DNA from: Methylobacterium segetis
GTDB lineage: Bacteria; Pseudomonadota; Alphaproteobacteria; Rhizobiales; Beijerinckiaceae
Length of the DNA: 64,000 nucleotides
Assembly (NCBI RefSeq): GCF_004348265.1
Contig: NZ_SMNT01000008.1
Location: forward strand, 1 to 64,000
Direction: 5' to 3'
Of this stretch, positions 1-64,000 are shown one piece after another (position 1 is the first letter of the stretch; each line of letters begins with the position of its first letter). The position numbers and the translations under genes were made by a program. Below the pieces are notes generated by a model. It was not told the origin of the DNA, ran no database searches, and saw nothing but the letters and a program-made list of their open reading frames with translations.

Positions 1-301
1 TGATGAGGAGGAACTCCATCACCCCCTCGCGGGCCTTCTTGGTCTGCCCGGAGCGCGTCAGCACCTCCGGCGGCTCGCCGTTGGGGCCGGGCCGGCAATC
101 CTTGACCGCGTAGGCGCAGGAGGCGACGGGCTTCGGCGCGCCCTTCAGCTCCACGAGGCACATGCGGCAATTGCCGGCGATCGACAGGCGCTCGTGGAAG
201 CAGAAGCGCGGGATCTCCGCGCCCGCGACCTCGCAGGCCTGGAGCAGGGTGTACTCGGCCGGGACATCGACCTCGGTGCCGTCGACGACGATCTTGGTCA
301 T
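1..301 (-). CDS. nuoG: NADH-quinone oxidoreductase subunit G, N-terminal part (runs off the window)
   Basis: Large iron-sulfur subunit of respiratory complex I, which carries electrons from the NuoE/F FMN module towards quinone. Only about the first 100 residues are in the window. They begin [20 protein letters not shown] and show the ferredoxin-like [2Fe-2S] fold, with cysteines in the QACEVAG, PRFCFHE and GNCRMCLVE stretches. The ATG at 301 lies 40 bases after the nuoF stop. Gene order matches the standard nuo operon. The truncation is caused only by the window edge. Confidence 0.95.
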
Positions 302-341
302 ACGTGCTTCTCGGTCTCGAACTGCATCGCGGCGGGCGGGC

Positions 342-1643
342 TCACTCCGCCGCCATGGGCACGGGGTCGGAATGCGGGTTGGCGCTGTAGCGGTCGATCC
401 GCTTCTCGATCTCGGGGCGGTAGTGGCGGATCAGGCCCTGGATCGGCCAGGCCGCCGCGTCACCCAGCGCGCAGATCGTGTGCCCCTCGATCTGCTTCGT
501 GACGTCGAACAGCATGTCGATCTCGCGCTTCTGCGCGCGGCCCTCGGCCATGCGCAGCATCACGCGCCACATCCAGCCCGTGCCCTCGCGGCAGGGCGTG
601 CACTGGCCGCAGCTCTCGTGCTTGTAGAAATAGGCGATGCGCGCGATCGCCTGGACGATGTCGGTGGACTTGTCGAGGACGATCACCGCCGCGGTGCCGA
701 GGCCCGAGCCGAGGTTGCGCAAGGTGTCGAAGTCCATCTTGGCGTCGATGATCTGCTCGGCCGGCACCAGCGGCACCGAGGAGCCGCCGGGGATCGAGCA
801 GAGCAGGTTGTCCCAGCCGCCCCGCATGCCGCCGCAATGCTTGTCGATCAGCTCGCGAAAGGTGATCCCGAGCTCCTCCTCGACGTTGCAGGGCTTGTTC
901 ACGTGGCCGGAGACGCAGAACAGCTTGGTGCCGGTGTTGTTCTTGCCGCCAAGCCCCGCGAACCACGCGCCGCCGCGGCGCAGGATGGTGCCGGCCACCG
1001 CGATCGACTCGACGTTGTTGACCGTCGTCGGGCAGCCGTAGAGGCCCATATTGGCCGGGAACGGAGGCTTCAGGCGCGGCATGCCCTTCTTGCCCTCGAG
1101 GCTCTCGATGAGGGCCGTCTCCTCGCCGCAGATGTAGGCGCCCGCGCCGTGGTGGACGTAGATGTCGAAGGGGAAGCCGTGCACGTTGTCCTGGCCGACG
1201 AGCCGGGCCTCGTAGGCCTCGTCGACGGCGCGCTGCAGCGCGTGCTTCTCCGCGACGTACTCGCCGCGGATGTAGACGTAGCAGGCATGCGCGTTCATCG
1301 CGAAGGAGGCGAGCATGCAGCCCTCGATCAGGAGATGCGGGTCGTGCCGCATGATCTCCCGGTCCTTGCAGGTGCCCGGCTCCGACTCGTCGGCGTTGAC
1401 GACGAGGTAGTGCGGGCGCCCGTCGGACTTCTTGGGCATGAAGGACCATTTGAGGCCCGTCGGGAAGCCGGCGCCGCCGCGGCCGCGCAGCCCCGAGGTC
1501 TTCATCTCCTCGATGATCCAGTCGCGGCCCATCTCCAGCAGGAACTTGGTGCCGTCCCAAGCGCCGCGCTGCTTGGCAGCCTCCAGGCCCGGCGAGTGCA
1601 GGCCGTAGAGGTTGGTGAAGATGCGATCCTGATCGGAGAGCAT
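342..1643 (-). CDS. nuoF: NADH-quinone oxidoreductase subunit F (NADH/FMN-binding, 433 aa)
   Basis: Subunit of the NADH-dehydrogenase arm of complex I on the cytoplasmic side. It binds NADH and FMN and carries a [4Fe-4S] cluster. Residues 54-63 ([10 protein letters not shown]) are the glycine-rich nucleotide loop. The cluster ligands are C345, C348 and C351 (CGQCTPC) plus C391. I chose the ATG at 1643 because the frame upstream of it runs into nuoE. This start lies 17 bases after the nuoE stop and has an AGGGGA ribosome binding site. Length is normal for the family. It is co-transcribed with the other nuo genes. Confidence 0.97.
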
Positions 1644-1660
1644 GTCGACGTTCCCCTGCC

Positions 1661-3007
1661 CTAGCGGCTCAGCGACTTGGTCAGCGCCCTGGCCTGCCCC
1701 ACCCAATCCTCGCGGTCGATCCGACCGGGGAAGGCGAGGTAGGTGCCGACCCAGGCGATTTCGTCCCGGGTCCAGGCGGCGATCTGGTCGAAATGGTAGA
1801 TGCCGAGCGCGTGGAGGCGGCGCTCGTTGCCCGGGCCGATCCCCTTGATGCGCGTCAACGCGTCGGGCTGGCCGGCCCGCGCAGCGTCGAGGCCCGTGGG
1901 CCGCGTGCCGACGGCGTCCGCCTTCTGCTCGGGGCTCGCGTCCTTCGGCAGTTCGGCGAGCTTGGCCTCAATGCGGCTCTCCTCCGCCTCGGCCGCGATC
2001 TCGCCCTCGCTCGCGCCGGAAGCGGCGGGCTGGGGCGGGGGCTCGTCCCGCTTCAGGGCTGATTGCGCGCCGGCCTCGGCCGCCGCGGGCTCATCCGCCG
2101 CGACGCGTTCGGAGGGCTCGGCGCGGACCGTCGGGCGCGCCTCGCCGTGCTGGGCCGTCGATCGGCCGCCGTCGGCCGCATCGGCCCGGTCCTCGGGCTT
2201 CACGGGCGTCTCGCCCTCGGCGACACGCTGGGCCGGCGCGTCGGTGACGGGGCGCTCGACGGCGCGGCCGGCATCGGGCCGGGCCGGCTTCGGGTCGCTG
2301 GCGGCGCGCTGCTCGCTCGACGCGGCCTCGTCGTTGGCCGCCTCACCCTCGCCGCCGTTCTCGAAGCGCTTGCGCCACGCGCCGATGCGGGATCCGTCGA
2401 AGAGGCTCGGGTCCTGCAGCGTGTTCACCGCGCCCTGCGGCTCGGACGAGGTGCGGCCGGTCTGCGAGCCGACCTTCACGGGGCGTCCGGCCGCGAGGTC
2501 GTCCATCAGCCTGCCGAGGGATTCCGGCGTCAGGTCCTCGAAGTAATCGTGGTTGATCTGCGCCATCGGCGCGTTGCAGCACGCGCCGAGGCACTCGACC
2601 TCGAGCCAGGAGAAGGTGCCGTCCGGGCTCACGTGGCCGGGGGGGCCGAGGCGCTCGTGCAGCATCGCCTTCAACTCGCGCGAGCCGCAGGAATCGCACG
2701 GCACCGTGCCGCAGACCTGGATCCAGTAGCGGCCCACCGGCTCCAGCGCGAACATCGTGTAGAAGGTCGCGACCTCGAGCACGCGGATATGCGGCATGCC
2801 GAGCTGGTCCGCGACCGCCTCGATCGCGGCTCGGGGCAGCCAGCCGCCGTTCTGCTCCTGCGCCTTCCAGAGGAGCGGGATCACGGCGGAGGCCTGCCGG
2901 CCCTCCGGGTACTTCGCGATCTGCCCCTGCGCCCACTCGGCGTTGTCAGGGGTGAACGCGAAGCTCTCGGGCTGCTCGGCAGCGGGGGCGAGTCTGCGGT
3001 TTGCCAT
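1661..3007 (-). CDS. nuoE: NADH-quinone oxidoreductase subunit E with long C-terminal extension (448 aa)
   Basis: Thioredoxin-fold [2Fe-2S] subunit of the NADH-oxidising module. Ligands C99, C104, C139 and C143 show the family spacing Cx4C...Cx3C. The conserved core ends near residue 215. It is followed by about 170 residues rich in Ala, Glu, Pro and Arg, and then by a compact C-terminal domain (about 386-448, [20 protein letters not shown]) that looks like a helix-hairpin-helix fold. E. coli NuoE has 166 residues, so the protein is more than twice that length. Extensions of this kind occur in other alphaproteobacterial NuoE proteins, but their role is not established. It ends with TAG and is followed closely by nuoF. 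Confidence 0.95.
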
Positions 3008-3021
3008 GTCTCAAGAAGCCT

Positions 3022-4212
3022 TCAGCGGTCCACTTCGCCGAACACGATGTCGAGCGTGCCGAGCACGCAGGAGACGTCGGCCAGCATGTGGCCGCGGCAC
3101 ATCCAGTCCATCGCCTGCAAGTGGGCGAAGCCCGGCGCGCGGATCTTGCAGCGGTAGGGCTTGTTGGTGCCGTCCGAGACCAGGTAGACGCCGAACTCGC
3201 CCTTCGGCGCCTCGACAGCCGCGTAGACCTCGCCCTCGGGCACGTGGAAGCCTTCCGTGTAGAGCTTGAAGTGGTGGATGAGCGCCTCCATCGAGCGCTT
3301 CATCTCGCGCCGCGGCGGCGGCGCCACCTTGCCGTCGAGCGCCGCGATCGGGCCCTGGCCCGCCGGCTCGCGCAGCTTGGCGATGCACTGCTTCATGATG
3401 CGCACGGATTCGCGCATCTCCTCCATGCGGATCACCTGGCGATCGTAGGTGTCGCCGTTCTTCCCCACGGGGATGTCGAACTCCATCTCCTCGTAGGCCT
3501 CGTAGGGCTGCGACTTGCGCAGGTCCCACGGGATGCCGGAGCCGCGCACCATCACGCCGGAGAAGCCCCATTCCATCGCCTCGTCGACCGACACGATGCC
3601 GATGTCGACGTTGCGCTGCTTGAAGATGCGGTTCGCCATGACGAGGTTGTCGAGGTCGTCCACGACCTGCGGGAAGGTCTCGCAGAAGGCCTCGATGTCG
3701 TCGATGAGCTTCGGCGGCAGATCCTGGTGCACGCCGCCCGGCCGGAAGTAATTGGCGTGGAGCCGGGCGCCGGAGGCCCGCTCGTAGAAGATCATCAGCT
3801 TCTCGCGCTCCTCGAAACCCCAGAGCGGGGGCGTCAGCGCGCCGACGTCCATCGCCTGCGTCGTGACGTTGAGGAGGTGGGAGAGAAGCCGCCCGATCTC
3901 GCAGAACAGCGTCCGGATGAGCTTCGCCCGCCGCGGCACCTCAAGACCGAGGAGCTTCTCGATGGCGAGGCAGAAGGCGTGCTCCTGGTTCATCGGCGCG
4001 ACGTAGTCGAGCCGGTCGAAATAGGGCGTCGCCTGCAGGTAGGTCTTGTACTCGATCAGCTTCTCGGTGCCCCGGTGGAGGAGCCCGATATGCGGGTCGA
4101 CGCGCTCGACGATCTCGCCGTCGAGTTCCAGCACGAGGCGCAGCACCCCGTGCGCGGCCGGGTGCTGCGGCCCGAAGTTGATCGCGAAGTTGCGGATGTT
4201 GTGCTCGGTCAT
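3022..4212 (-). CDS. nuoD: NADH-quinone oxidoreductase subunit D (396 aa)
   Basis: The 49-kDa-type subunit of complex I, which helps form the quinone-binding cavity near cluster N2. The N-terminus reads [20 protein letters not shown], the signature of the family, followed by [12 protein letters not shown]. Length and ends fit NuoD. It ends 14 bases before nuoE starts and lies 10 bases after nuoC. NuoC and NuoD are separate here, as in most alphaproteobacteria, and not fused as in E. coli. Confidence 0.97.
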
Positions 4213-4222
4213 CCGGATCTCC

Positions 4223-4870
4223 TCAGACCGACTTCTTCTCGTCGCCCGGAAGCACGTAGTCCGTGCCCTCCCACGGCGACAGGAAGTCGAAGTTGCGGAA
4301 TTCCTGGGTGAGCTTGACGGGCTCGTAGACGACGCGCGCCTCGTCCTGATCGTAGCGGACCTCGACGAAGCCGGTCAGCGGGAAGTCCTTGCGCAAGGGG
4401 TGCCCTTCGAAGCCGTAATCGGTCAGCAGGCGGCGCAGGTCCGGGTGGCCCGAGAACAGGATGCCGTAGAGGTCGTAGGTTTCGCGCTCGTACCAGTTGG
4501 CGGCCGGGAAGACCTCGATGACGGAGGGGACCGGCGTCGTCTCGTCGGTCTGAACCTTCACGCGGATGCGGCTGTTATGCCGGAGCGAGAGCAGGTGATA
4601 GACGACGTCGAAGCGCTTCTCGCGGGCCGGGTAATCGGCGCCGCAGATGTCGATGAAGCAGCGGAAGGCGCAGGCCGGGTCGTCGCGCAGATAGGTCAGC
4701 GCGTAGACGATGTCGCTCGCCTGCACGATCAGGGTCAGTTCGCCGAAGGCGATGCGACGCTCGACGATCGCGGGGCCGAGAGCGGCCGCGACGCGGTCGC
4801 TCAGCGCCTGGAGCGCGGCTGCACCGCTCTCCGGCTGGGTGTGGGGAAGGATCGAGATTCCGTTCGTCAT
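4223..4870 (-). CDS. nuoC: NADH-quinone oxidoreductase subunit C (215 aa)
   Basis: The 30-kDa-type peripheral-arm subunit of complex I. The conserved family signature is visible as [20 protein letters not shown], followed by [17 protein letters not shown]. The ATG at 4870 is 12 bases after the nuoB stop, which supports translation within the operon. The charged C-terminus (GDEKKSV) is unremarkable. Confidence 0.96.
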
Positions 4871-4882
4871 CGCGCCCGTGCC

Positions 4883-5470
4883 TCAGCGCTCGATCGTGCC
4901 GGTGCGGCGGATCTTCCGCTGCAGCAGCAGGACGCCGTAGAGGAGCGCCTCCGCGGTCGGGGGACAGCCGGGCACGTAGATGTCGACCGGCACGACGCGG
5001 TCGCAGCCGCGGACCACCGAGTAGGAATAGTGATAGTAGCCGCCACCATTGGCGCAGGAGCCCATCGAGATGACGTAGCGGGGCTCCGGCATCTGGTCGT
5101 AGACCTTGCGGAGCGCGGGCGCCATCTTGTTGGTCAGGGTGCCGGCCACGATCATCACGTCGGACTGGCGCGGCGAGCCGCGGGGCGCGAAGCCGAAGCG
5201 CTCGCAATCGTAGCGCGGCATCGACATCTGCATCATCTCGACGGCGCAGCAGGCGAGCCCGAAGGTCATCCACATTAGAGAGCCGGTGCGGGCCCAGTTG
5301 ATCAGCTCGTCCGCCGAGGTGACGAGGAAGCCGCGGTCGGCGAGCTCGCTGTTGATCGACAGGAAGGTCGGATCGTTCGCGCCGATCGGCCGGCCCGTGG
5401 CGGGGTCGATGATGCCCTTCGGCTGCGGCGCGATCGTGGGAGCGCGGGAGAAGTCGGTGGTGAGGGCCAT
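4883..5470 (-). CDS. nuoB: NADH-quinone oxidoreductase subunit B (195 aa)
   Basis: PSST-type subunit of complex I that holds [4Fe-4S] cluster N2, the direct donor to quinone. The ligands are visible as tandem C74 and C75 ([10 protein letters not shown]), C139 (SMGSCANGG) and C169 ([11 protein letters not shown]). An N-terminal segment of about 45 residues precedes the conserved core, as is common in alphaproteobacteria. It lies between nuoA and nuoC on the same strand. Confidence 0.97.
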
Positions 5471-5516
5471 GAATGCCTCGGAAGGGATGCGGCTCGGGTG
5501 CGGTCTGCGGTCGGTC

Positions 5517-5882
5517 TCAGTCCCACTCGAGGGCGCCCTTGCGCCACTCGTAGACGAAGCCGACCGTCAGCACACCGAGGAAGACCATCATCGACCAGAA
5601 CCCGTACCAGCCGAGTTCCCCGAAGGTGATGGCCCACGGGAACAGGAAGGCCACCTCGAGGTCGAAGATGATGAACAGGATGGCCACGAGGTAGAAGCGC
5701 ACGTCGAACTTCATGCGCGCGTCGTCGAAGGCGTTGAAGCCGCACTCGTAGGCCGAGAGCTTTTCCGGGTCCGGGCTGTTGTAGGCCACGAGGAATGGCG
5801 CCACGAGCAGCGCCACCGCGATGAACAGCGACACGCCGATGAAAACGATGAGCGGAAGATAATCCGCCAACAGGCCGGTCAT
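5517..5882 (-). CDS. nuoA: NADH-quinone oxidoreductase subunit A (121 aa)
   Basis: Small membrane subunit of complex I with three predicted transmembrane helices. The conserved loop [20 protein letters not shown] lies between helices 1 and 2. It is the first gene of the nuo operon. I chose the ATG at 5882 ([16 protein letters not shown]) because the open frame upstream of it is low-complexity Arg/Gly-rich sequence unlike the family. The stretch upstream (5883-6224) is the likely promoter region. Confidence 0.95.
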
Positions 5883-6224
5883 GCGAGGCCTCTCGTGCTC
5901 GTGTGGGACCGCGGGGCGCCCCTCATGCCGGCATGTGGAATTCCTCCAATGCCAGAGAGCGCACGGCGCGAGGCTTAGACGAGCGGTCCGGGTGAAACAA
6001 GAGCGTTGCGCGTCGCACAACGCCCTGCTTCCGAGAGATGGTATACCAGGAAACGCGGCGCGAGACGGCAGATCGGCGCAGGGGCCGCGCAGCTCGGGCG
6101 ACGGCTTTCGGCCGCCGGATCCTCCGCCTCCCGCGGCCGTCCCGCGATTCTGATGACGGCTGCTTGACAGCCCCCGGCCGCGCACCTAAACCCCGGCCGT
6201 CGCCGCTTGAGGCGGCCACGCCAC
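5883..6224. other. Intergenic region between nuoA and tRNA-Asp
   Basis: About 340 bases without a credible gene. It must hold the leftward nuo promoter, and its right end holds the rightward tRNA-Asp promoter annotated separately. I see no conserved ORF on either strand; the open frames here are GC-skew artefacts. Confidence 0.6.
6165..6192 (+). promoter_or_regulatory. Likely promoter of tRNA-Asp
   Basis: A perfect -35 box TTGACA (6165-6170) is followed after 16 bases by TAAACC (6187-6192), a weak -10 box. The tRNA begins 32 bases further on. Placement suits a housekeeping-sigma tRNA promoter; the -10 assignment is tentative. Confidence 0.5.
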
Positions 6225-6301
6225 GCGGGCGTAGCTCAGTTGGTTAGAGTGCCGGCCTGTCACGCCGGAGGTCGCGGGTTCGAGCCCCGTCGCCCGCGCC
6301 A
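6225..6301 (+). tRNA. tRNA-Asp (anticodon GTC)
   Basis: A full cloverleaf can be folded. The acceptor stem GCGGGCG (6225-6231) pairs with CGCCCGC (6291-6297). The anticodon loop CTGTCAC gives GTC, and the T-arm GGTTCGAGCC is standard. The terminal CCA is encoded (6299-6301). Without it the gene ends at 6298. Confidence 0.97.
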
Positions 6302-6532
6302 CGTCTCTCAAATCCCTTCATCGCCAGCACGCTTCCTGCCTCAGGGCAGGTGAATTCGCGTGCGCTGCCGGACACGCCGCCCGCACGGGCGGTGCGGAAC
6401 GACGTCCGGATTCAGGGCCATGCCCGAATCGGCCGGATCAGGGCCGATGCGGAGCAGCGAGCACCCGCGCGGGGTCTCCGTCCCATGGCGGACGGTCCGT
6501 CTCCGTCACGCCCGATCGATCGCCCGCCGCCC

Positions 6533-7516
6533 TCAATTCGTCCGGCGGGACAGGGAGATCGCGTAGGCCGGAGAGCGGATCGCGAACATCGGATCGTTCG
6601 CCGGCCCGGCGATGCCGTCGGGCAGATCCGCGACCGGATCGAAGGTCGCCGCATCGCAGGTCGCATCCGGCTCCAGCGCGGTGATCGCCACGGTCCCGAG
6701 CTTCACCGACTTCCGGCTCTCCTCGGGCCACATCGCGGTCGGGTCATTGGTCGGGTCGTTCGACTCCGCCAGCACCGCGACGAGGTCGAAGCTCGCCGGC
6801 CCCTTCGACAGGCGCTCCTTCAACTCGTCGGCGTAGAAGCTGTCGGGCTTCGCCTTGAGCTCGTCCTCGCTCAGGCCGAGCTGGCCGGCCGCTGCGACCC
6901 ATTTCAGCTTCGCGACCGTCGCGTCGCCCTTCGCGTTGGTCAGCGTGTAGGCATGCACGCCCCAGTAATCGACGCCCGCGAAGCTCGCGGGAACGGGCCG
7001 GGCGTTGAGCCAGGCCGCCTGCCGCGTCGTCTCCGGATTGGCGGCCCCGAAGGCCTTGATCTTCTCCGCGTCCGGCTTCCCATCGGGTCCGGGCGCGCGC
7101 ACCGTCGCGAAGTCGAGGAGCTGCTGCGGCGTTCTCGTCGAGAAGACGGGCGCCGAGATGATCACGAACACGAGATCGCCGGACGGATCGGCGAGGCGCA
7201 TAGCGAACCCGCGGGTGACCGGCTTGGCCTTGTCGGACACTTTGGGGTTGCTGCCGCCCATCGAGAACCGCGCCGTCACCGGGACCGTCCTGGCGAAGTG
7301 CGGCGCCTTCGAGAGGGTCTGTGCCTCGGCGGCCGGCGTGAAGCTGCCCTTGACGCAGACACCCTTGGCCCCGCTCGCCCGCACCGTGGGCTGGTTGCCG
7401 CCAGCCGCCACCAGGGCGTTCACGATCGCACCGGGATCCGCCTCCTCCGCCGGAGCCTCCCCGGCCAGGGAGCACCCGACGAGGAGCGTCGCGCCGAGAA
7501 GGAGGGACCGCAGCAT
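6533..7516 (-). CDS. Catalase-family (SrpA-type) haem peroxidase-like lipoprotein lacking the distal His
   Basis: Catalase-fold protein of the short 'catalase family peroxidase' type (327 aa), probably exported. The N-terminus MLRSLLLGATLLVGCSLAG contains a lipobox (LVGC), so it may be a periplasmic lipoprotein. Family motifs visible are KGSFTP, LSKAPHF, TRGFAMRLADP and TPQQLLDF. The C-terminal R314-x3-Y318 matches the proximal haem-ligand motif. The distal catalytic His that normally precedes AKG is replaced by Gly49 (RASGAKG), so classical peroxide chemistry is doubtful. I chose ATG 7516 over GTG 7525 because it starts directly at the signal peptide. It is monocistronic on the minus strand. 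Confidence 0.85.
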   Translation of the reverse strand: MLRSLLLGATLLVGCSLAGEAPAEEADPGAIVNALVAAGGNQPTVRASGAKGVCVKGSFTPAAEAQTLSKAPHFARTVPVTARFSMGGSNPKVSDKAKPVTRGFAMRLADPSGDLVFVIISAPVFSTRTPQQLLDFATVRAPGPDGKPDAEKIKAFGAANPETTRQAAWLNARPVPASFAGVDYWGVHAYTLTNAKGDATVAKLKWVAAAGQLGLSEDELKAKPDSFYADELKERLSKGPASFDLVAVLAESNDPTNDPTAMWPEESRKSVKLGTVAITALEPDATCDAATFDPVADLPDGIAGPANDPMFAIRSPAYAISLSRRTN

Positions 7517-7866
7517 GGAAGACACCCCGAATTGGCCTCGAAACCGGCCCGCTTCGAGCCGGACGCACGGCGCAGCCGAATCGTAAAACGATTTTAGATT
7601 GCGCGCGATCTTTCACGCAAGCCTCTTGGGGACAGAAAATGTGGAGCGGCTCCGCCCGGGGACGGCGCGCGGCCCTTTCACCTGCGCGAGAGGTTTCCCG
7701 AGGCTGCGCGCTCGAAGCGACGGTCGGCGCTCCCGGGCAGGCCGGCCGCCGTGCTTCCCCGGCAACAGGTGGGACGCCGAGGGCTGCGGGCGGCCCGCAT
7801 GCCCAGCTTTCGCCGCATCGGGCCCGAAAGGCGGAGCGCAGCTTCACACGAGCCTCCGCCGAGCCG

Positions 7867-8367
7867 ATGCCCCTCCCCTCTCCCGTCCGCTCCCGCACGG
7901 CGATCGTCGCCGCCGTCCTCCTGTCGCTCGCCGGCTGCGGCTCACCCGCGATCCTGCCCGGGGCGGACGCACCGACGAGCCTCGTGATCCTCGACGAGCA
8001 GGCGGCGGCTGCCGCGATCTCCCGCTACCGGGCCCAGCACGGGCTCGGCCCCGTCACCGTCGATGCGGGCCTCGTGACGGCGGCCTCCTATCAGGCCTCC
8101 GCGAATGCGCGGGCCGGCCGCCTCAGCCACGATCTCGGCGGTACCTTCACCTCGCGCATGTCCCAGGCCGGCCTCGGACGCGCCCACGCCGCGGAGAACC
8201 TGTCCGCCGGTTCCGAGACGTTCGACGAGGTCTTCGCGCGCTGGAAGGCTTCGCCCGAGCACAATCGCAACATGCTGATCCCGCAGATCAAGCGCGTCGG
8301 CGTCGCCCGCGCCGACGCGCCGACGACCCGGTATCGCCGCTACTGGGCGCTCGTGATGGGCGGCTGA
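7867..8367 (+). CDS. CAP/SCP-domain lipoprotein (166 aa)
   Basis: Secreted CAP-superfamily protein (cysteine-rich secretory protein / PR1 fold). The start at 7867 gives a lipoprotein signal, MPLPSPVRSRTAIVAAVLLS, with lipobox LAGC and acceptor Cys24. The upstream open frame is Arg/Pro-rich and not credible. CAP features are RAQHGLGPVTVDAGLVTAA, a first His in LSHDLGG, AENLSAGSETFDEVFARW and SPEHNRNML. The domain's biochemical role in bacteria is uncertain. I see no operon partner. Confidence 0.85.
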   Translation: MPLPSPVRSRTAIVAAVLLSLAGCGSPAILPGADAPTSLVILDEQAAAAAISRYRAQHGLGPVTVDAGLVTAASYQASANARAGRLSHDLGGTFTSRMSQAGLGRAHAAENLSAGSETFDEVFARWKASPEHNRNMLIPQIKRVGVARADAPTTRYRRYWALVMGG

Positions 8368-8371
8368 TCCG

Positions 8372-8635
8372 TCAGGCGGGTCGGGACGGCGAGGCGCCGG
8401 ACCGGGCCGTGCGACCCTCGCCCGCCAGCGCCGCGGCGGCGCGCCGAAGCGTCGCGCGGGTGGAGGCCGGATCCCCCTCGCTGAGCGCAGCCGCCTCCAG
8501 CGCCCGAAGCACGCGCATCGTCAGGACTGGAGGCCGCGCCGAACGCGGGGCGACGTGCTCCGTCAGCAGCGCGATGACCTGCTCCAGCCGCCGGTTGCGC
8601 GCTATCAGCGCCTCGATCGAGTCGTTGTCGTTCAC
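8372..8635 (-). CDS. Small hypothetical protein (87 aa, GTG start)
   Basis: I do not recognise it. With a GTG start at 8635 it begins VNDNDSIEALIARNRRLEQV and continues with an Ala/Arg-rich helical region. The pattern suggests an N-terminal coiled coil followed by a second helical part. It ends 4 bases from the convergent CAP-protein stop. The much longer open frame on this strand is antisense to the flavoprotein at 9017 and is rejected. Confidence 0.4.
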   Translation of the reverse strand: MNDNDSIEALIARNRRLEQVIALLTEHVAPRSARPPVLTMRVLRALEAAALSEGDPASTRATLRRAAAALAGEGRTARSGASPSRPA

Positions 8636-9016
8636 ACGGACCGCCCGCTCCGAGACCGCGCGTACCGGTCCGGCTGATTCAATCGGAGGTTTTATGAATA
8701 GGGCGCGCCCCTCTGCCCCGGGATGCGCGGAAACTGCGTAGTGCCCTCCCTGCCCTCCCGCGCCGGTGATCGTCTTGGTCGAGACGCCCCGCGTCGGAGC
8801 GAGGGGCGGAACGCCCGGCATGAGCGCGGCCGCAGGAAGCCGCAGCCGAGCCTGTGGCTCGGCCCACCATCGCACCGGCGCGCGCTTCGATCGTCCTCCT
8901 CGCCTCCGGCAGCGTGCTGCCTCGATCGGCGCGAGGAACATTCCAGATGAAGGCCTGTTGAACTTCCCTCCGAGCGTTCGCTCTCCACTGTCGCTCGAGA
9001 CGGGAATACTGTTCCG
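8636..9016. other. Intergenic region with a strong-SD mini-ORF and a hairpin
   Basis: No full gene is supported. A GGAGG box lies six bases before an ATG at 8694 that opens a 15-codon frame ending in TAG at 8741 (MNRARPSAPGCAETA), which could be a leader peptide. A perfect 8-bp hairpin with a 3-base loop spans 8845-8863 and has no T-run. Both would precede the flavoprotein and kinase genes. Function is not known. Confidence 0.35.
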
Positions 9017-9937
9017 TTGGATATCCTGAACGCTGAGGCCGAGGTTCTTCCGCTGGAGGAGCGGCCGCTGCAGGTGCTGCTGATCGCCGGATCGGCCCGG
9101 AGGCTCGATGGCTGCCCGGGGCTCGACGGGAAGGCGCGCGCGCTCATGCACCGGATGCTCGGCCGCCTTCCTGCCGGCTGGCAGATCGACCATGTCGACA
9201 TCGGCAACGAGCACGGCAAGCCGAAAATCCAGGGTTGCAACGGCTGCGTCGGCACCTCGATGGCGCTCTGCGTGTGGCCCTGCAACTGCTACGGACCGGA
9301 CAGCGACCACCAGCCCGACCTGATGTGGACCGAGAAGCTCTACCAGCGCCTCGCGCGGGCCGATGCGTGGGCGATCATCGGCCCCGTCTGGTGGTACGGG
9401 CCGAGCACCAACCTGAAGGCGATGTTCGACCGCCTCGTCTGCATGAGCGGGGGCAACCCCCGCCCCGATCTCATCGACAAGAAGAGCACCCTGAAGGCGC
9501 AGGCGCTGGAGACCTCGCCGCTCTGGAAGGAGTTGACGAAGAACCACCTCGAAGGCCGCACCGCTGCGTTCTTCTGCTACGGCAACGAAGGCGGAAACGA
9601 GCTCGACGACGACCGCCGCCCGCGCGTCCTGCGGCACAAGGCCTGGTTCGACCCGGATCAGGAGCCCTATCGGGGCGACGAGCGGAACGCCTACCAGGGC
9701 CTCGTCTGGCAGTGCCGCTACAGCGGCATCGAGGTGCCCGATCGGCTGTGGCGCCACGCCTCGATGGGGCTGGGCCGCCCGTATGCGGACGACCAGGCAG
9801 ACGATATGGTACAGGAAGCCGGGGCCATGGCCTGCTTCGACGCGTGGGTGGAGGCCTTCGTCGCTCACGTCGCGGGCAAGGGGCCTGTGCCCGGCACCAC
9901 CGAGGCTGAGCGCGGAGCACAGCCGACCACCGAGTAG
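9017..9937 (+). CDS. Flavodoxin-fold NAD(P)H-dependent oxidoreductase with a cysteine cluster (306 aa)
   Basis: FMN-reductase-like protein. The FMN phosphate loop is visible as LLIAGSARRLDG (residues 21-32), and the FMN-binding GPVWWYGPSTNLKAMFDRL lies in the middle. Residues 74-91 carry five cysteines (C74, C77, C85, C89, C91; GCNGC...CVWPCNC), a spacing reminiscent of the compact cluster site of iron-sulfur flavoproteins. The C-terminal third is unlike short flavodoxins. The start is TTG at 9017; I see no in-frame ATG that would retain the phosphate loop. It ends 10 bases before the histidine kinase at 9948, so the two are probably co-transcribed. Confidence 0.75.
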   Translation: MDILNAEAEVLPLEERPLQVLLIAGSARRLDGCPGLDGKARALMHRMLGRLPAGWQIDHVDIGNEHGKPKIQGCNGCVGTSMALCVWPCNCYGPDSDHQPDLMWTEKLYQRLARADAWAIIGPVWWYGPSTNLKAMFDRLVCMSGGNPRPDLIDKKSTLKAQALETSPLWKELTKNHLEGRTAAFFCYGNEGGNELDDDRRPRVLRHKAWFDPDQEPYRGDERNAYQGLVWQCRYSGIEVPDRLWRHASMGLGRPYADDQADDMVQEAGAMACFDAWVEAFVAHVAGKGPVPGTTEAERGAQPTTE

Positions 9938-9947
9938 CCGGCCCCTC

Positions 9948-12437
9948 ATGGTGACCAACTCCGCCGATGGCAGCACCCCGCCCTCCTTCCTGGACGGGGG
10001 CGGCGAGGCCGCGCGCCTGATCCGCGCACGCGACTGGTCGGATCATCCGCTCGGCAGCCCGGAGTGCTGGTCCGGCGAGCTGAAGGTGGCGCTGAGCCTT
10101 GTGCTCAACTCGCCCGAGAGCATGATCCTCGCCTGGGGGCCGGAGCTGCACTTCTTCAACGACACCTACATTCCGCTTCTCGGCCCGCGCGCCGCCTGGG
10201 CTACGGGAGAACGGTTTGACGTGGTCTGGGCCGAGGCCTGGGACCAGGCCGAGCCGATCATCCTCGATGCGTTTGCCGGGCGGAGCCGGCGCTTCGAGGA
10301 TCTGCCGTGGAAGCTCGGCACGGATCGCGGCGCGGCCGACACGTGGTGGAGCTTCTCCTACTCGCGCGTGCTCGACGCCCAGGGCGCGGTGGCGGGCCTG
10401 TTCATCGTCACGAACGAGACCACGGCGCGCGTGCTCGGCGACAAGGCTCGGCGCGAGAGCGAGGAGCAGCTGCGCCTCGTGATCGAGAGCGCCAAGGACC
10501 ACGCGATCTTCACCACGGATCCGGGCGGCACCATCACGAGCTGGTCGGCGGGAGCGGAGGCGATCCTCGGCTGGAGGGCGGACGAGGCCGTGGGCCGGGC
10601 GGGATCCATCATCTTCACGCCCGAGGACCGGGCCGACGGGGCCGACCGGCGCGAGCTCGCGACCGCCGCGGCCAGGGGATACGCCAACGACGAGCGCTGG
10701 CACCTGACGAAGGCGGGTCAGCGCGTCTTCATGAACGGCTCGACCCATCCCCTGCCTCCGGATGCCCAGGGGCGGCAGCGCGGCTTCATCAAGATCGCCC
10801 GCGACGAGACCGAGCGCTTCCAGACCCAGCGGGCCCTGCGCGCGCTGACCGAGACGCTCGAGCGGCGGGTCGACGAGGCGCTGCGCCAGCGCAAGCTCTG
10901 GGCCGACGTGTTCGAGACCACCGACGCCCTCGTCGGAGCGCTCGACCACGAGTTCCGGGTGCTCGCCGTGAACCGCGCCTACGCCGTCGAGTTCGAGAGC
11001 ATCTACGGCGTGCGGCCGCATATCGGCGACGACCTGCTCGCCTTGCTGGCTCCCTGGCCGGAGCATCAGGCCGCCGCTCGGCGTACCTGGAGCCGCGCAC
11101 TTTCGGGAGAGGAATTCACCCTCGTCGAGGCCTTCGGCAATCAGGATCGGCGCCGGACCTGCTACGAATTGCGGTTCACGACCCTGCGGGACACCGAGGG
11201 GCGGCAGATCGGCGCCTTCCAGTACGCCCAGGACGTGACCGAGCGCCTCCGCAACGAGGAGCAGCTCGCCCGAACCGAGGCGGCCCTGCGCCAAGCCCAG
11301 AAGATGGAGGCGGTGGGCCAGCTCACCGGCGGGCTGGCGCACGATTTCAACAATCTGCTGGCCGGCATCTCCGGCTCGCTGGAGCTGATGCAGACCCGGA
11401 TCAGCCAGGGAAGGCTGACGGACATCGACCGCTACATCAACGCCGCCCAGGGCGCGTCGCGGCGGGCCGCCGCGCTGACCCACCGGCTGCTCGCCTTCTC
11501 CCGCCGCCAGACCCTCGACCCGAAGCCCACCGACGTGAACGCCCTCGTGGGCGGCAGGGAGGAGCTGATCCGGCGCACCGTCGGGCCGGCCGTCGCCATC
11601 GAGGTGGTGGGGGCCGCCGGGCTCTGGCCGGCCCTGGTCGACCCGAACCAACTGGAGAACGCCCTCCTCAACCTCTGCATCACCGCCCGCGACGCCATGC
11701 CGGAGGGCGGACGCATCACCATCGAGACCGCCAACAAGTGGCTCGACGAACGGGCCGCGCGCGAGCGCGACCTCGCTCCCGGGCAATATCTGTCGCTCTG
11801 CGTGACCGACACCGGCACCGGCATGACGCCCGACGTGATCGCCCGCGCCTTCGACCCGTTCTTCACCACGAAGCCGATCGGCGCCGGCACGGGGCTCGGG
11901 CTGAGCATGATCTACGGGTTCGCCCGCCAGTCCGGCGGGCAGGTGCGCATCTACTCGGAGGTCGGCGAGGGCACGACCATGTGCCTCTACCTGCCGCGCC
12001 ATTACGGCGAGGCGGAAGGGGCGGACGCCGTGCCGGACCTTGCCGGCGCGCCCCGCGCCGAGCAGGGCGAGACGGTGCTGATCGTCGACGACGAGCCGAC
12101 CGTGAGGATGCTGGTCACGGAGGTGCTGGAGGATCTCGGCTACACGGCCATCGAGGCCGCCGATGCCGTCGCCGGCCTGAGGGTCCTGCAATCGGACGTG
12201 CGCATCGATCTGCTGGTCACCGATGTCGGCCTGCCCGGCGGCATGAACGGGCGGCAGATGGCCGATGCCGGCCGCGTCAGCCGGCCCGATCTGAAGGTCC
12301 TGTTCATCACGGGCTACGCGGAGAACGCCGTCGTGGGCAACGGCCATCTCGAGCCCGGCATGGCGGTGCTGACCAAGCCCTTCGTGATGGAGGCGCTCGC
12401 CTCCCGCATCAAGGACCTGATCGCCCGGACCCCGTGA
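9948..12437 (+). CDS. PAS-PAS hybrid sensor histidine kinase with C-terminal receiver (829 aa)
   Basis: Cytoplasmic two-component hybrid kinase; no membrane segment is visible. Order: N-terminal PAS-like sensor (DWSDHPLGSPECW, then FFNDTYIPLLG), a second PAS (SAKDHAIFTTDPGGTITSWS), a third PAS-like region, a coiled coil, HisKA with H465 (GGLAHDFNN), HATPase_c (DTGTGMTPDV, GTGLGLSMIYGF) and a REC domain with acceptor D759 (LLVTDVGLPGG). I chose ATG 9948 because the longer frame overlaps the flavoprotein gene. The signal is unknown. Its flavoprotein neighbour suggests a redox or flavin-linked input, which is inference. Confidence 0.9.
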   Translation: MVTNSADGSTPPSFLDGGGEAARLIRARDWSDHPLGSPECWSGELKVALSLVLNSPESMILAWGPELHFFNDTYIPLLGPRAAWATGERFDVVWAEAWDQAEPIILDAFAGRSRRFEDLPWKLGTDRGAADTWWSFSYSRVLDAQGAVAGLFIVTNETTARVLGDKARRESEEQLRLVIESAKDHAIFTTDPGGTITSWSAGAEAILGWRADEAVGRAGSIIFTPEDRADGADRRELATAAARGYANDERWHLTKAGQRVFMNGSTHPLPPDAQGRQRGFIKIARDETERFQTQRALRALTETLERRVDEALRQRKLWADVFETTDALVGALDHEFRVLAVNRAYAVEFESIYGVRPHIGDDLLALLAPWPEHQAAARRTWSRALSGEEFTLVEAFGNQDRRRTCYELRFTTLRDTEGRQIGAFQYAQDVTERLRNEEQLARTEAALRQAQKMEAVGQLTGGLAHDFNNLLAGISGSLELMQTRISQGRLTDIDRYINAAQGASRRAAALTHRLLAFSRRQTLDPKPTDVNALVGGREELIRRTVGPAVAIEVVGAAGLWPALVDPNQLENALLNLCITARDAMPEGGRITIETANKWLDERAARERDLAPGQYLSLCVTDTGTGMTPDVIARAFDPFFTTKPIGAGTGLGLSMIYGFARQSGGQVRIYSEVGEGTTMCLYLPRHYGEAEGADAVPDLAGAPRAEQGETVLIVDDEPTVRMLVTEVLEDLGYTAIEAADAVAGLRVLQSDVRIDLLVTDVGLPGGMNGRQMADAGRVSRPDLKVLFITGYAENAVVGNGHLEPGMAVLTKPFVMEALASRIKDLIARTP

Positions 12438-12483
12438 TCGCGGCCGAGGATGGCAGGCTCGCGGGTGTCCGGTCGCTGCGGGT

Positions 12484-12957
12484 TCAGGCCGCGCGCTCGA
12501 TCGGCAGACGGGCCCGTGCGAGGCGCGAATTCCGGTAGCGCTCGTCGAGCGTGACCTCGCGGGCGACCCAGGGCGGCAGGATCACGGGCTGGGCTTCGTA
12601 GGTCAGTTCGACCTCGGCCAGGATCAGGCCCGCCAGGGAGCCCTCGAACACGTCGACGTCCCACCCCAGACCGGCATGCTCGATCCGGTAGCGGACCTTG
12701 CTCAGGCAGGCATCGGGTCTGAGCCCGAGAAACATCGCCTCGCCGGTCTCGGTCGGGACCTCCTGCTCCACCTCCTCGCGGCTGGCACCGCGCCGCCGGC
12801 CCTTCCACGTGAAGAACGTCCGGCCCCCCGCCCGGCGCACGCGGACGGTGTTCTCGGAATCCGTGTGGAGATATCCCTGAAGGATGTTCAGCCCGAACCG
12901 GCAATGCTCCAGCACGGCCGGGGTGGCGAGGAACCTGCGCTCGATCTCAAGGGCCAT
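12484..12957 (-). CDS. CYTH-domain protein (157 aa)
   Basis: Member of the CYTH (triphosphate tunnel metalloenzyme) superfamily. The defining N-terminal motif is present as MALEIERRFL, followed by the Arg/Lys/Glu pattern of the beta-tunnel (VRVRRAGG, FTWKGRR, EEVEQEV, KVRYRIEH, WDVDVFEG, AEVEL). These charged residues bind triphosphate and metal in characterised relatives. The likely substrate is an inorganic or organic triphosphate, but it cannot be read from sequence. The ATG at 12957 starts exactly at the family N-terminus. It is divergent from the Nudix gene. Confidence 0.88.
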   Translation of the reverse strand: MALEIERRFLATPAVLEHCRFGLNILQGYLHTDSENTVRVRRAGGRTFFTWKGRRRGASREEVEQEVPTETGEAMFLGLRPDACLSKVRYRIEHAGLGWDVDVFEGSLAGLILAEVELTYEAQPVILPPWVAREVTLDERYRNSRLARARLPIERAA

Positions 12958-13127
12958 CCGGGAGCCAGACGCTGTTGCGGGACGGTCTTCGTTACGCACC
13001 GGACGACGCGGGCACTCCAGGGCGCGCCGCGCGTTGTCCACACCTCGTGCCGAGACGGGGAGCCTTCGGCCTCCTAACCAAGGTGAATGCATCGCCATTG
13101 GTTGCAGTCGAGGGATGCCGAAACACG

Positions 13128-13592
13128 ATGCGCACCGCCGAGGAGGCCGAACTGAAGAAGAAGCGCCGCTCCCCGCGCTCCCAGGTTGCCGCCCTGCCGT
13201 TCCGGCTCGCGGCGAAGGGCAAGCCCGAGATTCTCCTGGTCACGTCGCGGGAGACGAAGCGCTGGGTGATCCCGAAGGGCTGGCCGATGGCGGGCCGCAA
13301 GGACCATCGGGCGGCGGAGCGCGAGGCGTACGAGGAGGCGGGCCTGAAGGGGCAGATCGCCAAGAAGGCGGTCGGCCAGTACCGCTACGACAAGAGGCTC
13401 GGCGACGGCAGCACGGTGGCTTGCGCGGTCACGGTCTACCCGTTGCAGGTGTCCGACGAGCGGAGGCGCTGGCCGGAGAAGAAGCAGCGGCGGCGGCGCT
13501 GGTACGCGCCGGCCGAGGCGGCCGGCCTCGTCAACGAGACCGATCTGCAGGAGCTTCTGCTGAGCTTCGGCACGAGCGTGGGCAGGGGCTGA
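13128..13592 (+). CDS. Nudix hydrolase, diphosphoinositol-polyphosphate-hydrolase-like (154 aa)
   Basis: Nudix-fold pyrophosphohydrolase. The box region reads WVIPKGWPM followed by AAEREAYEEAGLKG, which supplies the metal-binding REAYEEAG part. The first Glu of the canonical box is not evident (KDHR in its place), as in a common alphaproteobacterial subgroup. The N-terminus is basic (KKKRRSPRSQ). The substrate cannot be deduced. I chose the ATG at 13128; the longer frame overlaps the divergent CYTH promoter. Confidence 0.85.
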   Translation: MRTAEEAELKKKRRSPRSQVAALPFRLAAKGKPEILLVTSRETKRWVIPKGWPMAGRKDHRAAEREAYEEAGLKGQIAKKAVGQYRYDKRLGDGSTVACAVTVYPLQVSDERRRWPEKKQRRRRWYAPAEAAGLVNETDLQELLLSFGTSVGRG

Positions 13593-13610
13593 GGCCGGAC
13601 CGCGGATCCG

Positions 13611-14588
13611 TCAGGCGTCGAGCAGCGGCAGGCGCTCGCCCTCGATCCGCGGCAGCAGGTGCATCACCGAGCGGGCGTACTCGTAGCGCGCGACCGCGAC
13701 GCCCTCCGTCCAGCCCGGCAGCGGCAGGGCCATCGTCTCGGTCACGTCGAGGCCCTGCTCGAAGCCCGACGCGATCCGCCCGTCGATCATGTCGAGCCAG
13801 GCGAGCGTCTGGTCGATGCCGCGCCGCCCGGCCTCGGTGGGCCCGTGACCCGGGACGAGGCGGCCGTGGCCGATCCCGGCGAGCGTGTCGAGCGCGGCTC
13901 GCCAGCGCGGCAGGTCGGCGTCGGGCGTCGTCGGCGCGCGGTCGAGGAAGACGAGGTCGCCGGCAAACAGCAGCCCGGACCGTTCCTCGAACAGGCAGAG
14001 GTCCTCGGCCGTGTGGCCCGCGAGGCGCAGGAGGCGGAAGCGGCGCTCGCCGACCTCCTCGACGCCCTCGCGGGCCTCCCGGGCGGGAGCGGGCACGCCG
14101 GTGCCGCGCATCCAGTCGCCCGCGACGCGGTACATGCCGCTGGCGAGGTCGTTGCCGAAGCGCTTCAGATCCGACCGGAGCCCCGCCCCCGCCCAGACGG
14201 TCTCGGGCGCGAAGGCGGATGCGCCGAGGCTGTGGTCGGCGTGGAGATGTGTGAGGAAGACGTGGGCCACGGGCTTGCCCGTGAGGCTGCGCGCCAGCGC
14301 TTCGAGCGCCTCGCCGTAGCGGTGCGAGGGGCCGGCATCGATCAGCACGGCGCCCTCGCGCGTGTCGAGGATCGAGACATTGGCGATCGCCCCGCCGTTC
14401 TGCGCCGTGATCGGCTCCGCGGCGCCGTAGATCGTCCAGGCGCCCTCCGCCACGGGAACGGGCTCGAGGGCGTAGCGCCGGGGCGCGGCGCGGCTCGCGG
14501 CCGGCAGGATCGCCGCGGCGGCGCCGAGCCCGAGCGCGAGGCAGCGCCGCCGGGTCGCCCCGGCCGGGAGGAGGTCGGCGGCTCGCAT
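13611..14588 (-). CDS. Quinoprotein relay system zinc metallohydrolase (MBL fold, 325 aa)
   Basis: Metallo-beta-lactamase-fold hydrolase, exported. It has the zinc motif HLHADHSLGAS, a later His in RLAGHTAED, GDLVF and VPGHGPTE. The N-terminus contains ATRRRCLALGLGAAAAI, a twin-arginine-like signal. Relatives of this SoxH-like type lie beside PQQ alcohol dehydrogenases and the SoxYZ-like carrier. They are thought to act in a relay with it, although the substrate is unproven. It is the last gene of the nine-gene operon. Its ATG overlaps the preceding stop by one base (TGATG). Confidence 0.88.
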   Translation of the reverse strand: MRAADLLPAGATRRRCLALGLGAAAAILPAASRAAPRRYALEPVPVAEGAWTIYGAAEPITAQNGGAIANVSILDTREGAVLIDAGPSHRYGEALEALARSLTGKPVAHVFLTHLHADHSLGASAFAPETVWAGAGLRSDLKRFGNDLASGMYRVAGDWMRGTGVPAPAREAREGVEEVGERRFRLLRLAGHTAEDLCLFEERSGLLFAGDLVFLDRAPTTPDADLPRWRAALDTLAGIGHGRLVPGHGPTEAGRRGIDQTLAWLDMIDGRIASGFEQGLDVTETMALPLPGWTEGVAVARYEYARSVMHLLPRIEGERLPLLDA

Positions 14589-15358
14589 CACGGGCTCTCC
14601 GGCTGGCTCCCGGCCCGTGCGGCGGGACCGGGGGCGGGAATCGGCAGGCGGGCCCGGAAGTCGCTGCCCGCGCTGTTGCGCGCGGCGAGGATCAGCGCGT
14701 CGCTCCCGGTCCGGTCGAGGATCAGCGTCAGGGTCGGGTTGTCGGCCACCGCCTCGGACAGGCTCACCTCGGCGAGGAGGCGCCCCGACGCGTCCGAGAC
14801 CCGCAGGGTCTCGACGATGAACAGCGGCACGTTCGCGATCATGCCGTTGTCCAGGGGGTGGGTCATGCGCAGGCGCAGGCGCACGCCCTCCTCCTCGCGC
14901 CACGCCCGGGCGCGCAGGGCCCCGAGGTTCTTCCAGTCGACCGTCTTCTCGATCACCGGCGGCACCGAGCAGCCGCCGCCCGCGGCATCGAGGTAGCGCC
15001 CGCCGACGTGCCAGAGATCCCCGCAGCGGGCGGCGGCGCGGATCGGCGTGCCCTGCTCGATCTTCATGCGCAGGCCGACAAAGGGCTGGGCCGCGCCGGG
15101 CCGGAGCCTCAGGGTCAGCGGGAACGGGTTGAGGTCGGCGATGACGAGGAGTTCGTCGACGGCGCCGAGCGGGCGGGCGTCGACGGTGACGGGCACCTGG
15201 GTCTGATCCTCGGTGACGGGGGGCAGCATGACCGCGACGCGATCGTCGAACAGGGCCGGGCGGCCGCCGAGATGGCGCTCGGCCAGCGAGGGCCAGAGCG
15301 GCGAGTCGAGGGGGTCACGGATGGTGCTGGCGTTCGGAGCGAGGGGGGATGCGGGCAT
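14588..15358 (-). CDS. Quinoprotein dehydrogenase-associated SoxYZ-like carrier protein (256 aa)
   Basis: Fusion of a SoxY-like and a SoxZ-like domain, as in the fused SoxYZ carriers found with PQQ dehydrogenases. The internal motif AAGGGCSVP supplies the candidate swinging-arm Cys. The SoxZ-like half follows (RMTHPLDNGM, FIVETLRVSDASGR). Unusually, no signal peptide is visible from ATG 15358 (MPASPLAPNAST) and no better upstream start exists, although the family is expected to be periplasmic. It begins 11 bases after the CXXCW-protein stop, so the start is constrained by the operon. Confidence 0.85.
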   Translation of the reverse strand: MPASPLAPNASTIRDPLDSPLWPSLAERHLGGRPALFDDRVAVMLPPVTEDQTQVPVTVDARPLGAVDELLVIADLNPFPLTLRLRPGAAQPFVGLRMKIEQGTPIRAAARCGDLWHVGGRYLDAAGGGCSVPPVIEKTVDWKNLGALRARAWREEEGVRLRLRMTHPLDNGMIANVPLFIVETLRVSDASGRLLAEVSLSEAVADNPTLTLILDRTGSDALILAARNSAGSDFRARLPIPAPGPAARAGSQPESP

Positions 15359-15369
15359 GCGGGCGCGCC

Positions 15370-15990
15370 TCAAGGTCCATCGGAGGGTTCGGCGGGGCGC
15401 TCGCCCGGCCTGTCGGCGGCGAGCGGGACCGGGGGCGGGCTGGCACGCTCCAGCGGCCTCTCGGCCTCGCTCCAGCCGTCCGTGCCCTCCGCGAACCAGT
15501 AGACGCGGCGGTAGCCGAGATCGGCCGCCCGCCGCACGGCGTTCCAGGACATCCAGCAATCGGCCCTGCAGAAGAACACGAGCGGGCGCCCGGGATCGCC
15601 GCCGCTCAGCCGCGAGAGCCAGGCCGCCAGATAGGCCGAGAGCCGCGGCTCGATCGTCCCCCGCCCGGTCTCGGGCAGCCAGACGGCGCCCGGGATTGTG
15701 TCCCGGCGGTCGACGATCCGCCAGGCGCCGGTCTCGGGATCGTAGCCGCCGCGCTGGGGCATCACGTCGATCATCGCCGCGCCCTCGCCGCGCAGACGGT
15801 CCACCTCCGCGAGGCCGACGCGGGTGCCGCCGCGGACCGGCAGGTTGACCGGGGCCCGGTAGTTCCGGACCCGGTAGCCCGTGGCGGCGTCGATGTCGGG
15901 CTCGCTGCCCTGCGCCCGGCTCGGCGCGGCGGCCAGCAGCGCGGCCGCCAGCATCCCGGCCGCGAGGCTGATCCGGCGGTCCGCCCTCAT
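15370..15990 (-). CDS. PQQ-dependent catabolism-associated CXXCW motif protein, rhodanese-like (206 aa)
   Basis: Exported rhodanese-like protein. A clear signal peptide (SLAAGMLAAALLAAAPSRAQ) is followed by a rhodanese fold (MIDVMPQRGG, DTIPGAVWLPE) and the hallmark Cys/Trp site FFCRADCWMSWNA. Here three residues separate the two cysteines. Relatives are tied by genome context to PQQ alcohol dehydrogenases; a role in sulfur or electron relay is presumed. The start overlaps the cytochrome b561 stop by four bases (ATGA). Confidence 0.88.
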   Translation of the reverse strand: MRADRRISLAAGMLAAALLAAAPSRAQGSEPDIDAATGYRVRNYRAPVNLPVRGGTRVGLAEVDRLRGEGAAMIDVMPQRGGYDPETGAWRIVDRRDTIPGAVWLPETGRGTIEPRLSAYLAAWLSRLSGGDPGRPLVFFCRADCWMSWNAVRRAADLGYRRVYWFAEGTDGWSEAERPLERASPPPVPLAADRPGERPAEPSDGP

Positions 15991-16547
15991 CGCCCGAGGC
16001 CCAGCATGCGCCGCAGCGTCCCGTCACGGTCGAGGCAATGGTGCTTGAGCGCGGCCGCGCCGTGGAGGGCGACGAGGCCGGCGAGCACCCAGGCCAGCCC
16101 GTCGTGCAGGCCGGCGGCGAGTGCGTAGAGGCGCTCCTGCTTCTCGGCGAAGATCTGCGGGATGACCGGCAGGCCGAACAGGGCGACCGGCCGGGCATAG
16201 GCGAGGGAGCGGACGATGCCGGAGAGCGGCATCAGCAGGCTCGCCGCAATCAGCGCGGCGTGGACCCCGCGCGCGGCGCGCCGCTCCCAGGCGCCCCGCG
16301 CCGGCCCCGGAGGCGGGAAGCCCTCGCGCCAGCGCCAGAGGAGGCGCGCCGCGGCGAGAGCGAGCACGAGGAGGCCGAGCGACTTGTGGACCTGCACGGA
16401 CGCGGTTCTCGCCGGTCCCGAGGGCACCCATTGCAGGGCGAGCCCGTAGGCCAGCATGACGAGGATGCCGAGGGCGACGCCCCAGTGGAGCAGGCGCGTC
16501 GGCAGGCTCAGGGGAGCGGGAAGCGGGATATCCGTCCGCGCGGTCAC
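15987..16547 (-). CDS. Cytochrome b561-family membrane protein (186 aa, GTG start)
   Basis: Four-helix b-type cytochrome. The helices begin near LLHWGVALGILVMLAYGLAL, and conserved His residues appear in LLHW, VHKSLG, GVHAALI and LHGAAALKHHCLD, consistent with two haem b sites. It probably moves electrons between quinone and the periplasmic quinoprotein relay; this is inferred from context. GTG 16547 overlaps the preceding stop (GTGA), which decides the start. The longer upstream frame is Arg/Pro-rich noise. Confidence 0.87.
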   Translation of the reverse strand: MTARTDIPLPAPLSLPTRLLHWGVALGILVMLAYGLALQWVPSGPARTASVQVHKSLGLLVLALAAARLLWRWREGFPPPGPARGAWERRAARGVHAALIAASLLMPLSGIVRSLAYARPVALFGLPVIPQIFAEKQERLYALAAGLHDGLAWVLAGLVALHGAAALKHHCLDRDGTLRRMLGLGR

Positions 16548-16837
16548 CGCTGCAGGGCCCGCAGATGAGGGAAGTCGCGCTTCGCCGTGGCGATGCGGCA
16601 GTCGCGCTCGTCCTCGGTGTCGGGACACAGGATCTCGACGCCGTCCGGATAATGGCTGAGGTTCTCGCATTCCGCCCGGAACCGGCTCACCGTTCCCCTC
16701 TGCTCGCTGTCGAGCCCGCTGACCTGACACTCCGTCCTGAGCATGAGCATCCGCCGGATCTGGTACTCCTTGACCTCCGCGCGGGCCGGGATCGCGGCGG
16801 CGGCGAGGAGGAGGAGCGAGGCGAGGATCGGGCGCAC
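16544..16837 (-). CDS. Small exported protein of unknown function in the PQQ-ADH operon (97 aa)
   Basis: I do not recognise this family. With GTG 16837 it begins with a signal peptide (VRPILASLLLLAAAAIPARA). The mature part is short, contains four cysteines (TECQ, AECEN, ILCPD, RDCRI) that could form two disulfides, and is rich in charged residues. An ATG at 16870 would overlap the cytochrome gene. Coupling by four-base overlap to the cytochrome b561 gene suggests a periplasmic role with it. Confidence 0.65.
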   Translation of the reverse strand: MRPILASLLLLAAAAIPARAEVKEYQIRRMLMLRTECQVSGLDSEQRGTVSRFRAECENLSHYPDGVEILCPDTEDERDCRIATAKRDFPHLRALQR

Positions 16838-16844
16838 CGGCCGC

Positions 16845-17270
16845 TCAGTTCTTCGGCTGGGCCTCGACATAGGTCCGGATCGCCCAGATCGCCTCCTGGC
16901 TGAGGATCCCCTCGAAGGGAGGCATGCGGTAGCGGTCGTCCTTCTTGGCGCCGTGGAGCACGCGGGTGATGAACCAGCCGTCGCCCGCCTCGCCGGATTC
17001 GACCTCGCGCAGGTCGGGCGCCATGCCGCCCGATTTCGCGTCGAGCCCGTGGCAGCGCGCGCAGTTCTGATTGTAGCCGCCGGCGCCGATCTGCACGGCG
17101 AGCGCGTTGCCCGCGTAGGGGTTCGCGGTGCGGACATCGTCGCCGAGGGGCGGCAGACCGGTCGTGTCGATGGGCTGGGGTGCCGCATCGCCGTGGGCGC
17201 GGGCGAGGCCCGGCGCCGCCAGCACGAGGGGCAGTCCGAGGGCGAGCGCCCGCAGGGCTTGGGGGATCAT
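16845..17270 (-). CDS. pedF: Cytochrome c-550, PedF type (141 aa)
   Basis: Periplasmic c-type cytochrome, the likely electron acceptor of the PQQ alcohol dehydrogenase in this operon. A signal peptide (MIPQALRALALGLPLVLAAP) is followed by a single haem-binding CARCH in NQNCARCHGLDAKSGG. A candidate axial Met lies in YRMPPFEGIL. Length and the LDAKSGGMAPDLRE context match the PedF/ExaB-like cytochrome c550 family. I give the symbol by family resemblance only. Confidence 0.88.
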   Translation of the reverse strand: MIPQALRALALGLPLVLAAPGLARAHGDAAPQPIDTTGLPPLGDDVRTANPYAGNALAVQIGAGGYNQNCARCHGLDAKSGGMAPDLREVESGEAGDGWFITRVLHGAKKDDRYRMPPFEGILSQEAIWAIRTYVEAQPKN

Positions 17271-17304
17271 GGGAGCCTCGATGTTCGGTCGCCGCAGGCG
17301 GGGT

Positions 17305-17730
17305 TCAGCGCTGCGGGAGGAGCCAGACGCGCCAGGATTCGGAGCCGCTGATCTGCAGCGAGTAGGTGCCGGGCGTGTCGATGAGGTAGGTGGCGCTGCC
17401 GCCGCCGCCGATGTGCAGGTTCTGGACGACGCCGCCCTGCGCGTCCTTGAGGTACATGACGAAGATCGGGCCATCGCTCTCGTAGCGCAGCACGGTCGGG
17501 GCGGTGATCGCGAAGGAGTCCGTCTGCTGGGTCAGGCGGCCCTGGAACCGGGGCGGCGCGAGACGGGCGGCGAGGCGGTCGTAGCAGCGCAGCCGCTCCT
17601 GCTCCTCCTCGACGGCGCGGCACCGGGCGAAGGCCGCGCGCAGGCCCGGTTCCGCGCCTGGGTCGAGGGCCGGCGCGGGCACCGCGCCGAAGCCGAGTGT
17701 CGCGAGCGCCAGCATCGCGGAGCCCCTCAC
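17305..17730 (-). CDS. Exported protein of unknown function in the PQQ-ADH operon (141 aa)
   Basis: I do not recognise the family. GTG 17730 overlaps the pentapeptide-protein stop (GTGA) and gives a plausible signal peptide (VRGSAMLALATLGFGAVPAP); ATG 17715 is the alternative. After it comes a Cys-containing helix (FARCRAVEEEQERLRCYDRL) and a beta-rich C-terminal half with a Gly-rich turn (IGGGGSATYLIDTPG). The RC...CYD pattern resembles other small exported proteins. The position in the operon suggests a periplasmic partner of the dehydrogenase. Confidence 0.65.
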   Translation of the reverse strand: MRGSAMLALATLGFGAVPAPALDPGAEPGLRAAFARCRAVEEEQERLRCYDRLAARLAPPRFQGRLTQQTDSFAITAPTVLRYESDGPIFVMYLKDAQGGVVQNLHIGGGGSATYLIDTPGTYSLQISGSESWRVWLLPQR

Positions 17731-18407
17731 GGGTCCGCCTGCGGGTCGGGTGCCGGGGCGGAGGCTTCCGGATAGGTCTCCCAGACAGGCTTGCCGTGCT
17801 GCCAATGGTCGGGGCAGCCGCGGCAATCCTTCATCCAGGCATCCTGGAAGATCGCGAAGCGGATCTTCACGCCCTCCATCACCGCGTTGGCGAGGTTGGC
17901 CTCGTAGAACTTCGCCTCCTGCAGGTCGGTGTTCACGAAGGTCGCGCCGACGAACTGCGCGCGCTTGGCCTGGACCATCTCCAGATCCGCGACCGTGAAA
18001 TCCGCGCCGCTGAAATCGGCGCCCGAGGCGCGGGCATGGTCGAGATTCGCGCCGACGAAGGAGGCCCTGCGCGCCTTCAGGCCCTGCATGAAGGCGATCT
18101 GCAGCTTCGCGCCGGAGAGGTTGGCGCCGTCGAGCTTGGCGCCCCGCAGGTTCGAGCCGCGCAGGTCGGCGCGGGCGAGGTTGGCGCCGGTCAGGTCGGC
18201 GCCGCCGAGATCGGCGTTCCTCAGGTCGGCGTGGCGGAGATCCGCCCCCGGGCACACCGCCCGCGGGCCGACCGTGCAGCCGTTGACCACCCACGGATCC
18301 GGCCGCTCGTCGCGGTTCTGGACCGCCGTCTGCGCGGCAGCTCCTGGGGCCAGGGCCGCCAGGCAGAGGCCCGCGAGGACGAGCGAGCGCGGGACGGGCA
18401 GCGTCAT
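17727..18407 (-). CDS. Exported pentapeptide-repeat protein (226 aa)
   Basis: Secreted right-handed beta-helix protein. From about residue 55 to 165 the sequence is a run of A(D/N)LXX pentapeptides (ADLRHADLRNADLGGADLTG and onward). The N-terminus is a signal peptide (VPRSLVLAGLCLAALAPG). The C-terminus has CRGCPDHWQHGKPVW with two Cys. I chose ATG 18407, which has GGAG seven bases upstream, over ATG 18425. It lies between the PQQ dehydrogenase and its cytochrome; pentapeptide proteins are found in several such loci, but the role is unknown. Confidence 0.85.
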   Translation of the reverse strand: MTLPVPRSLVLAGLCLAALAPGAAAQTAVQNRDERPDPWVVNGCTVGPRAVCPGADLRHADLRNADLGGADLTGANLARADLRGSNLRGAKLDGANLSGAKLQIAFMQGLKARRASFVGANLDHARASGADFSGADFTVADLEMVQAKRAQFVGATFVNTDLQEAKFYEANLANAVMEGVKIRFAIFQDAWMKDCRGCPDHWQHGKPVWETYPEASAPAPDPQADP

Positions 18408-18509
18408 CGGTTCGGCTCCGGACATGTCCGCGAGAGGAGGAACGGGAGGATCGGGTCCCGGAAGCGGGCTTCCGGGACCCGGGGTCGCGGGGCCTTCAGG
18501 CCCGCATCG

Positions 18510-20393
18510 TCACTCGGCCGAGGCCGTGGTGGTCGGCAGCTCGAACACCCAGAACGAGCCGCCCTGCGAGACGAGCTTCGTCTGGTCGGCCATGTCGCCG
18601 CCCCAGAGCGGGACCGCGCCGCCGTAGCCCGAGGCGATGCCGATGTACTGCTTGCCGCCGTCCTCCCAGGTCATGGGAACGGAGACCACGCCCGAGCCGG
18701 TCTGGAAGGCCCAGAGCTCCTTGCCGGTCTTGGCGTCGAAGGCCTTCACGAAGCCGTCCGACGTGCCCTGGAAGACGAGGCCGCCCTTCGTCGTCATGCT
18801 GCCGCCCCAGAGCGGCATGTTCTCCAGGTGCTCCCAGACGATCTTGCCGGTCTTCGGGTCGAGGGCCCGCAGCGCGCCGACATGGGTGTCGAACTTGCGG
18901 TGGATCCGGAAGCCCTGGCCGAGATAGGCCGAGCCCGCCTTGTAGGTGACGTTCTCGGTCCAGTAATCCTCGGTCCAGTCGTTCGATGGGATGTAGAACA
19001 GCCCGGTCTGCTGGCTGTAGGACATCGGGCTCCAGTTCTTGCCGCCGAGGAAGTTCGGCGTCACGACGATGGACTTGCCCTTCGCCTGGCCGGCCTCCGG
19101 CGCGGGCGGGCGCTGGCCCTCGACCTCGATCGGCCGGCCGGTCTTGAGGTCGTAGCCCTTGGCCCAGGTGATGTCCTTCACGAAGGGATAGGCGGCGATC
19201 AGCGCCTCGGGCTTGTTGATCTTGCCGTCGCGGGCGGTGAGCTTGTCGGTGTCGGTCAGGATGAAGAAGCCGTTCCGGTCGGCGTGCGCGCCGGCGCGGA
19301 TCTTCTTGCCGTCCTTCTCGAGGTCGAAGAGGATGATCTCGTTGTTGCCCGAATAGTCCCAGGCGTCGTTCGGCGTGTGCTGGAAGAAGCCCACCGGCTC
19401 GCCGTTCGAGGGGTCGATGTAGACTTGGCCCGAGGTGAACAGGCTGTCGCCGGGCGAGCGGTAATGGTGGTTCCAGGGCGCGGGGTTGCCGGTGCCGATG
19501 ACGAAGGTGTTGGTCTTCTCGTCGTAGACGCCGGTCTGCCAGGGGGCGCCGCCGCCGTGGTTCCAGGCTTCGACCTTCTTGCCGTCCTTGTCGGGCCAGG
19601 ACGGGGCCTTGGCGTCGCCGGTGGGCGTCGAATCCTTGCCGTTAAGGCGCCCCATATGGCCCTCCACCATCGGCCGCATCCAGATCTCCTCGCCCGTTTC
19701 CGGATCGCGGGCGTAGAGCTTGCCCAGCGCGCCGAATTCGTCGCCCGAGTTGCCGTGGATGAGGAGCACCTTGCCGGTGGTCTTGTCCTTGATGATGTTC
19801 GGCGCGCCCGTATAGGCGTAGCCGGCGCCGTGATCGTCGAACTTCTTGTTCCAGACCACCTTGCCGGTCTTGGCGTCGAGCGCGACCATCGAGGCATCGA
19901 GGGTGCCGAAGAAGATCTTGTCGCCGTAGATCGCCGCGCCGCGGCTCACCACGTCGCAGCAGGGGCGGATGTCGTCGGGCAGGCGGTGGGCGTAGGACCA
20001 GAGCTTCTTGCCGGTCTTCATGTCGAGCGCGAAGATGCGCGAGTAGGACGCGGTGATGTAGACGATCCCGTCATGGACCAGGGCCTGGCCCTCCTGGCCG
20101 CGCTGCTTCTCGTCGCCGAAGGAGAACGACCATTTCGGCCGCAGCTGGCCGACGTTGTTGACGTTGATCTTCTCGAGGTTCGAGTAGCGCTGGGCCTTAA
20201 TGCCCATGCCGTACATCAGGACGTTGTCGTTGCTCTGCTGGTCGTTGAGGATGTCCTCCCACGTGACCGGCTTGGCCTCCTTGGCATCCTTGGCCTGGGA
20301 GGGGCCGGACAGGGCCAGCGTGGTGGCGATCAGGGACGATGCGGTCGCCAGCAGCAGCCTGCGCGGCGAGGTCCTCGCGGTCGGATAAGCCAT
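18510..20393 (-). CDS. PQQ-dependent alcohol dehydrogenase, calcium (ExaA/PedE) type (627 aa)
   Basis: Periplasmic quinoprotein that oxidises alcohols to aldehydes and passes electrons to cytochrome c550. It has a signal peptide (RRLLLATASSLIATTLALSG) and an eight-bladed propeller. The vicinal disulfide C145-C146 (RPCCDVV) packs on PQQ. The catalytic Asp is D346 in AWDYSGNNE. Two residues later Ser348 occupies the position held by a lanthanide-coordinating Asp in XoxF and ExaF/PedH enzymes, so this is predicted to be the calcium type and not XoxF. The start at 20393 has AGGGAGAG upstream. It heads the nine-gene operon and faces a LuxR-type regulator. Confidence 0.93.
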   Translation of the reverse strand: MAYPTARTSPRRLLLATASSLIATTLALSGPSQAKDAKEAKPVTWEDILNDQQSNDNVLMYGMGIKAQRYSNLEKINVNNVGQLRPKWSFSFGDEKQRGQEGQALVHDGIVYITASYSRIFALDMKTGKKLWSYAHRLPDDIRPCCDVVSRGAAIYGDKIFFGTLDASMVALDAKTGKVVWNKKFDDHGAGYAYTGAPNIIKDKTTGKVLLIHGNSGDEFGALGKLYARDPETGEEIWMRPMVEGHMGRLNGKDSTPTGDAKAPSWPDKDGKKVEAWNHGGGAPWQTGVYDEKTNTFVIGTGNPAPWNHHYRSPGDSLFTSGQVYIDPSNGEPVGFFQHTPNDAWDYSGNNEIILFDLEKDGKKIRAGAHADRNGFFILTDTDKLTARDGKINKPEALIAAYPFVKDITWAKGYDLKTGRPIEVEGQRPPAPEAGQAKGKSIVVTPNFLGGKNWSPMSYSQQTGLFYIPSNDWTEDYWTENVTYKAGSAYLGQGFRIHRKFDTHVGALRALDPKTGKIVWEHLENMPLWGGSMTTKGGLVFQGTSDGFVKAFDAKTGKELWAFQTGSGVVSVPMTWEDGGKQYIGIASGYGGAVPLWGGDMADQTKLVSQGGSFWVFELPTTTASAE

Positions 20394-20693
20394 GCGTCTC
20401 TCCCTAGCGGTCCCGCTTGCCCGCGGGCCGTCTTGTTCGAGGTGCTCCGGCCTCCTGACCGAACGACCTCTCAACTTGTTATGGAAGGAAAAACGCGGCC
20501 CGGCATCCTAACTTTCGTATATGTCGCATATTAATTTCTTATTATAAGGGTATTTTACGCGCTTATATTGCCACAACCGGCAATCGATCTCGGGATTTTA
20601 TCATAAGATTTATATTTGATCCGCGCGTCTTGACGCGCTTTACTTCCATCGATCAAGTCCCGAGCCGGTGCAGCAGGAATCCGGGAGCTTGCC
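20394..20693. promoter_or_regulatory. Divergent promoter region of the PQQ-ADH operon and its regulator
   Basis: About 300 bases between two divergent genes. The part from roughly 20475 to 20640 is clearly AT-richer than the surroundings. A short palindrome, ATATG-tcg-CATAT, lies at 20519-20531, and several AT tracts follow. These are candidate binding sites for the LuxR-type protein encoded to the right; I cannot assign exact promoter boxes. Confidence 0.5.
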
Positions 20694-21347
20694 GTGCACA
20701 TCATCCTCGTCGACGACCACCCCCTGGTCCGTGAAGCCCTGCGCAGCATGGTGAGGCTCGGGATTCCCGCAGCCCGGATCGAGGAGGCGGAATCGATCGA
20801 GACGGCGCAGACGATCCTCGCGGCGCGGCCCGGCATGGACCTGATCGTGCTCGACCTCTCGATGAAGGGCGTCGCCGGCTTCGAGGGCCTGATCGGCCTG
20901 CGCGGGCGCTTCCCGCGGGTGCCGATCCTGGTCTGCTCGGCGCTCGACGAGCCCCGCATCATCCGGGAAGCCCTGCAGCTCGGCGCGGCGGGCTTCGTGC
21001 CGAAATCGTCGGGGCGGGCGACCTACCTGCAGGCCGTCGAGCGCGTGATGAGCGGCGACATCTTCGTGCCCTCCGCGATCGAGGGGCGGCCGCTCGCGGC
21101 CGACGAGAGCCCCGACCCCGCCGCGCGGAGGATCGCCTCGCTGACGCCGGCCCAGATGAACGTGCTGACCCTGATCCGGCGCGGGCTGATCAACAAGCAG
21201 ATCGCCTTCGAACTCGGCATCGGCGATTCGATGGTGAAGGCCCACGTCTCCGAGATCATGCGCAAGCTCGGCGTCCGCAATCGCACGCAGGTCGCCCTGT
21301 GCGCCGCCTCCCTCGATTTCGACCGGGGCGTCTCGCACCGTGGCTAG
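20694..21347 (+). CDS. LuxR/NarL-type response regulator, probable activator of the PQQ-ADH operon (217 aa)
   Basis: Two-component DNA-binding regulator. The receiver domain has acidic residues D7 and D8, phospho-acceptor D54 (VLDLSM) and a Lys in FVPKSS. The C-terminal LuxR helix-turn-helix reads LTPAQMNVLTLIRRGLINKQ then GIGDSMVKAHVSEIMRKLGV. GTG 20694 has GGGAG upstream. It is divergent from the alcohol dehydrogenase, as AgmR/ExaE/PedR-type regulators of PQQ enzymes often are. No cognate kinase is adjacent. Confidence 0.85.
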   Translation: MHIILVDDHPLVREALRSMVRLGIPAARIEEAESIETAQTILAARPGMDLIVLDLSMKGVAGFEGLIGLRGRFPRVPILVCSALDEPRIIREALQLGAAGFVPKSSGRATYLQAVERVMSGDIFVPSAIEGRPLAADESPDPAARRIASLTPAQMNVLTLIRRGLINKQIAFELGIGDSMVKAHVSEIMRKLGVRNRTQVALCAASLDFDRGVSHRG

Positions 21348-21395
21348 GATCCACACGGTCGGTCCAGGACGTTCCCGGGCCTCGCTGCGCCCCGC

Positions 21396-22874
21396 TCAGG
21401 TTCCGCAGAAGGTCCGGTATCCGGCCCCGCCGCCCTCCGGCGCCTCGGCGTAGCGCGCCTCGGCCGGCTGGTCGTCGTAGGGCCGCGAGAGGACCCGCAG
21501 AAGGTTCTCGAACGGAGCGAAGTCGCTCCGCTCGACCGCCGCCTCGATCATCTCCTCCACCCGGTGGTTGCGCGGAATGAAGGCCGGGTTCGCGGCCCGC
21601 ATCGCGGCCGCGGTCGCGGACGGATCCCGCGCCTCGGGGGCCAGCCGCTCGCGCCACCGGAGGGCCCAGCCGTCGAAGGCCGTCGGATCGACGAAGAGGC
21701 TGCGGACGGGCTCGTCCGCGCCCGGGTCGGCCGCGGCCTCGCAGAGGCGCCGGAACGTCAGCGTGAAATCCGCCTGATTCTCGGCCATCAGCGCCAGGAG
21801 ATCGCTCGCGAGATCCGAATCGCCCTCGCGCTGGGTCGCTAGGCCGAGCTTGCGGTTGAGGCCCTCGTGGTAGGCGGCCTCGAAGCGGGGCGCGAAGCCG
21901 CCGAGCGCGGCCTCCGCCTCGGCGACCGCCGCCGCCTCGTCGTCGGCCAGGAGCGGCAGAAGGGCTTCGGCGAGGCGCGTCAGGTTCCACAGGGCGATCC
22001 GCGGCTGGTTTCCGTAGGCGTAGCGCCCGTGGCGGTCGATCGAGCTGAAGGCGGTCTTCGGATCGTAGGTGTCCAGGAAGGCGCAGGGGCCGTAATCGAT
22101 CGTCTCGCCCGCGACCGACATGTTGTCCGTGTTCATCACCCCATGCACGAAGCCGACGAGCAGCCAGCGCGCGACGAGGTCCGCTTGGCGCGCGATCACG
22201 CCGTCGAGGAGGGTGCGGTAGGGCGCCTCCGCCGCACCCGCCTCCGGGTCGTGCCGGGTGATGACGTGGTCGGCGAGGGCGCGCAGGCCCTCGGTGTCGC
22301 CACGAGCCGCGAAGAACTGGAACGTGCCGACCCGGATATGGCTCGCCGCGACCCGGGTGAGCACCGCACCGGGCAGCACGGTCTCCCGGATGACGCGCTC
22401 GCCCGTCGCGACGGCGGCGAGCGCCCGGGTCGTCGGGATCCCCAGGGCCGCCATCGCCTCGCTGACGAGATACTCGCGCAGAACCGGCCCGAGGGCAGCC
22501 CGCCCGTCGCCGGCGCGGGAGAAGGGCGTCGGGCCCGCGCCCTTGAGCTGGATGTCGCGCCGCGCTCCGTCCCGGCCGACGACCTCGCCGAGCAGGAGGG
22601 CGCGCCCGTCGCCGAGCTGCGGCACGAAATGCCCGAACTGGTGCCCCGCATAGGCCGTCGCGATCGGCTCCGCCCCCTCGGGGACGCGGTTGCCGGCCAG
22701 CACGGCGACGCCCTCCCCGCTCGCAAGCCAAGCGGGATCGAGGGCGAGGTCGCGGGCGAGCGGCCCGTTCACGCGGATCAGACTCGGCCCTGAGACTGGC
22801 GTCGGAGGGAGCCGCGCGAAGAAGCGGGCGGGCAGGCGGGCATAGCTGTTGTCGAAGGGAAACGGCGGCTGCAT
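21396..22874 (-). CDS. selO: Protein adenylyltransferase SelO (YdiU/UPF0061 family, 492 aa)
   Basis: Pseudokinase-fold enzyme that transfers AMP from ATP to protein hydroxyl groups; characterised members act in redox stress. Visible family signatures are [61 protein letters not shown] and [12 protein letters not shown]. These include the conserved Lys of QLKGAG and the N-T-D-N metal and catalytic site. ATG 22874 matches the family start ([14 protein letters not shown]). The C-terminus lacks a selenocysteine but ends YRTFCGT with a Cys near the end, as in many bacterial members. Confidence 0.93.
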
Positions 22875-23018
22875 CGGCACGTACGGGTCCTGCTGCGGCC
22901 CGATCCGGCGAACGGGTCCGGGATGTCGGATAGGGGCCAACGCGGCGCGGAGCCTCTCGGGCCCGCGCCGGACCCGCTTCGGCCCCCCGCGGGAAGCCTG
23001 ATCCAGGAGCCCATCCCG

Positions 23019-23066
23019 ATGGTGGGCGGTGAGGGACTCGAACCCCGACCCTCTCCCTGTAAAGGA
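23019..23066 (-). repeat. Degenerate copy of the tRNA-Val 3' end (old attachment-site remnant)
   Basis: This 48-base stretch matches the 3' half of tRNA-Val (intact gene at 37633-37708) in the same orientation, with one deleted C in the T-arm run and one G-to-C change in the anticodon-stem region. After AAAGGA the match ends abruptly. It is best read as a decayed attachment site from an earlier integration at the same tRNA. Confidence 0.8.
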
Positions 23067-23856
23067 TTGGCGTTACTGGGTCATCCTCTGCCTTCGCCGC
23101 TGCGAGAGGCCCTTTGGAGCCCTCCTGTAGCAGTCGGCCGCCGGATCGGGCCGCGCGGCGGCTCGAGCGCGTGTGCCGGCTGATCAATCATCGCTGGGCG
23201 TGAACGACCGTCCGCGAGATCCTGCGCGCCGCGCCCCCGGACGGGTCAATCTCACCGACGCCGGCCTCGTCGACTTCGCGGCTGCGACGGCAGCCCCCTG
23301 ACCGTCACGCCCCGGCGGCCGGCGCACGAAGGCTGGGCGGCCTCTGAGCGGTTTGGCTGCGATACGCGATCCGGCGCCTGACTGGCGGCCCCCTATCCGG
23401 GCGGCGGCCCGACCCTCGCCGATCCGGGCATCGTCGAAGCCGGGTTTGCGTGTGGCGGGTCGGCCCATCGGCCGGTCTCTCCGACGTTCGGCTCGACGAT
23501 AAGGGTGTCTGGCGTGCACAGCGAGATGCGCGAGGCCGCGCTGAAGGCGATCACGGCCAACCGCTGATCCACAGCTTCTCCACACCCGTCCACACCCTCA
23601 GGCGCCCCCGGCTTCGGCGGGGGCGCTTTCGTCGTTTCGGGAGCCCGCCGCCACTTCGGCAGCGGCTTTGTCCCACCCCCCGTCCATCCGCACCGCGCCG
23701 GCGCCGCGCAGATGCGCGCGGCCCTCTCGGCGCGCTCGCGCGTCGGCAGGCCGCATTGAACAGCAATCGCGCCCAATGCGGCGAGTTCGTCGGCCAGTAC
23801 ATCCCACTTCCTTAAATGCTGAGCCTTATATTTTCCCAGATTTCGGGTAATATACG
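23067..23856. other. Gene-poor accessory DNA between SelO and the PAP2-type gene
   Basis: About 790 bases with no ORF that I can support on either strand. The open frames are short or low-complexity. The last 50 bases become AT-rich just before the ATG at 23857. The region lies inside the older tRNA-Val insertion zone and is probably decayed mobile DNA. Confidence 0.5.
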
Positions 23857-24801
23857 ATGCTTTTGCAATTCTACATTGTACTAATCGTCTTCGCTCTCGT
23901 GAGCGACGCTGCTTGTCTGGCGAGCGGTTTCGAAATGATCGGCTGGAATGAAGTCGATGCCGTGCCGCTTCTGTTCAGCCTCGCCTATCGGCTGCCCGTC
24001 GTGGCGCGGCGCTACCCGCTGCTCCTGATGCCGGGCCGCATCTACGAGGCTTGGGTGATCGTTTTTCTTTGCCAGCGCATGGGCGGTCGGCTGCAATTCG
24101 CCATGAATGCTTTCGCGTGGCCATTGCAGGATGACGTTTTCCTGGCCTTCGACCGCTTGCTCGGCTTCGATTACGTGGCCTTCATGCACTGGTATACGGG
24201 CTTCCCGGCCGTCTACGGAGCCCTCACCTGGGTCTACGGTCTGTTGGGAGAGGCGACCCTCGCGACCTTCGTGGTGGGCCTCCTGGCGCGCCGCTCAGAG
24301 CGGATCGGCGAGCGCTATCTCGCCTCGCTCCTGATCACCGTGATGATCACCTGCCTCATCGGAGGACTCGTCCCCGCGACCAGCGCAGTCACACTCCTCG
24401 ACCCGGAAATGGCCAAGATGGCGACGGGCGCCACGCCCCTCGACCAGTTCTTCGCGGTTCGCGAGGGCCTGATCAGGGTGATGCCGGAGCGAATGGGCGG
24501 CCTGATCACCTGCCCGTCGCTGCATGTCGGCCTCGGTCTGCTGATCGTCTACTGGACCCGGCGCATTTGGTGGGCGCGCCCTGTGCTGGGTCCTGCCGGC
24601 GTGATTTTCATGCTCACGGCGATTCCGAATGGTGACCACTACATCCTGGATTGCCTTGCCGGCGGCCTCGTGGCCTGGATCGCGATCGTCCTCACCAACG
24701 CCCTCTACGCGGTCCGTTCACCCATCGTGGCAGTGGCGATCACAAACGCAGGAGCGGCTGAGGGGGCGCCGGGCATGCGGAGCGGGCTCGCGGGCCGCTA
24801 G
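23857..24801 (+). CDS. PAP2-superfamily integral membrane protein (314 aa)
   Basis: Membrane protein with about six hydrophobic segments, starting with MLLQFYIVLIVFALVSDAAC. It has two PAP2/AUR1-like catalytic motifs, CPSLHVGLGL and GDHYILDCLAGGL, which place the catalytic His residues of a phosphatase or phosphotransferase acting on lipid-linked phosphate. The substrate cannot be deduced. Codon use is somewhat less GC-biased near the start than in its neighbours. It is alone between two tRNA-Val remnants, so it is likely acquired cargo. Confidence 0.8.
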   Translation: MLLQFYIVLIVFALVSDAACLASGFEMIGWNEVDAVPLLFSLAYRLPVVARRYPLLLMPGRIYEAWVIVFLCQRMGGRLQFAMNAFAWPLQDDVFLAFDRLLGFDYVAFMHWYTGFPAVYGALTWVYGLLGEATLATFVVGLLARRSERIGERYLASLLITVMITCLIGGLVPATSAVTLLDPEMAKMATGATPLDQFFAVREGLIRVMPERMGGLITCPSLHVGLGLLIVYWTRRIWWARPVLGPAGVIFMLTAIPNGDHYILDCLAGGLVAWIAIVLTNALYAVRSPIVAVAITNAGAAEGAPGMRSGLAGR

Positions 24802-25053
24802 GCCGGCCGATCGCAGCGACGGCTCTCCCGCGGCTTCCACGAGCAGCCCGCGCTGCGTTCGGGCACTCGAGCACCTTGCCGACCAGGACGCGGATCATGT
24901 CGAAGATCGCGTCAACGGGCTTCTCGCCGTCGGCGTAGCTCAGTCTCGGACCGCGCGCGGATGTGGACGAGGGCCTCGACGGCGTTCATCTCGGCTGGCG
25001 GAAGCCGCCCGGGGCGAAGTTCGACAGCACTTTCGGCTCAGTCCTTGCAAAAT
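24802..25053. other. Gene-free spacer left of the island
   Basis: About 250 bases between the PAP2-type gene and the left attachment repeat. I see no supported gene. A 13-base match to a tRNA 5' end (GGCGTAGCTCAGT) around 24945 has no cloverleaf around it. Confidence 0.5.
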
Positions 25054-25105
25054 ATGGTGGGCGGTGAGGGACTCGAACCCCCGACCCTCTCCGTGTAAAG
25101 GAGAG
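25054..25105 (-). repeat. Left attachment repeat (att), 3' fragment of tRNA-Val
   Basis: Identical over 52 bases to 37631-37682, covering CCA, acceptor, T-arm and the anticodon arm of tRNA-Val. The left flank differs from the right copy before 25054 and after 25105. No D-arm follows, so it is not a functional tRNA. Confidence 0.92.
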
Positions 25106-25206
25106 TTGCTGTAGTATCATTTGCGATCTTTGGTGCACCCCAAGCTGAAATCGCTCTTGAGACCCTCTCACATACGTGCCAGGAGTGATCAGATCTACTC
25201 ATACCA

Positions 25207-25226
25207 TTGCACCCCATTTGCACCCC
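25207..25226 (+). promoter_or_regulatory. Candidate integrase arm-type sites, left end (two TTGCACCCC copies)
   Basis: TTGCACCCC occurs at 25207-25215 and 25218-25226, an 11-base period or about one helical turn, between the left repeat and the integrase start. The same nonamer recurs in near-identical spacing at the right end of the island. The arrangement resembles arm-type recombinase sites; the function is inferred. Confidence 0.5.
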
Positions 25227-25268
25227 GAGCTTGCCTGGATGGGACGTCGAGCATCTGAAGAGAACGTC

Positions 25269-26444
25269 ATGAAGCTCACCAAGGCGGCCATTGCCACCAT
25301 CGAGCTCAAACCTGGGCAGAGCGAGCGCGTCGTTTGGGACAGCGAACTCCCCGGCTTCGGATACCGAATCCGCGGCGGACGCAGGACGTGGGTGATCCGC
25401 CCCCCTCGAGCAGGCGGAAAGTCGTCGCTGTTCACAATCGCCGCCGCCGATGTCGTCGACATCGCAGAGGCCCGAAAAGCGGCTCGAGAACGGCTCGCGA
25501 AGGCCGCCCTCGGTGAAGATCCAGGCTTAGCCAGACGCGAACAACGTACTCAGCCGGTCATCACGCTGGGAAATGCGCTCGCGCGGTACCAGAAGCATCA
25601 GGAGCGCCACGCACGGCACTCGACTCTCGCGAACCTGAAGACGCACATCAACACCCACTGGAAGCCGTTGCACGAACGACCGTTGGGAGACTTACGGCGC
25701 GTCGATGTTGCCGCGCGACTGCATGAAATCGTTCAGGAGTCGGGCCCTCAAGCTGCCGTTCGTGCCCGAAGGTGCCTTTCGTCGGCATATGCCTGGGCCA
25801 TCGCCGAGGGCATCGTCGATGCAAACCCTGTAGTGGGCACAAAGGCGCCTGCTCACGAAGTTCGTCGAGACCGCGTACTATCAGCAGCCGAGCTGGCGGC
25901 AGTCTGGCGGACGCTGGCCAACAACGACTTTGGCCGGATCATCAAGTTGCTGATCCTGACCGGCCAACGCAGAGACGAAGTGGCCGCGATGAGGTGGAGC
26001 GAATTGAATTTGGAGGAAGGCACTTGGCTGCTGCCGCCGATCCGGATGAAGAACAAGCAGAAACATGAAGTGCCGCTACCGGATCCAGCCCTCGAGATTC
26101 TGCGCGCGATCCCCAGCCGAGTCGGCCGCGACCTAGTCTTTGGGACTGGTAGCGGCGGCTTTGCCGGGTTCTCGAAATGCAAAGCCGCCCTTGATCGACA
26201 GGTGTCCCTGCTGCCATGGCGCATCCACGATTTGCGGCGCTCGACAGCAACCGGCATGGCCGACATCGGTGTGCTCCCGCATGTGATCGAGGCGGTGCTC
26301 AGTCACGTATCTGGCCACAAGGCGGGGGTGGCCGGGATCTACAACCGCGCCGTCTATCGCACCGAGAAGCGCGATGCTCTCGAGCGGTGGGCTGCCGAAG
26401 TGAGCAGGATCGTCGCAGCTGGCGATCCGGAGCCGACTCCGTGA
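25269..26444 (+). CDS. int: Tyrosine-type integrase, P4 family (391 aa)
   Basis: Site-specific recombinase expected to catalyse island integration and excision at tRNA-Val. The N-terminal arm-binding domain has GFGYRIRGGRRTWVI. The catalytic domain shows R234 (LTGQRRDEV), H320-x2-R323 (RIHDLRRSTA), H346 or H350 (LSHVSGHK) and a candidate nucleophile Y358 (GIYNRAVY). ATG 25269 fits the family N-terminus (MKLTKAAIATIELKPG); the longer frame from 25176 runs through the candidate arm sites. It is transcribed inward from the left repeat. Confidence 0.93.
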   Translation: MKLTKAAIATIELKPGQSERVVWDSELPGFGYRIRGGRRTWVIRPPRAGGKSSLFTIAAADVVDIAEARKAARERLAKAALGEDPGLARREQRTQPVITLGNALARYQKHQERHARHSTLANLKTHINTHWKPLHERPLGDLRRVDVAARLHEIVQESGPQAAVRARRCLSSAYAWAIAEGIVDANPVVGTKAPAHEVRRDRVLSAAELAAVWRTLANNDFGRIIKLLILTGQRRDEVAAMRWSELNLEEGTWLLPPIRMKNKQKHEVPLPDPALEILRAIPSRVGRDLVFGTGSGGFAGFSKCKAALDRQVSLLPWRIHDLRRSTATGMADIGVLPHVIEAVLSHVSGHKAGVAGIYNRAVYRTEKRDALERWAAEVSRIVAAGDPEPTP

Positions 26445-26504
26445 TGCTTAATTAACTAGCCTGATATCATCCGTATTGGCATCGTTAATAAATCCTTAAG
26501 GCCG

Positions 26505-26777
26505 ATGCCCCCTCCTGCGCACCTTCTTCCCGAACTCCTCCGCCATCGCGTCCTCGGCACGAAAGACGCTGCCGACCTGTGCGGTGTGTCTGTGCCTACC
26601 CTTCGCCGCATGAGGAAAAAGCAGGCGATCCCTGCTCCTTTGCGGCTCTCTGAACGCAAACTCGGCTGGAGAGTCGGTGACCTCCTCGACTGGCTCGACA
26701 GCCGAGAGGCTGACTTGCCGTGGCACGAGTTCAAGGCTTCACGGGCGAAGAACGACAACCATCCCAAGGGCACCTAA
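26505..26777 (+). CDS. AlpA/excisionase-like helix-turn-helix protein (90 aa)
   Basis: Small DNA-binding protein with a MerR/AlpA-type helix-turn-helix (LGTKDAADLCGVSVPTLRRM) followed by a wing (GWRVGDLLDWLDSR). Proteins of this kind control integrase expression or act as excisionases in P4-type islands. It lies 60 bases after the integrase on the same strand. The upstream spacer is AT-rich (ttaattaac, taataaatc). Confidence 0.75.
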   Translation: MPPPAHLLPELLRHRVLGTKDAADLCGVSVPTLRRMRKKQAIPAPLRLSERKLGWRVGDLLDWLDSREADLPWHEFKASRAKNDNHPKGT

Positions 26778-26904
26778 CTAGGGCCGGTCATCAGCAGAGC
26801 TTATCCCGCGTCGTGGACGCGCCACCGTGCGCGCTCCTGATCCGGGTGAGCTCGTGCTTTCACGTAGCACAGCGGGAGCGCCCGCGATTCGCTCAGGCCG
26901 CAAC

Positions 26905-27876
26905 ATGTGTTCGACGATGGTCGGAGATGTGCCGACAATCGTCGTGGGCTTTTGGGCATTTCGAGCACGAGAAAATCGAAATCCGGTGTCTGACGCATCC
27001 AGGGCCGACGAGGTCCACCACCCGATCAATATTGCTGTAGAAGATCAACACCTTGGTAGGTGCGAGGTCCGATCTCCCTCGCGCGCAGGCGCGCGGGCGC
27101 CCCTTGGTATAAGCCACTTCAGCTTTCCGCAGACCGCGAACGATGACCTTGAGGGATCGGTCCCGGTCAAGCGCACATACGAGCGCCACAAGCCCCGGGA
27201 GGCGGATCTCCGCTGCAAGACCACGCTCACCAGCATCCACCCGCTCGACTACGAGCAGGCCCGGATCGCCTTCAACCGCTCCTGGGAGATCGGCCTAGGC
27301 CTCGACACTGCGGTGACGCTGCGGCCGGCGGCCTTCAGGACGATGACGCCCGAGGAGCGCGATCGGCAGACCGCCCTCTTCCTGAAGCGGACCCGATCCT
27401 TCTACGCCGCCAACGACGACATGCCCGAGCTGGCCTACCTGATGACGCGGGAGGCCGACTACGGCGACGAGGCCGGGATCTCCGAGCACATCCATCTCTT
27501 GATCCACTGCGGTACCAAGCGCGGGCGGTCGAGGCTGAAGAGCTACTTGCACGGCCGCTACACGACGATCGAGGCGAAGGTGAAGGTAGCCAGTCCAGAC
27601 CGGGTTCGCCTCCCTGGTGGCGAAATCGGCGACGCCAGCACCTACAGCCTGAAGGCGGTCTCGGCCCGCTACGCCCACAAGTACGGCTTCCCGCACCGCT
27701 TCAGCGGCCCAGTCTACGGAGCGCGAGTCTTCTGGTCCACGAACCTGAACCCAGTGCGCCCGCTCTTCCGCGTCCCCAAGCCGAAGCCCTCGAAAGGCCG
27801 GGTTGGTCGGCCCCCGAAGATCTGGCGCGAAGCCGCGTGTGCCTCCTCACGCTACCCTCCGCCTCGATCCGGCTGA
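26905..27876 (+). CDS. Putative HUH-endonuclease (rolling-circle Rep-like) protein
   Basis: I do not recognise the family by name. Three motifs in the right order resemble rolling-circle initiators: motif 1 LDTAVTLRP, an HUH pair H-I-H (bases 27487-27495, in SEHIHLLIHCG), and Y-A-H-K (Tyr codon 27670-27672, in ARYAHKYGF) matching YxxK. The conserved part starts near base 27165. The N-terminus before it looks non-coding. ATG 26905 is one option; GTG 26827 and GTG 26986 are others. In an island, such a protein could nick DNA for replication or transfer. Confidence 0.6.
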   Translation: MCSTMVGDVPTIVVGFWAFRARENRNPVSDASRADEVHHPINIAVEDQHLGRCEVRSPSRAGARAPLGISHFSFPQTANDDLEGSVPVKRTYERHKPREADLRCKTTLTSIHPLDYEQARIAFNRSWEIGLGLDTAVTLRPAAFRTMTPEERDRQTALFLKRTRSFYAANDDMPELAYLMTREADYGDEAGISEHIHLLIHCGTKRGRSRLKSYLHGRYTTIEAKVKVASPDRVRLPGGEIGDASTYSLKAVSARYAHKYGFPHRFSGPVYGARVFWSTNLNPVRPLFRVPKPKPSKGRVGRPPKIWREAACASSRYPPPRSG

Positions 27877-28128
27877 CCGGCAGGGAGGCTACTCCCAGCC
27901 GTGCATCCTGCCAGTCCTTCAGGGTGGAAAACCCACGAGGCAAGATTAGCCCGTTCGCCTTGAACCACACTCCAGCGGGAGGGAAAGCGGCCAGCCCGCG
28001 CGCCTCCATCCTTCCGGGTAAGAGACCCCCTGCACGCAGGGCGGCTTCCGTCTAGCGGGCTGGCAGGGAGAGGATAATGCGATCTGCGCCAGCGGAACAG
28101 CTCTAGAGGCGGAGCCCCGCTTGATGCG
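27877..28128. other. Spacer between convergent island genes
   Basis: About 250 bases between two converging genes. It contains a short palindrome, CCCTGCACGCAGGG, near 28028-28041. I see no gene. Confidence 0.45.
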
Positions 28129-29097
28129 CTACAAGCCGACCTCGGCGGTGAGATTGCGGGCAAAGAGCTCGCCCTCGCGGATGTAGCGGCGCACGGTCTG
28201 GGCCGAGCGGTGTCGGGTCTGGCGCATGATCAGGCGTTCCTCGATCCCGACCAGCGCCGCCGAGGTCGCGAACCCGGCCCGCATCGAGTGCCCCGAGAAG
28301 GACGCTGGGTCGAGCCCGGCCGCGGCGGCTCGGCGCTGCACGATCTCGGCGACGGCGTCGGTCGAGAGTCTCGGGCCGAGGTGCCCGTGCCGGGTCACGC
28401 CCCGGAACACCGCCCCGTCCGAAATCCCCGCGGCCGCGATCCAGCCGGCATAGGCGGCGGCCGGGCAGGTCTCGGAGCCGGTGCGCCCGACCGCGATCAC
28501 CGCGCCCTCGCCCTCCTGGTCGCCCTTCGAGCGCCGGATCGTCACCCGTAAGCCCTCCGGCACGATGGCAACGTCGGCGTGCTCAAGCCCGACCAGCTCG
28601 GAGCGCCGGAGCGCCGCCCCGAACCCCACCAGCAACAGCGCCCGGTCGCGCACGTCGATCAGGCGGTCGCTGCAGGTGGCGAGCAGCCGGCGCAGCAGCG
28701 GCACGGTCAGGGCCTCGGCGTGATCTTGGGCGACGCCCTTGGCCCGGCGCAGGCCCCGCATCACGTCGCGGATCGCAGGGTGGCGGGTGTCCATCGGATG
28801 GCCGGCCATGCGGTGGGCCACGGCGATCGCCGACAGCCGCCGGGTCAGGGTCGCCACCGAGAGCGCGGTCTCGTGGGCGGCGAGGTAGAGCCCGACCGTC
28901 GCGGGCGCGGCCGGCAGGAGCTCCAGGCTGTGCGCGGTACACCAGGTCGTGAAGTGCGCCCAGTCCGAGCGGTAGGCCTTGCGGGTGTTCTGGGCCCGCG
29001 CCCCCTCGGCCAGTCCGGCGGCGCGGGCGGCGAGCCCCTCGAGATCGAGGGCGGGACCGGGGACGATCGCGTCGGCGGGAACGGGCAAGATGATCAC
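28129..29097 (-). CDS. Second tyrosine recombinase / phage-type integrase (322 aa, GTG start)
   Basis: XerC/D-like tyrosine recombinase. The N-terminal SAM-like domain has NTRKAYRSDWAHFTTWC. The catalytic residues appear as GAALRRSELVGL (Arg), a Lys in IRRSKGDQEG, GHSMRAGFATSAA (H-x2-R), a His in QTRHRSAQTV and the Tyr in VRRYIREGELF. GTG 29097 overlaps the upstream stop (GTGA), which decides the start. It is the last gene of a coupled three-gene operon. It could act on a target other than tRNA-Val, because it differs from the P4-type integrase. Confidence 0.88.
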   Translation of the reverse strand: MIILPVPADAIVPGPALDLEGLAARAAGLAEGARAQNTRKAYRSDWAHFTTWCTAHSLELLPAAPATVGLYLAAHETALSVATLTRRLSAIAVAHRMAGHPMDTRHPAIRDVMRGLRRAKGVAQDHAEALTVPLLRRLLATCSDRLIDVRDRALLLVGFGAALRRSELVGLEHADVAIVPEGLRVTIRRSKGDQEGEGAVIAVGRTGSETCPAAAYAGWIAAAGISDGAVFRGVTRHGHLGPRLSTDAVAEIVQRRAAAAGLDPASFSGHSMRAGFATSAALVGIEERLIMRQTRHRSAQTVRRYIREGELFARNLTAEVGL

Positions 29098-29351
29098 AGG
29101 GTCTCCTCGGCTTGAAAGCGGTCTCGGTGGAGGAGTTGGCGCAGGAAAGTGCCTCGCGTCTTCCGAAGGCGGGTGAGCGTCTGATCGAACCGGAGCAGGT
29201 CCAGCTCGGCGTAGCGGGCGTCCTGGCCGGCCGCCCGCATTCGCTCGATGCAGACGACCATCGTCGTGCAGGCTTGCTCCGTCCGGCCGATGCCCTGCTC
29301 GACCAGAGCGAGAGCCGCGACCATGAATTCCCGCTCGTTCTGCACGGTCAT
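29094..29351 (-). CDS. Small helical hypothetical protein coupled to the recombinase (85 aa)
   Basis: I do not recognise it. The sequence is almost entirely predicted helix (EREFMVAALALVEQGIGR, then AELDLLRFDQTLTRLRKTRG), probably a helical bundle or coiled coil, with two Cys-adjacent segments. It overlaps the recombinase start at its 3' end and the next gene's stop at its 5' end by four bases each, so all three are translated together. A recombinase accessory role is inference. Confidence 0.65.
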   Translation of the reverse strand: MTVQNEREFMVAALALVEQGIGRTEQACTTMVVCIERMRAAGQDARYAELDLLRFDQTLTRLRKTRGTFLRQLLHRDRFQAEETL

Positions 29352-29566
29352 CGGCCATCCCCCTGATCGTTCTCCAGGCGACGCCGGTGCTCGCGCATGT
29401 CCACGAGGGTGGCCTCAAGCTCGGCGAGAAGGTCTTCGGCCACTGCCGTGTCGTGGCCGTGTGCCCGAAGCCGGTCCACCAGCGCCGCCTGCCGGGCGCA
29501 GCGGGCCTCGCCCTCGACGACGTGCCGGCGCGCCATCTCGAGGGGCGTCTCGTTCAACTCGGTCAC
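29348..29566 (-). CDS. Small coiled-coil hypothetical protein, first gene of the recombinase operon (72 aa)
   Basis: I do not recognise it. It reads MTELNETPLEMARRHVVEGE and continues as one long charged helix (AEDLLAELEATLVDMREHRR). Its TGA overlaps the following ATG. The arrangement repeats the size and helical character of its 85-residue neighbour, so the two may be related or form a hetero-oligomer. Confidence 0.6.
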   Translation of the reverse strand: MTELNETPLEMARRHVVEGEARCARQAALVDRLRAHGHDTAVAEDLLAELEATLVDMREHRRRLENDQGDGR

Positions 29567-29600
29567 CGCCCGCGCTCCTCGGCCAGCAGCCCTTCAGCAC

Positions 29601-29626
29601 GTACGTCAGTACGTCAGTACGTCAGT
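29601..29626 (+). repeat. Tandem repeat of GTACGTCA (3.25 copies)
   Basis: Three exact copies of the octamer GTACGTCA lie head to tail, followed by GT. They sit just upstream of the recombinase operon and left of a series of inverted repeats, within a gene-free stretch. Confidence 0.85.
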
Positions 29627-29718
29627 CCTTCGGTGCGTCTGTGCCTCCGCACGTCAGCGGCCGAGCCAGGGGTCTCGACGCTGGCACCGAGCACCTCCCT
29701 ACGAATGAGGAGTTCGTC

Positions 29719-29852
29719 CGAGCATCTCGTTACCAAGGAGATGCTCGTCTCGGGCCCTGCTTCCCGAACCAACGGGACCGTTTCCCCATAGGGCGCTGGC
29801 CCCACAAGCCTATGGGTCCTGACCCCGGATACACAACCATTATCCGAGGTCA
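29719..29852. repeat. Cluster of four inverted repeats
   Basis: Four hairpin-forming units in 134 bases: CGAGCATCTC / GAGATGCTCG (29719-29747, perfect 10 bp, 9-base loop); TCCCG / CGGGA (29762-29777); CCCATAGG / CCTATGGG (29785-29816, perfect 8 bp, 16-base spacer); and TGACCCCGGATA / TATCCGAGGTCA (29820-29852, 12 bp with one mismatch, 9-base loop). An AT-rich stretch follows from 29885. It could be a replication or transfer origin, recombination sites or an operator array. Confidence 0.75.
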
Positions 29853-30096
29853 GAATGCCCGCGGCCGGCCCCGCCCGTCAAGCTTCTCGCAAGAGGTGAC
29901 ATAATATCCAATTTGTAGAAATACATAATTTGATGGATGTCATTTTTTTATTCCTATACCTCCCGCCTATTGGTTGGGGCACTTATTTGCGCAACCTGCA
30001 AAAGACCTATTTTCAGCAATGAAGACCGCTGCCCCAGGGGCTGCTTCAGGGTTGGCAATCTTTGACGGTCTGGCTGAAGCATGCCAGGGTCCCAGC

Positions 30097-30282
30097 ATGT
30101 CCAGCACGCCAACTCGCAACATCTCCCTGACCACGGAACTCGAGGGCTACATCCGCTCGCAGGTCGCCACCGGCCACTACTCGAACGCCAGCGAGGTTGT
30201 TCGCGCCGGGTTGCGTCTCCTGATGGAGCGTGACCAGACCATGCTGCGCACAATAGCAACGAAGCGCCCGTCCGCACGGTGA
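30097..30282 (+). CDS. ParD-like antitoxin, orphan (61 aa)
   Basis: Ribbon-helix-helix antitoxin-like protein: TRNISLTTELEGYIRSQVAT followed by GHYSNASEVVRAGLRLLMER, the ParD N-terminal DNA-binding domain. The C-terminal part that normally wraps ParE is very short here ([16 protein letters not shown]). No ParE toxin follows. The stop instead overlaps the GTG of a hybrid histidine kinase by four bases (GTGA). It may act as an autorepressor of the kinase operon; this is inference. Confidence 0.75.
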   Translation: MSSTPTRNISLTTELEGYIRSQVATGHYSNASEVVRAGLRLLMERDQTMLRTIATKRPSAR

Positions 30283-32366
30283 GCACGCCCGAGAGCTACC
30301 CGTCCGCAGCGCACGGGTTCCAGTCCGACATCCTCGCTGTCGAGAACATCCCGGCCGTGCCTACGATCCTGGATGTCGTCTGCCGCACCACCGGCATGGG
30401 CTTTGCCGCGGTCGCTCGCGTCACTGAGGACCGCTGGGTGGCCTGCCAGGTCAAAGACGACATCGCGTTCGGTCTCCAGCCTGATGGCGAGCTGAAGGTC
30501 GAAACCACCATCTGCCACGAGATCCGCCAGAGCGGCATGGCTGTGGTCATCAACCATGTGGCCGAGGACCAAGCCTATTGCGGCCACCCGACGCCCGCGA
30601 TGTATGGCTTCCAGAGCTACATCTCGATACCGATCGTGCTGCCGGACGGCACCTTCTTCGGCACGCTCTGCGCCATCGATCCGAAGCCAGCGCAACTCGA
30701 CCGGCCGGAAGTGGTGGGCATGTTCAAGATGTTCGCCGACCTCATCGCCTTTCACCTCGACGCTCATGCCCGCCTCGCCTCCAGCGCGGCCGTCGAGCGG
30801 AGTAGGGAAGCCAGCAGCGCCGCGCTGGAAGCCCTGAACACCACCCTCGCCGCACATATCGAGGCCCGCACTCAGGAGCGTGATCAGATCTGGCAGGTCA
30901 GTCACGACATGCTTGGGGTCGCCGACAGCGACGGGATCTGGCTCAGCATCAACCCAGCCTGGACTATGATCCTGGGTTGGGAGGCCAAGGATATCGTCGG
31001 ACGCACCTCCGAGTGGCTGGAGCATCCCAACGACCGCGAGAAGACACGAGCCGAGGTCGCTCGCTTAGCTGCCGGGCATAGCACGCTCGTGTTCGAGAAC
31101 CGCTTCCGCACCCGGGCTGGCGGCTACCGGACGCTGTCGTGGCGAGCAGTGCCGGCGGAAGGCCTTCTCTACTGCGTCGCCCGCGACGTGACCGAGCAGC
31201 GCGATCGGACGCTGCAGCTCGAACAGGCCGAGGAGGCGCTGCGCCAGTCGCAGAAGTTGGAGGCGGTCGGCCAGCTCACGGGGGGCGTAGCGCACGACTT
31301 CAACAACCTGCTGACCATCATCCGCTCGTCGGTCGACTTCCTGCGCCGGCCGGACCTATCGGAGGAGCGCCGCGCCCGCTACATGGACGCGGTCTCCGAT
31401 ACTGTCGACCGGGCCGCCAAGCTGACGGGCCAGCTCCTCGCCTTCGCCCGGCGGCAGGCACTCAAGCCCGAGGTGTTCGAGGTCGGCACGCAGTTGCACG
31501 CCGTGGCTGACATGCTCGATACCGTGACCGGCGCTCGCATCCGCGTCGTCGCCGAAGTGCCGGACACGCCCTGCTTCGTGAAGGCCGATTTGAGCCAGTT
31601 CGAGACTGCGCTCGTGAACATGGCGGTCAACGCCCGCGACGCCATGAACGGCGAGGGGACGCTGACGCTGCGACTGGTCTGTTCCGGTGCCCTGCCGCCG
31701 ATCCGGGGACACGCAGGGGCGCCCGGTCCCTTCGCGGCCGTAGCGCTCAGCGATACCGGGAGCGGCATCACCCCCGAGCAGCTCGTGCGGATCTTCGAGC
31801 CGTTCTTCACGACGAAGGAGATCGGTAAGGGCACCGGCCTCGGCTTGTCCCAAGTCTTCGGCTTCGCCAAGCAGTCGGGCGGCGACATTGCGGTCGAGAG
31901 TACGATCGGGCGAGGCACCACCTTCACCCTCTACCTGCCGGAGATCGAGGCCGAGTCGCGTCGGGAACCGGCGACCACGCACGAAAGTGAGGTCTTCCCG
32001 ACGGGTGACGGTCAGCGCGTGCTAGTCGTGGAGGACAACGTCGAGGTCGGTCGCTTCGCCACGCAGATCCTCGAGGATTTTGGCTACCGCACGGCCTGGA
32101 CGGCGAATGCCGAGGAAGCACTAGAAAAGCTCGGTCCGGACGGGTCCGGGTTCGACGCGGTGTTCTCCGACGTGATGATGCCGGGCATGGGCGGGATTGA
32201 GCTGGCCAAGATCCTCCAACGGAGCCTACCCCACCTGCCAGTGCTGCTGACCTCGGGCTACAGCCATGTGTTGGCTCAGGATGGGGCGCACGGCTTCGAG
32301 TTGCTCCACAAGCCGTACTCAGCCCACCAGCTCGGCCGCATCCTCAGCCGGATCATCATGCGCTGA
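30279..32366 (+). CDS. GAF-PAS hybrid histidine kinase with C-terminal receiver (695 aa)
   Basis: Cytoplasmic hybrid kinase. Order: GAF domain (about 20-170; [30 protein letters not shown]), coiled coil, PAS (about 210-305; [16 protein letters not shown]), HisKA with H339 (GGVAHDFNN), HATPase_c ([22 protein letters not shown]) and a REC domain with D631 ([11 protein letters not shown]). The GTG start overlaps the parD stop. The GAF type resembles sensors of small molecules or bilin-like ligands, but I see no chromophore Cys. It lies with the phytochrome operon in the same island. Confidence 0.88.
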
Positions 32367-32825
32367 TCACCCGCAAGCGCGCCGACCATCTCGTGGACCA
32401 CTCCAACGAGCGCAAAAAGCGGGATCCCGACTGGCTCAAGGTAGTGACTGCCGACGTCGGGTTCGTAAAGCGGTAGCGGGTCCCGATGCGGCAGTCGAGT
32501 GCGAGGCGCTGCAGCCCATTCACGATGAGCGTCTGTCGCTTGGCACCTTGTGCATTATAAAAAGCCTTGAAATCGGGAAATTGAGGTCGATCCCTTGTGG
32601 GCCGGGAGCTTCTAAATCGGCTCAGGGCGGCCGCGAATGACTTTTGGCTGCATGGGTAGCGAGAGCCCCTCCGTGGCCGCCTGTGGGCCCCTCAGCCCGA
32701 ATCTCGGGGCTTTTGCCGCTACGCTTGCCTGCTACTCCATTTTGAAAGCTCGATTTCGATGGTGTAGCCAGCCTCAAGGAGGCTGGACTTACAACCTTGC
32801 TACCGTTGGAACATCAGGACACGGA
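32367..32825. other. Gene-free spacer between converging kinase genes
   Basis: About 460 bases with no supported gene. Short frames exist but resemble nothing. The region contains AT-richer patches (32545-32580) and separates two convergent signalling operons. Confidence 0.5.
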
Positions 32826-34535
32826 TTAGCCACCGGAGACCAAGCGCACGCCGGACGGAGGCCGCTTCGCGATTGCCTCGGCGGCCTTGCTCTCTAGTTC
32901 GCCGTCTCGGAACGGCTTCAGGACAATGCCGTCGGCACCGACCGCCCCGCCCTTCATCAGGGCGGCGGTGTCGGCGTAGCCGGTGACGTACAGGACCGGC
33001 AGGCCGGGCCAGCGCTTGCGGATTTCGGTCGCCACCTCCGCCCCGTTCATGCCGGGCATCGCGAAGTCGAGGACCAAGAGGTCGACGCAAGGGTCCGCCT
33101 CCAGCGACGCCAGAGCCGCCAGTCCGGAGGCCGCCTCGCGCACCTCGTGGCCGGCCTCAGCGAGACGGGTGGTGGTGACCTCGCGGACCGCGGAGTCGTC
33201 GTCGACGACCAGCACGACCGGTTTGCCGCCAGAGGCGTGGCCCGGCCCGCAATCGACTGTGCGCGGAGTCTGGGGGCCTTCCTCGACCGCGCCCTCGGCA
33301 CGGGGCAGATAGACCTTGATCGAGGTGCCTTCCCCGACGACGGTGTCGATGCGGATGCCGCCCCCGGACTGCTTCACGAAGCCGTAGGCCTGCGCCAGCC
33401 CGAGGCCGGACCCCTTGCCGACCTCCTTGGTGGTGAAGAACGGCTCGAAGGCGCGCTTGACCACCTCGGGGCGCATGCCCGTCCCGGTGTCGCTGACCGC
33501 CACCATCACGTACTCGCCAGGGACCGGCTGTTCGGGACGTGTCTGGGGTCCGGTGACCGTGACGTTCGCGGTCTCGATGGTGAGGCAGCCGCCCACCGCC
33601 ATGGCGTCGCGCGCGTTGATGGCGAGGTTCAGGATGACGAGCTCGATCTGGGTCGCGTCGACGAGCGCCGGCCAGAGGTCCGGCTGCAGCGTCGTCTCGA
33701 TGCGCACCGCGCCGCCGATGGAGCTCTGTAGCAGGTCGCGCATCGAGGCGACGGTGTGGTTGAGGCTGACCGGCATCGGCACCAGCCTCTGGCGGCGCGA
33801 GAAGGCGAGGAGCTGCGCCGTGAGGCTGGCCCCGCGCTCGGCTGCGCCCTTCATCATCGCCAGCCGCCGCTGCCCGCGCTCGCTGGAGACCTCACGCTCT
33901 AAGAACTCGAGGTTGCCCGCGATGACGGTGAGCAGGTTGTTGAAGTCGTGCGCGACGCCGCTTGTCAGTTGCCCGACCGCCTCCAGCCGCTGGGCGAGGC
34001 GCAACGCCTCCTCGACGCGCTCGCGCTCGACGATCTGCATCCGCAACTCGGCATTCGATTCCGCAAGCTCGCGCGTCCGCTCCGCGATGCGGCGTTCCAG
34101 CGTCTCGTTGAGCGCCCGGACCTCAGCCTCGGCCGCGCGTTTGCCGGCCTTGGCTTGCGCCTCCGCGAGCGCCCGCAGGACCGCGCGAGGGAGGCGATCG
34201 AGGCGCTGCTTCGTGACGTAGTCGACGGCGCCGTTCTTGAGTGCCTCGACCGCCGTGTCCTCGCCGAGCGTCCCGGAGACGAAGACGAACGGCGTGTCCG
34301 GGCACTGCACCCGGGCGATGCCGAGCGCGCTGAGGCCGTCGAAGGTCGGCAGGACGTAGTCTGCGAGGATCAGGTCGAACCGGCCCGGCTGTGCGGCGGC
34401 CGAGAAGTCGGGGCGGTCCATCACCCGCTCGATCCGGCAGGGCCGGCCGACGTCGTCGAGAACGGCCTCGACGAGTTCCGCGTCGAGGTCGCTGTCCTCC
34501 AAGTGGAGGATGCGGATCGTGCGGTCGGCGTCCAT
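32826..34535 (-). CDS. REC-HisKA-HATPase-REC hybrid kinase (569 aa)
   Basis: Hybrid kinase with receivers at both ends. The N-terminal REC has D59 (LILADYVLP) and differs from typical sensors by taking phosphate as its input. A coiled coil (VRALNETLERRIAERTREL) precedes HisKA with H196 (SGVAHDFNN), HATPase_c (NARDAMAVGG, GSGLGLAQAYGF) and a second REC with D490 (LVLDFAMPGMNG). It is translationally coupled to the CheY-like gene (TGATG overlap) and lies downstream of the bacteriophytochrome, so it probably extends that phosphorelay. Confidence 0.9.
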   Translation of the reverse strand: MDADRTIRILHLEDSDLDAELVEAVLDDVGRPCRIERVMDRPDFSAAAQPGRFDLILADYVLPTFDGLSALGIARVQCPDTPFVFVSGTLGEDTAVEALKNGAVDYVTKQRLDRLPRAVLRALAEAQAKAGKRAAEAEVRALNETLERRIAERTRELAESNAELRMQIVERERVEEALRLAQRLEAVGQLTSGVAHDFNNLLTVIAGNLEFLEREVSSERGQRRLAMMKGAAERGASLTAQLLAFSRRQRLVPMPVSLNHTVASMRDLLQSSIGGAVRIETTLQPDLWPALVDATQIELVILNLAINARDAMAVGGCLTIETANVTVTGPQTRPEQPVPGEYVMVAVSDTGTGMRPEVVKRAFEPFFTTKEVGKGSGLGLAQAYGFVKQSGGGIRIDTVVGEGTSIKVYLPRAEGAVEEGPQTPRTVDCGPGHASGGKPVVLVVDDDSAVREVTTTRLAEAGHEVREAASGLAALASLEADPCVDLLVLDFAMPGMNGAEVATEIRKRWPGLPVLYVTGYADTAALMKGGAVGADGIVLKPFRDGELESKAAEAIAKRPPSGVRLVSGG

Positions 34536-34996
34536 CAGGCGTTCGATGGCCAGCCTCCCCGGTGCGGCGGCGGTTCGTTGAGGACCGCCCAGAACACGCC
34601 GAGCTCCTGGATGGCCGCGAAGAATTCATTGAAGCCCACGGGCTTCACCACGAAGGCGTTCACCCCTAGGTCGTAGGAGCGGACCACGTCCGTCTCCTCG
34701 CGCGAAGAGGTCAGCATCACGACCGGGATGGCCCGGGTCTGCGGGTCGCCCTTCACCTTCGCCAACACCTCCAGCCCGTCGACCTTGGGCAGCTTCAGGT
34801 CGAGCAGGATCACGGCCGGGTCCTGGACTTGGCGCCCCTCATGGGGGCCGCGGCGGTAGATGAAGTCCAGCGCCTCCGCCCCGTCGCGGCAGATGACGAT
34901 CTCGTTGGCGAGCTGACCCGCCTCCAGCGCCGCGAGCGTGAGCTCGATGTCGTTCGGGTTGTCCTCGACGAGGAGGATGGGTTTCAGCTTCGCCAT
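34535..34996 (-). CDS. CheY-like single-domain response regulator (153 aa)
   Basis: Stand-alone receiver of the Rcp1 type that commonly partners bacteriophytochromes. It has acidic residues in LLVEDNPNDIEL, phospho-acceptor D66 (ILLDLKLPKVDG), TSS in the switch position (VMLTSSREE) and the conserved Lys in FVVKPVGF. It starts one base after the phytochrome stop and overlaps the next kinase start, forming a tight operon. Confidence 0.92.
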   Translation of the reverse strand: MAKLKPILLVEDNPNDIELTLAALEAGQLANEIVICRDGAEALDFIYRRGPHEGRQVQDPAVILLDLKLPKVDGLEVLAKVKGDPQTRAIPVVMLTSSREETDVVRSYDLGVNAFVVKPVGFNEFFAAIQELGVFWAVLNEPPPHRGGWPSNA

Positions 34997-34997
34997 C

Positions 34998-37253
34998 TCA
35001 GTGTCCTTCCCCCCTCAAGGGCAGCGTGAAATGGAAGGTCGCGCCCTCACCGAGCTTGCCCTCGGCCCAGGTCCGGCCGCCGTGCCGCTCGACGATGCGA
35101 CGCACGTTCGCGAGTCCAATGCCGGTCCCCTCGAACTCTTCGACACGATGGAGGCGCTGGAACACCCCGAACAGCTTGTCGACGTAGGCCATGTCGAAGC
35201 CGACGCCGTTGTCGCGCACGAAGAAGACGGCTTCGCCGTCCGATGGTGGAAGGCGCCCGACCGCGATGACCGCCTCGGGGCGGTCGCGGGTGTATTTCAG
35301 CGCGTTCGAGAGCAGGTTCTCAAGCACGAGGCGCAGCATGAACGGGTCGGCGTAGGCTCGACCGAGGGGGCCGATCTCCCATCGGATCGTGCGCTCGGGA
35401 AGGACGTCGCGCATCGCCTTGCGCCGGACCTCCTCGACCAGGGCGTTCATGTCGCCGGCGACACGGTTCAGGGCGTGGCGGCCCATCTGCGAGAAGGTGA
35501 GGAGGTTGTCGACGAGGGTGCCGGCGGAAAAGGCCGCCTCGATGATCGTCTCGACGTAGTGCCGGCCCTTGTCGGAGAGGTTCGCCCCCTCGCGGTTCTT
35601 GAGGAGGTTCGAGTAGCCGACGATGTGCCGGAACGGCGCCCGCAGGTCGTGGCTGACCGAGTAGGAGAACGCCTCCAGCTCCTTGTTCGAGCGCTGCAGC
35701 TCCTCGCTCATCGCCGCGAGCTCCTCGGCCCGGCGCAGCACGATGCCGAGCACCGAGGAGCGCAGGTCCTTGGCCGCCTCGACTTCTGGGACGGACCAGG
35801 GCAGTGAGCGGCCCTTCACCGTCTCCTTCCAGGTCTCGAAGGACTTACGCGGGTGAAGTCGGTCAGGGCCGCCTTCCGGGTCAGGCTGGGCCGGCTTGAC
35901 CGGATTGCCGCCCCACTTAACAGTCCGCACCACCTCCGGCCTGAACCAGAGGATGTAGCTCGCGTACTTCTTCGAGACCGAGATGGCGAGCAACCCGCTG
36001 GCCCTGTCGGCGAAGGCATCCGCCGCCGGCAGGAGCTCCGACAGCGTCTCGGTCGCGAAGACCTCGGCGGCCTCGTCCTGCGCCGAGAGCCAGTCGTGGA
36101 GGAGACGGACCTCCTGCTCGGAGGGCGTGGTCCCGATCAGGCGGCAGCGGTCGCCCGTGACGATGGCCGCGCCCGCCGCGTTCACCAGCGCCATGACGTC
36201 GTCGGGGTGATTGAGCAGGCCGTCGACGAAGCTGTCCTCTTCGGCCATGAAGCCGAGCAGCCGGGCCTGCACGGCCCCCAGCGCGAGGCGCTGCTCGGCC
36301 TGGGCGCCCCGCTCGCGGGCGGAGAGTTGCAGGGCGAAGATCTGGGTGAGGATGTCGCAGGCGTTGCGGGCCTGGAGCGGCACGCGGTGCGGCTCGCGGT
36401 TGTGGCAGGAGACCAGGCCCCAGAGGACGTCGTCGACTAGGATCGAGACGGACATTGACGCCCCGGTACCCATGTTGCGCATGTACTCGACGTGCACCGG
36501 CGAGACGCTGCGCAGCACCGACTGGCTGAGGTCGAGCGGCTTGCCCTCGGGCGTGAGGCTCGGCCGGATCGGCACCGGCTCGTATCCGGCGTCCGGGATG
36601 ATGCGCAGGCGGTTGCGCCGGTAGAGCTCGCGCGCCTGGACCGGGATGTCCGAGGCGGGAAAGCGCAGGTCGAGGTAGGAGGGCAGCACCCCGTTGCCGT
36701 CCTCGGCGAGCACCGTGCCGTGCCAATCCCGGTCGAACCGGTAGACCAGCACGCGGTCGAAGCCGGTGACGTGCCGGATGTCAGCGGCCACGATTTCGCA
36801 AAGGTCCTCGACGGACCGGGCGAGGCGCAGGCGCTGCACGAAGGCGCGCAGCCGTGGGGTGAGCGCGTCGAGCCCGGCAGCGGCCGCGGCATCCGCGATC
36901 TCCTCCAGCTCCAGCACGACGAGGCCGCCGACCCGGTGCGCCGCGACCTCGTAGGCCTGGGAGGCCGCGCCGCTTTCGAGAATCACGGTCCGCAGGTAGA
37001 GCGCGCCGTCCTCGTTGGGCGGGTCGTCGAGGTAGTGCCGCACGAGCGCAGCCAACTCGGGCAGGACGGCGTCGAGACTCGCGCCGACGGTCGCCGCGGC
37101 CGGCGCGTTCGCGCTGGCCTGCACGATGGCGAGGCTCGCGGCTTCGAGGGTGAGCAGGAACCCGTGGGGCTGTACGCTGCCGACGATATGGATGGGTTCG
37201 CGATCGCAGGCCGTGAGGTCAAGTCTCGGCGTGACGGCGCTCCGTAGATCCAA
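34998..37253 (-). CDS. bphP: Bacteriophytochrome histidine kinase (751 aa)
   Basis: Red/far-red light receptor kinase. The N-terminal PAS has the biliverdin-attachment Cys16 in ACDREPIHIVGSVQPHG. The GAF domain carries LRFPASDIPVQARELY (the conserved D-I-P motif) and YMRNMGTGASMSVSI. The PHY domain has the tongue motif HPRKSFETWKETVKGRSLPW. HisKA (H535, SVSHDLRAPF) and HATPase_c (NLLSNALKYTRDRP, GTGIGLANVRRI) follow. Length is typical. It heads an operon with a CheY-like regulator and a REC-HK-REC protein. No heme oxygenase for biliverdin supply is in the window. Confidence 0.95.
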   Translation of the reverse strand: MDLRSAVTPRLDLTACDREPIHIVGSVQPHGFLLTLEAASLAIVQASANAPAAATVGASLDAVLPELAALVRHYLDDPPNEDGALYLRTVILESGAASQAYEVAAHRVGGLVVLELEEIADAAAAAGLDALTPRLRAFVQRLRLARSVEDLCEIVAADIRHVTGFDRVLVYRFDRDWHGTVLAEDGNGVLPSYLDLRFPASDIPVQARELYRRNRLRIIPDAGYEPVPIRPSLTPEGKPLDLSQSVLRSVSPVHVEYMRNMGTGASMSVSILVDDVLWGLVSCHNREPHRVPLQARNACDILTQIFALQLSARERGAQAEQRLALGAVQARLLGFMAEEDSFVDGLLNHPDDVMALVNAAGAAIVTGDRCRLIGTTPSEQEVRLLHDWLSAQDEAAEVFATETLSELLPAADAFADRASGLLAISVSKKYASYILWFRPEVVRTVKWGGNPVKPAQPDPEGGPDRLHPRKSFETWKETVKGRSLPWSVPEVEAAKDLRSSVLGIVLRRAEELAAMSEELQRSNKELEAFSYSVSHDLRAPFRHIVGYSNLLKNREGANLSDKGRHYVETIIEAAFSAGTLVDNLLTFSQMGRHALNRVAGDMNALVEEVRRKAMRDVLPERTIRWEIGPLGRAYADPFMLRLVLENLLSNALKYTRDRPEAVIAVGRLPPSDGEAVFFVRDNGVGFDMAYVDKLFGVFQRLHRVEEFEGTGIGLANVRRIVERHGGRTWAEGKLGEGATFHFTLPLRGEGH

Positions 37254-37630
37254 CCGATGATCTCCCTCGCGAAGGCTGCGGCCCTTGCGAGCTCGACAAT
37301 CACCAATTGTTTAACATCGGACGGTTCGCCTGCCTATGACGTGTGTTCGCAGGCGCATCCCGCCCCTGGGCCGAAAGGTCACATCCCGACAGAAATCAGC
37401 AGCTGGGTCGTGATCGGGGCGCGGCCGAGTTGCTGCGAGCGAGGACCGCGAGCAGGCTGGCAACCACATCTTATGGGTGGCCTAATTGAGGCTCCCGACC
37501 TCGCAGCAGGTCGATCACGCCAGATCCTGCCACTGCAGCGCTCAGGTCAGCTAGTTGCACCCCGAATGCACCCCAACAATGAAAATCTGGGGTGCAAACA
37601 GAAATGACGCAGATCTAAGCGATTGGATAT
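37254..37630. other. Right-end spacer of the island
   Basis: About 380 bases between the bacteriophytochrome start and the right repeat. It must contain the leftward phytochrome promoter. The last 80 bases hold the GCACCCC-type sites annotated separately. I see no gene. Confidence 0.5.
37555..37597 (+). promoter_or_regulatory. Candidate integrase arm-type sites, right end
   Basis: TTGCACCCC lies at 37555-37563, ATGCACCCC at 37566-37574 (again an 11-base period) and an inverted copy GGGGTGCAA at 37589-37597, all within 80 bases of the right repeat. They mirror the pair at 25207-25226. A role as recombinase or excisionase binding sites is inferred. Confidence 0.5.
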
Positions 37631-37682
37631 TATGGTGGGCGGTGAGGGACTCGAACCCCCGACCCTCTCCGTGTAAAGGAGA
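37631..37682 (-). repeat. Right attachment repeat (att) within tRNA-Val
   Basis: Exact 52-base match to 25054-25105, covering the 3' part of the intact tRNA-Val from the anticodon arm through CCA and two bases beyond. The island therefore keeps the tRNA functional. Confidence 0.92.
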
Positions 37683-37708
37683 CGCTCTACCAACTGAGCT
37701 AACCGCCC
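37633..37708 (-). tRNA. tRNA-Val (anticodon TAC)
   Basis: Full cloverleaf on the minus strand. The acceptor GGGCGGT pairs with ACCGCCC. The anticodon stem TCTCC/GGAGA encloses loop TTTACAC with anticodon TAC. The T-arm GGTTCGAGTCC is standard and CCA is encoded (37633-37635). It is the integration target of the island to its left. Confidence 0.97.
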
Positions 37709-37789
37709 GCGCCGCACGGGTTAAGCAAGCTGCCCCGGCCGCGCAAGCACTTCGTGCGCGCGGCCCGCCTGCGGCCCTCTGAAACGGGA

Positions 37790-37823
37790 ACGGCCCCCGG
37801 GAGCCGAGGCTTCCGGGGGCCGT
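37790..37823 (-). terminator. Hairpin terminator downstream of lon
   Basis: A perfect 11-bp GC-rich stem (ACGGCCCCCGG / CCGGGGGCCGT) whose 12-base loop can pair further (AGCC/GGCT). It lies 27 bases past the lon stop. No T-run follows, so efficiency as a Rho-independent terminator is uncertain. Confidence 0.6.
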
Positions 37824-37849
37824 CCGTTCAGTGTGCGGGTTCGATCCGG

Positions 37850-40273
37850 TCAGTGTGCGACGAGGCTCGCCCCGTCGTCGTCGGACCGTGCGGGCTTGGC
37901 CGCGGGGATCGGCTCGTCCCACTCGATCGGCTCGGGCTGGCGCACGAGAGCGCGGGCCAGAACCTGATCCATCCGCGAGACGGGCACGATCTCGAGGCCG
38001 TTCTTCACGCTGTCGGGCACCTCGGCGATGTCCTTGGCGTTCTCCTCGGGGATCAGCACCGTCTTGATGCCGCCGCGGAGCGCGGCGAGCAGCTTCTCCT
38101 TCAGGCCACCGATCGGCAGCACCCGGCCGCGCAGCGTCACCTCGCCCGTCATGGCCACCTCGCGGCGCACCGGGATGCCGGTGAGCGTCGAGATGATGGC
38201 GGTCGCCATCGCGATGCCGGCCGAGGGCCCGTCCTTCGGGGTCGCCCCCTCCGGCACGTGGACGTGGATGTCCCGGCGCTCGAACAGCGGCGGCTCGATG
38301 CCGAAATCGATGGCCCGGGAGCGGACGTAGCTCGCCGCCGCCGAGATCGACTCCTTCATCACGTCGCGCAGGTTGCCCGTGACCGTCATCTTGCCCTTGC
38401 CGGGCATCATGACGCCCTCGATCGTCAGGAGCTCGCCGCCGACCTCGGTCCAGGCGAGACCCGTGACGACGCCGACCTGATCGTCCGGGTCGATCTCGCC
38501 GTAGCGGAACTTCGGCGGCCCCAGGAACTCGGGCAGGGTGTCGGGCGTCACCGCGACGGCCTTCACCTTGGTGATCAGGATCTCCTTCACCGCCTTGCGG
38601 ATCAGGTTCGAGATCTCCCGCTCCAGGTTGCGCACGCCCGCCTCCCGCGTGTAGCGGCGGATGAGCATGAGCAGGCCCTCGTCCGAGACCGACCATTCCT
38701 TCGCGTCGAGCCCGTGCTTCTTCGTGGCGCCCGGGATCAGGTGGCGGCGGGCGATCTCCAGCTTCTCCTCTTCGGTGTAGCCGGCGATGCGGATCACCTC
38801 CATCCGGTCCATGAGCGGGGCCGGGATGTTCAGCGTGTTGGCCGTCGTCACGAACATCACGTTCGACAGGTCGTAATCGACCTCGAGGTAATGGTCGTTG
38901 AAGGTCGCGTTCTGCTCGGGGTCGAGAACCTCGAGGAGCGCGGCCGACGGGTCACCCCGGAAATCCATGCCCATCTTGTCGATCTCGTCGAGCAGGATGA
39001 GCGGGTTCGAGGTCTTGGCCTTGCGCATGGACTGCACGATCTTGCCCGGCATCGAGCCGATATAGGTCCTGCGGTGACCGCGGATCTCGGCCTCGTCCCG
39101 CACGCCGCCGAGCGACATGCGCACGAACTCGCGCCCCGTGGCCTTGGCGATCGACTTGCCGAGCGAGGTCTTGCCGACGCCCGGAGGGCCGACGAGGCAC
39201 AGGATCGGGCCCGTGAGCTTGTTGGCGCGCTGCTGCACGGCGAGATACTCGACGATGCGCTCCTTCACCTTGTCGAGGCCGAAATGGTCCTCGTCGAGGA
39301 GCACCTGGGCGCCGAGCAGGTCCTTCTTGATCTTCGAGCGCTTGCCCCACGGGATGCCGAGCATCCAGTCGAGGTAGTTGCGCACGACCGTGGCCTCGGC
39401 CGACATCGGCGACATCTGGCGCAGCTTCTTCAGCTCGGCCGTCGCCTTCTCGCGGGCCTCCTTGGAGAGCTTCGTCTTCTCGATCTTGTCCTCGAGCTCG
39501 GCCAGCTCGTCGCGGCCATCCTCGTCGCCGAGCTCCTTCTGGATCGCCTTCATCTGCTCGTTGAGGTAGTACTCGCGCTGGGTCTTCTCCATCTGCCGCT
39601 TGACGCGGGTCCGGATGCGCTTCTCCACCTGGAGCACGGAGATCTCGCTCTCCATCAGCGACAGCACGCGCTCCAGGCGCTGCGCCACCGTGGGGATCTC
39701 CAGGATCGCCTGCTTGTCGGCGATCTTGACGGCGAGGTGCGAGCCGACCGTGTCGGCGAGCTTGGAGGGCTCGTCGATCTGCGTGACGGCGGAGACGACC
39801 TCGGGCGAGATCTTCTTGTTGAGCTTCACGTAGTTCTCGAACTCGGACACGACCGAGCGCGCGAGCGCCTCCGCCTCGACGCGGTCGCCGAGATCGTCGG
39901 TCAGCGTCTGGGCGCGCGCCTCGTAGAACTCCTCGGACGATTCGAAGCCGAGGATCTTGGCGCGGCCGGCGCCCTCGACCAGCACCTTCACGGTGCCGTC
40001 GGGCAGCTTCAGGAGCTGCAGGACGCTCGCGAGCGTGCCGATCGTGTAGATCGCGTCGGTGGCCGGGTCGTCGTCGCCCGCGTTGATCTGCGTGGCGAGC
40101 AGGATGTGCCGGTCGGTGCGGACCGCCTCCTCAAGGGCGCGGATCGACTTCTCGCGGCCGACGAAGAGCGGCACGATCATATGCGGGAACACGACGATGT
40201 CGCGCAGCGGCAGGACGGCGTAAGCGCCCGTCGAGCCCGGAACGACCGGCTGACGCGATTTCGACTGAGTCAT
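37850..40273 (-). CDS. lon: ATP-dependent protease Lon (807 aa)
   Basis: Cytoplasmic AAA+ serine protease that degrades damaged and regulatory proteins. The N-terminal substrate domain begins [20 protein letters not shown]. The Walker A is [13 protein letters not shown] and Walker B is [11 protein letters not shown]. The protease dyad is S684 ([11 protein letters not shown]) and K727 (GGLKEKLL), 43 residues apart as in E. coli Lon. ATG 40273 ([11 protein letters not shown]) is preferred over an ATG six codons upstream. It follows clpX on the same strand after 280 bases, giving the conserved tig-clpP-clpX-lon order. Confidence 0.97.
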
Positions 40274-40553
40274 GGCTGACTTCCTCATCATGGACGCCGG
40301 GCAGTCGCTCCTCCGTCGTCAGGAGCAAGCATCCTGCCAGGGGCCGACCGGGCCGCGAGGGTCGGAAATGTCTGGGGACTTTGCGGCTGGTGGCGCGGCA
40401 CCGCACCTCGAAGGGAGCGTACGGCCACTGCGCTGTCCCTCAATTGGTCCTCGGAAGCGCCTGTTTCAAGCGGCGCCCCGGGGCCCTCGTGCCGGCCGGG
40501 CCTGCGAATTCCGCATGCCCGACCAGCGACTTAGCGCAGGTTCAAACGTGCGC
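40274..40553. other. clpX-lon intergenic region
   Basis: About 280 bases that should contain the lon promoter (leftward). I cannot assign a heat-shock -35/-10 pair with confidence and see no small gene. Confidence 0.4.
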
Positions 40554-41825
<1,272 letters not shown>

Positions 41826-42068
41826 ATCGGTCTCCGATTCATGCGCGCGGTGCCAGCCAGGGGCGCACGCGCATCGTTCAAACGTAAGGACATCCGCCTA
41901 AAGAAACAGTCACCTGCGCGCTTCTGCCGAGCCGACTGGCCAGAATCGCGATGCAAACACGCGGCCGCCCCGCGATCAAGCCGGTCTATCAACGCCCCAC
42001 CCCTCCGTTTCGACGCATGGAGGGCGGGGTGTGGCCGGGGCGCATCGGAGCTACCCCGGCCGGACGCC

Positions 42069-42698
42069 TCAGGCCGCCGCCGGCTCGGGCCGCTTCTGGA
42101 TGACCTCGTCGATGAGGCCGAACTCCTTGGCAGCGTCCGCGGTCATGAAATTGTCGCGCTCGAGCGCCTGGTGGATCGTGTCGTAGTCGCGGCCCGTGTG
42201 CTTCACGTAGATCTCGTTGAGGCGCTTCTTGAGGGCCTCGATCTCGCGCGCGTGGATCAGGATGTCGGTGGCCTGGCCCTGGAAGCCGCCGGAGGGCTGG
42301 TGGACCATGATGCGGGCATTGGGCAGCGCGAAGCGATGGCCGGGCTCGCCGGCCGTCAGCAGCAGCGAGCCCATCGAGGCGGCCTGGCCGACGCAGAGCG
42401 TCGTCACCGGGCAGCGGATGAACTGCATCGTGTCGTAGATCGACAGGCCCGAGGTCACCACGCCGCCGGGCGAGTTGATGTAGAAGGAGATTTCCTTCTT
42501 CGGGTTCTCGGCCTCGAGGAACAGGAGCTGCGCGACGATGAGCGACGCGCCGTAATCCTCGACCGGGCCGGTGAGGAAGATGATCCGCTCGCGTAGCAGG
42601 CGCGAGTAGATGTCGAAGGCGCGCTCGCCGCGGCTCGACTGCTCGACCACCATGGGCACGAGCGCGCTGTTATAATAATCGACCGGATCTCTCATCAT
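42069..42698 (-). CDS. clpP: ATP-dependent Clp protease proteolytic subunit ClpP (209 aa)
   Basis: Serine protease that forms the tetradecameric chamber with ClpX. The catalytic triad is S108 ([11 protein letters not shown]), H133 ([11 protein letters not shown]) and D182 (ERDNFM). The start [20 protein letters not shown] is typical of alphaproteobacterial ClpP. An ATG six codons earlier (42716) is possible. It is followed by clpX and preceded by tig on the same strand. Confidence 0.97.
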
Positions 42699-42767
42699 CG
42701 TGCCCCAGGGCTTCAAGGGGCCCGGCCGAGCGAATCAGGCTTGGCCGGGCGAAATTCAGCGAACACC

Positions 42768-42786
42768 GGCGGCGCTTAACGCCGCC
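42768..42786 (-). terminator. Hairpin between tig and clpP
   Basis: Perfect 7-bp stem GGCGGCG / CGCCGCC with a 5-base loop, located downstream of the tig stop. There is no T-run, so it may attenuate and not fully terminate read-through into clpP. Confidence 0.4.
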
Positions 42787-42822
42787 TCACCGGTGGCCGC
42801 CGTCCCTTGAAGGAGAGGCGGC

Positions 42823-44214
42823 TCACTCGGCCTTCTGGTCGGTGGCCGGCTTCTCGTCGGCCTCGGGCTCACCGTCCTCGTCGGAGAACAGCGCCTCTTT
42901 CGAGACGGGCTCCTCGACCAGTTTGACCTGCGCGAGGACGTGGTCAACCACCTTCTCCTCGAACAGCGGCGCCCGGAGCTCGGCGAGCGCCTGCGCGTTC
43001 TTGCGGTAGAAGTCCCAGACCTGCTGCTCCTGGCCCGGGAACTGCCGGACCCGGGCGATGAGGGCCTGGTTCACCTCCTCGTCGGAGACCTTGATATCGG
43101 CGCTCTCGCCGACCTGCGCAAGCACCAGCCCGAGGCGAACGCGGCGCTCGGCGATCTTGCGGTACTCGGCCTGCGCCTTCTCCTCCGTGGTGTCCTCGTC
43201 CGCGAAGGTCTTGCCGCGGGTCTTCAGGTCCTGCTCGACCTGCGCCCAGACGGAAGCGAACTCCTGGTGGACGAGGCTCGGGGGCAGGTCGAAGGCGTAC
43301 TTGCCGTCCAGCGCGTCGAGGAGCTCCTTCTTGAGCTTGCGGCGCGAGGCCGCCTCGTAGTCGCCGCCGATCGCGGTGGAGACGGCCTCGCGCAGCTTCT
43401 CCAGCGATTCGAGGCCGAGGCCCTTGGCGAACTCGTCGTCGACCTTGGCCTCGCCGGGCGCCTGGATCTTCTGCACCGTCACGTCGAACTCGGCATCCTT
43501 GCCGGCGAGCTGCTCGGCGCCGTAGGCCTCCGGGAAGGTCGTCTTGACGAGGCGGCTCTCGCCGACCTTGGCGCCGACGAGCTGGTCCTCGAAGCCCGGG
43601 ATGAAGCTGCCCGAGCCGAGCTCGAGGTCGATGCCTTCGCCCTTGCCGCCCTCGAACTCGGTGCCGTCGATGCGGCCCACGAAGTCGATGGTGACGCGGT
43701 CGCCGTTCTGGGCCTCGGCGCCCTCCTCCTTCTCGGCGAAGGGCCGGTTCTGGCCGGCCATGCGCTGCAGGGCCTCGTCGATCTCGGCATCCGAGGGCTT
43801 GGCCACGAGCTTCTTGAGGCTCACATCCGAGAGGTCGGCGAGCTCGAAGCTCGGCAGCACCTCGACCGCGACCTTGAAGGCGAGGTCGGCCTTGGCGTCG
43901 AGGGCCTTGTCGACCACCGCCTTGTCCTCGGGGAACTCGACGCGGGGCTCGAGCGCGAGCTTCAGGCCGTTATCCGCGACGATCTTCTGGTTGGCCTCGT
44001 TGACGGCGTTCTGCAGCACGTCGGCCATCACGGAGCGGCCGTAGACCTTGCGCAGGTGCGCCACCGGCACCTTGCCGGGCCGGAAGCCCTTGAGCTGCAC
44101 CTTGTCCTTGAGGCCGGAGAGCTCGTTCGTCAGGCGATCCTCGAGCTCCTGGGCGGCGAGGAGCACCTGAAACTCGCGCTTCAGCCCCTCGGAGTGTGTC
44201 TCGGTCACCTGCAT
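42823..44214 (-). CDS. tig: Trigger factor (463 aa)
   Basis: Ribosome-associated chaperone with peptidyl-prolyl isomerase activity. The ribosome-binding loop GFRPGKVP is present as [20 protein letters not shown] (residues about 43-62). The FKBP-type domain follows ([20 protein letters not shown]), and then the long helical C-terminal arms. The acidic C-terminal tail ([19 protein letters not shown]) is common in the group. ATG 44214 matches the family start [15 protein letters not shown]. Confidence 0.97.
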
Positions 44215-44408
44215 CGTCGTGTTTCCGCTCTCAAGTCCGTGTCGTCAAAAACTGCGAAGGCCCGCGCGGACCGGCCTCGCGGCGGTCCCGTGGGCCGGTG
44301 CGGGGAAGCGCGGTTGGGCCGGCCCGAAGGCCGATCGCCGGCCGGCTCAGAGCGGCTGGGCGGGCCGGCCTTCCGATGGGGGAGCCATTCCGTTCCCGTC
44401 GGCGGCAC

Positions 44409-44493
44409 TGGTGCGGGCGGAGGGGCTCGAACCCCCACGTCTTGCGACACTGGAACCTAAATCCAGCGCGTCTACCAGTTCCGCCACGCCCGC
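44409..44493 (-). tRNA. tRNA-Leu (anticodon TAG)
   Basis: Class II tRNA on the minus strand. The acceptor GCGGGCG pairs with CGCCCGC. The anticodon stem CTGGA/TCCAG encloses loop TTTAGGT with anticodon TAG. A long variable arm (TGTCGCAAGACG) is present, the T-arm is GGTTCGAGCC, and CCA is encoded. It reads the CUA codon and is not an amber suppressor. Confidence 0.96.
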
Positions 44494-44703
44494 GAGCGCC
44501 GTCACCCGGCGCGCTTCCGGCCGCCGGAGGGCGGCTCTATAGCATGCGGGGCCGGGGCCGCAGCAAAAAACTTCAGCCCCTCCGGGGGCGCAGGCGCGGC
44601 GAGGCACGGCGAGGCACGGGCAGTAGCCTCGGCCGGGTGGCGCCGCTACAAGCGGCCGTCCGCCCGCGCCCTCCCACCAGCCCCCCGATCCGCCCGAGGA
44701 GCC

Positions 44704-46176
44704 ATGCCGCAAGACGATTTCGCGCCCGAAGCCGCCCCCGCCTCGGCCGCCGATTCGCCCGGCCGCCCCTCGCGCCGCTCCCTCCTCGGCGGCGCCGCCC
44801 TCCTCGGCCTGATGCCCGGGGCCGCGGCGGCGCAGGGCTCGAAGCCCGATTCCGCGCCTGCCGGCCCGCAGCCCGAAGCGCGGCCGCTGCCGGCGGAGGC
44901 GGCGAAGGTCCGCCTGCGCCCGGAGCCCGCGCCCGAGACGCAGGTCTGGTGCCTCGACGGCAAGGGCGTGCCGCCGGCGCTGCGGGTGAAGCTCGGCGAG
45001 ACGGTCCGGCTCAAGGTCGAGAACCGGACCGAGCGCCCGCTCTCGCTGCACTGGCACGGCGTGCGCAACCAGAACCCGATGGACGGCGTCGGCGGCGTGA
45101 CGCAGCCGCCGATCCAGCCGGGGGCGAGCTTCACCTACGTCTTCACGCCGCCCGATGCCGGCACCTTCCTGATCCGCCCCCTCGTCGTCGGCGGCTCGAG
45201 CGAGCCGTCCGGCCGCGGGATCGCGGGCTTCCTCGTCGTCGAGGAGAAGGCCCCGCCCGCCGTCGAGCGCGACCTCCCGCTCCTGATGCAGGACTGGCGC
45301 CTGCAGGACGATGCGAGCCTCCTGCCCTTCGGCCAGACCCTGTTCGCGGCCTCGAACGGGCGGCTCGGCAACATGATCGCGATCAACGGCCGACCGGTCC
45401 CGGAGGTGATCGCTGCGCGCCCCGGATCGCGCCTGCGCCTGCGCCTCGGCAATGCCTGCAACGCCCGGGCGACCCGCATCCGCTTCGACGGGGTGAAGGT
45501 CTACGTCGCGGCCGTGGACGGGCAGCCGACCGACACGTTCGAGCCCCTGCGCGCCACCCTCCCCGTCCCGCCCGGCACCCGCTACGACCTCCTCCTCGAC
45601 ATGCCCGGGGAAGCAGGGGCCAAGGGCAGCGTCACGGCCCTCGTCGGCGGCGGCCTCGTCCTCGCGAACCTCGTCGCGGAGGGAGAGCCGGTCACCGACA
45701 AGCGCCCGCCCATCGCGCCGATCGGCGACAACAAGCTCCTGCCCGCCGAGGTCAAGCTGCAGAACGCGGTGCGCCGCGACATCACGATCACGGGGGGCGC
45801 CACCCTCGACAAGGAGAAGCCGGACGCCGAGCCCGTCTTCAAGGGCGACCCGGCCCGGATCTGGGCCGTCAACGGCGCCAACGGCATGGCCGGCGTCGCG
45901 CCGCTCTTCTCGGTCAAGCGCGGCCAGGTGGTTGTGCTGGCGATCAAGAACGACACGGCCTTCCCGCAGGCGCTGCACCTGCACGGCCACGCCTTCCGCC
46001 TGCTCCACCCCCTCGACGACGGCTGGGAGCCCTACTGGCTCGACACGTTCCAGCTCCTCGAGGGCCGCACCGCCCGCATCGCCTTCCTCGCCGACAACCC
46101 GGGCCGCTGGCTGCTCAGCTCGACGGTCCTGGAGCGCTTCGACACCGGGCTCTGGACCTCGTTCGAGGTCACCTGA
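44704..46176 (+). CDS. Multicopper-oxidase-fold protein with incomplete copper sites (490 aa)
   Basis: Exported three-cupredoxin-domain protein with a twin-arginine-like signal (PSRRSLLGGAALLGLMPG). Motif I is intact (H116-W-H118 in LSLHWHGVR) and so is motif III (H425, H427 and H429 in LHLHGHAF). Motif II, usually WYHSH, reads FLIRPL (Arg158, Leu160). Motif IV, usually HCHxxxH, reads W469-LLSSTVLER, so the type-1 Cys and the type-3 His residues are gone. It is therefore unlikely to be a working laccase; a SufI-like or copper-binding role is possible. It is convergent with nnrDE. Confidence 0.85.
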   Translation: MPQDDFAPEAAPASAADSPGRPSRRSLLGGAALLGLMPGAAAAQGSKPDSAPAGPQPEARPLPAEAAKVRLRPEPAPETQVWCLDGKGVPPALRVKLGETVRLKVENRTERPLSLHWHGVRNQNPMDGVGGVTQPPIQPGASFTYVFTPPDAGTFLIRPLVVGGSSEPSGRGIAGFLVVEEKAPPAVERDLPLLMQDWRLQDDASLLPFGQTLFAASNGRLGNMIAINGRPVPEVIAARPGSRLRLRLGNACNARATRIRFDGVKVYVAAVDGQPTDTFEPLRATLPVPPGTRYDLLLDMPGEAGAKGSVTALVGGGLVLANLVAEGEPVTDKRPPIAPIGDNKLLPAEVKLQNAVRRDITITGGATLDKEKPDAEPVFKGDPARIWAVNGANGMAGVAPLFSVKRGQVVVLAIKNDTAFPQALHLHGHAFRLLHPLDDGWEPYWLDTFQLLEGRTARIAFLADNPGRWLLSSTVLERFDTGLWTSFEVT

Positions 46177-47683
46177 GCCGGGCTTCCAAAGCCCCGAGCA
46201 CCCGCGGCATCCCTTCGGGCAGGTCCTCCGCGATCAGGCCCGGGCCGTGGCGGCACCCGGCATCCCCGTGGATCCAGACTCCGGCCGACGCGGCCTCGAA
46301 GGGCGGCATGCCCTGCGCCAGGAGGCCGGCGATCAGCCCGGCGAGCACGTCGCCCGAGCCCGCCGTGCCGAGATGCGGCGTGCCGTGGTCGTTGATGGCG
46401 GCGCGCCCGTCGGGATCCGCGATCACCGTGTCGGCGCCCTTGAGCACGACGACGGCGCCCGAGAGGGCCGCCGCCCGTCGGGCGCGCTCCACCTTGCCGA
46501 GCCCCTCCTCCACCGCGTGCGTGCCGCCGAAGAGCCGTGCGAACTCGCCGGCATGGGGCGTCAGGACGGCCGTCGCGCCGCCCTCGGCGAGGTGGCGGGC
46601 CAGCGCCGCCGCCTCGCCCTTGAAGCTCGTCAGCGCGTCGGCATCGAGGACGAGGGCGCGGCCGGCCGAGGCGGCCACCGCGACGAGGTCGCGGGTGGGC
46701 TGGCCCATGCCGAGGCCGGGTCCGGCGAGCACCACGTTGAGGCGCTCGTCCACGAGGAGGTCGTCGAGATCGTCCGCGCTCTCGCAGGCGCGCAGCATGA
46801 TCGCGGTGAGGTGGGCCGCGTTCTCGGCAAGCGCCGACGCGGGCGAGGCCAGGGTGACGAGGCCGGCCCCGACTCGCAGCGCCCCGCGCGCGGCGAGGCG
46901 CGCCGCCCCCGTGCGATAGGCCGGCCCCGACAGGACGAGGGCGTGACCCCGCGTGTACTTGTGGCTCTCCGCTTCGTGGCGCGGGAAGGCCGCGCCCCAG
47001 AGGTCCGGCCCGTTGGCGTGGAGAGGCGGCTCGCAGGCCGCGAACCCCTCGGCCAGGGCCGCCGCGCCCGTCCCGATCTCGGCGACGTGGAGCACCCCGC
47101 AATGGGCACGGCCCGGCAGGAGCAGGTGCCCGGGCTTCAGGGCGACGAAGGTGACGGTCTCGCGAGCGCGGATCGCGGCGCCGCGCACCGCGCCTGTATT
47201 CCCGTCGATGCCGCTCGGCACGTCCACCGCGAGCACCGGCCGGCCCGCCGCGTTCACGCGCTCCACGAGGCCACGGGCCTCGCCGTCGAGATCGCGCGAG
47301 AGCCCGGCGCCGAAGAGCGCGTCGATCACGAGACCGAACCGGGCGAGATCGTCCCCGCCGATGCCTTCGGTCAGGTCTCCCCGCCATTCGGCGGCCGCGA
47401 GCGCCGCGTCGCCCGAGAGCGCGGCGCGCTGCCCGAGCAGGCGGATCTCGACCGGGTGTCCCGCCTCCGCGAGGATGCGTGCCGCGACGAAGCCGTCGCC
47501 GCCGTTGTTGCCCGGCCCGCAGAGCACGAGGACCGAGCCGCCCTCCGGCAGGAGGGAGCGGGCGCGCTCCGCCACTGCGGCGCCGGCCGCGCGCATCAGC
47601 GCGATGCCGGGCGTGCCCGCAGCGATCGCCGCGGCATCGACCCGCCGCATCGCCTCAACCGTGAGCAGCCGTCCCCGTCCCAT
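46169..47683 (-). CDS. nnr: Bifunctional NAD(P)H-hydrate epimerase / ADP-dependent NAD(P)H-hydrate dehydratase (504 aa)
   Basis: Metabolite-repair enzyme that converts hydrated NAD(P)H back to NAD(P)H. The N-terminal epimerase domain (about 1-215) starts LLTVEAMRRVDAAAIAAG and has VLCGPGNNGGDGFVAARILA. The C-terminal dehydratase domain (about 230-500) has TRGHALVLSGPAYRTGAARL, LTPHAGEFARLFGG and the nucleotide site GTAGSGDVLAGLIAGLLAQG. Length is standard for the fused form. It overlaps the end of the convergent copper-fold gene by 8 bases. Confidence 0.95.
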   Translation of the reverse strand: MGRGRLLTVEAMRRVDAAAIAAGTPGIALMRAAGAAVAERARSLLPEGGSVLVLCGPGNNGGDGFVAARILAEAGHPVEIRLLGQRAALSGDAALAAAEWRGDLTEGIGGDDLARFGLVIDALFGAGLSRDLDGEARGLVERVNAAGRPVLAVDVPSGIDGNTGAVRGAAIRARETVTFVALKPGHLLLPGRAHCGVLHVAEIGTGAAALAEGFAACEPPLHANGPDLWGAAFPRHEAESHKYTRGHALVLSGPAYRTGAARLAARGALRVGAGLVTLASPASALAENAAHLTAIMLRACESADDLDDLLVDERLNVVLAGPGLGMGQPTRDLVAVAASAGRALVLDADALTSFKGEAAALARHLAEGGATAVLTPHAGEFARLFGGTHAVEEGLGKVERARRAAALSGAVVVLKGADTVIADPDGRAAINDHGTPHLGTAGSGDVLAGLIAGLLAQGMPPFEAASAGVWIHGDAGCRHGPGLIAEDLPEGMPRVLGALEARLR

Positions 47684-47734
47684 CGCCGCCTCCGTCGAAC
47701 TGCCCGAAGGCCGGACATGCCCTGCCCCGATTAA

Positions 47735-48223
<489 letters not shown>

Positions 48224-48342
48224 CGCCGGACCGGGCGGCCGCTGTACTCCCAAGAGCCTGACGGAATCAAAAGAACCGCGGCCTGTACTCGGTCCGCGGA
48301 ACAACCACGGCTACGTGCCGCCAGATGAGGAGAACACCCGGG

Positions 48343-49755
48343 ATGGCAAAGACAGCGACCGAAGTCCTGAAGGAGATCAAGGACAACGACGTCAAGTACG
48401 TCGATTTCCGCTTCACCGACCCGCGCGGCAAGTGGCAGCACGTCACCTTCGACGTCTCCCTCGTCGACGAGGAGATCTTCTCCGAGGGCACGATGTTCGA
48501 CGGCTCCTCGATCGCCGGCTGGAAGGCGATCAACGAGTCCGACATGCTGCTGATGCCCGATCCCGCCACCGCCTGCATGGACCCGTTCTTCTCGGCCTCG
48601 ACCATGTCGATCGTCTGCGACGTGCTCGAGCCCTCGACGGGCGCTCCCTAGTCCCGCGACCCGCGCGGCACGGCCAAGCTCGCCGAGGCGTTCCTGAAGT
48701 CGTCCGGCATCGGCGACACGATCTATGTCGGTCCGGAAGCCGAGTTCTTCGTGTTCGACGACGTGAAGTTCGCCGCCGACCCCTACCAGACCGGCTTCAA
48801 GCTCGACTCGACGGAACTGCCGATCAACGGCTTCACCGAGTACGAGGGCGGCAATCTCGGCCACCGCGTGCAGATGAAGGGCGGCTACTTCCCCGTGCCG
48901 CCGCAGGATTCGGCGCAGGACATGCGCGGCGAGATGCTGGCCGCCATGCAGTCGATGGGCGTCAAGGTCGAGAAGCACCACCACGAGGTGGCGAGCGCCC
49001 AGCACGAGCTCGGCATGAAGTTCGATACGCTGACGCTGCTCGCCGACCACATGCAGATCTACAAGTACTGCATCCACAACGTGGCGCAGAGCTACGGCAA
49101 GACCGCGACCTTCATGCCGAAGCCCGTCTACGGCGACAACGGCTCGGGCATGCACGTGCACCAGTCGATCTGGAAGAACGGCAAGCCGCTCTTCGCGGGC
49201 GACAAATACGCCGATCTCTCCCAGGAATGCCTCTGGTACATCGGCGGCATCATCAAGCACGCCAAGGCGCTCAACGCCTTCACCAACCCGTCCACGAACT
49301 CCTACAAGCGCCTCGTGCCGGGCTACGAGGCGCCCGTGCTGCTGGCCTACTCGGCCCGCAACCGCTCCGCCTCCTGCCGCATCCCGTGGACGACCTCGCC
49401 GAAGGCCAAGCGCGTCGAGGTCCGCTTCCCCGACCCGATGGCGAACCCCTACCTCGCCTTCGCGGCCCTGCTGATGGCCGGCCTCGACGGCATCATCAAC
49501 AAGATCGATCCGGGCCCGGCCATGGACAAGGATCTCTACGACCTGCCCCCGCGCGAGTTGAAGAAGATCCCGACCGTCTGCGGCTCGCTGCGTGAGGCCC
49601 TGCAGAACCTCGACAAGGACCGCGCCTTCCTCAAGGCCGGCAACGTCTTCACGGACGATCAGATCGACTCCTTCATCGAGCTGAAGATGACCGAGGTGCT
49701 GCGCTACGAGATGACCCCGCACCCGATCGAGTTCGTGCAGTACTACTCGCTCTGA
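48343..49755 (+). pseudogene. glnA: Type I glutamine synthetase with an in-frame amber codon at codon 103
   Basis: Full-length GlnA (470 residues) is encoded in one frame except for TAG at 48649-48651. Homologues have Tyr here (EPSTGAPY-SRDPRG context), so a single C-to-G change in TAC would explain it. The rest is intact: [65 protein letters not shown], and the adenylylation-site Tyr region near the C-terminus (DKDLYDLPP). There is no frameshift. It may be a sequencing error, a recent null mutation or a read-through site. A gene this central would normally be expected to be functional. Confidence 0.9.
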
Positions 49756-49761
49756 GGCGAG

Positions 49762-49786
49762 GCCGGGCCGCGATCCGCGGCCCGGC
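49762..49786 (+). terminator. Terminator hairpin 1 after glnA
   Basis: Perfect 11-bp stem GCCGGGCCGCG / CGCGGCCCGGC with a 3-base loop starting seven bases after the glnA stop. No T-run follows. Confidence 0.65.
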
Positions 49787-49807
49787 GCCTTGCAGATCAG
49801 GAAGCCC

Positions 49808-49839
49808 GGCGCCGGGGACTCTCACGAGTCTCCGGCGCC
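49808..49839 (+). terminator. Terminator hairpin 2 after glnA
   Basis: A 14-bp stem with one G-T pair (GGCGCCGG-G-GACTC / GAGTC-T-CCGGCGCC) and a 4-base loop, 22 bases past the first hairpin. The two make a strong double stop region; the second could also block leftward transcription. Confidence 0.6.
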
Positions 49840-49995
49840 GCGCGCTCTAGGAATAGTTACTCTATTCCGGATTGATCATCGGTGTCTCGTCCCATATTCT
49901 GCGATGGTTCGAGCGGCCGTCGATGAGGCGAGGCCGCGTTCGCACCAATATTGGGAGCGGGAGCGGTGCGGCCATCACGATCGCGTCGTCGCAGG

Positions 49996-50949
49996 ATGGC
50001 GGATGCTTTCGGCGTGCTGATCGTTGCCGCGCTCGCTGCGGCCTGCTCCGCGGTGACCGGTATGACCTACCTCGTCGCCAGCGCCGGTCATCCACCTGAC
50101 CAGATCAGGGTTGCGGCTCCGGACGGCACCGAACTGACGCTGTTCAGCGTGCGCCTCGGATCGGCGCCGCCCTCCGCCACGACCGGACGCATGCTGTTCA
50201 TCGGCGGCTCGGGCTGCACGAGCCTCTAGCACTTCCTCGGCCCCTACCTCTCCGGCATCGAGACATCCTACACGGTCTATGCCGTCCAGAAGCCCGGCGT
50301 GGCGGACAGCGACCTCGGCCTCCTGTGCTCGGATGCCTTTCATCGCGCCTCGACGGCTCCAGCCATCCTGGCCCGCAACCGAACCGCCCTCGCATGGCTG
50401 AAGCAGGGAGCACAGGCGGGGCCGGTCACGCTCTTCGGCGTGTCCGAGGGCGGTGGCATCGCCGTAGCGCTCGCGGCGGAGGTCGGCGCGAAGACCGTTG
50501 ATCGGGTGGTGGTGGTCGGCAGCGGCGGAATGCCCCTGCGCGAGAGCCTGCGCCTACTCGCCCGGCGGGGCACCCTCCCCATCGACGTCGAGGCCGCCTT
50601 CGCCGAGGTCGCGGCCGATCCCGCGTCGATCAGCAGGACGGTGTTCGGGCACAGCCACGCCTACTGGTCATCGTTCCTCGACGTCGATCCGCTTCCCCTC
50701 TACAGGCGGGCGCGGATGCCGATCCTGGTGCTGTTCGGCGCGGAGGACGAGAGCGTTCCGGTCGAATCCGCGCGACACCTGCAGGAGGCGATGGCTGCGG
50801 AGGGGCGGAACGACGTGTCCGTGCTCATCGTGCCCGGAGCCGACCACGCGCTGCGGCGTGGGGGGCACGATCTCAAGCCACAGCTTCTGTGGCAGGTCGG
50901 CCGCTGGCTGAAAGGAGGATCCGCACCGGACGGGTCGAGACGCTTATAG
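49996..50949 (+). pseudogene. Alpha/beta-hydrolase, exported, with an in-frame amber codon at codon 78
   Basis: One frame encodes a signal or lipoprotein N-terminus (MADAFGVLIVAALAAACSAV) and, after TAG at 50227-50229, an otherwise complete hydrolase. The triad looks intact: nucleophile in FGVSEGGGIAV, Asp in LFGAEDESVP, His in PGADHALRRGG. The amber lies in GGSGCTSL-HFLGPYL, near the oxyanion strand. It could come from CAG, TGG or TAC by one change. No other lesion is visible, so loss is recent, or the codon is misread or miscalled. The substrate is unknown. Confidence 0.7.
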
Positions 50950-51155
50950 ACCCTCGGATGCGTCTCCTTATATCCGCGAGAATACGGCGCTGGCGTCTAC
51001 ATCGTTCGCGATGCACAATCTTCGCGTGTTTACCGCGCGCAAGCTGCATATATTACAACGATGGACCTTGATAAAGTGAAGGTTACTTCGTAATTCAATA
51101 GATTTTCTTTGTATTTTTCCAAGATATCAATATTTTTGCTGATACAGAAGAGGGA
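50950..51155. other. AT-rich intergenic stretch
   Basis: About 200 bases that become conspicuously AT-rich after 51040 compared with the flanks. It probably contains the promoter of the small gene at 51156. No gene of its own is supported. Confidence 0.45.
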
Positions 51156-51392
51156 ATGCATGATTTTATATTGAGACACCTTGATAAAGACGAACGAGAA
51201 CGACTGCGCGTTTTCTTGACAGCAGCAACACAAAGCAGCGTCTCGGACGCAGAACTTGGCCAGCTTTGGCACAATTCGGAATCCGATCTCGATTTTGGCG
51301 GCGGAGCGGGTGTCCGCATCATGTTCCAGCACGTGCTCGAACGCTTGTCCTGGGGCGGGCCGCATTGCCCGGCACCCGACCGCGCGCCATGA
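51156..51392 (+). CDS. Small hypothetical protein (78 aa)
   Basis: I do not recognise it. ATG 51156 has GAGGGA upstream. The sequence starts MHDFILRHLDKDERERLRVF and is amphipathic and charged; an acidic middle (DLDFGGGAG) precedes another helix. The first 100 bases are AT-richer than the neighbours, which suggests recent acquisition. It could be a small regulator; no function is assigned. Confidence 0.5.
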   Translation: MHDFILRHLDKDERERLRVFLTAATQSSVSDAELGQLWHNSESDLDFGGGAGVRIMFQHVLERLSWGGPHCPAPDRAP

Positions 51393-51425
51393 TGCCGCTT
51401 GGCTCCCGAATCCAGCGAGGCCGCG

Positions 51426-52004
51426 ATGTCCCTCCTCTGCCCCGTGATCCTCGGCTCGGTCCGCTCGGACCGGCAGGGCATCCGCGCCGCCCGCTTCGTC
51501 ACCCGGGCGCTGGAGGCGCGGGGGCACGAGGCGCCCCTCGTCGACCCGGCCGAGCTGAAGCTGCCGCTCCTCGACCGGATGTACAAGGAATACCCGAAGG
51601 GCGAGGCGCCGAAGGTGTTGGAGGATCTGGCGGGGCTCCTGCGGCGGGCCGACGCCTTCGTGATCGTCTCGGCCGAGTACAACCACTCGATCCCGCCTGC
51701 CCTCTCGAACACCCTCGACCACTTCCTCGAGGAGTATTTCTGGCGCCCCTCGGCGATCTGCTGCTACTCGGCCGGCGGCTTCGGCGGCGTGCGCGCCGCG
51801 ATGCAGCTTCGGGCGATGCTCTCCGAGCTCGGCGCCCCGAGCATCCCCTCGCTGCTGCCGATCCCGCAGATCCACAAGGCCCTCGACGAGGAGGGCAGGC
51901 CCGCCGAGGAACGGCTCGCCCGCAATGCCGGCAAGGTCCTCGACGAGTTGACGTGGTACGCCGAGGCCCTGCGCGCGCGGCGTGAGGCGGGCACGCCCTA
52001 CTGA
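51426..52004 (+). CDS. NADPH-dependent FMN reductase family protein (192 aa)
   Basis: Flavodoxin-fold oxidoreductase. The FMN phosphate loop is ILGSVRSDRQGIRAARFV (residues 8-25). The second FMN site is SAEYNHSIPPALSNTLDHFL. Length fits the short NAD(P)H:FMN/quinone reductase group. ATG 51426 starts at the family N-terminus. It probably reduces flavins, quinones or azo compounds; the substrate is not determined. Confidence 0.88.
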   Translation: MSLLCPVILGSVRSDRQGIRAARFVTRALEARGHEAPLVDPAELKLPLLDRMYKEYPKGEAPKVLEDLAGLLRRADAFVIVSAEYNHSIPPALSNTLDHFLEEYFWRPSAICCYSAGGFGGVRAAMQLRAMLSELGAPSIPSLLPIPQIHKALDEEGRPAEERLARNAGKVLDELTWYAEALRARREAGTPY

Positions 52005-52068
52005 GCCCCGCGCCGCTTGGCACCACCCTTGCCCCGGCGGCAGCGCAACAACGGGCAGTGACGAGCAC

Positions 52069-52416
52069 ATGATGGGTCAGGACGGGACGGGACGGACGGT
52101 TCGCACGCTTCTGGCGAACCTCGTGAAGGCGGCCCTCATGTCGGAGGACCGCGCGAGCCTCCTCTGGCGCGAGGAGGCGGCGCAGGCGCTGGCGAGCCTG
52201 CGGGCGGAGCCGGCGGGCCTCGCCGCGTTGAAGATCGACGGGCTCTGGAGCCTCGCCGTGCAGGAGGCCGAGGCGCCGGACCTGCGCCCGGGCGAGGGGC
52301 GGGTCTCGTTCACCCTCCCCGTTCAGAGCCCGTTGTCTCTGGACGAGCTGGCAGCCCCCGGCTTCGACATCGACGAGGGCGTGGAGCGCATCCGGAAATC
52401 CGCTGCGACGGGCTGA
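52069..52416 (+). CDS. Conserved-looking hypothetical protein (115 aa)
   Basis: I do not recognise it. Two tandem ATG codons (52069, 52072) open a frame reading MMGQDGTGRTVRTLLANLVK, then AALMSEDRASLLWREEAAQA and a C-terminal PLSLDELAAPGFDIDEGVER. It appears soluble, helical, then beta-like, with no signal peptide. It is isolated between the FMN reductase and rnr on the same strand. Confidence 0.55.
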   Translation: MMGQDGTGRTVRTLLANLVKAALMSEDRASLLWREEAAQALASLRAEPAGLAALKIDGLWSLAVQEAEAPDLRPGEGRVSFTLPVQSPLSLDELAAPGFDIDEGVERIRKSAATG

Positions 52417-52552
52417 CGGCGCGGCCTGTTGAGGACGCGCGACCGGGCGTTGTCGGGACCCGCGCGTCACACCATGTTGGGGGGACCGGGCGAAACGCCC
52501 CTCCCCCCTCAGGACGCCGCCCCCGCAGGGGGCGCCGCCGCGAGCCCGCTTC

Positions 52553-54856
<2,304 letters not shown>

Positions 54857-54990
54857 CATTTCGGACCCCGCTTCTCGGGGCCGCCTGCTGCAGGTGCGAC
54901 GATCACCCTTCGGTGGTGGGAGCGAACCTGTGGTAGGGGTCCCGCACGAGGCCGGCCCGCACCAGCCCTCCGCCGGCTGAGGTTTTCAGA

Positions 54991-55473
54991 ATGGATCACC
55001 CGCCTCCGCAGACATCCGCCTCACGCACCGGCCTGATCCGCTCGATGGCCCGCGGCTTTCTCGGCCGCTGCCCGCATTGCGGGGAGGGCCGGATCTTCGG
55101 CCGCTTCCTCAAGGTGCGGCCCGAATGCGAGCGGTGCGGCCTGGAACTGCACCACCACCGCGCCGACGACCTGCCGCCCTACGTCGTGATCTTCCTGGTC
55201 GCCCACGTCGTCGGCTACCTGATCCTGGAGCTGGAGATGGGCTACGACGTGCCCCTCTGGTTCCAGTTCACCTTCTGGCCGCTGGCGACGCTCGGGATGG
55301 CGCTCGCCCTGCTCCAGCCCGTCAAGGGCGCGGTCGTCGGGCTGCAATATGCCCTTGGCATGCACGGCTTCGCCAAGCTACCGAGCGCGGCCAGCGAGGG
55401 GCCGGAGGAGTCGCGTTTTGGACCAGCGGACGAACGAGCCCCCGACGCGCGAGCCGGACTCGGCCGGGCCTGA
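54991..55473 (+). CDS. DUF983 zinc-ribbon membrane protein (160 aa)
   Basis: Membrane protein with an N-terminal zinc ribbon: two CxxC pairs (GRCPHCGEG and PECERCGLEL) separated by GRIFGRFLKVRP. Two hydrophobic helices follow (YVVIFLVAHVVGYLILELEM and FTFWPLATLGMALALL). The family has no established function but is conserved downstream of rnr in alphaproteobacteria. The last 18 codons overlap the start of the Nudix gene. Confidence 0.9.
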   Translation: MDHPPPQTSASRTGLIRSMARGFLGRCPHCGEGRIFGRFLKVRPECERCGLELHHHRADDLPPYVVIFLVAHVVGYLILELEMGYDVPLWFQFTFWPLATLGMALALLQPVKGAVVGLQYALGMHGFAKLPSAASEGPEESRFGPADERAPDARAGLGRA

Positions 55474-56173
55474 GCCCGCCCGCAAGGCGGCCGCGCTGCG
55501 CCCGCGCGACGCGGCCACGCTGATCGTCCTCGACCGGCGCGGGCGCGCGCCGAAGGTCCTGATGGGCCGGCGCAACCCCGGCCTCGTCTTCATGCCGGGC
55601 AAGTTCGTGTTTCCCGGAGGCCGCATCGAGGGGGGCGACCGGCACATGCCCGTCGCCGGCGCGCTCGGCGCCCGCGACGAGGCGGCGCTCGAGGCGCGCG
55701 TCACGCGGCCACCGCGCCATCTCGGGCGCGTGCTGGCGCTCGCCGCGATCCGGGAGACCTACGAGGAGACGGGCCTTCTCCTCGGCACCCGCGAATACGG
55801 GCCGCCGGAGCGGGTGCCCGAGGGAGCCTGGGAAGCCTTCGGCCGCCACGGCGTGATGCCGGATCTCGAGGCCCTCAACCTCGTCGCCCGCGCCATCACC
55901 CCGCCGGGACGCCCGCGCCGCTTCGACACCCGCTTCTTCGCCGTCGACCGGACGTCCGTGGCAGCGGAGGAGCCCGGCATCGTCGGCGAGGCGGCGGAGC
56001 TCGTCGAACTCGCCTGGGTACGCCTGACGGATGCGCGCAAGCTCGACCTGCCCTTCATCACCACCCTGATCCTCGACGAGCTCGAGGAGCAGCTGAAGCT
56101 CGATTTCGCGCCCCATCGGGCGATCCCCTTCCACACGATGCGTCACGGCAAGCGGGTGCGGACGCTGCTCTGA
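55418..56173 (+). CDS. Nudix hydrolase (251 aa, TTG start)
   Basis: Nudix hydrolase of the NUDT8/NUDT19-like type. The substrate loop MGRRNPGLVFMPGKFVFPGG precedes a box split by an insertion of about 35 residues. The metal-binding half reads AIRETYEETGLLLG. TTG 55418 has a perfect GGAGGAG seven bases upstream, which decides the start within the tail of the DUF983 gene. A longer in-frame ORF to 55349 is unlikely. Relatives hydrolyse CoA or nucleotide diphosphates; the substrate here is unknown. Confidence 0.87.
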   Translation: MDQRTNEPPTREPDSAGPEPARKAAALRPRDAATLIVLDRRGRAPKVLMGRRNPGLVFMPGKFVFPGGRIEGGDRHMPVAGALGARDEAALEARVTRPPRHLGRVLALAAIRETYEETGLLLGTREYGPPERVPEGAWEAFGRHGVMPDLEALNLVARAITPPGRPRRFDTRFFAVDRTSVAAEEPGIVGEAAELVELAWVRLTDARKLDLPFITTLILDELEEQLKLDFAPHRAIPFHTMRHGKRVRTLL

Positions 56174-56266
56174 GGAGTCCGGAGCCATCCGGGCCGCTCC
56201 GGTCCCGCATCCCGCCCATCCGCCCCTCCCTCCGGATCGCCGCCTCCCGGGCGCGCCGACGACACG

Positions 56267-57439
56267 ATGCTCGACAGACGTCCCAGCCTCGACGCCGACC
56301 GCACCCGCCTGACCGCCATCGGCGCGGCCATCACCTGCATCGCGGTGGTCGGGATCGGCCTCAGCCTGTCGATTCCCCTCCTCTCGATCGAGATGGAGCG
56401 GATGGGGGCGTCGAGCACGCTGATCGGCGTGAACACCGCGGTCGCGGGGCTCGCGAGCATCGTCGTGGTGCCCTTCGTGCCGCGGCTCGCCCGCTCTCTC
56501 GGCGTCCTGCGGCTCCTGATGATCGCGATCATCGTCGGTGCCGCGAGCCTCGTCGCCTTCCGGATCGTGCCCGACATCGCGTGGTGGTTCCCCTTGCGCT
56601 TCGTGTTCTCGGCGAGCCTGGGCATCCTGTTCGTGCTGTCCGAGTTCTGGATCAACGAGGCGGCCCCGCCCGCGCGGCGCGGGCTCGTGATGGGCGTCTA
56701 CGCGACGGTGCTGGCGCTCGGCTTCGCGATCGGCCCGACGCTGCTCGCCTTTCTCGGCACGCAGGGGTTCCGGCCCTACCTCGCGGGGTCCGCCCTGTTC
56801 CTCGCCGGCCTCGTGCCCCTCCTCCTCGCCCGCCGCCTGTCGCCGCGCATCGACGAGACGCCGAGCCGGCGCCTCCTCGGCTACCTGCGCCTCGCCCCCG
56901 CCGCGACGCTCGCCGCCCTCGTCTACGGCGCGGTGGAGACGGGCGGCTTCGCGATCCTGCCCCTCTACGGCCTGCGCCTCGGCCTCGAGGCCGAGGCCGC
57001 GGCCGGCCTCGTCAGCGTGATCTCGCTCGGCAACGTGCTGTTCCAGATCCCCTTCGGCTGGCTCGCCGACCGGATGGACCGGCGCAAGGTCCTGCTGATC
57101 TCCGCCCTCGGCGGCGGCCTCGGGGCCGCGCTCATCCCGGCCGCCTCGGCGTCCGTCCCGGCGCTGATCGCGCTGCTCTTCGTCTGGGGCGGGATCGCCG
57201 GCACGCTCTACACGGTCGGCCTCGCCCATCTCGGGGCGAACGTCCGCGGCGCGGAGCTCGCGGGGGCCAACGCGGCCTTCGTCGTGCTCTACAATATCGG
57301 CCTGATGCTCGGCCCCCCGATCATCGGCGGCAGCATGGATCTCGTGCCGCCGCAGGGCTTCGCGTGGTCCCTCTGCGGCCTCTTCGCCGCCTACGCCCTG
57401 GTCGTGCTCTGGAGGCTGCGCCCGGCTGCCCCGCCTTGA
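56267..57439 (+). CDS. MFS transporter (390 aa)
   Basis: Major facilitator with twelve predicted helices. The loop 2-3 signature is degenerate ([20 protein letters not shown]) but the loop 8-9 copy is clear ([20 protein letters not shown]). Helix 5 has [20 protein letters not shown]. It resembles the drug/sugar-export (YcaD/Bcr-like) groups; substrate and direction cannot be read. It is same-strand with the Nudix gene 93 bases upstream and rpmG downstream. Confidence 0.88.
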
Positions 57440-57548
57440 CGGACGGCGCCCGATCGGGCATGGACGCGCCGGTATTCGGCCGGGCTTCCCCGGCCCTTTT
57501 GCGTTTCGCTCTCATGCGGAATGCCGCAATCCACAGGAGCGCCGCGCC

Positions 57549-57716
57549 ATGGCCAAGGCCGTCACCGTCAAGATCAAGCTCGTCTCCACCGCCGACACCG
57601 GCTACTTCTACGTCACGAAGAAGAACTCGCGCACGCAGACCGAGAAGCTCTCGATGAAGAAGTACGATCCCGTCGTGCGCAAGCACGTCGATTTCAAGGA
57701 AGCCAAGATCAAGTAA
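57549..57716 (+). CDS. rpmG: 50S ribosomal protein L33 (55 aa)
   Basis: Small ribosomal protein bL33: [20 protein letters not shown], then [20 protein letters not shown] and [14 protein letters not shown]. It matches the cysteine-free alphaproteobacterial form. It is followed by a good Rho-independent terminator. Confidence 0.97.
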
Positions 57717-57753
57717 CCCGCGCCCGCCCGGCGAGAGCCGGCACGCGAGACAC

Positions 57754-57785
57754 GGGCCGCCCCGCAGCCGGGACGGCCCTTTTTC
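57754..57785 (+). terminator. Rho-independent terminator of rpmG
   Basis: GGGCCG (57754-57759) pairs with CGGCCC (57774-57779) and is followed at once by TTTTTC. It lies 37 bases past the rpmG stop. Confidence 0.85.
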
Positions 57786-57837
57786 ATGCGCCGGGCGCAT
57801 GCCCTGCCGGGTCGCGCCGTCCCCGGCCCGGCGCCGC

Positions 57838-58287
57838 TCAGCCCTTCTTGCGCAGGGGCCGCACGAGGCAGCCCGCGCCCTCCGAGAAGCCGGTCGCCGC
57901 GCAGAACGCGCGCAGGTCCGGCTGGTCCGCCTCCGCCAGCAGCTGCAGCGTGGCGCAACCCGCCATCCGCGCCGCCTGCGAGGCCGCCTTCAGAAGTTGC
58001 CGGCCGATGCCGCGGCGGCGCTCCTCCGGCCCGACCAGAAGCATCGTCACCTGCGCGACGGGCGAGGCCTGCTTCAGGTCGGGATACCAGTGCAGCGCGA
58101 CGATCCCGCTCGGCGGCCCCCATTCGAGGGCGAGAAGCGCCGTTCCGTGGCCGTAGCGCATCGCGTCGAGGCGCTCCGCCAGGGCGTGCGCGGGCACCGG
58201 GTGCCCGGATGCGCCCATCAATTCGGCGAGCCCGGCCGCGTCGGCCGCCGTCGCGGTGCGGATCTCCAATCCGTAGCGGTTCCCCAA
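57838..58287 (-). CDS. GNAT-family N-acetyltransferase (149 aa)
   Basis: Acetyl-CoA-dependent acetyltransferase. The CoA pyrophosphate-binding motif A appears as VTMLLVGPEERRRGIGRQLL. The N-terminal beta1-alpha1 (EIRTATAADAAGLAELMGAS) and the C-terminal FCAATGFSEGAGCLV are typical. The substrate is unknown. It is convergent with rpmG and divergent from the DUF2171 gene. Confidence 0.9.
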   Translation of the reverse strand: MGNRYGLEIRTATAADAAGLAELMGASGHPVPAHALAERLDAMRYGHGTALLALEWGPPSGIVALHWYPDLKQASPVAQVTMLLVGPEERRRGIGRQLLKAASQAARMAGCATLQLLAEADQPDLRAFCAATGFSEGAGCLVRPLRKKG

Positions 58288-58371
58288 CAGCCCCTCCGAT
58301 CAGCCGCCCGGTAGATAGGACAGGAACCGCGGCGGGCCCTCTCCGTTGGCGAACGGACAGGGAGTGAAACG

Positions 58372-58605
58372 ATGGTCGATGTCTCGCAGATCAAGGAACA
58401 CGCCGACGTGGTCGGGTCGGACGGCGCCCATGTCGGAACGGTCGACCATGTCGAGCACGGCGAGATCAAGCTCACGCGGAAGGATCCGGATGCCGGCGGC
58501 CTGCACCATTTCATCCCGGTCGACTTCGTGCAGTCGATCGACGGCAACACCGTGCGCCTCGACCGGCCGGCCGACGAGGTCAAGCGCGAGTGGTCGACCT
58601 CGTGA
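58372..58605 (+). CDS. DUF2171-domain protein (77 aa)
   Basis: Small PRC-barrel-like protein: VSQIKEHADVVGSDGAHVGT, then VDHVEHGEIKLTRKDPDAGG and HHFIPVDFVQSIDGNTVRLD. The VV/V(x)DxVEG-type repeat of DUF2171 is recognisable. Function is unknown; such proteins are common in soil and plant-associated alphaproteobacteria. Confidence 0.85.
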   Translation: MVDVSQIKEHADVVGSDGAHVGTVDHVEHGEIKLTRKDPDAGGLHHFIPVDFVQSIDGNTVRLDRPADEVKREWSTS

Positions 58606-58611
58606 GCGAGA

Positions 58612-58636
58612 CCGAGCCGGTGCGACGCCGGCTCGG
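58612..58636 (+). terminator. Hairpin after the DUF2171 gene
   Basis: Perfect 9-bp stem CCGAGCCGG / CCGGCTCGG with a 7-base loop, six bases after the stop codon. There is no T-run. Confidence 0.55.
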
Positions 58637-58961
58637 GATCCGGGGCGGTGAGGCCGCAGCGAGCGCGCGATCCTGGTCGGCGGGGCGACGGGGACCCGCA
58701 GCCCCGAACCCCGCGCAGAGATACCCGGATGCGCGCGGTGGTCATCAAGTGATCATTTCGTGTCGTCAGCCCATTCAAAGTACGACTTAAAGTAGAGCTC
58801 TGGACGAAAATTGCGGCACTGCGCGCCTTTTTCGCGCCTGATCTGCACAGGCCGTTAGCGCCGCTGCCCCATCATCGGGGCCTGCGCCGCGGATGCCGCG
58901 GCTGGCCAAGTGGCCGGCACGGCATGAGCTGCGGATCTTCTGCGCTTTCGGAGACGTACGG
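58637..58961. other. Intergenic region upstream of the chemoreceptor
   Basis: About 325 bases without a supported gene; an AT-richer patch (58739-58825) probably contains the promoter of the gene at 58962. Confidence 0.45.
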
Positions 58962-60440
58962 ATGCTTTCCTTCGGTGCCGGACAGGCCCGTGCTCAACTC
59001 GCGGCGATCGATCGCTCGCATGCGGTGATCGAGTTCGATCCCGACGGCACGGTGCTGACGGCCAATTCCGCCTTCCTCGACGTGATGGGCTACACGCTCG
59101 CGGATCTGCGCGGCCGCCACCACAGCCTGTTCGTCGCGCCGGAGGAGCGCGACAGTGCGGGTTATCGCACCTTCTGGGAGGATCTGCGCCGGGGCGAGAC
59201 CCGGAGCGCCGTCTTCCGGCGCTTCGCGAAGGGGCAGCGCGAGATCTGGATTCAGGCGAGCTACAACCCGATCCTCGACCGGAACGGACGGCCGGTCAGG
59301 ATCGTGAAATTCGCGACGGACATCACGGAGCAGAAGCGGCGGGAGATCGACACGGCCGGCCAGATCTCCGCCCTGCAGCGCTCGCTCGCCGTCATCGCCT
59401 TCCGGCCCGACGGCACGGTGATCACCGCGAATGCGAATTTCCTCGCCGTGACCGGCTACGCGCTCGACGAGGTGCAGGACCGCCATCACCGCCTGTTCGT
59501 GGACGACGCCGAGGCGGGTTCCACCGGCTACGCCGCCTTCTGGCAGGCGCTCGCGCGCGGAGAGTATCAGGCCGCCGAGTACAGGCGGCTGGGCAAGGGC
59601 GGCCGCGAGATCTGGATCCAGGCCACCTACAACCCGATCACCGGTGCCGACAGCCGCGTGATCAAGGTCGTGAAGTTCGCCACCGACGTCACCGCCCAGG
59701 TCCGCGAGCGGCAGCGCCGCGCCGCGGCGCAGCAGGCGATCGACGCCGACCTGACCGGCATCGGCGAGGCCGTGCACGGCGTGATGCGCCGGACCGGGGA
59801 CGCCTCCGGGCAAGCGCGGCAAATCTCCCGGGACCTCGCCGCTGTGGCCGCGGGCGCCGAGGAACTGGCGGCCTCGGTCGGCGAGATCGGTCAGCGGGTC
59901 GCGCACGCATCCGAGATCTCGGGACGGGCCGTGCAGGAGGCGGATCGCACCGGCCGCGTCGTGGCGGGCCTCACCGATCAGGCCGGTCGGATCACCGCGA
60001 TCATTGCCCTGATCGAGGGAATCGCACGGCAGACCAACCTGCTGGCGCTCAACGCGACGATCGAGGCCGCGCGTGCCGGCAGTGTCGGCAAGGGCTTCGC
60101 CGTCGTCGCGCAGGAGGTCAAGCTGCTCGCGGATCAAACCGCGCGGGCGACGCATCAGATCGCCGAGCAGATCGAGGCGACGCAATCCGCGACGCAGGAG
60201 GCGGTGGCGGCGATCGGCTCCATCCAGGGTACGATCCGGACGCTCGACGACATCGCGGCCGCCATCGCCGCTTCCGTCGAGGAGCAATCCGCCGTGACCC
60301 GGGAGATGTCGGAGTCGATGCAGGCCGCCTCCAGGGGCGCGGGCAGCGTCGCGGAAGGTCTCGAGGCGATCGCGCGGGAGGCCGAGACCGTCGACCAGTC
60401 CACGCGCCGGGTCCGCGCCGCCTCGCAGGCCGCCCTCTGA
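58962..60440 (+). CDS. Soluble methyl-accepting chemotaxis protein with two PAS domains (492 aa)
   Basis: Cytoplasmic chemoreceptor; no membrane helix is visible. Two related PAS domains (about 15-125 and 137-245) share parallel motifs ([16 protein letters not shown] / [27 protein letters not shown] / [11 protein letters not shown]), so they arose by duplication. The signalling hairpin is at about 290-480, with the conserved tip [20 protein letters not shown] followed by [23 protein letters not shown] 58962 gives a clean N-terminus. It probably senses a redox or oxygen cue through PAS-bound cofactor. No che genes are nearby. Confidence 0.9.
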
Positions 60441-60583
60441 CGGGCATGGCGGTGAGCGGGGGCCATCGCGACGGTTGACGCACCCCAACAGCGCGTGAGC
60501 GTCGGGATCCGGCGCCTCGCGAGGGACCGGCGCAACCCTTCGCGGGCCTGTCGGTTAACTCAGGTTAATCGACGGGGTCCGCG

Positions 60584-60820
60584 ATGGACGAGAAGCTGAT
60601 CACGCTGAACAACGTCATCATCCAGGATTCCTCCGAGCGCTTGCTGGCGCAGCTCCGCGCGGAGGGCCTGCGCTACCGGATGTGGGTCACCGGCACCGCG
60701 CGGGGCAGCACCGTGCACATGCGCGTGCCCGGCCTGTGCCCCGAGATGAAGGCGCGCATCGTCGACGTGCTGGACGGTCGAGGCACGCAGCTCGACATCG
60801 AGGACGCGCAGATCGCCTGA
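60584..60820 (+). CDS. Small hypothetical protein (78 aa)
   Basis: I do not recognise it. It reads MDEKLITLNNVIIQDSSERL, then LAQLRAEGLRYRMWVTGTAR and ends with IVDVLDGRGTQLDIEDAQIA. It looks like a compact alpha/beta domain of the size of a single ferredoxin-like or BMC-like unit. It follows the chemoreceptor by about 140 bases on the same strand. Confidence 0.6.
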   Translation: MDEKLITLNNVIIQDSSERLLAQLRAEGLRYRMWVTGTARGSTVHMRVPGLCPEMKARIVDVLDGRGTQLDIEDAQIA

Positions 60821-60834
60821 GGCGCCCGGCGCCG

Positions 60835-60933
60835 TCACTTCGGGGTCGGCTTCTGCAGGGCGACGACCACGATGCCCACCGCGACGGCGAGGAGGACCAT
60901 CGCCAGCCCGTAATGCTCGATCAGGCTCTGCAT
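60835..60933 (-). CDS. Small single-pass membrane protein (32 aa)
   Basis: ATG 60933 is preceded by an exceptionally purine-rich GGGGAGGGG box. The peptide MQSLIEHYGLAMVLLAVAVG then IVVVALQKPTPK is one hydrophobic helix with short polar ends. It lies convergent to the gene at 60584. It is supported only by the strong RBS and the clean helix; homologues would be needed for certainty. Confidence 0.45.
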   Translation of the reverse strand: MQSLIEHYGLAMVLLAVAVGIVVVALQKPTPK

Positions 60934-61123
60934 CGTCCCCTCCCCTCGCGGCCCGTGCCGGTGCAGACGATAGCGCCGGCCGCCGAGATTCCCCAGGGGC
61001 AGAAGCAGGCCCCGGCGAGGATGCGCCGGGGCCGGCCGCGTGCCATGTCTCCGGTCGGGCCGGCCGTTCGGATCCGCCGACGCGGCCGCGCGCGCCCCGC
61101 AAACCTGCCTCCGGAGCCAGCCA

Positions 61124-61411
61124 ATGAAAGTCGCCGCAGACCTGTGCATCGTGCCGATGGGCGTGGGACCGTCGGTCTCCGCTTACGTGAAGGAAATCAA
61201 GGCCATCATCGAGGCGAGCGGGCTCGACGCCACGATGCATCCGAACGGCACGAACATCGAGGGCGAACTCGCCGAGATCTGCGCGCTCGCCGAGCGCTGC
61301 GAGGCGCGGCTGGCCGAGCTCGGCGTCCAGCGCACTTTCTTCACGCTGATCTTCTCGACCCGGCGGGACAAGGCGCAATCCATGGCGGACAAACTCGCGG
61401 CCGTATCCTGA
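61124..61411 (+). CDS. MTH1187/YkoF-type thiamine-binding family protein (95 aa)
   Basis: Small ferredoxin-fold protein: MKVAADLCIVPMGVGPSVSA, YVKEIKAIIEASGLDATMHP, NGTNIEGELAEICALAERCE. The VPxGxGxSVSxYV and H/NGTxIEG features define the MTH1187 (DUF77) family, some of whose members bind thiamine or its pyrimidine moiety. No thiamine genes are adjacent. ATG 61124 follows a GGAG box. Confidence 0.87.
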   Translation: MKVAADLCIVPMGVGPSVSAYVKEIKAIIEASGLDATMHPNGTNIEGELAEICALAERCEARLAELGVQRTFFTLIFSTRRDKAQSMADKLAAVS

Positions 61412-61508
61412 TCGGCCCTCGCCGCGCGCCCAACGCCGCCGATCTCGCTCGCTTGCCGACGTCACGAAGGTCTTCCTGATCGGCGTCGCCCGCCGCTTCG
61501 AGATCCGG

Positions 61509-61775
61509 ATGAGCGATGCGACGATGACGGTCACGCTCGACGGGCGCCGCCTCGTGAGCTTCACCGACACGGAGCGGCCCTATCGCGAGGGCAGGGTCGA
61601 CTTCTACACCGAGGACGCGAAGGTCGCCTTCGACAATGTCGAGGGCTCGGTGACCGACGATTTCGAGAGCGACGCGCCCCAGACGCTCGCCGACGGGTCG
61701 AGCGTCGGGACGCGCTGGGACACGGTCTGTCTCGGCTACGGCACGGGCGCCGTCACGAACCGGCTGGACTTCTGA
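61509..61775 (+). CDS. C-terminal fragment resembling a LamG/DUF1080-type domain (88 aa)
   Basis: The frame is open from 61413, and the fold-like text begins before the ATG (DVTKVFLIGVARRFEIRM), continuing TVTLDGRRLVSFTDTERPY and EGRVDFYTEDAKVAFDNVEG. This looks like the last strands of a concanavalin-like domain found in sugar-acting DUF1080 proteins. The N-terminal part and any good start are missing, so it is likely a decayed or truncated gene. Confidence 0.4.
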   Translation: MSDATMTVTLDGRRLVSFTDTERPYREGRVDFYTEDAKVAFDNVEGSVTDDFESDAPQTLADGSSVGTRWDTVCLGYGTGAVTNRLDF

Positions 61776-61805
61776 CCCGCGCCGGCTCCCCGCTCCCTCG
61801 ACGCT

Positions 61806-63137
61806 TCACTTGCCCGAGAGCAGCGGCGACCAGGTCGGGTCGGAGGCGTAGGAGGGCGTCGGCACGGGCTGCTCCACGCGGCCGGTGATATCGACCATGT
61901 AGAGCTTGCCGCCGCCCTGGCCGCCCGGATCGCGGAAGAACAATACGTACTGGCCGTTCGGTGCGAAGGTCGGCCCCTCGTTGTGGAAGCCTTCCGTCAG
62001 CACCCGCTCGCCCGAGCCGTCGGGCTTCATCACGCAGATCGCGAAGCCGCCCTTGCGCTGGCGGGTGAAGGCGATGAGGTCGCCCCGCGGCGACCAGGCC
62101 GGCTGGGAAGCCGAGCCCTCGCCGAAGGAGATGCGGGGGGGGTTTCCGCCGTCCGCGCCCATCACGTAGATCTGCTGCGAGCCGCCGCGGTCGGATTCGA
62201 ACACGATCTGGCTGCCGTCCGGCGAGTAGGTCGGCGAGGTGTCGATGGCCATGCCCTGGGTGATCGGGCGCTGCGCCTTCGAGGCGAGGTCCATGGTCAC
62301 GATGTCGGCGTTGCCGCCCTGCTGGACGCTGAGCACGAGGCGGCGCCCGTCCGGCGAGAAGCGCGGGCTCGCGCTCATCGAGTCGAAATTGCCGACCGCC
62401 TGCCGCGTGCCCGTCTCCAGGTTGATGACCTGGATGCGCGGCTGGTGGCCGGTCTGCTGCGTCATGAAGGCGATGTCCTGCGTCGCCGGCGAGTAGCGCG
62501 GCGCCACGATCGAGGTCTCGCCGGTGGTGAGCGCGCGCACGTTCGCCCCGTCCTGGTCCATCACCATCAGGCGCTTGCGGCGGTTCTCCTTCGGCCCCGA
62601 CTCGTCCACGAAGGCGATGCGGCTGTCGAAGAAGGGGCCCAGCCCCGTGATCTTGGTGTAGACCGCGTCCGAGACGAGGTGGCCGGTCCGCCGGGCATTG
62701 GCCGGGTCGGTGGCGTATTGCTGGCCCGTCATCTGCTGGCCGGACGTCACGTCCCAGAGCCGGAACTCGACCTTGAGGCGGCCGCCCCCGTCGCGGGAGA
62801 CGCGCCCCGTCACGAGGCCTTGGATGCCGGTGGCCCGCCACTTCTCGAAGCTCGGGGCCGCGTCGAAGGACGGGACTTCGGGGAAGCGCGCCTTCTCCAG
62901 CGGCGCGAAATAGCCCGAGCGCCGCAGGTTGTTCGTCACCACGCTCGAGACGAGGCTGCCGAGGCTCGGATCGCCGGAGAAGTCCGTCACCGCGATCGGC
63001 ATCGGCTGGAAGGCGCCGCCGCCGATGCGCAGCTGCAGCTGGGCCAGAGCGGGCGAGAGGCCGCCGAACAGGGCGAGCGCGAGGGCGGCGAGCAGCGTGG
63101 CGACGGTGCGGCGCCGCGGCGTCGGGCGATGAGGCAT
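61806..63137 (-). CDS. tolB: Tol-Pal system protein TolB (443 aa)
   Basis: Periplasmic beta-propeller protein of the Tol-Pal system, needed for outer-membrane integrity during division. It has a signal peptide (VATLLAALALALFGGLSPAL), the N-terminal domain (PMPIAVTDFSGDPSLGSLVS) and propeller repeats with SPDGRRLV, SPDGSQIVFESDRGGSQQIY and APNGQYVLFFRDPGG. Length is normal. It lies 58 bases downstream of tolA. Unusually, pal and cpoB do not follow; the next genes are on the other strand. Confidence 0.95.
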   Translation of the reverse strand: MPHRPTPRRRTVATLLAALALALFGGLSPALAQLQLRIGGGAFQPMPIAVTDFSGDPSLGSLVSSVVTNNLRRSGYFAPLEKARFPEVPSFDAAPSFEKWRATGIQGLVTGRVSRDGGGRLKVEFRLWDVTSGQQMTGQQYATDPANARRTGHLVSDAVYTKITGLGPFFDSRIAFVDESGPKENRRKRLMVMDQDGANVRALTTGETSIVAPRYSPATQDIAFMTQQTGHQPRIQVINLETGTRQAVGNFDSMSASPRFSPDGRRLVLSVQQGGNADIVTMDLASKAQRPITQGMAIDTSPTYSPDGSQIVFESDRGGSQQIYVMGADGGNPPRISFGEGSASQPAWSPRGDLIAFTRQRKGGFAICVMKPDGSGERVLTEGFHNEGPTFAPNGQYVLFFRDPGGQGGGKLYMVDITGRVEQPVPTPSYASDPTWSPLLSGK

Positions 63138-63195
63138 GGGGCTTCGCTTTTTTTCGGGAACGTCTGAGCTGTCTGGGAGGGGTTAGGCGGCGGCG

Positions 63196-64000
63196 TCAGG
63201 CCGCCGAGAACTCGAACTCCGCGTTGATGGCTTTCCAGTCGTGGTAGTACGGCGCGTACTGGGCCGGGATCTTGTAGGGCGCGCAGCGCCGAACGGCGCG
63301 GAGCGCGGCCTGGGCGATCGACTGGTCGACGGCGCTGGCACCGCCGCGCATGATCCGGGGCTCGGCGGCGAGCGAGCCGTTCTGGTTCAGGCGGATGTCG
63401 AGCATCGGCAGGACGACGCCCTGGGCGGCACCCGGCGGGGCCGAGTAGCACCGCTCGATCTGCTGCTGCAGCATGCCCACGAGGGCGTCGCGGAGCGAGG
63501 GCGACAGGCGCTGCGCCGTGCCGGTCGCGGCGCCGAGCGAGGCCGTGCGCTGCACCTCGTGCCCCGTCGCGCCGGTCGATTGCGAGGGCACCTTCGAGGC
63601 GAGCATCTGCCGGATGTCGCCCGCGTTGAACTTGTCGGCGAGCTCGGCCTGCTTCTTGGCCTTGGCGTCCGCATCGGCCTTGGCCTTCGCGTCGGCCACG
63701 GCCTTGGCTTTCGCCTTGGCGGCGGCCTCGGCCTTGGCGGCTTCCGCCTTGGCTTTCGCCTCGGCCTCCGCTTCGGCCTTCGCCTCGGCGATCTCCTTCT
63801 GGCGTTCGGCCTCGGCCTTGGCGGCTTCCGCTTTGGCTTTCGCCTCGGCCTCCGCCTTCGCCTTGGCCTCGGCTTTCTTCGCCTCCGCGACGGCCTTCGC
63901 CTCGGCGTCCGCCTTGGCCTTGGCTTTCGCCTCGGCCTTCGCCTTGGCCTCGGCGGCAGCGGCCTCCGCTTCCTGGCGCTCGATCAGCTTGTCGAGCTGC
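63196..64000 (-). CDS. tolA: TolA-type cell envelope protein, C-terminal part (runs off the window)
   Basis: Inner-membrane-anchored link of the Tol-Pal system. The visible part has a long Ala/Lys/Glu helical rod (bases about 63640-64000, AEAKAKAEAEAKAKAEAAKA-type repeats) and a C-terminal domain with SLRDALVGMLQQQIERCYSA and IRLNQNGSLAAEPRIMRGG, the TonB/TolA-like partner-binding fold. The membrane anchor lies beyond base 64000. It precedes tolB in the expected order. Confidence 0.93.
   Translation of the reverse strand, partial: QLDKLIERQEAEAAAAEAKAKAEAKAKAKADAEAKAVAEAKKAEAKAKAEAEAKAKAEAAKAEAERQKEIAEAKAEAEAEAKAKAEAAKAEAAAKAKAKAVADAKAKADADAKAKKQAELADKFNAGDIRQMLASKVPSQSTGATGHEVQRTASLGAATGTAQRLSPSLRDALVGMLQQQIERCYSAPPGAAQGVVLPMLDIRLNQNGSLAAEPRIMRGGASAVDQSIAQAALRAVRRCAPYKIPAQYAPYYHDWKAINAEFEFSAA

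Follow-up and report, generated by a model that had tools for sequence, protein, structure and literature searches.

One gene of the window, by which we mean the whole stretch of 64,000 nucleotides of the Methylobacterium segetis genome analyzed here (contig NZ_SMNT01000008.1), encodes a multicopper-oxidase (MCO) homologue that has retained the fold of its superfamily and only 4 of 12 copper ligands. The protein belongs to a clade, found next to a tRNA-Leu gene in several families of the Hyphomicrobiales, in which no member has a complete ligand set and which represents a distinct version, at order level, of the already known 'pseudo-MCO' idea. The members of this clade are probably ancient pseudo-oxidases in which a new hairpin is the working part and metal binding at the leftover His residues is optional. 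The features on which this reading is based are listed in Table 1.

Table 1. Positions of the MCO homologue, its motifs and its neighbors in the window
Feature	Position	Strand	Basis
Ligand-stripped MCO homologue, CDS, 490 aa, open	44704..46176	+	ORF, Pfam, AlphaFold2 model
Twin-arginine pair R24-R25 of Tat-type signal peptide SRRSLLGGAALLGLMPGAAAAQ	44773..44778	+	alignment; Tat export predicted
Motif I LHWHG, H116 and H118 both kept	45046..45060	+	alignment
Motif II, LIRPL for WYHPH; R158 and L160 at two type-3 His positions	45169..45183	+	alignment
Motif III QALHLHGH; Q422 for type-1 His, H425 and H427 kept	45967..45990	+	alignment
Clade-specific hairpin R432-LLHPLDDGWEPYW-445	45997..46038	+	alignment, pattern search
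Motif IV SSTVLERFDTGL for HCHxxxHxxxxM; position of T474 non-His in all clade members	46117..46152	+	alignment
tRNA-Leu(UAG), conserved upstream neighbor and locus anchor	44409..44493	-	
tig (trigger factor; presumed), conserved upstream neighbor	42823..44214	-	
nnr (bifunctional NAD(P)H-hydrate epimerase/dehydratase), convergent; overlaps CDS end by 8 bp	46169..47683	-	
glnB (P-II; presumed), conserved downstream neighbor	47885..48223	+	

The three cupredoxin domains of the MCO superfamily are recognized both by Pfam, with Cu-oxidase_3 (1e-32), Cu-oxidase_2 (6e-22) and Cu-oxidase (4e-8) all over their cut-offs, and by superposition of an AlphaFold2 model (mean pLDDT 80.3, pTM 0.81, from a 42-row alignment). 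Residues 54-490 of the model superpose on MCO structures, with Z 44.4 over 404 residues for 6vow and Z 43.4 for Lac15 (4f7k), which bears out the view of a preliminary description of this DNA that the fold outside the lost motifs is well preserved. These two canonical proteins, 6vow being from Pseudomonas thermotolerans, are the best matches in sequence (E 3e-55 for 4f7k and 7e-55 for 6vow among solved structures) as well as in structure, yet they carry motif II as WYHPH (6vow) or WYHS (Lac15) and motif IV as HCHVIDH or HCHMLGH, and neither has the hairpin. E. coli CueO likewise shares the fold and a Tat-type signal but has all of its ligands. The window protein scores far below the cut-offs of the models for CueO (NF008205, 110 of 525 bits) and CopA (TIGR01480, 93 of 479 bits).

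CueO-type MCOs hold their copper through 12 ligand positions, which we located in our own alignments; CueO itself appears there as canonical (12/12). At these positions the window protein reads HHRLQHHSSTRL against the canonical HHHHHHHHCHHM. None of the four type-1 ligands is kept (Q422, S473, R478 and L483), both type-2 ligands are (H116 and H425), and at the type-3 positions H118 and H427 remain while R158, L160, S472 and T474 replace His. The preliminary description held that motifs I and III keep their His residues, which is right for motif I but only in part for motif III, where Q422 has taken the place of the type-1 His; this loss had escaped it, as had the invariance of the hairpin and the existence of a purified, published orthologue. 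Motif II has lost its type-3 His pair as described, but the replacing residues had been read one position out of register, as FLIRP rather than LIRPL (L156-L160). The loss of the type-1 Cys with motif IV is confirmed by the alignment, which places S473 at the Cys and S472 and T474 at the flanking His positions.

To place these losses among relatives, 227 proteins were reduced to 190 by the removal of 37 that were identical over the last 380 residues. The 152 non-identical clade members comprise 88 sequences from Methylobacterium/Methylorubrum (genus-level below) and 64 others from Microvirga, Enterovirga, coded genera of the same family and the families coded f20, f36, f50 and f52. Twelve of the 190 are in neither the clade set nor the canonical set, namely a partial protein (L002), L216, L269 and nine further canonical MCOs, one of which (L156) has N at one type-3 position.

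None of the 152 sequences keeps all of the ligands, a complete type-1 His/Cys/His triad or all eight His of the trinuclear site (4/8 in the window protein). The preliminary description had proposed that an alignment of close homologues would distinguish a clade-wide loss from recent decay in this genome, the latter being indicated by close homologues with every ligand; no such homologue is among the 152, and the loss is clade-wide and old. Within the genus it is nearly uniform, with H116, R158, L160, Q422, H425, H427 and R478 in 88/88 sequences, H118 in 87/88 and T474 in 86/88. Position 473 is Ala in 63 and Ser in 25, and the type-1 Cys, the type-1 His residues and the motif II His pair occur in none of the 88. 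Chance is not an issue, because the gene was found in all 37 same-genus genomes searched and the same losses recur in all 88 sequences. Among the 64 other members, ligands survive in patches (type-1 Cys in 9, first His of motif II in 12). The number of ligands kept per sequence across the 152 is 1 in 2 sequences, 2 in 3, 3 in 14, 4 in 109, 5 in 14, 6 in 9 and 7 in 1. This last sequence, L211 (G544, family code f20), is the least stripped member and keeps the type-1 His at 422 and the type-1 Cys. Of the leftover His residues, H116, H425 and H427 are kept in 144, 142 and 144 of the 152, and the full set of four is present in 87/88 genus-level sequences versus 33/64 other members. Within the genus, 171 of the 431 aligned columns are conserved as strongly as these four. 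The twin-arginine pair is aligned in 87/88 and 62/64 of the two groups.

We refer to this group as the tRNA-Leu-anchored Hyphomicrobiales pseudo-MCO clade, and the window protein has all three of its defining characters, which are monophyly, the tRNA-Leu(UAG) locus and the RxL[HD]xxDDGWxP hairpin. In trees of proteins trimmed to their last 520-540 residues, the 76 clade rows of a 106-row tree group together with SH-aLRT 95, 40 clade rows separate from 22 canonical ones with support of 100, and the clade is recovered with bootstrap/SH-aLRT 100/99 in a set of 33 rows to which E. coli CueO was added. The clade is distinct from canonical MCOs and from E. coli FtsP (SufI), which groups with CueO and the canonical L269 outside the other 103 rows on a long branch whose exact place is unsure.

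The chromosomal position is nearly fixed. tRNA-Leu(UAG) lies upstream of the gene in 87/87 genus-level loci tested and in the window itself, and in at least 54 of the 64 other members (48/58 loci tested and 6/6 from a survey of tig loci). Where the flanks are long enough, the gene and its tRNA stand between lon-clpX-clpP-tig and nnr-glnB-glnA. A downstream nnr or glnB is present in 61/87 genus-level loci and 34/58 others, many of the stretches ending before that point, and 7/64 other members have none of the conserved neighbors within the stretch examined. In the order, 124 tig loci were found, and the survey covered 58 of them. This MCO gene follows tRNA-Leu in 6/58, whereas tRNA-Leu and nnr have no MCO between them in 26/58, and the remaining stretches are without nnr, without the tRNA or short. 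Thus, only some families have the gene at the tRNA-Leu locus. The neighbors are housekeeping genes and gave no lead to function. In the window, the names tig and glnB for the flanking genes are our assumption, as is glnA (glutamine synthetase) for the gene beside glnB (48343-49755), which has an in-frame stop at codon 103 (48649-48651) beyond which the frame continues, either a sequencing error or a real lesion.

If ligands are assumed to have been lost and never regained, the 106-row tree gives an indication of the order of events. The His at position 474, the second of the HCH motif and a type-3 ligand, is absent from all 152 sequences and from all 76 clade rows of the tree, and it is the only ligand missing from every clade row. 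A single loss accounts for it, compared with 4 losses at H116, 18 at H118, 11 at 158, 5 at 160, 8 at the type-1 position 422, 6 at H425, 7 at H427, 10 at 472, 11 at the type-1 Cys, 6 at 478 and 14 at 483. Since the His at 474 alone is lost in every member, the trinuclear site was probably hit first. On the same loss-only reading, a type-1 site may have persisted in the clade ancestor, because scattered members keep the type-1 Cys (9/152) or one type-1 His, and that site may have been eroded several times in parallel. We considered and dropped the idea that the type-1 loss predates the split of the lineages, as His 474 is the one ligand whose loss every member shares.

The hairpin directly after motif III behaves in the opposite manner to the ligands. 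It has approximately the form RxLHxLDDGWEPYW, or more broadly RxL[HD]xxDDGWxP[YF][WF], in the clade, with R432, L434, D438 and D439 in 152/152 sequences, W441 and P443 in 151 and G440 in 150. The residue of the window protein is found much less often in the 26 canonical MCOs (R432 and L434 in 12 each, D438 in 3, D439 and W441 in none, P443 in 6 and G440 in 2). L216 had been removed manually from the clade set ahead of this count, and L290-L293 were obtained later; with these five included the hairpin count would be 152/157. L270, which keeps 1/12 ligands, still reads RPLDGLDDGVKPW at the hairpin, and both hairpin and locus are kept in members that have lost two of the four leftover His residues (L135 and L158) or three (L177 and L270). 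As judged from these alignments, the hairpin outlives the metal ligands. F279 is another residue that is variable in canonical MCOs and invariant in the 64 other clade members. A strict DNA pattern for the hairpin, which misses divergent members of the order, matched in 3/337 genomes sampled from the class and 8/249 sampled from the phylum; every one of these genomes belongs to the window's own family. The reversed control pattern gave one match.

The gene is under purifying selection that resembles that on tig and is not neutral. Among Methylobacterium loci the median pairwise NG86 dN/dS is 0.325 (5233 pairs, which are non-independent, with no account taken of GC bias), compared with 0.343 for tig, 0.253 for nnr, 0.086 for clpP and 0.045 for clpX. 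In 1995 of the 2684 pairs that it shares with nnr, the gene shows the weaker constraint of the two. A dN/dS of 0.3 is not low, and this counts against the reading that we favor. One Methylobacterium copy, L023 (G007), has a stop or a change of frame in the signal-peptide region and an intact mature part.

What might such a protein do? Our preferred account is that a Tat-type periplasmic MCO lodged beside tRNA-Leu(UAG) in a Hyphomicrobiales ancestor and then lost its oxidase chemistry, probably by breakage of the trinuclear site at position 474, after which the type-1 site and further trinuclear ligands would have eroded in parallel. Type-1-driven oxidase catalysis would then be absent, and the protein may bind an envelope partner via the hairpin face of domain 3, perhaps, by analogy with FtsP, as an empty-core scaffold. 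Passages of PMC2661564 report that FtsP (PDB 2uxv/2uxt) keeps 2/12 ligands, has no metal in its structure and is favored to act as a scaffold. FtsP would serve here as a model for the way of working, and not as the family in which to file this protein. In Methylobacterium, the four leftover His residues probably form a vestigial type-2-like pocket for about one metal ion, in keeping with the partial copper binding that the preliminary description had suggested and that the presence of all four in nearly every genus-level sequence makes possible. Metal is unlikely to be the common function of the family, since the hairpin is intact in the other lineages and about half of them have an incomplete pocket.

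The strongest challenge to a pseudo-oxidase comes from Melac13220 (WP_147019975.1), a protein of about 50 kDa, like the window protein, that was cloned from M. extorquens DSM 13060 and published as a "non-blue laccase" (PMC9456135, main text); it is also mentioned in PMC11355796. The 18 coding bases of the sense primer match exactly in L031, L091 and L125, and in L091 the match is the start of an orthologous 479-residue ORF, at the end of which the antisense primer matches with 3 mismatches (2 in L031; no exact match to this primer among the loci examined). On the evidence of these primers, Melac13220 is probably an orthologue of the window protein. According to the main text of PMC9456135, the protein is colorless, with no 610 nm band and no 330 nm shoulder, and EPR-silent; it carries 0.71 Cu and 2.33 Fe per molecule and binds about two Fe2+ by ITC (K 3.2e7 per M, N 1.81). 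The same text gives a kcat on ABTS of 14.6 per s, rising 5-fold to 74.5 with Fe2+, at a pH optimum of 1.5, and also reports oxidation of 2,6-DMP. The absent type-1 and type-3 signals would be accounted for by the missing Cys and His ligands, and a one-ion His pocket would fit both the 0.7 Cu and the lack of bands at 610 and 330 nm, although EPR silence alone is no evidence for a Cu(II) type-2 site. PMC9456135 treats the protein as a laccase, whereas we read it as a probable pseudo-oxidase. Its main text leaves the missing ligands undiscussed, using none of the words histidine, cysteine, motif, alignment, homology or identity.

Taken at face value, the activity of Melac13220 makes it an enzyme and is the main evidence against a pseudo-enzyme. 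The proposal in the preliminary description of a pseudo-enzyme kept for another role agrees with the purifying selection, and this activity as published in the main text of PMC9456135 argues against it. Weak points of the activity may be the acid assay, the stimulation by iron, the one-column preparation and the CueO of the host.

An alternative possibility, which we consider unlikely, is that the protein handles metal in the periplasm, buffering or delivering Cu or Fe via the His pocket without catalysis. The persistence of H116, H425 and H427 across the clade would be expected on this view, as would the Cu, Fe and Fe2+ binding reported in the main text of PMC9456135, although the copper was given at 1 mM (as CuSO4) during expression in E. 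coli BL21. The four members that have lost two or three of the His residues while keeping locus and hairpin argue against it, and the neighbors, lon-clpXP-tig, the tRNA and nnr-glnB, are not metal genes.

We are more doubtful that the protein is an unorthodox but real oxidase, that is, an MCO lacking the type-1 (T1) site in which Cu or Fe held by the four His residues, as a mononuclear or a di-iron center, oxidizes small substrates, as PMC9456135 implies. Their presence in 87/88 genus-level sequences is what would be expected of a selected metal site, but the set is incomplete in 31/64 other members, and a complete T1 site for electron entry is found in none of the 152. Iron can oxidize ABTS in acid, which also counts against this reading. 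The turnover of ABTS and 2,6-DMP, the Fe2+ stimulation and the ITC in the main text of PMC9456135 favor it; the assay was carried out at pH 1.5 and 50 C in glycine-HCl, which is not physiological, and the protein was prepared from E. coli in a single cation-exchange step with the host's CueO as a possible contaminant. A further variant, which we regard as rather improbable, is a periplasmic oxidase or metal sensor, perhaps using iron, that has given up type-1 copper and half of the trinuclear site; in it the mononuclear tetra-His pocket (H116/H118/H425/H427) is the working part and the DDGWEPYW hairpin is a substitute for electron entry or a dock for a partner.

It is very unlikely that the protein is an orthologue of FtsP acting in cell division. 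The E. coli cell-division protein FtsP is, like the window protein, a Tat substrate of three cupredoxin domains that has lost copper ligands, its structure (2uxv) superposes on the AlphaFold2 model with Z 36.8 over 387 residues, and the FtsP model NF008135 matches with E 3e-14. That match reaches 52 bits against a cut-off of 581, however, and none of 16 genomes exceeds the cut-off. FtsP also keeps a different ligand pair (the first His of motif II and the type-2 His of motif III), has no DDGWEPYW hairpin and lost its ligands on another branch of the tree. The preliminary description had suggested a SufI-like scaffold; descent from SufI/FtsP is contradicted by the tree, the score and the ligands. 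In G042, another member of the order, two FtsP-like matches come closer, at 301 and 296 bits. Recent decay of a pseudogene in progress, or an assembly artifact, could be suspected in a draft of 256 contigs with an in-frame stop in the presumed glnA 2.5 kb away, but it is refuted by the relatives (gene in 37/37 genomes, same losses in 88/88 sequences, dN/dS about 0.33) and can safely be set aside.

If ancient pseudo-oxidases are what these proteins are, the clade would be, besides the FtsP lineage, a second case of a copper oxidase turned into something else, here conserved across several families of one order. The alignments provide a map of the ligand lost in all members, the ligands eroding in patches and the newly invariant residues. 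Melac13220 should be without type-1 and type-3 copper residues, in which case its spectra are explained by sequence and the catalytic claim needs re-testing, and the names 'laccase' or 'multicopper oxidase' would mislead for such genes. In the open-licence PMC literature, PMC9456135 was the one paper on this protein to which our searches led, and we found none that describes the clade as lacking copper ligands.

Three other MCOs or groups of MCOs bear on the history of the locus or the genome. A canonical MCO stands at the tRNA-Leu position in 1/25 cases tested, many flanks being short. This protein, L155/L278 (G567, family code f32), has 12/12 ligands and lies beside tig and tRNA-Leu(UAG). 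We rejected it as the ancestral form at this position, because its place in the tree is among other canonical MCOs and joining it to the clade costs 27 log units; with a p-AU of 0.041 the rejection is borderline. Insertion at the tRNA may have happened more than once, or the gene may be a remnant of the ancestral state. A second ligand-poor group, family code f23 (L216 and L290-L293), reads, for example, HFAMQHHHSLRL and HYSVQHHQSTRL at the 12 positions, lies away from the tRNA-Leu locus as far as the stretches examined show, and is without the hairpin; it is possibly sister to the clade, with support of 74/90 only. Finally, the window's own genome has a further, partial MCO (L002, G000:C29:28401-28985) with the motifs HWHG, MYHPH, HPIHVHG and HCHKSHH.
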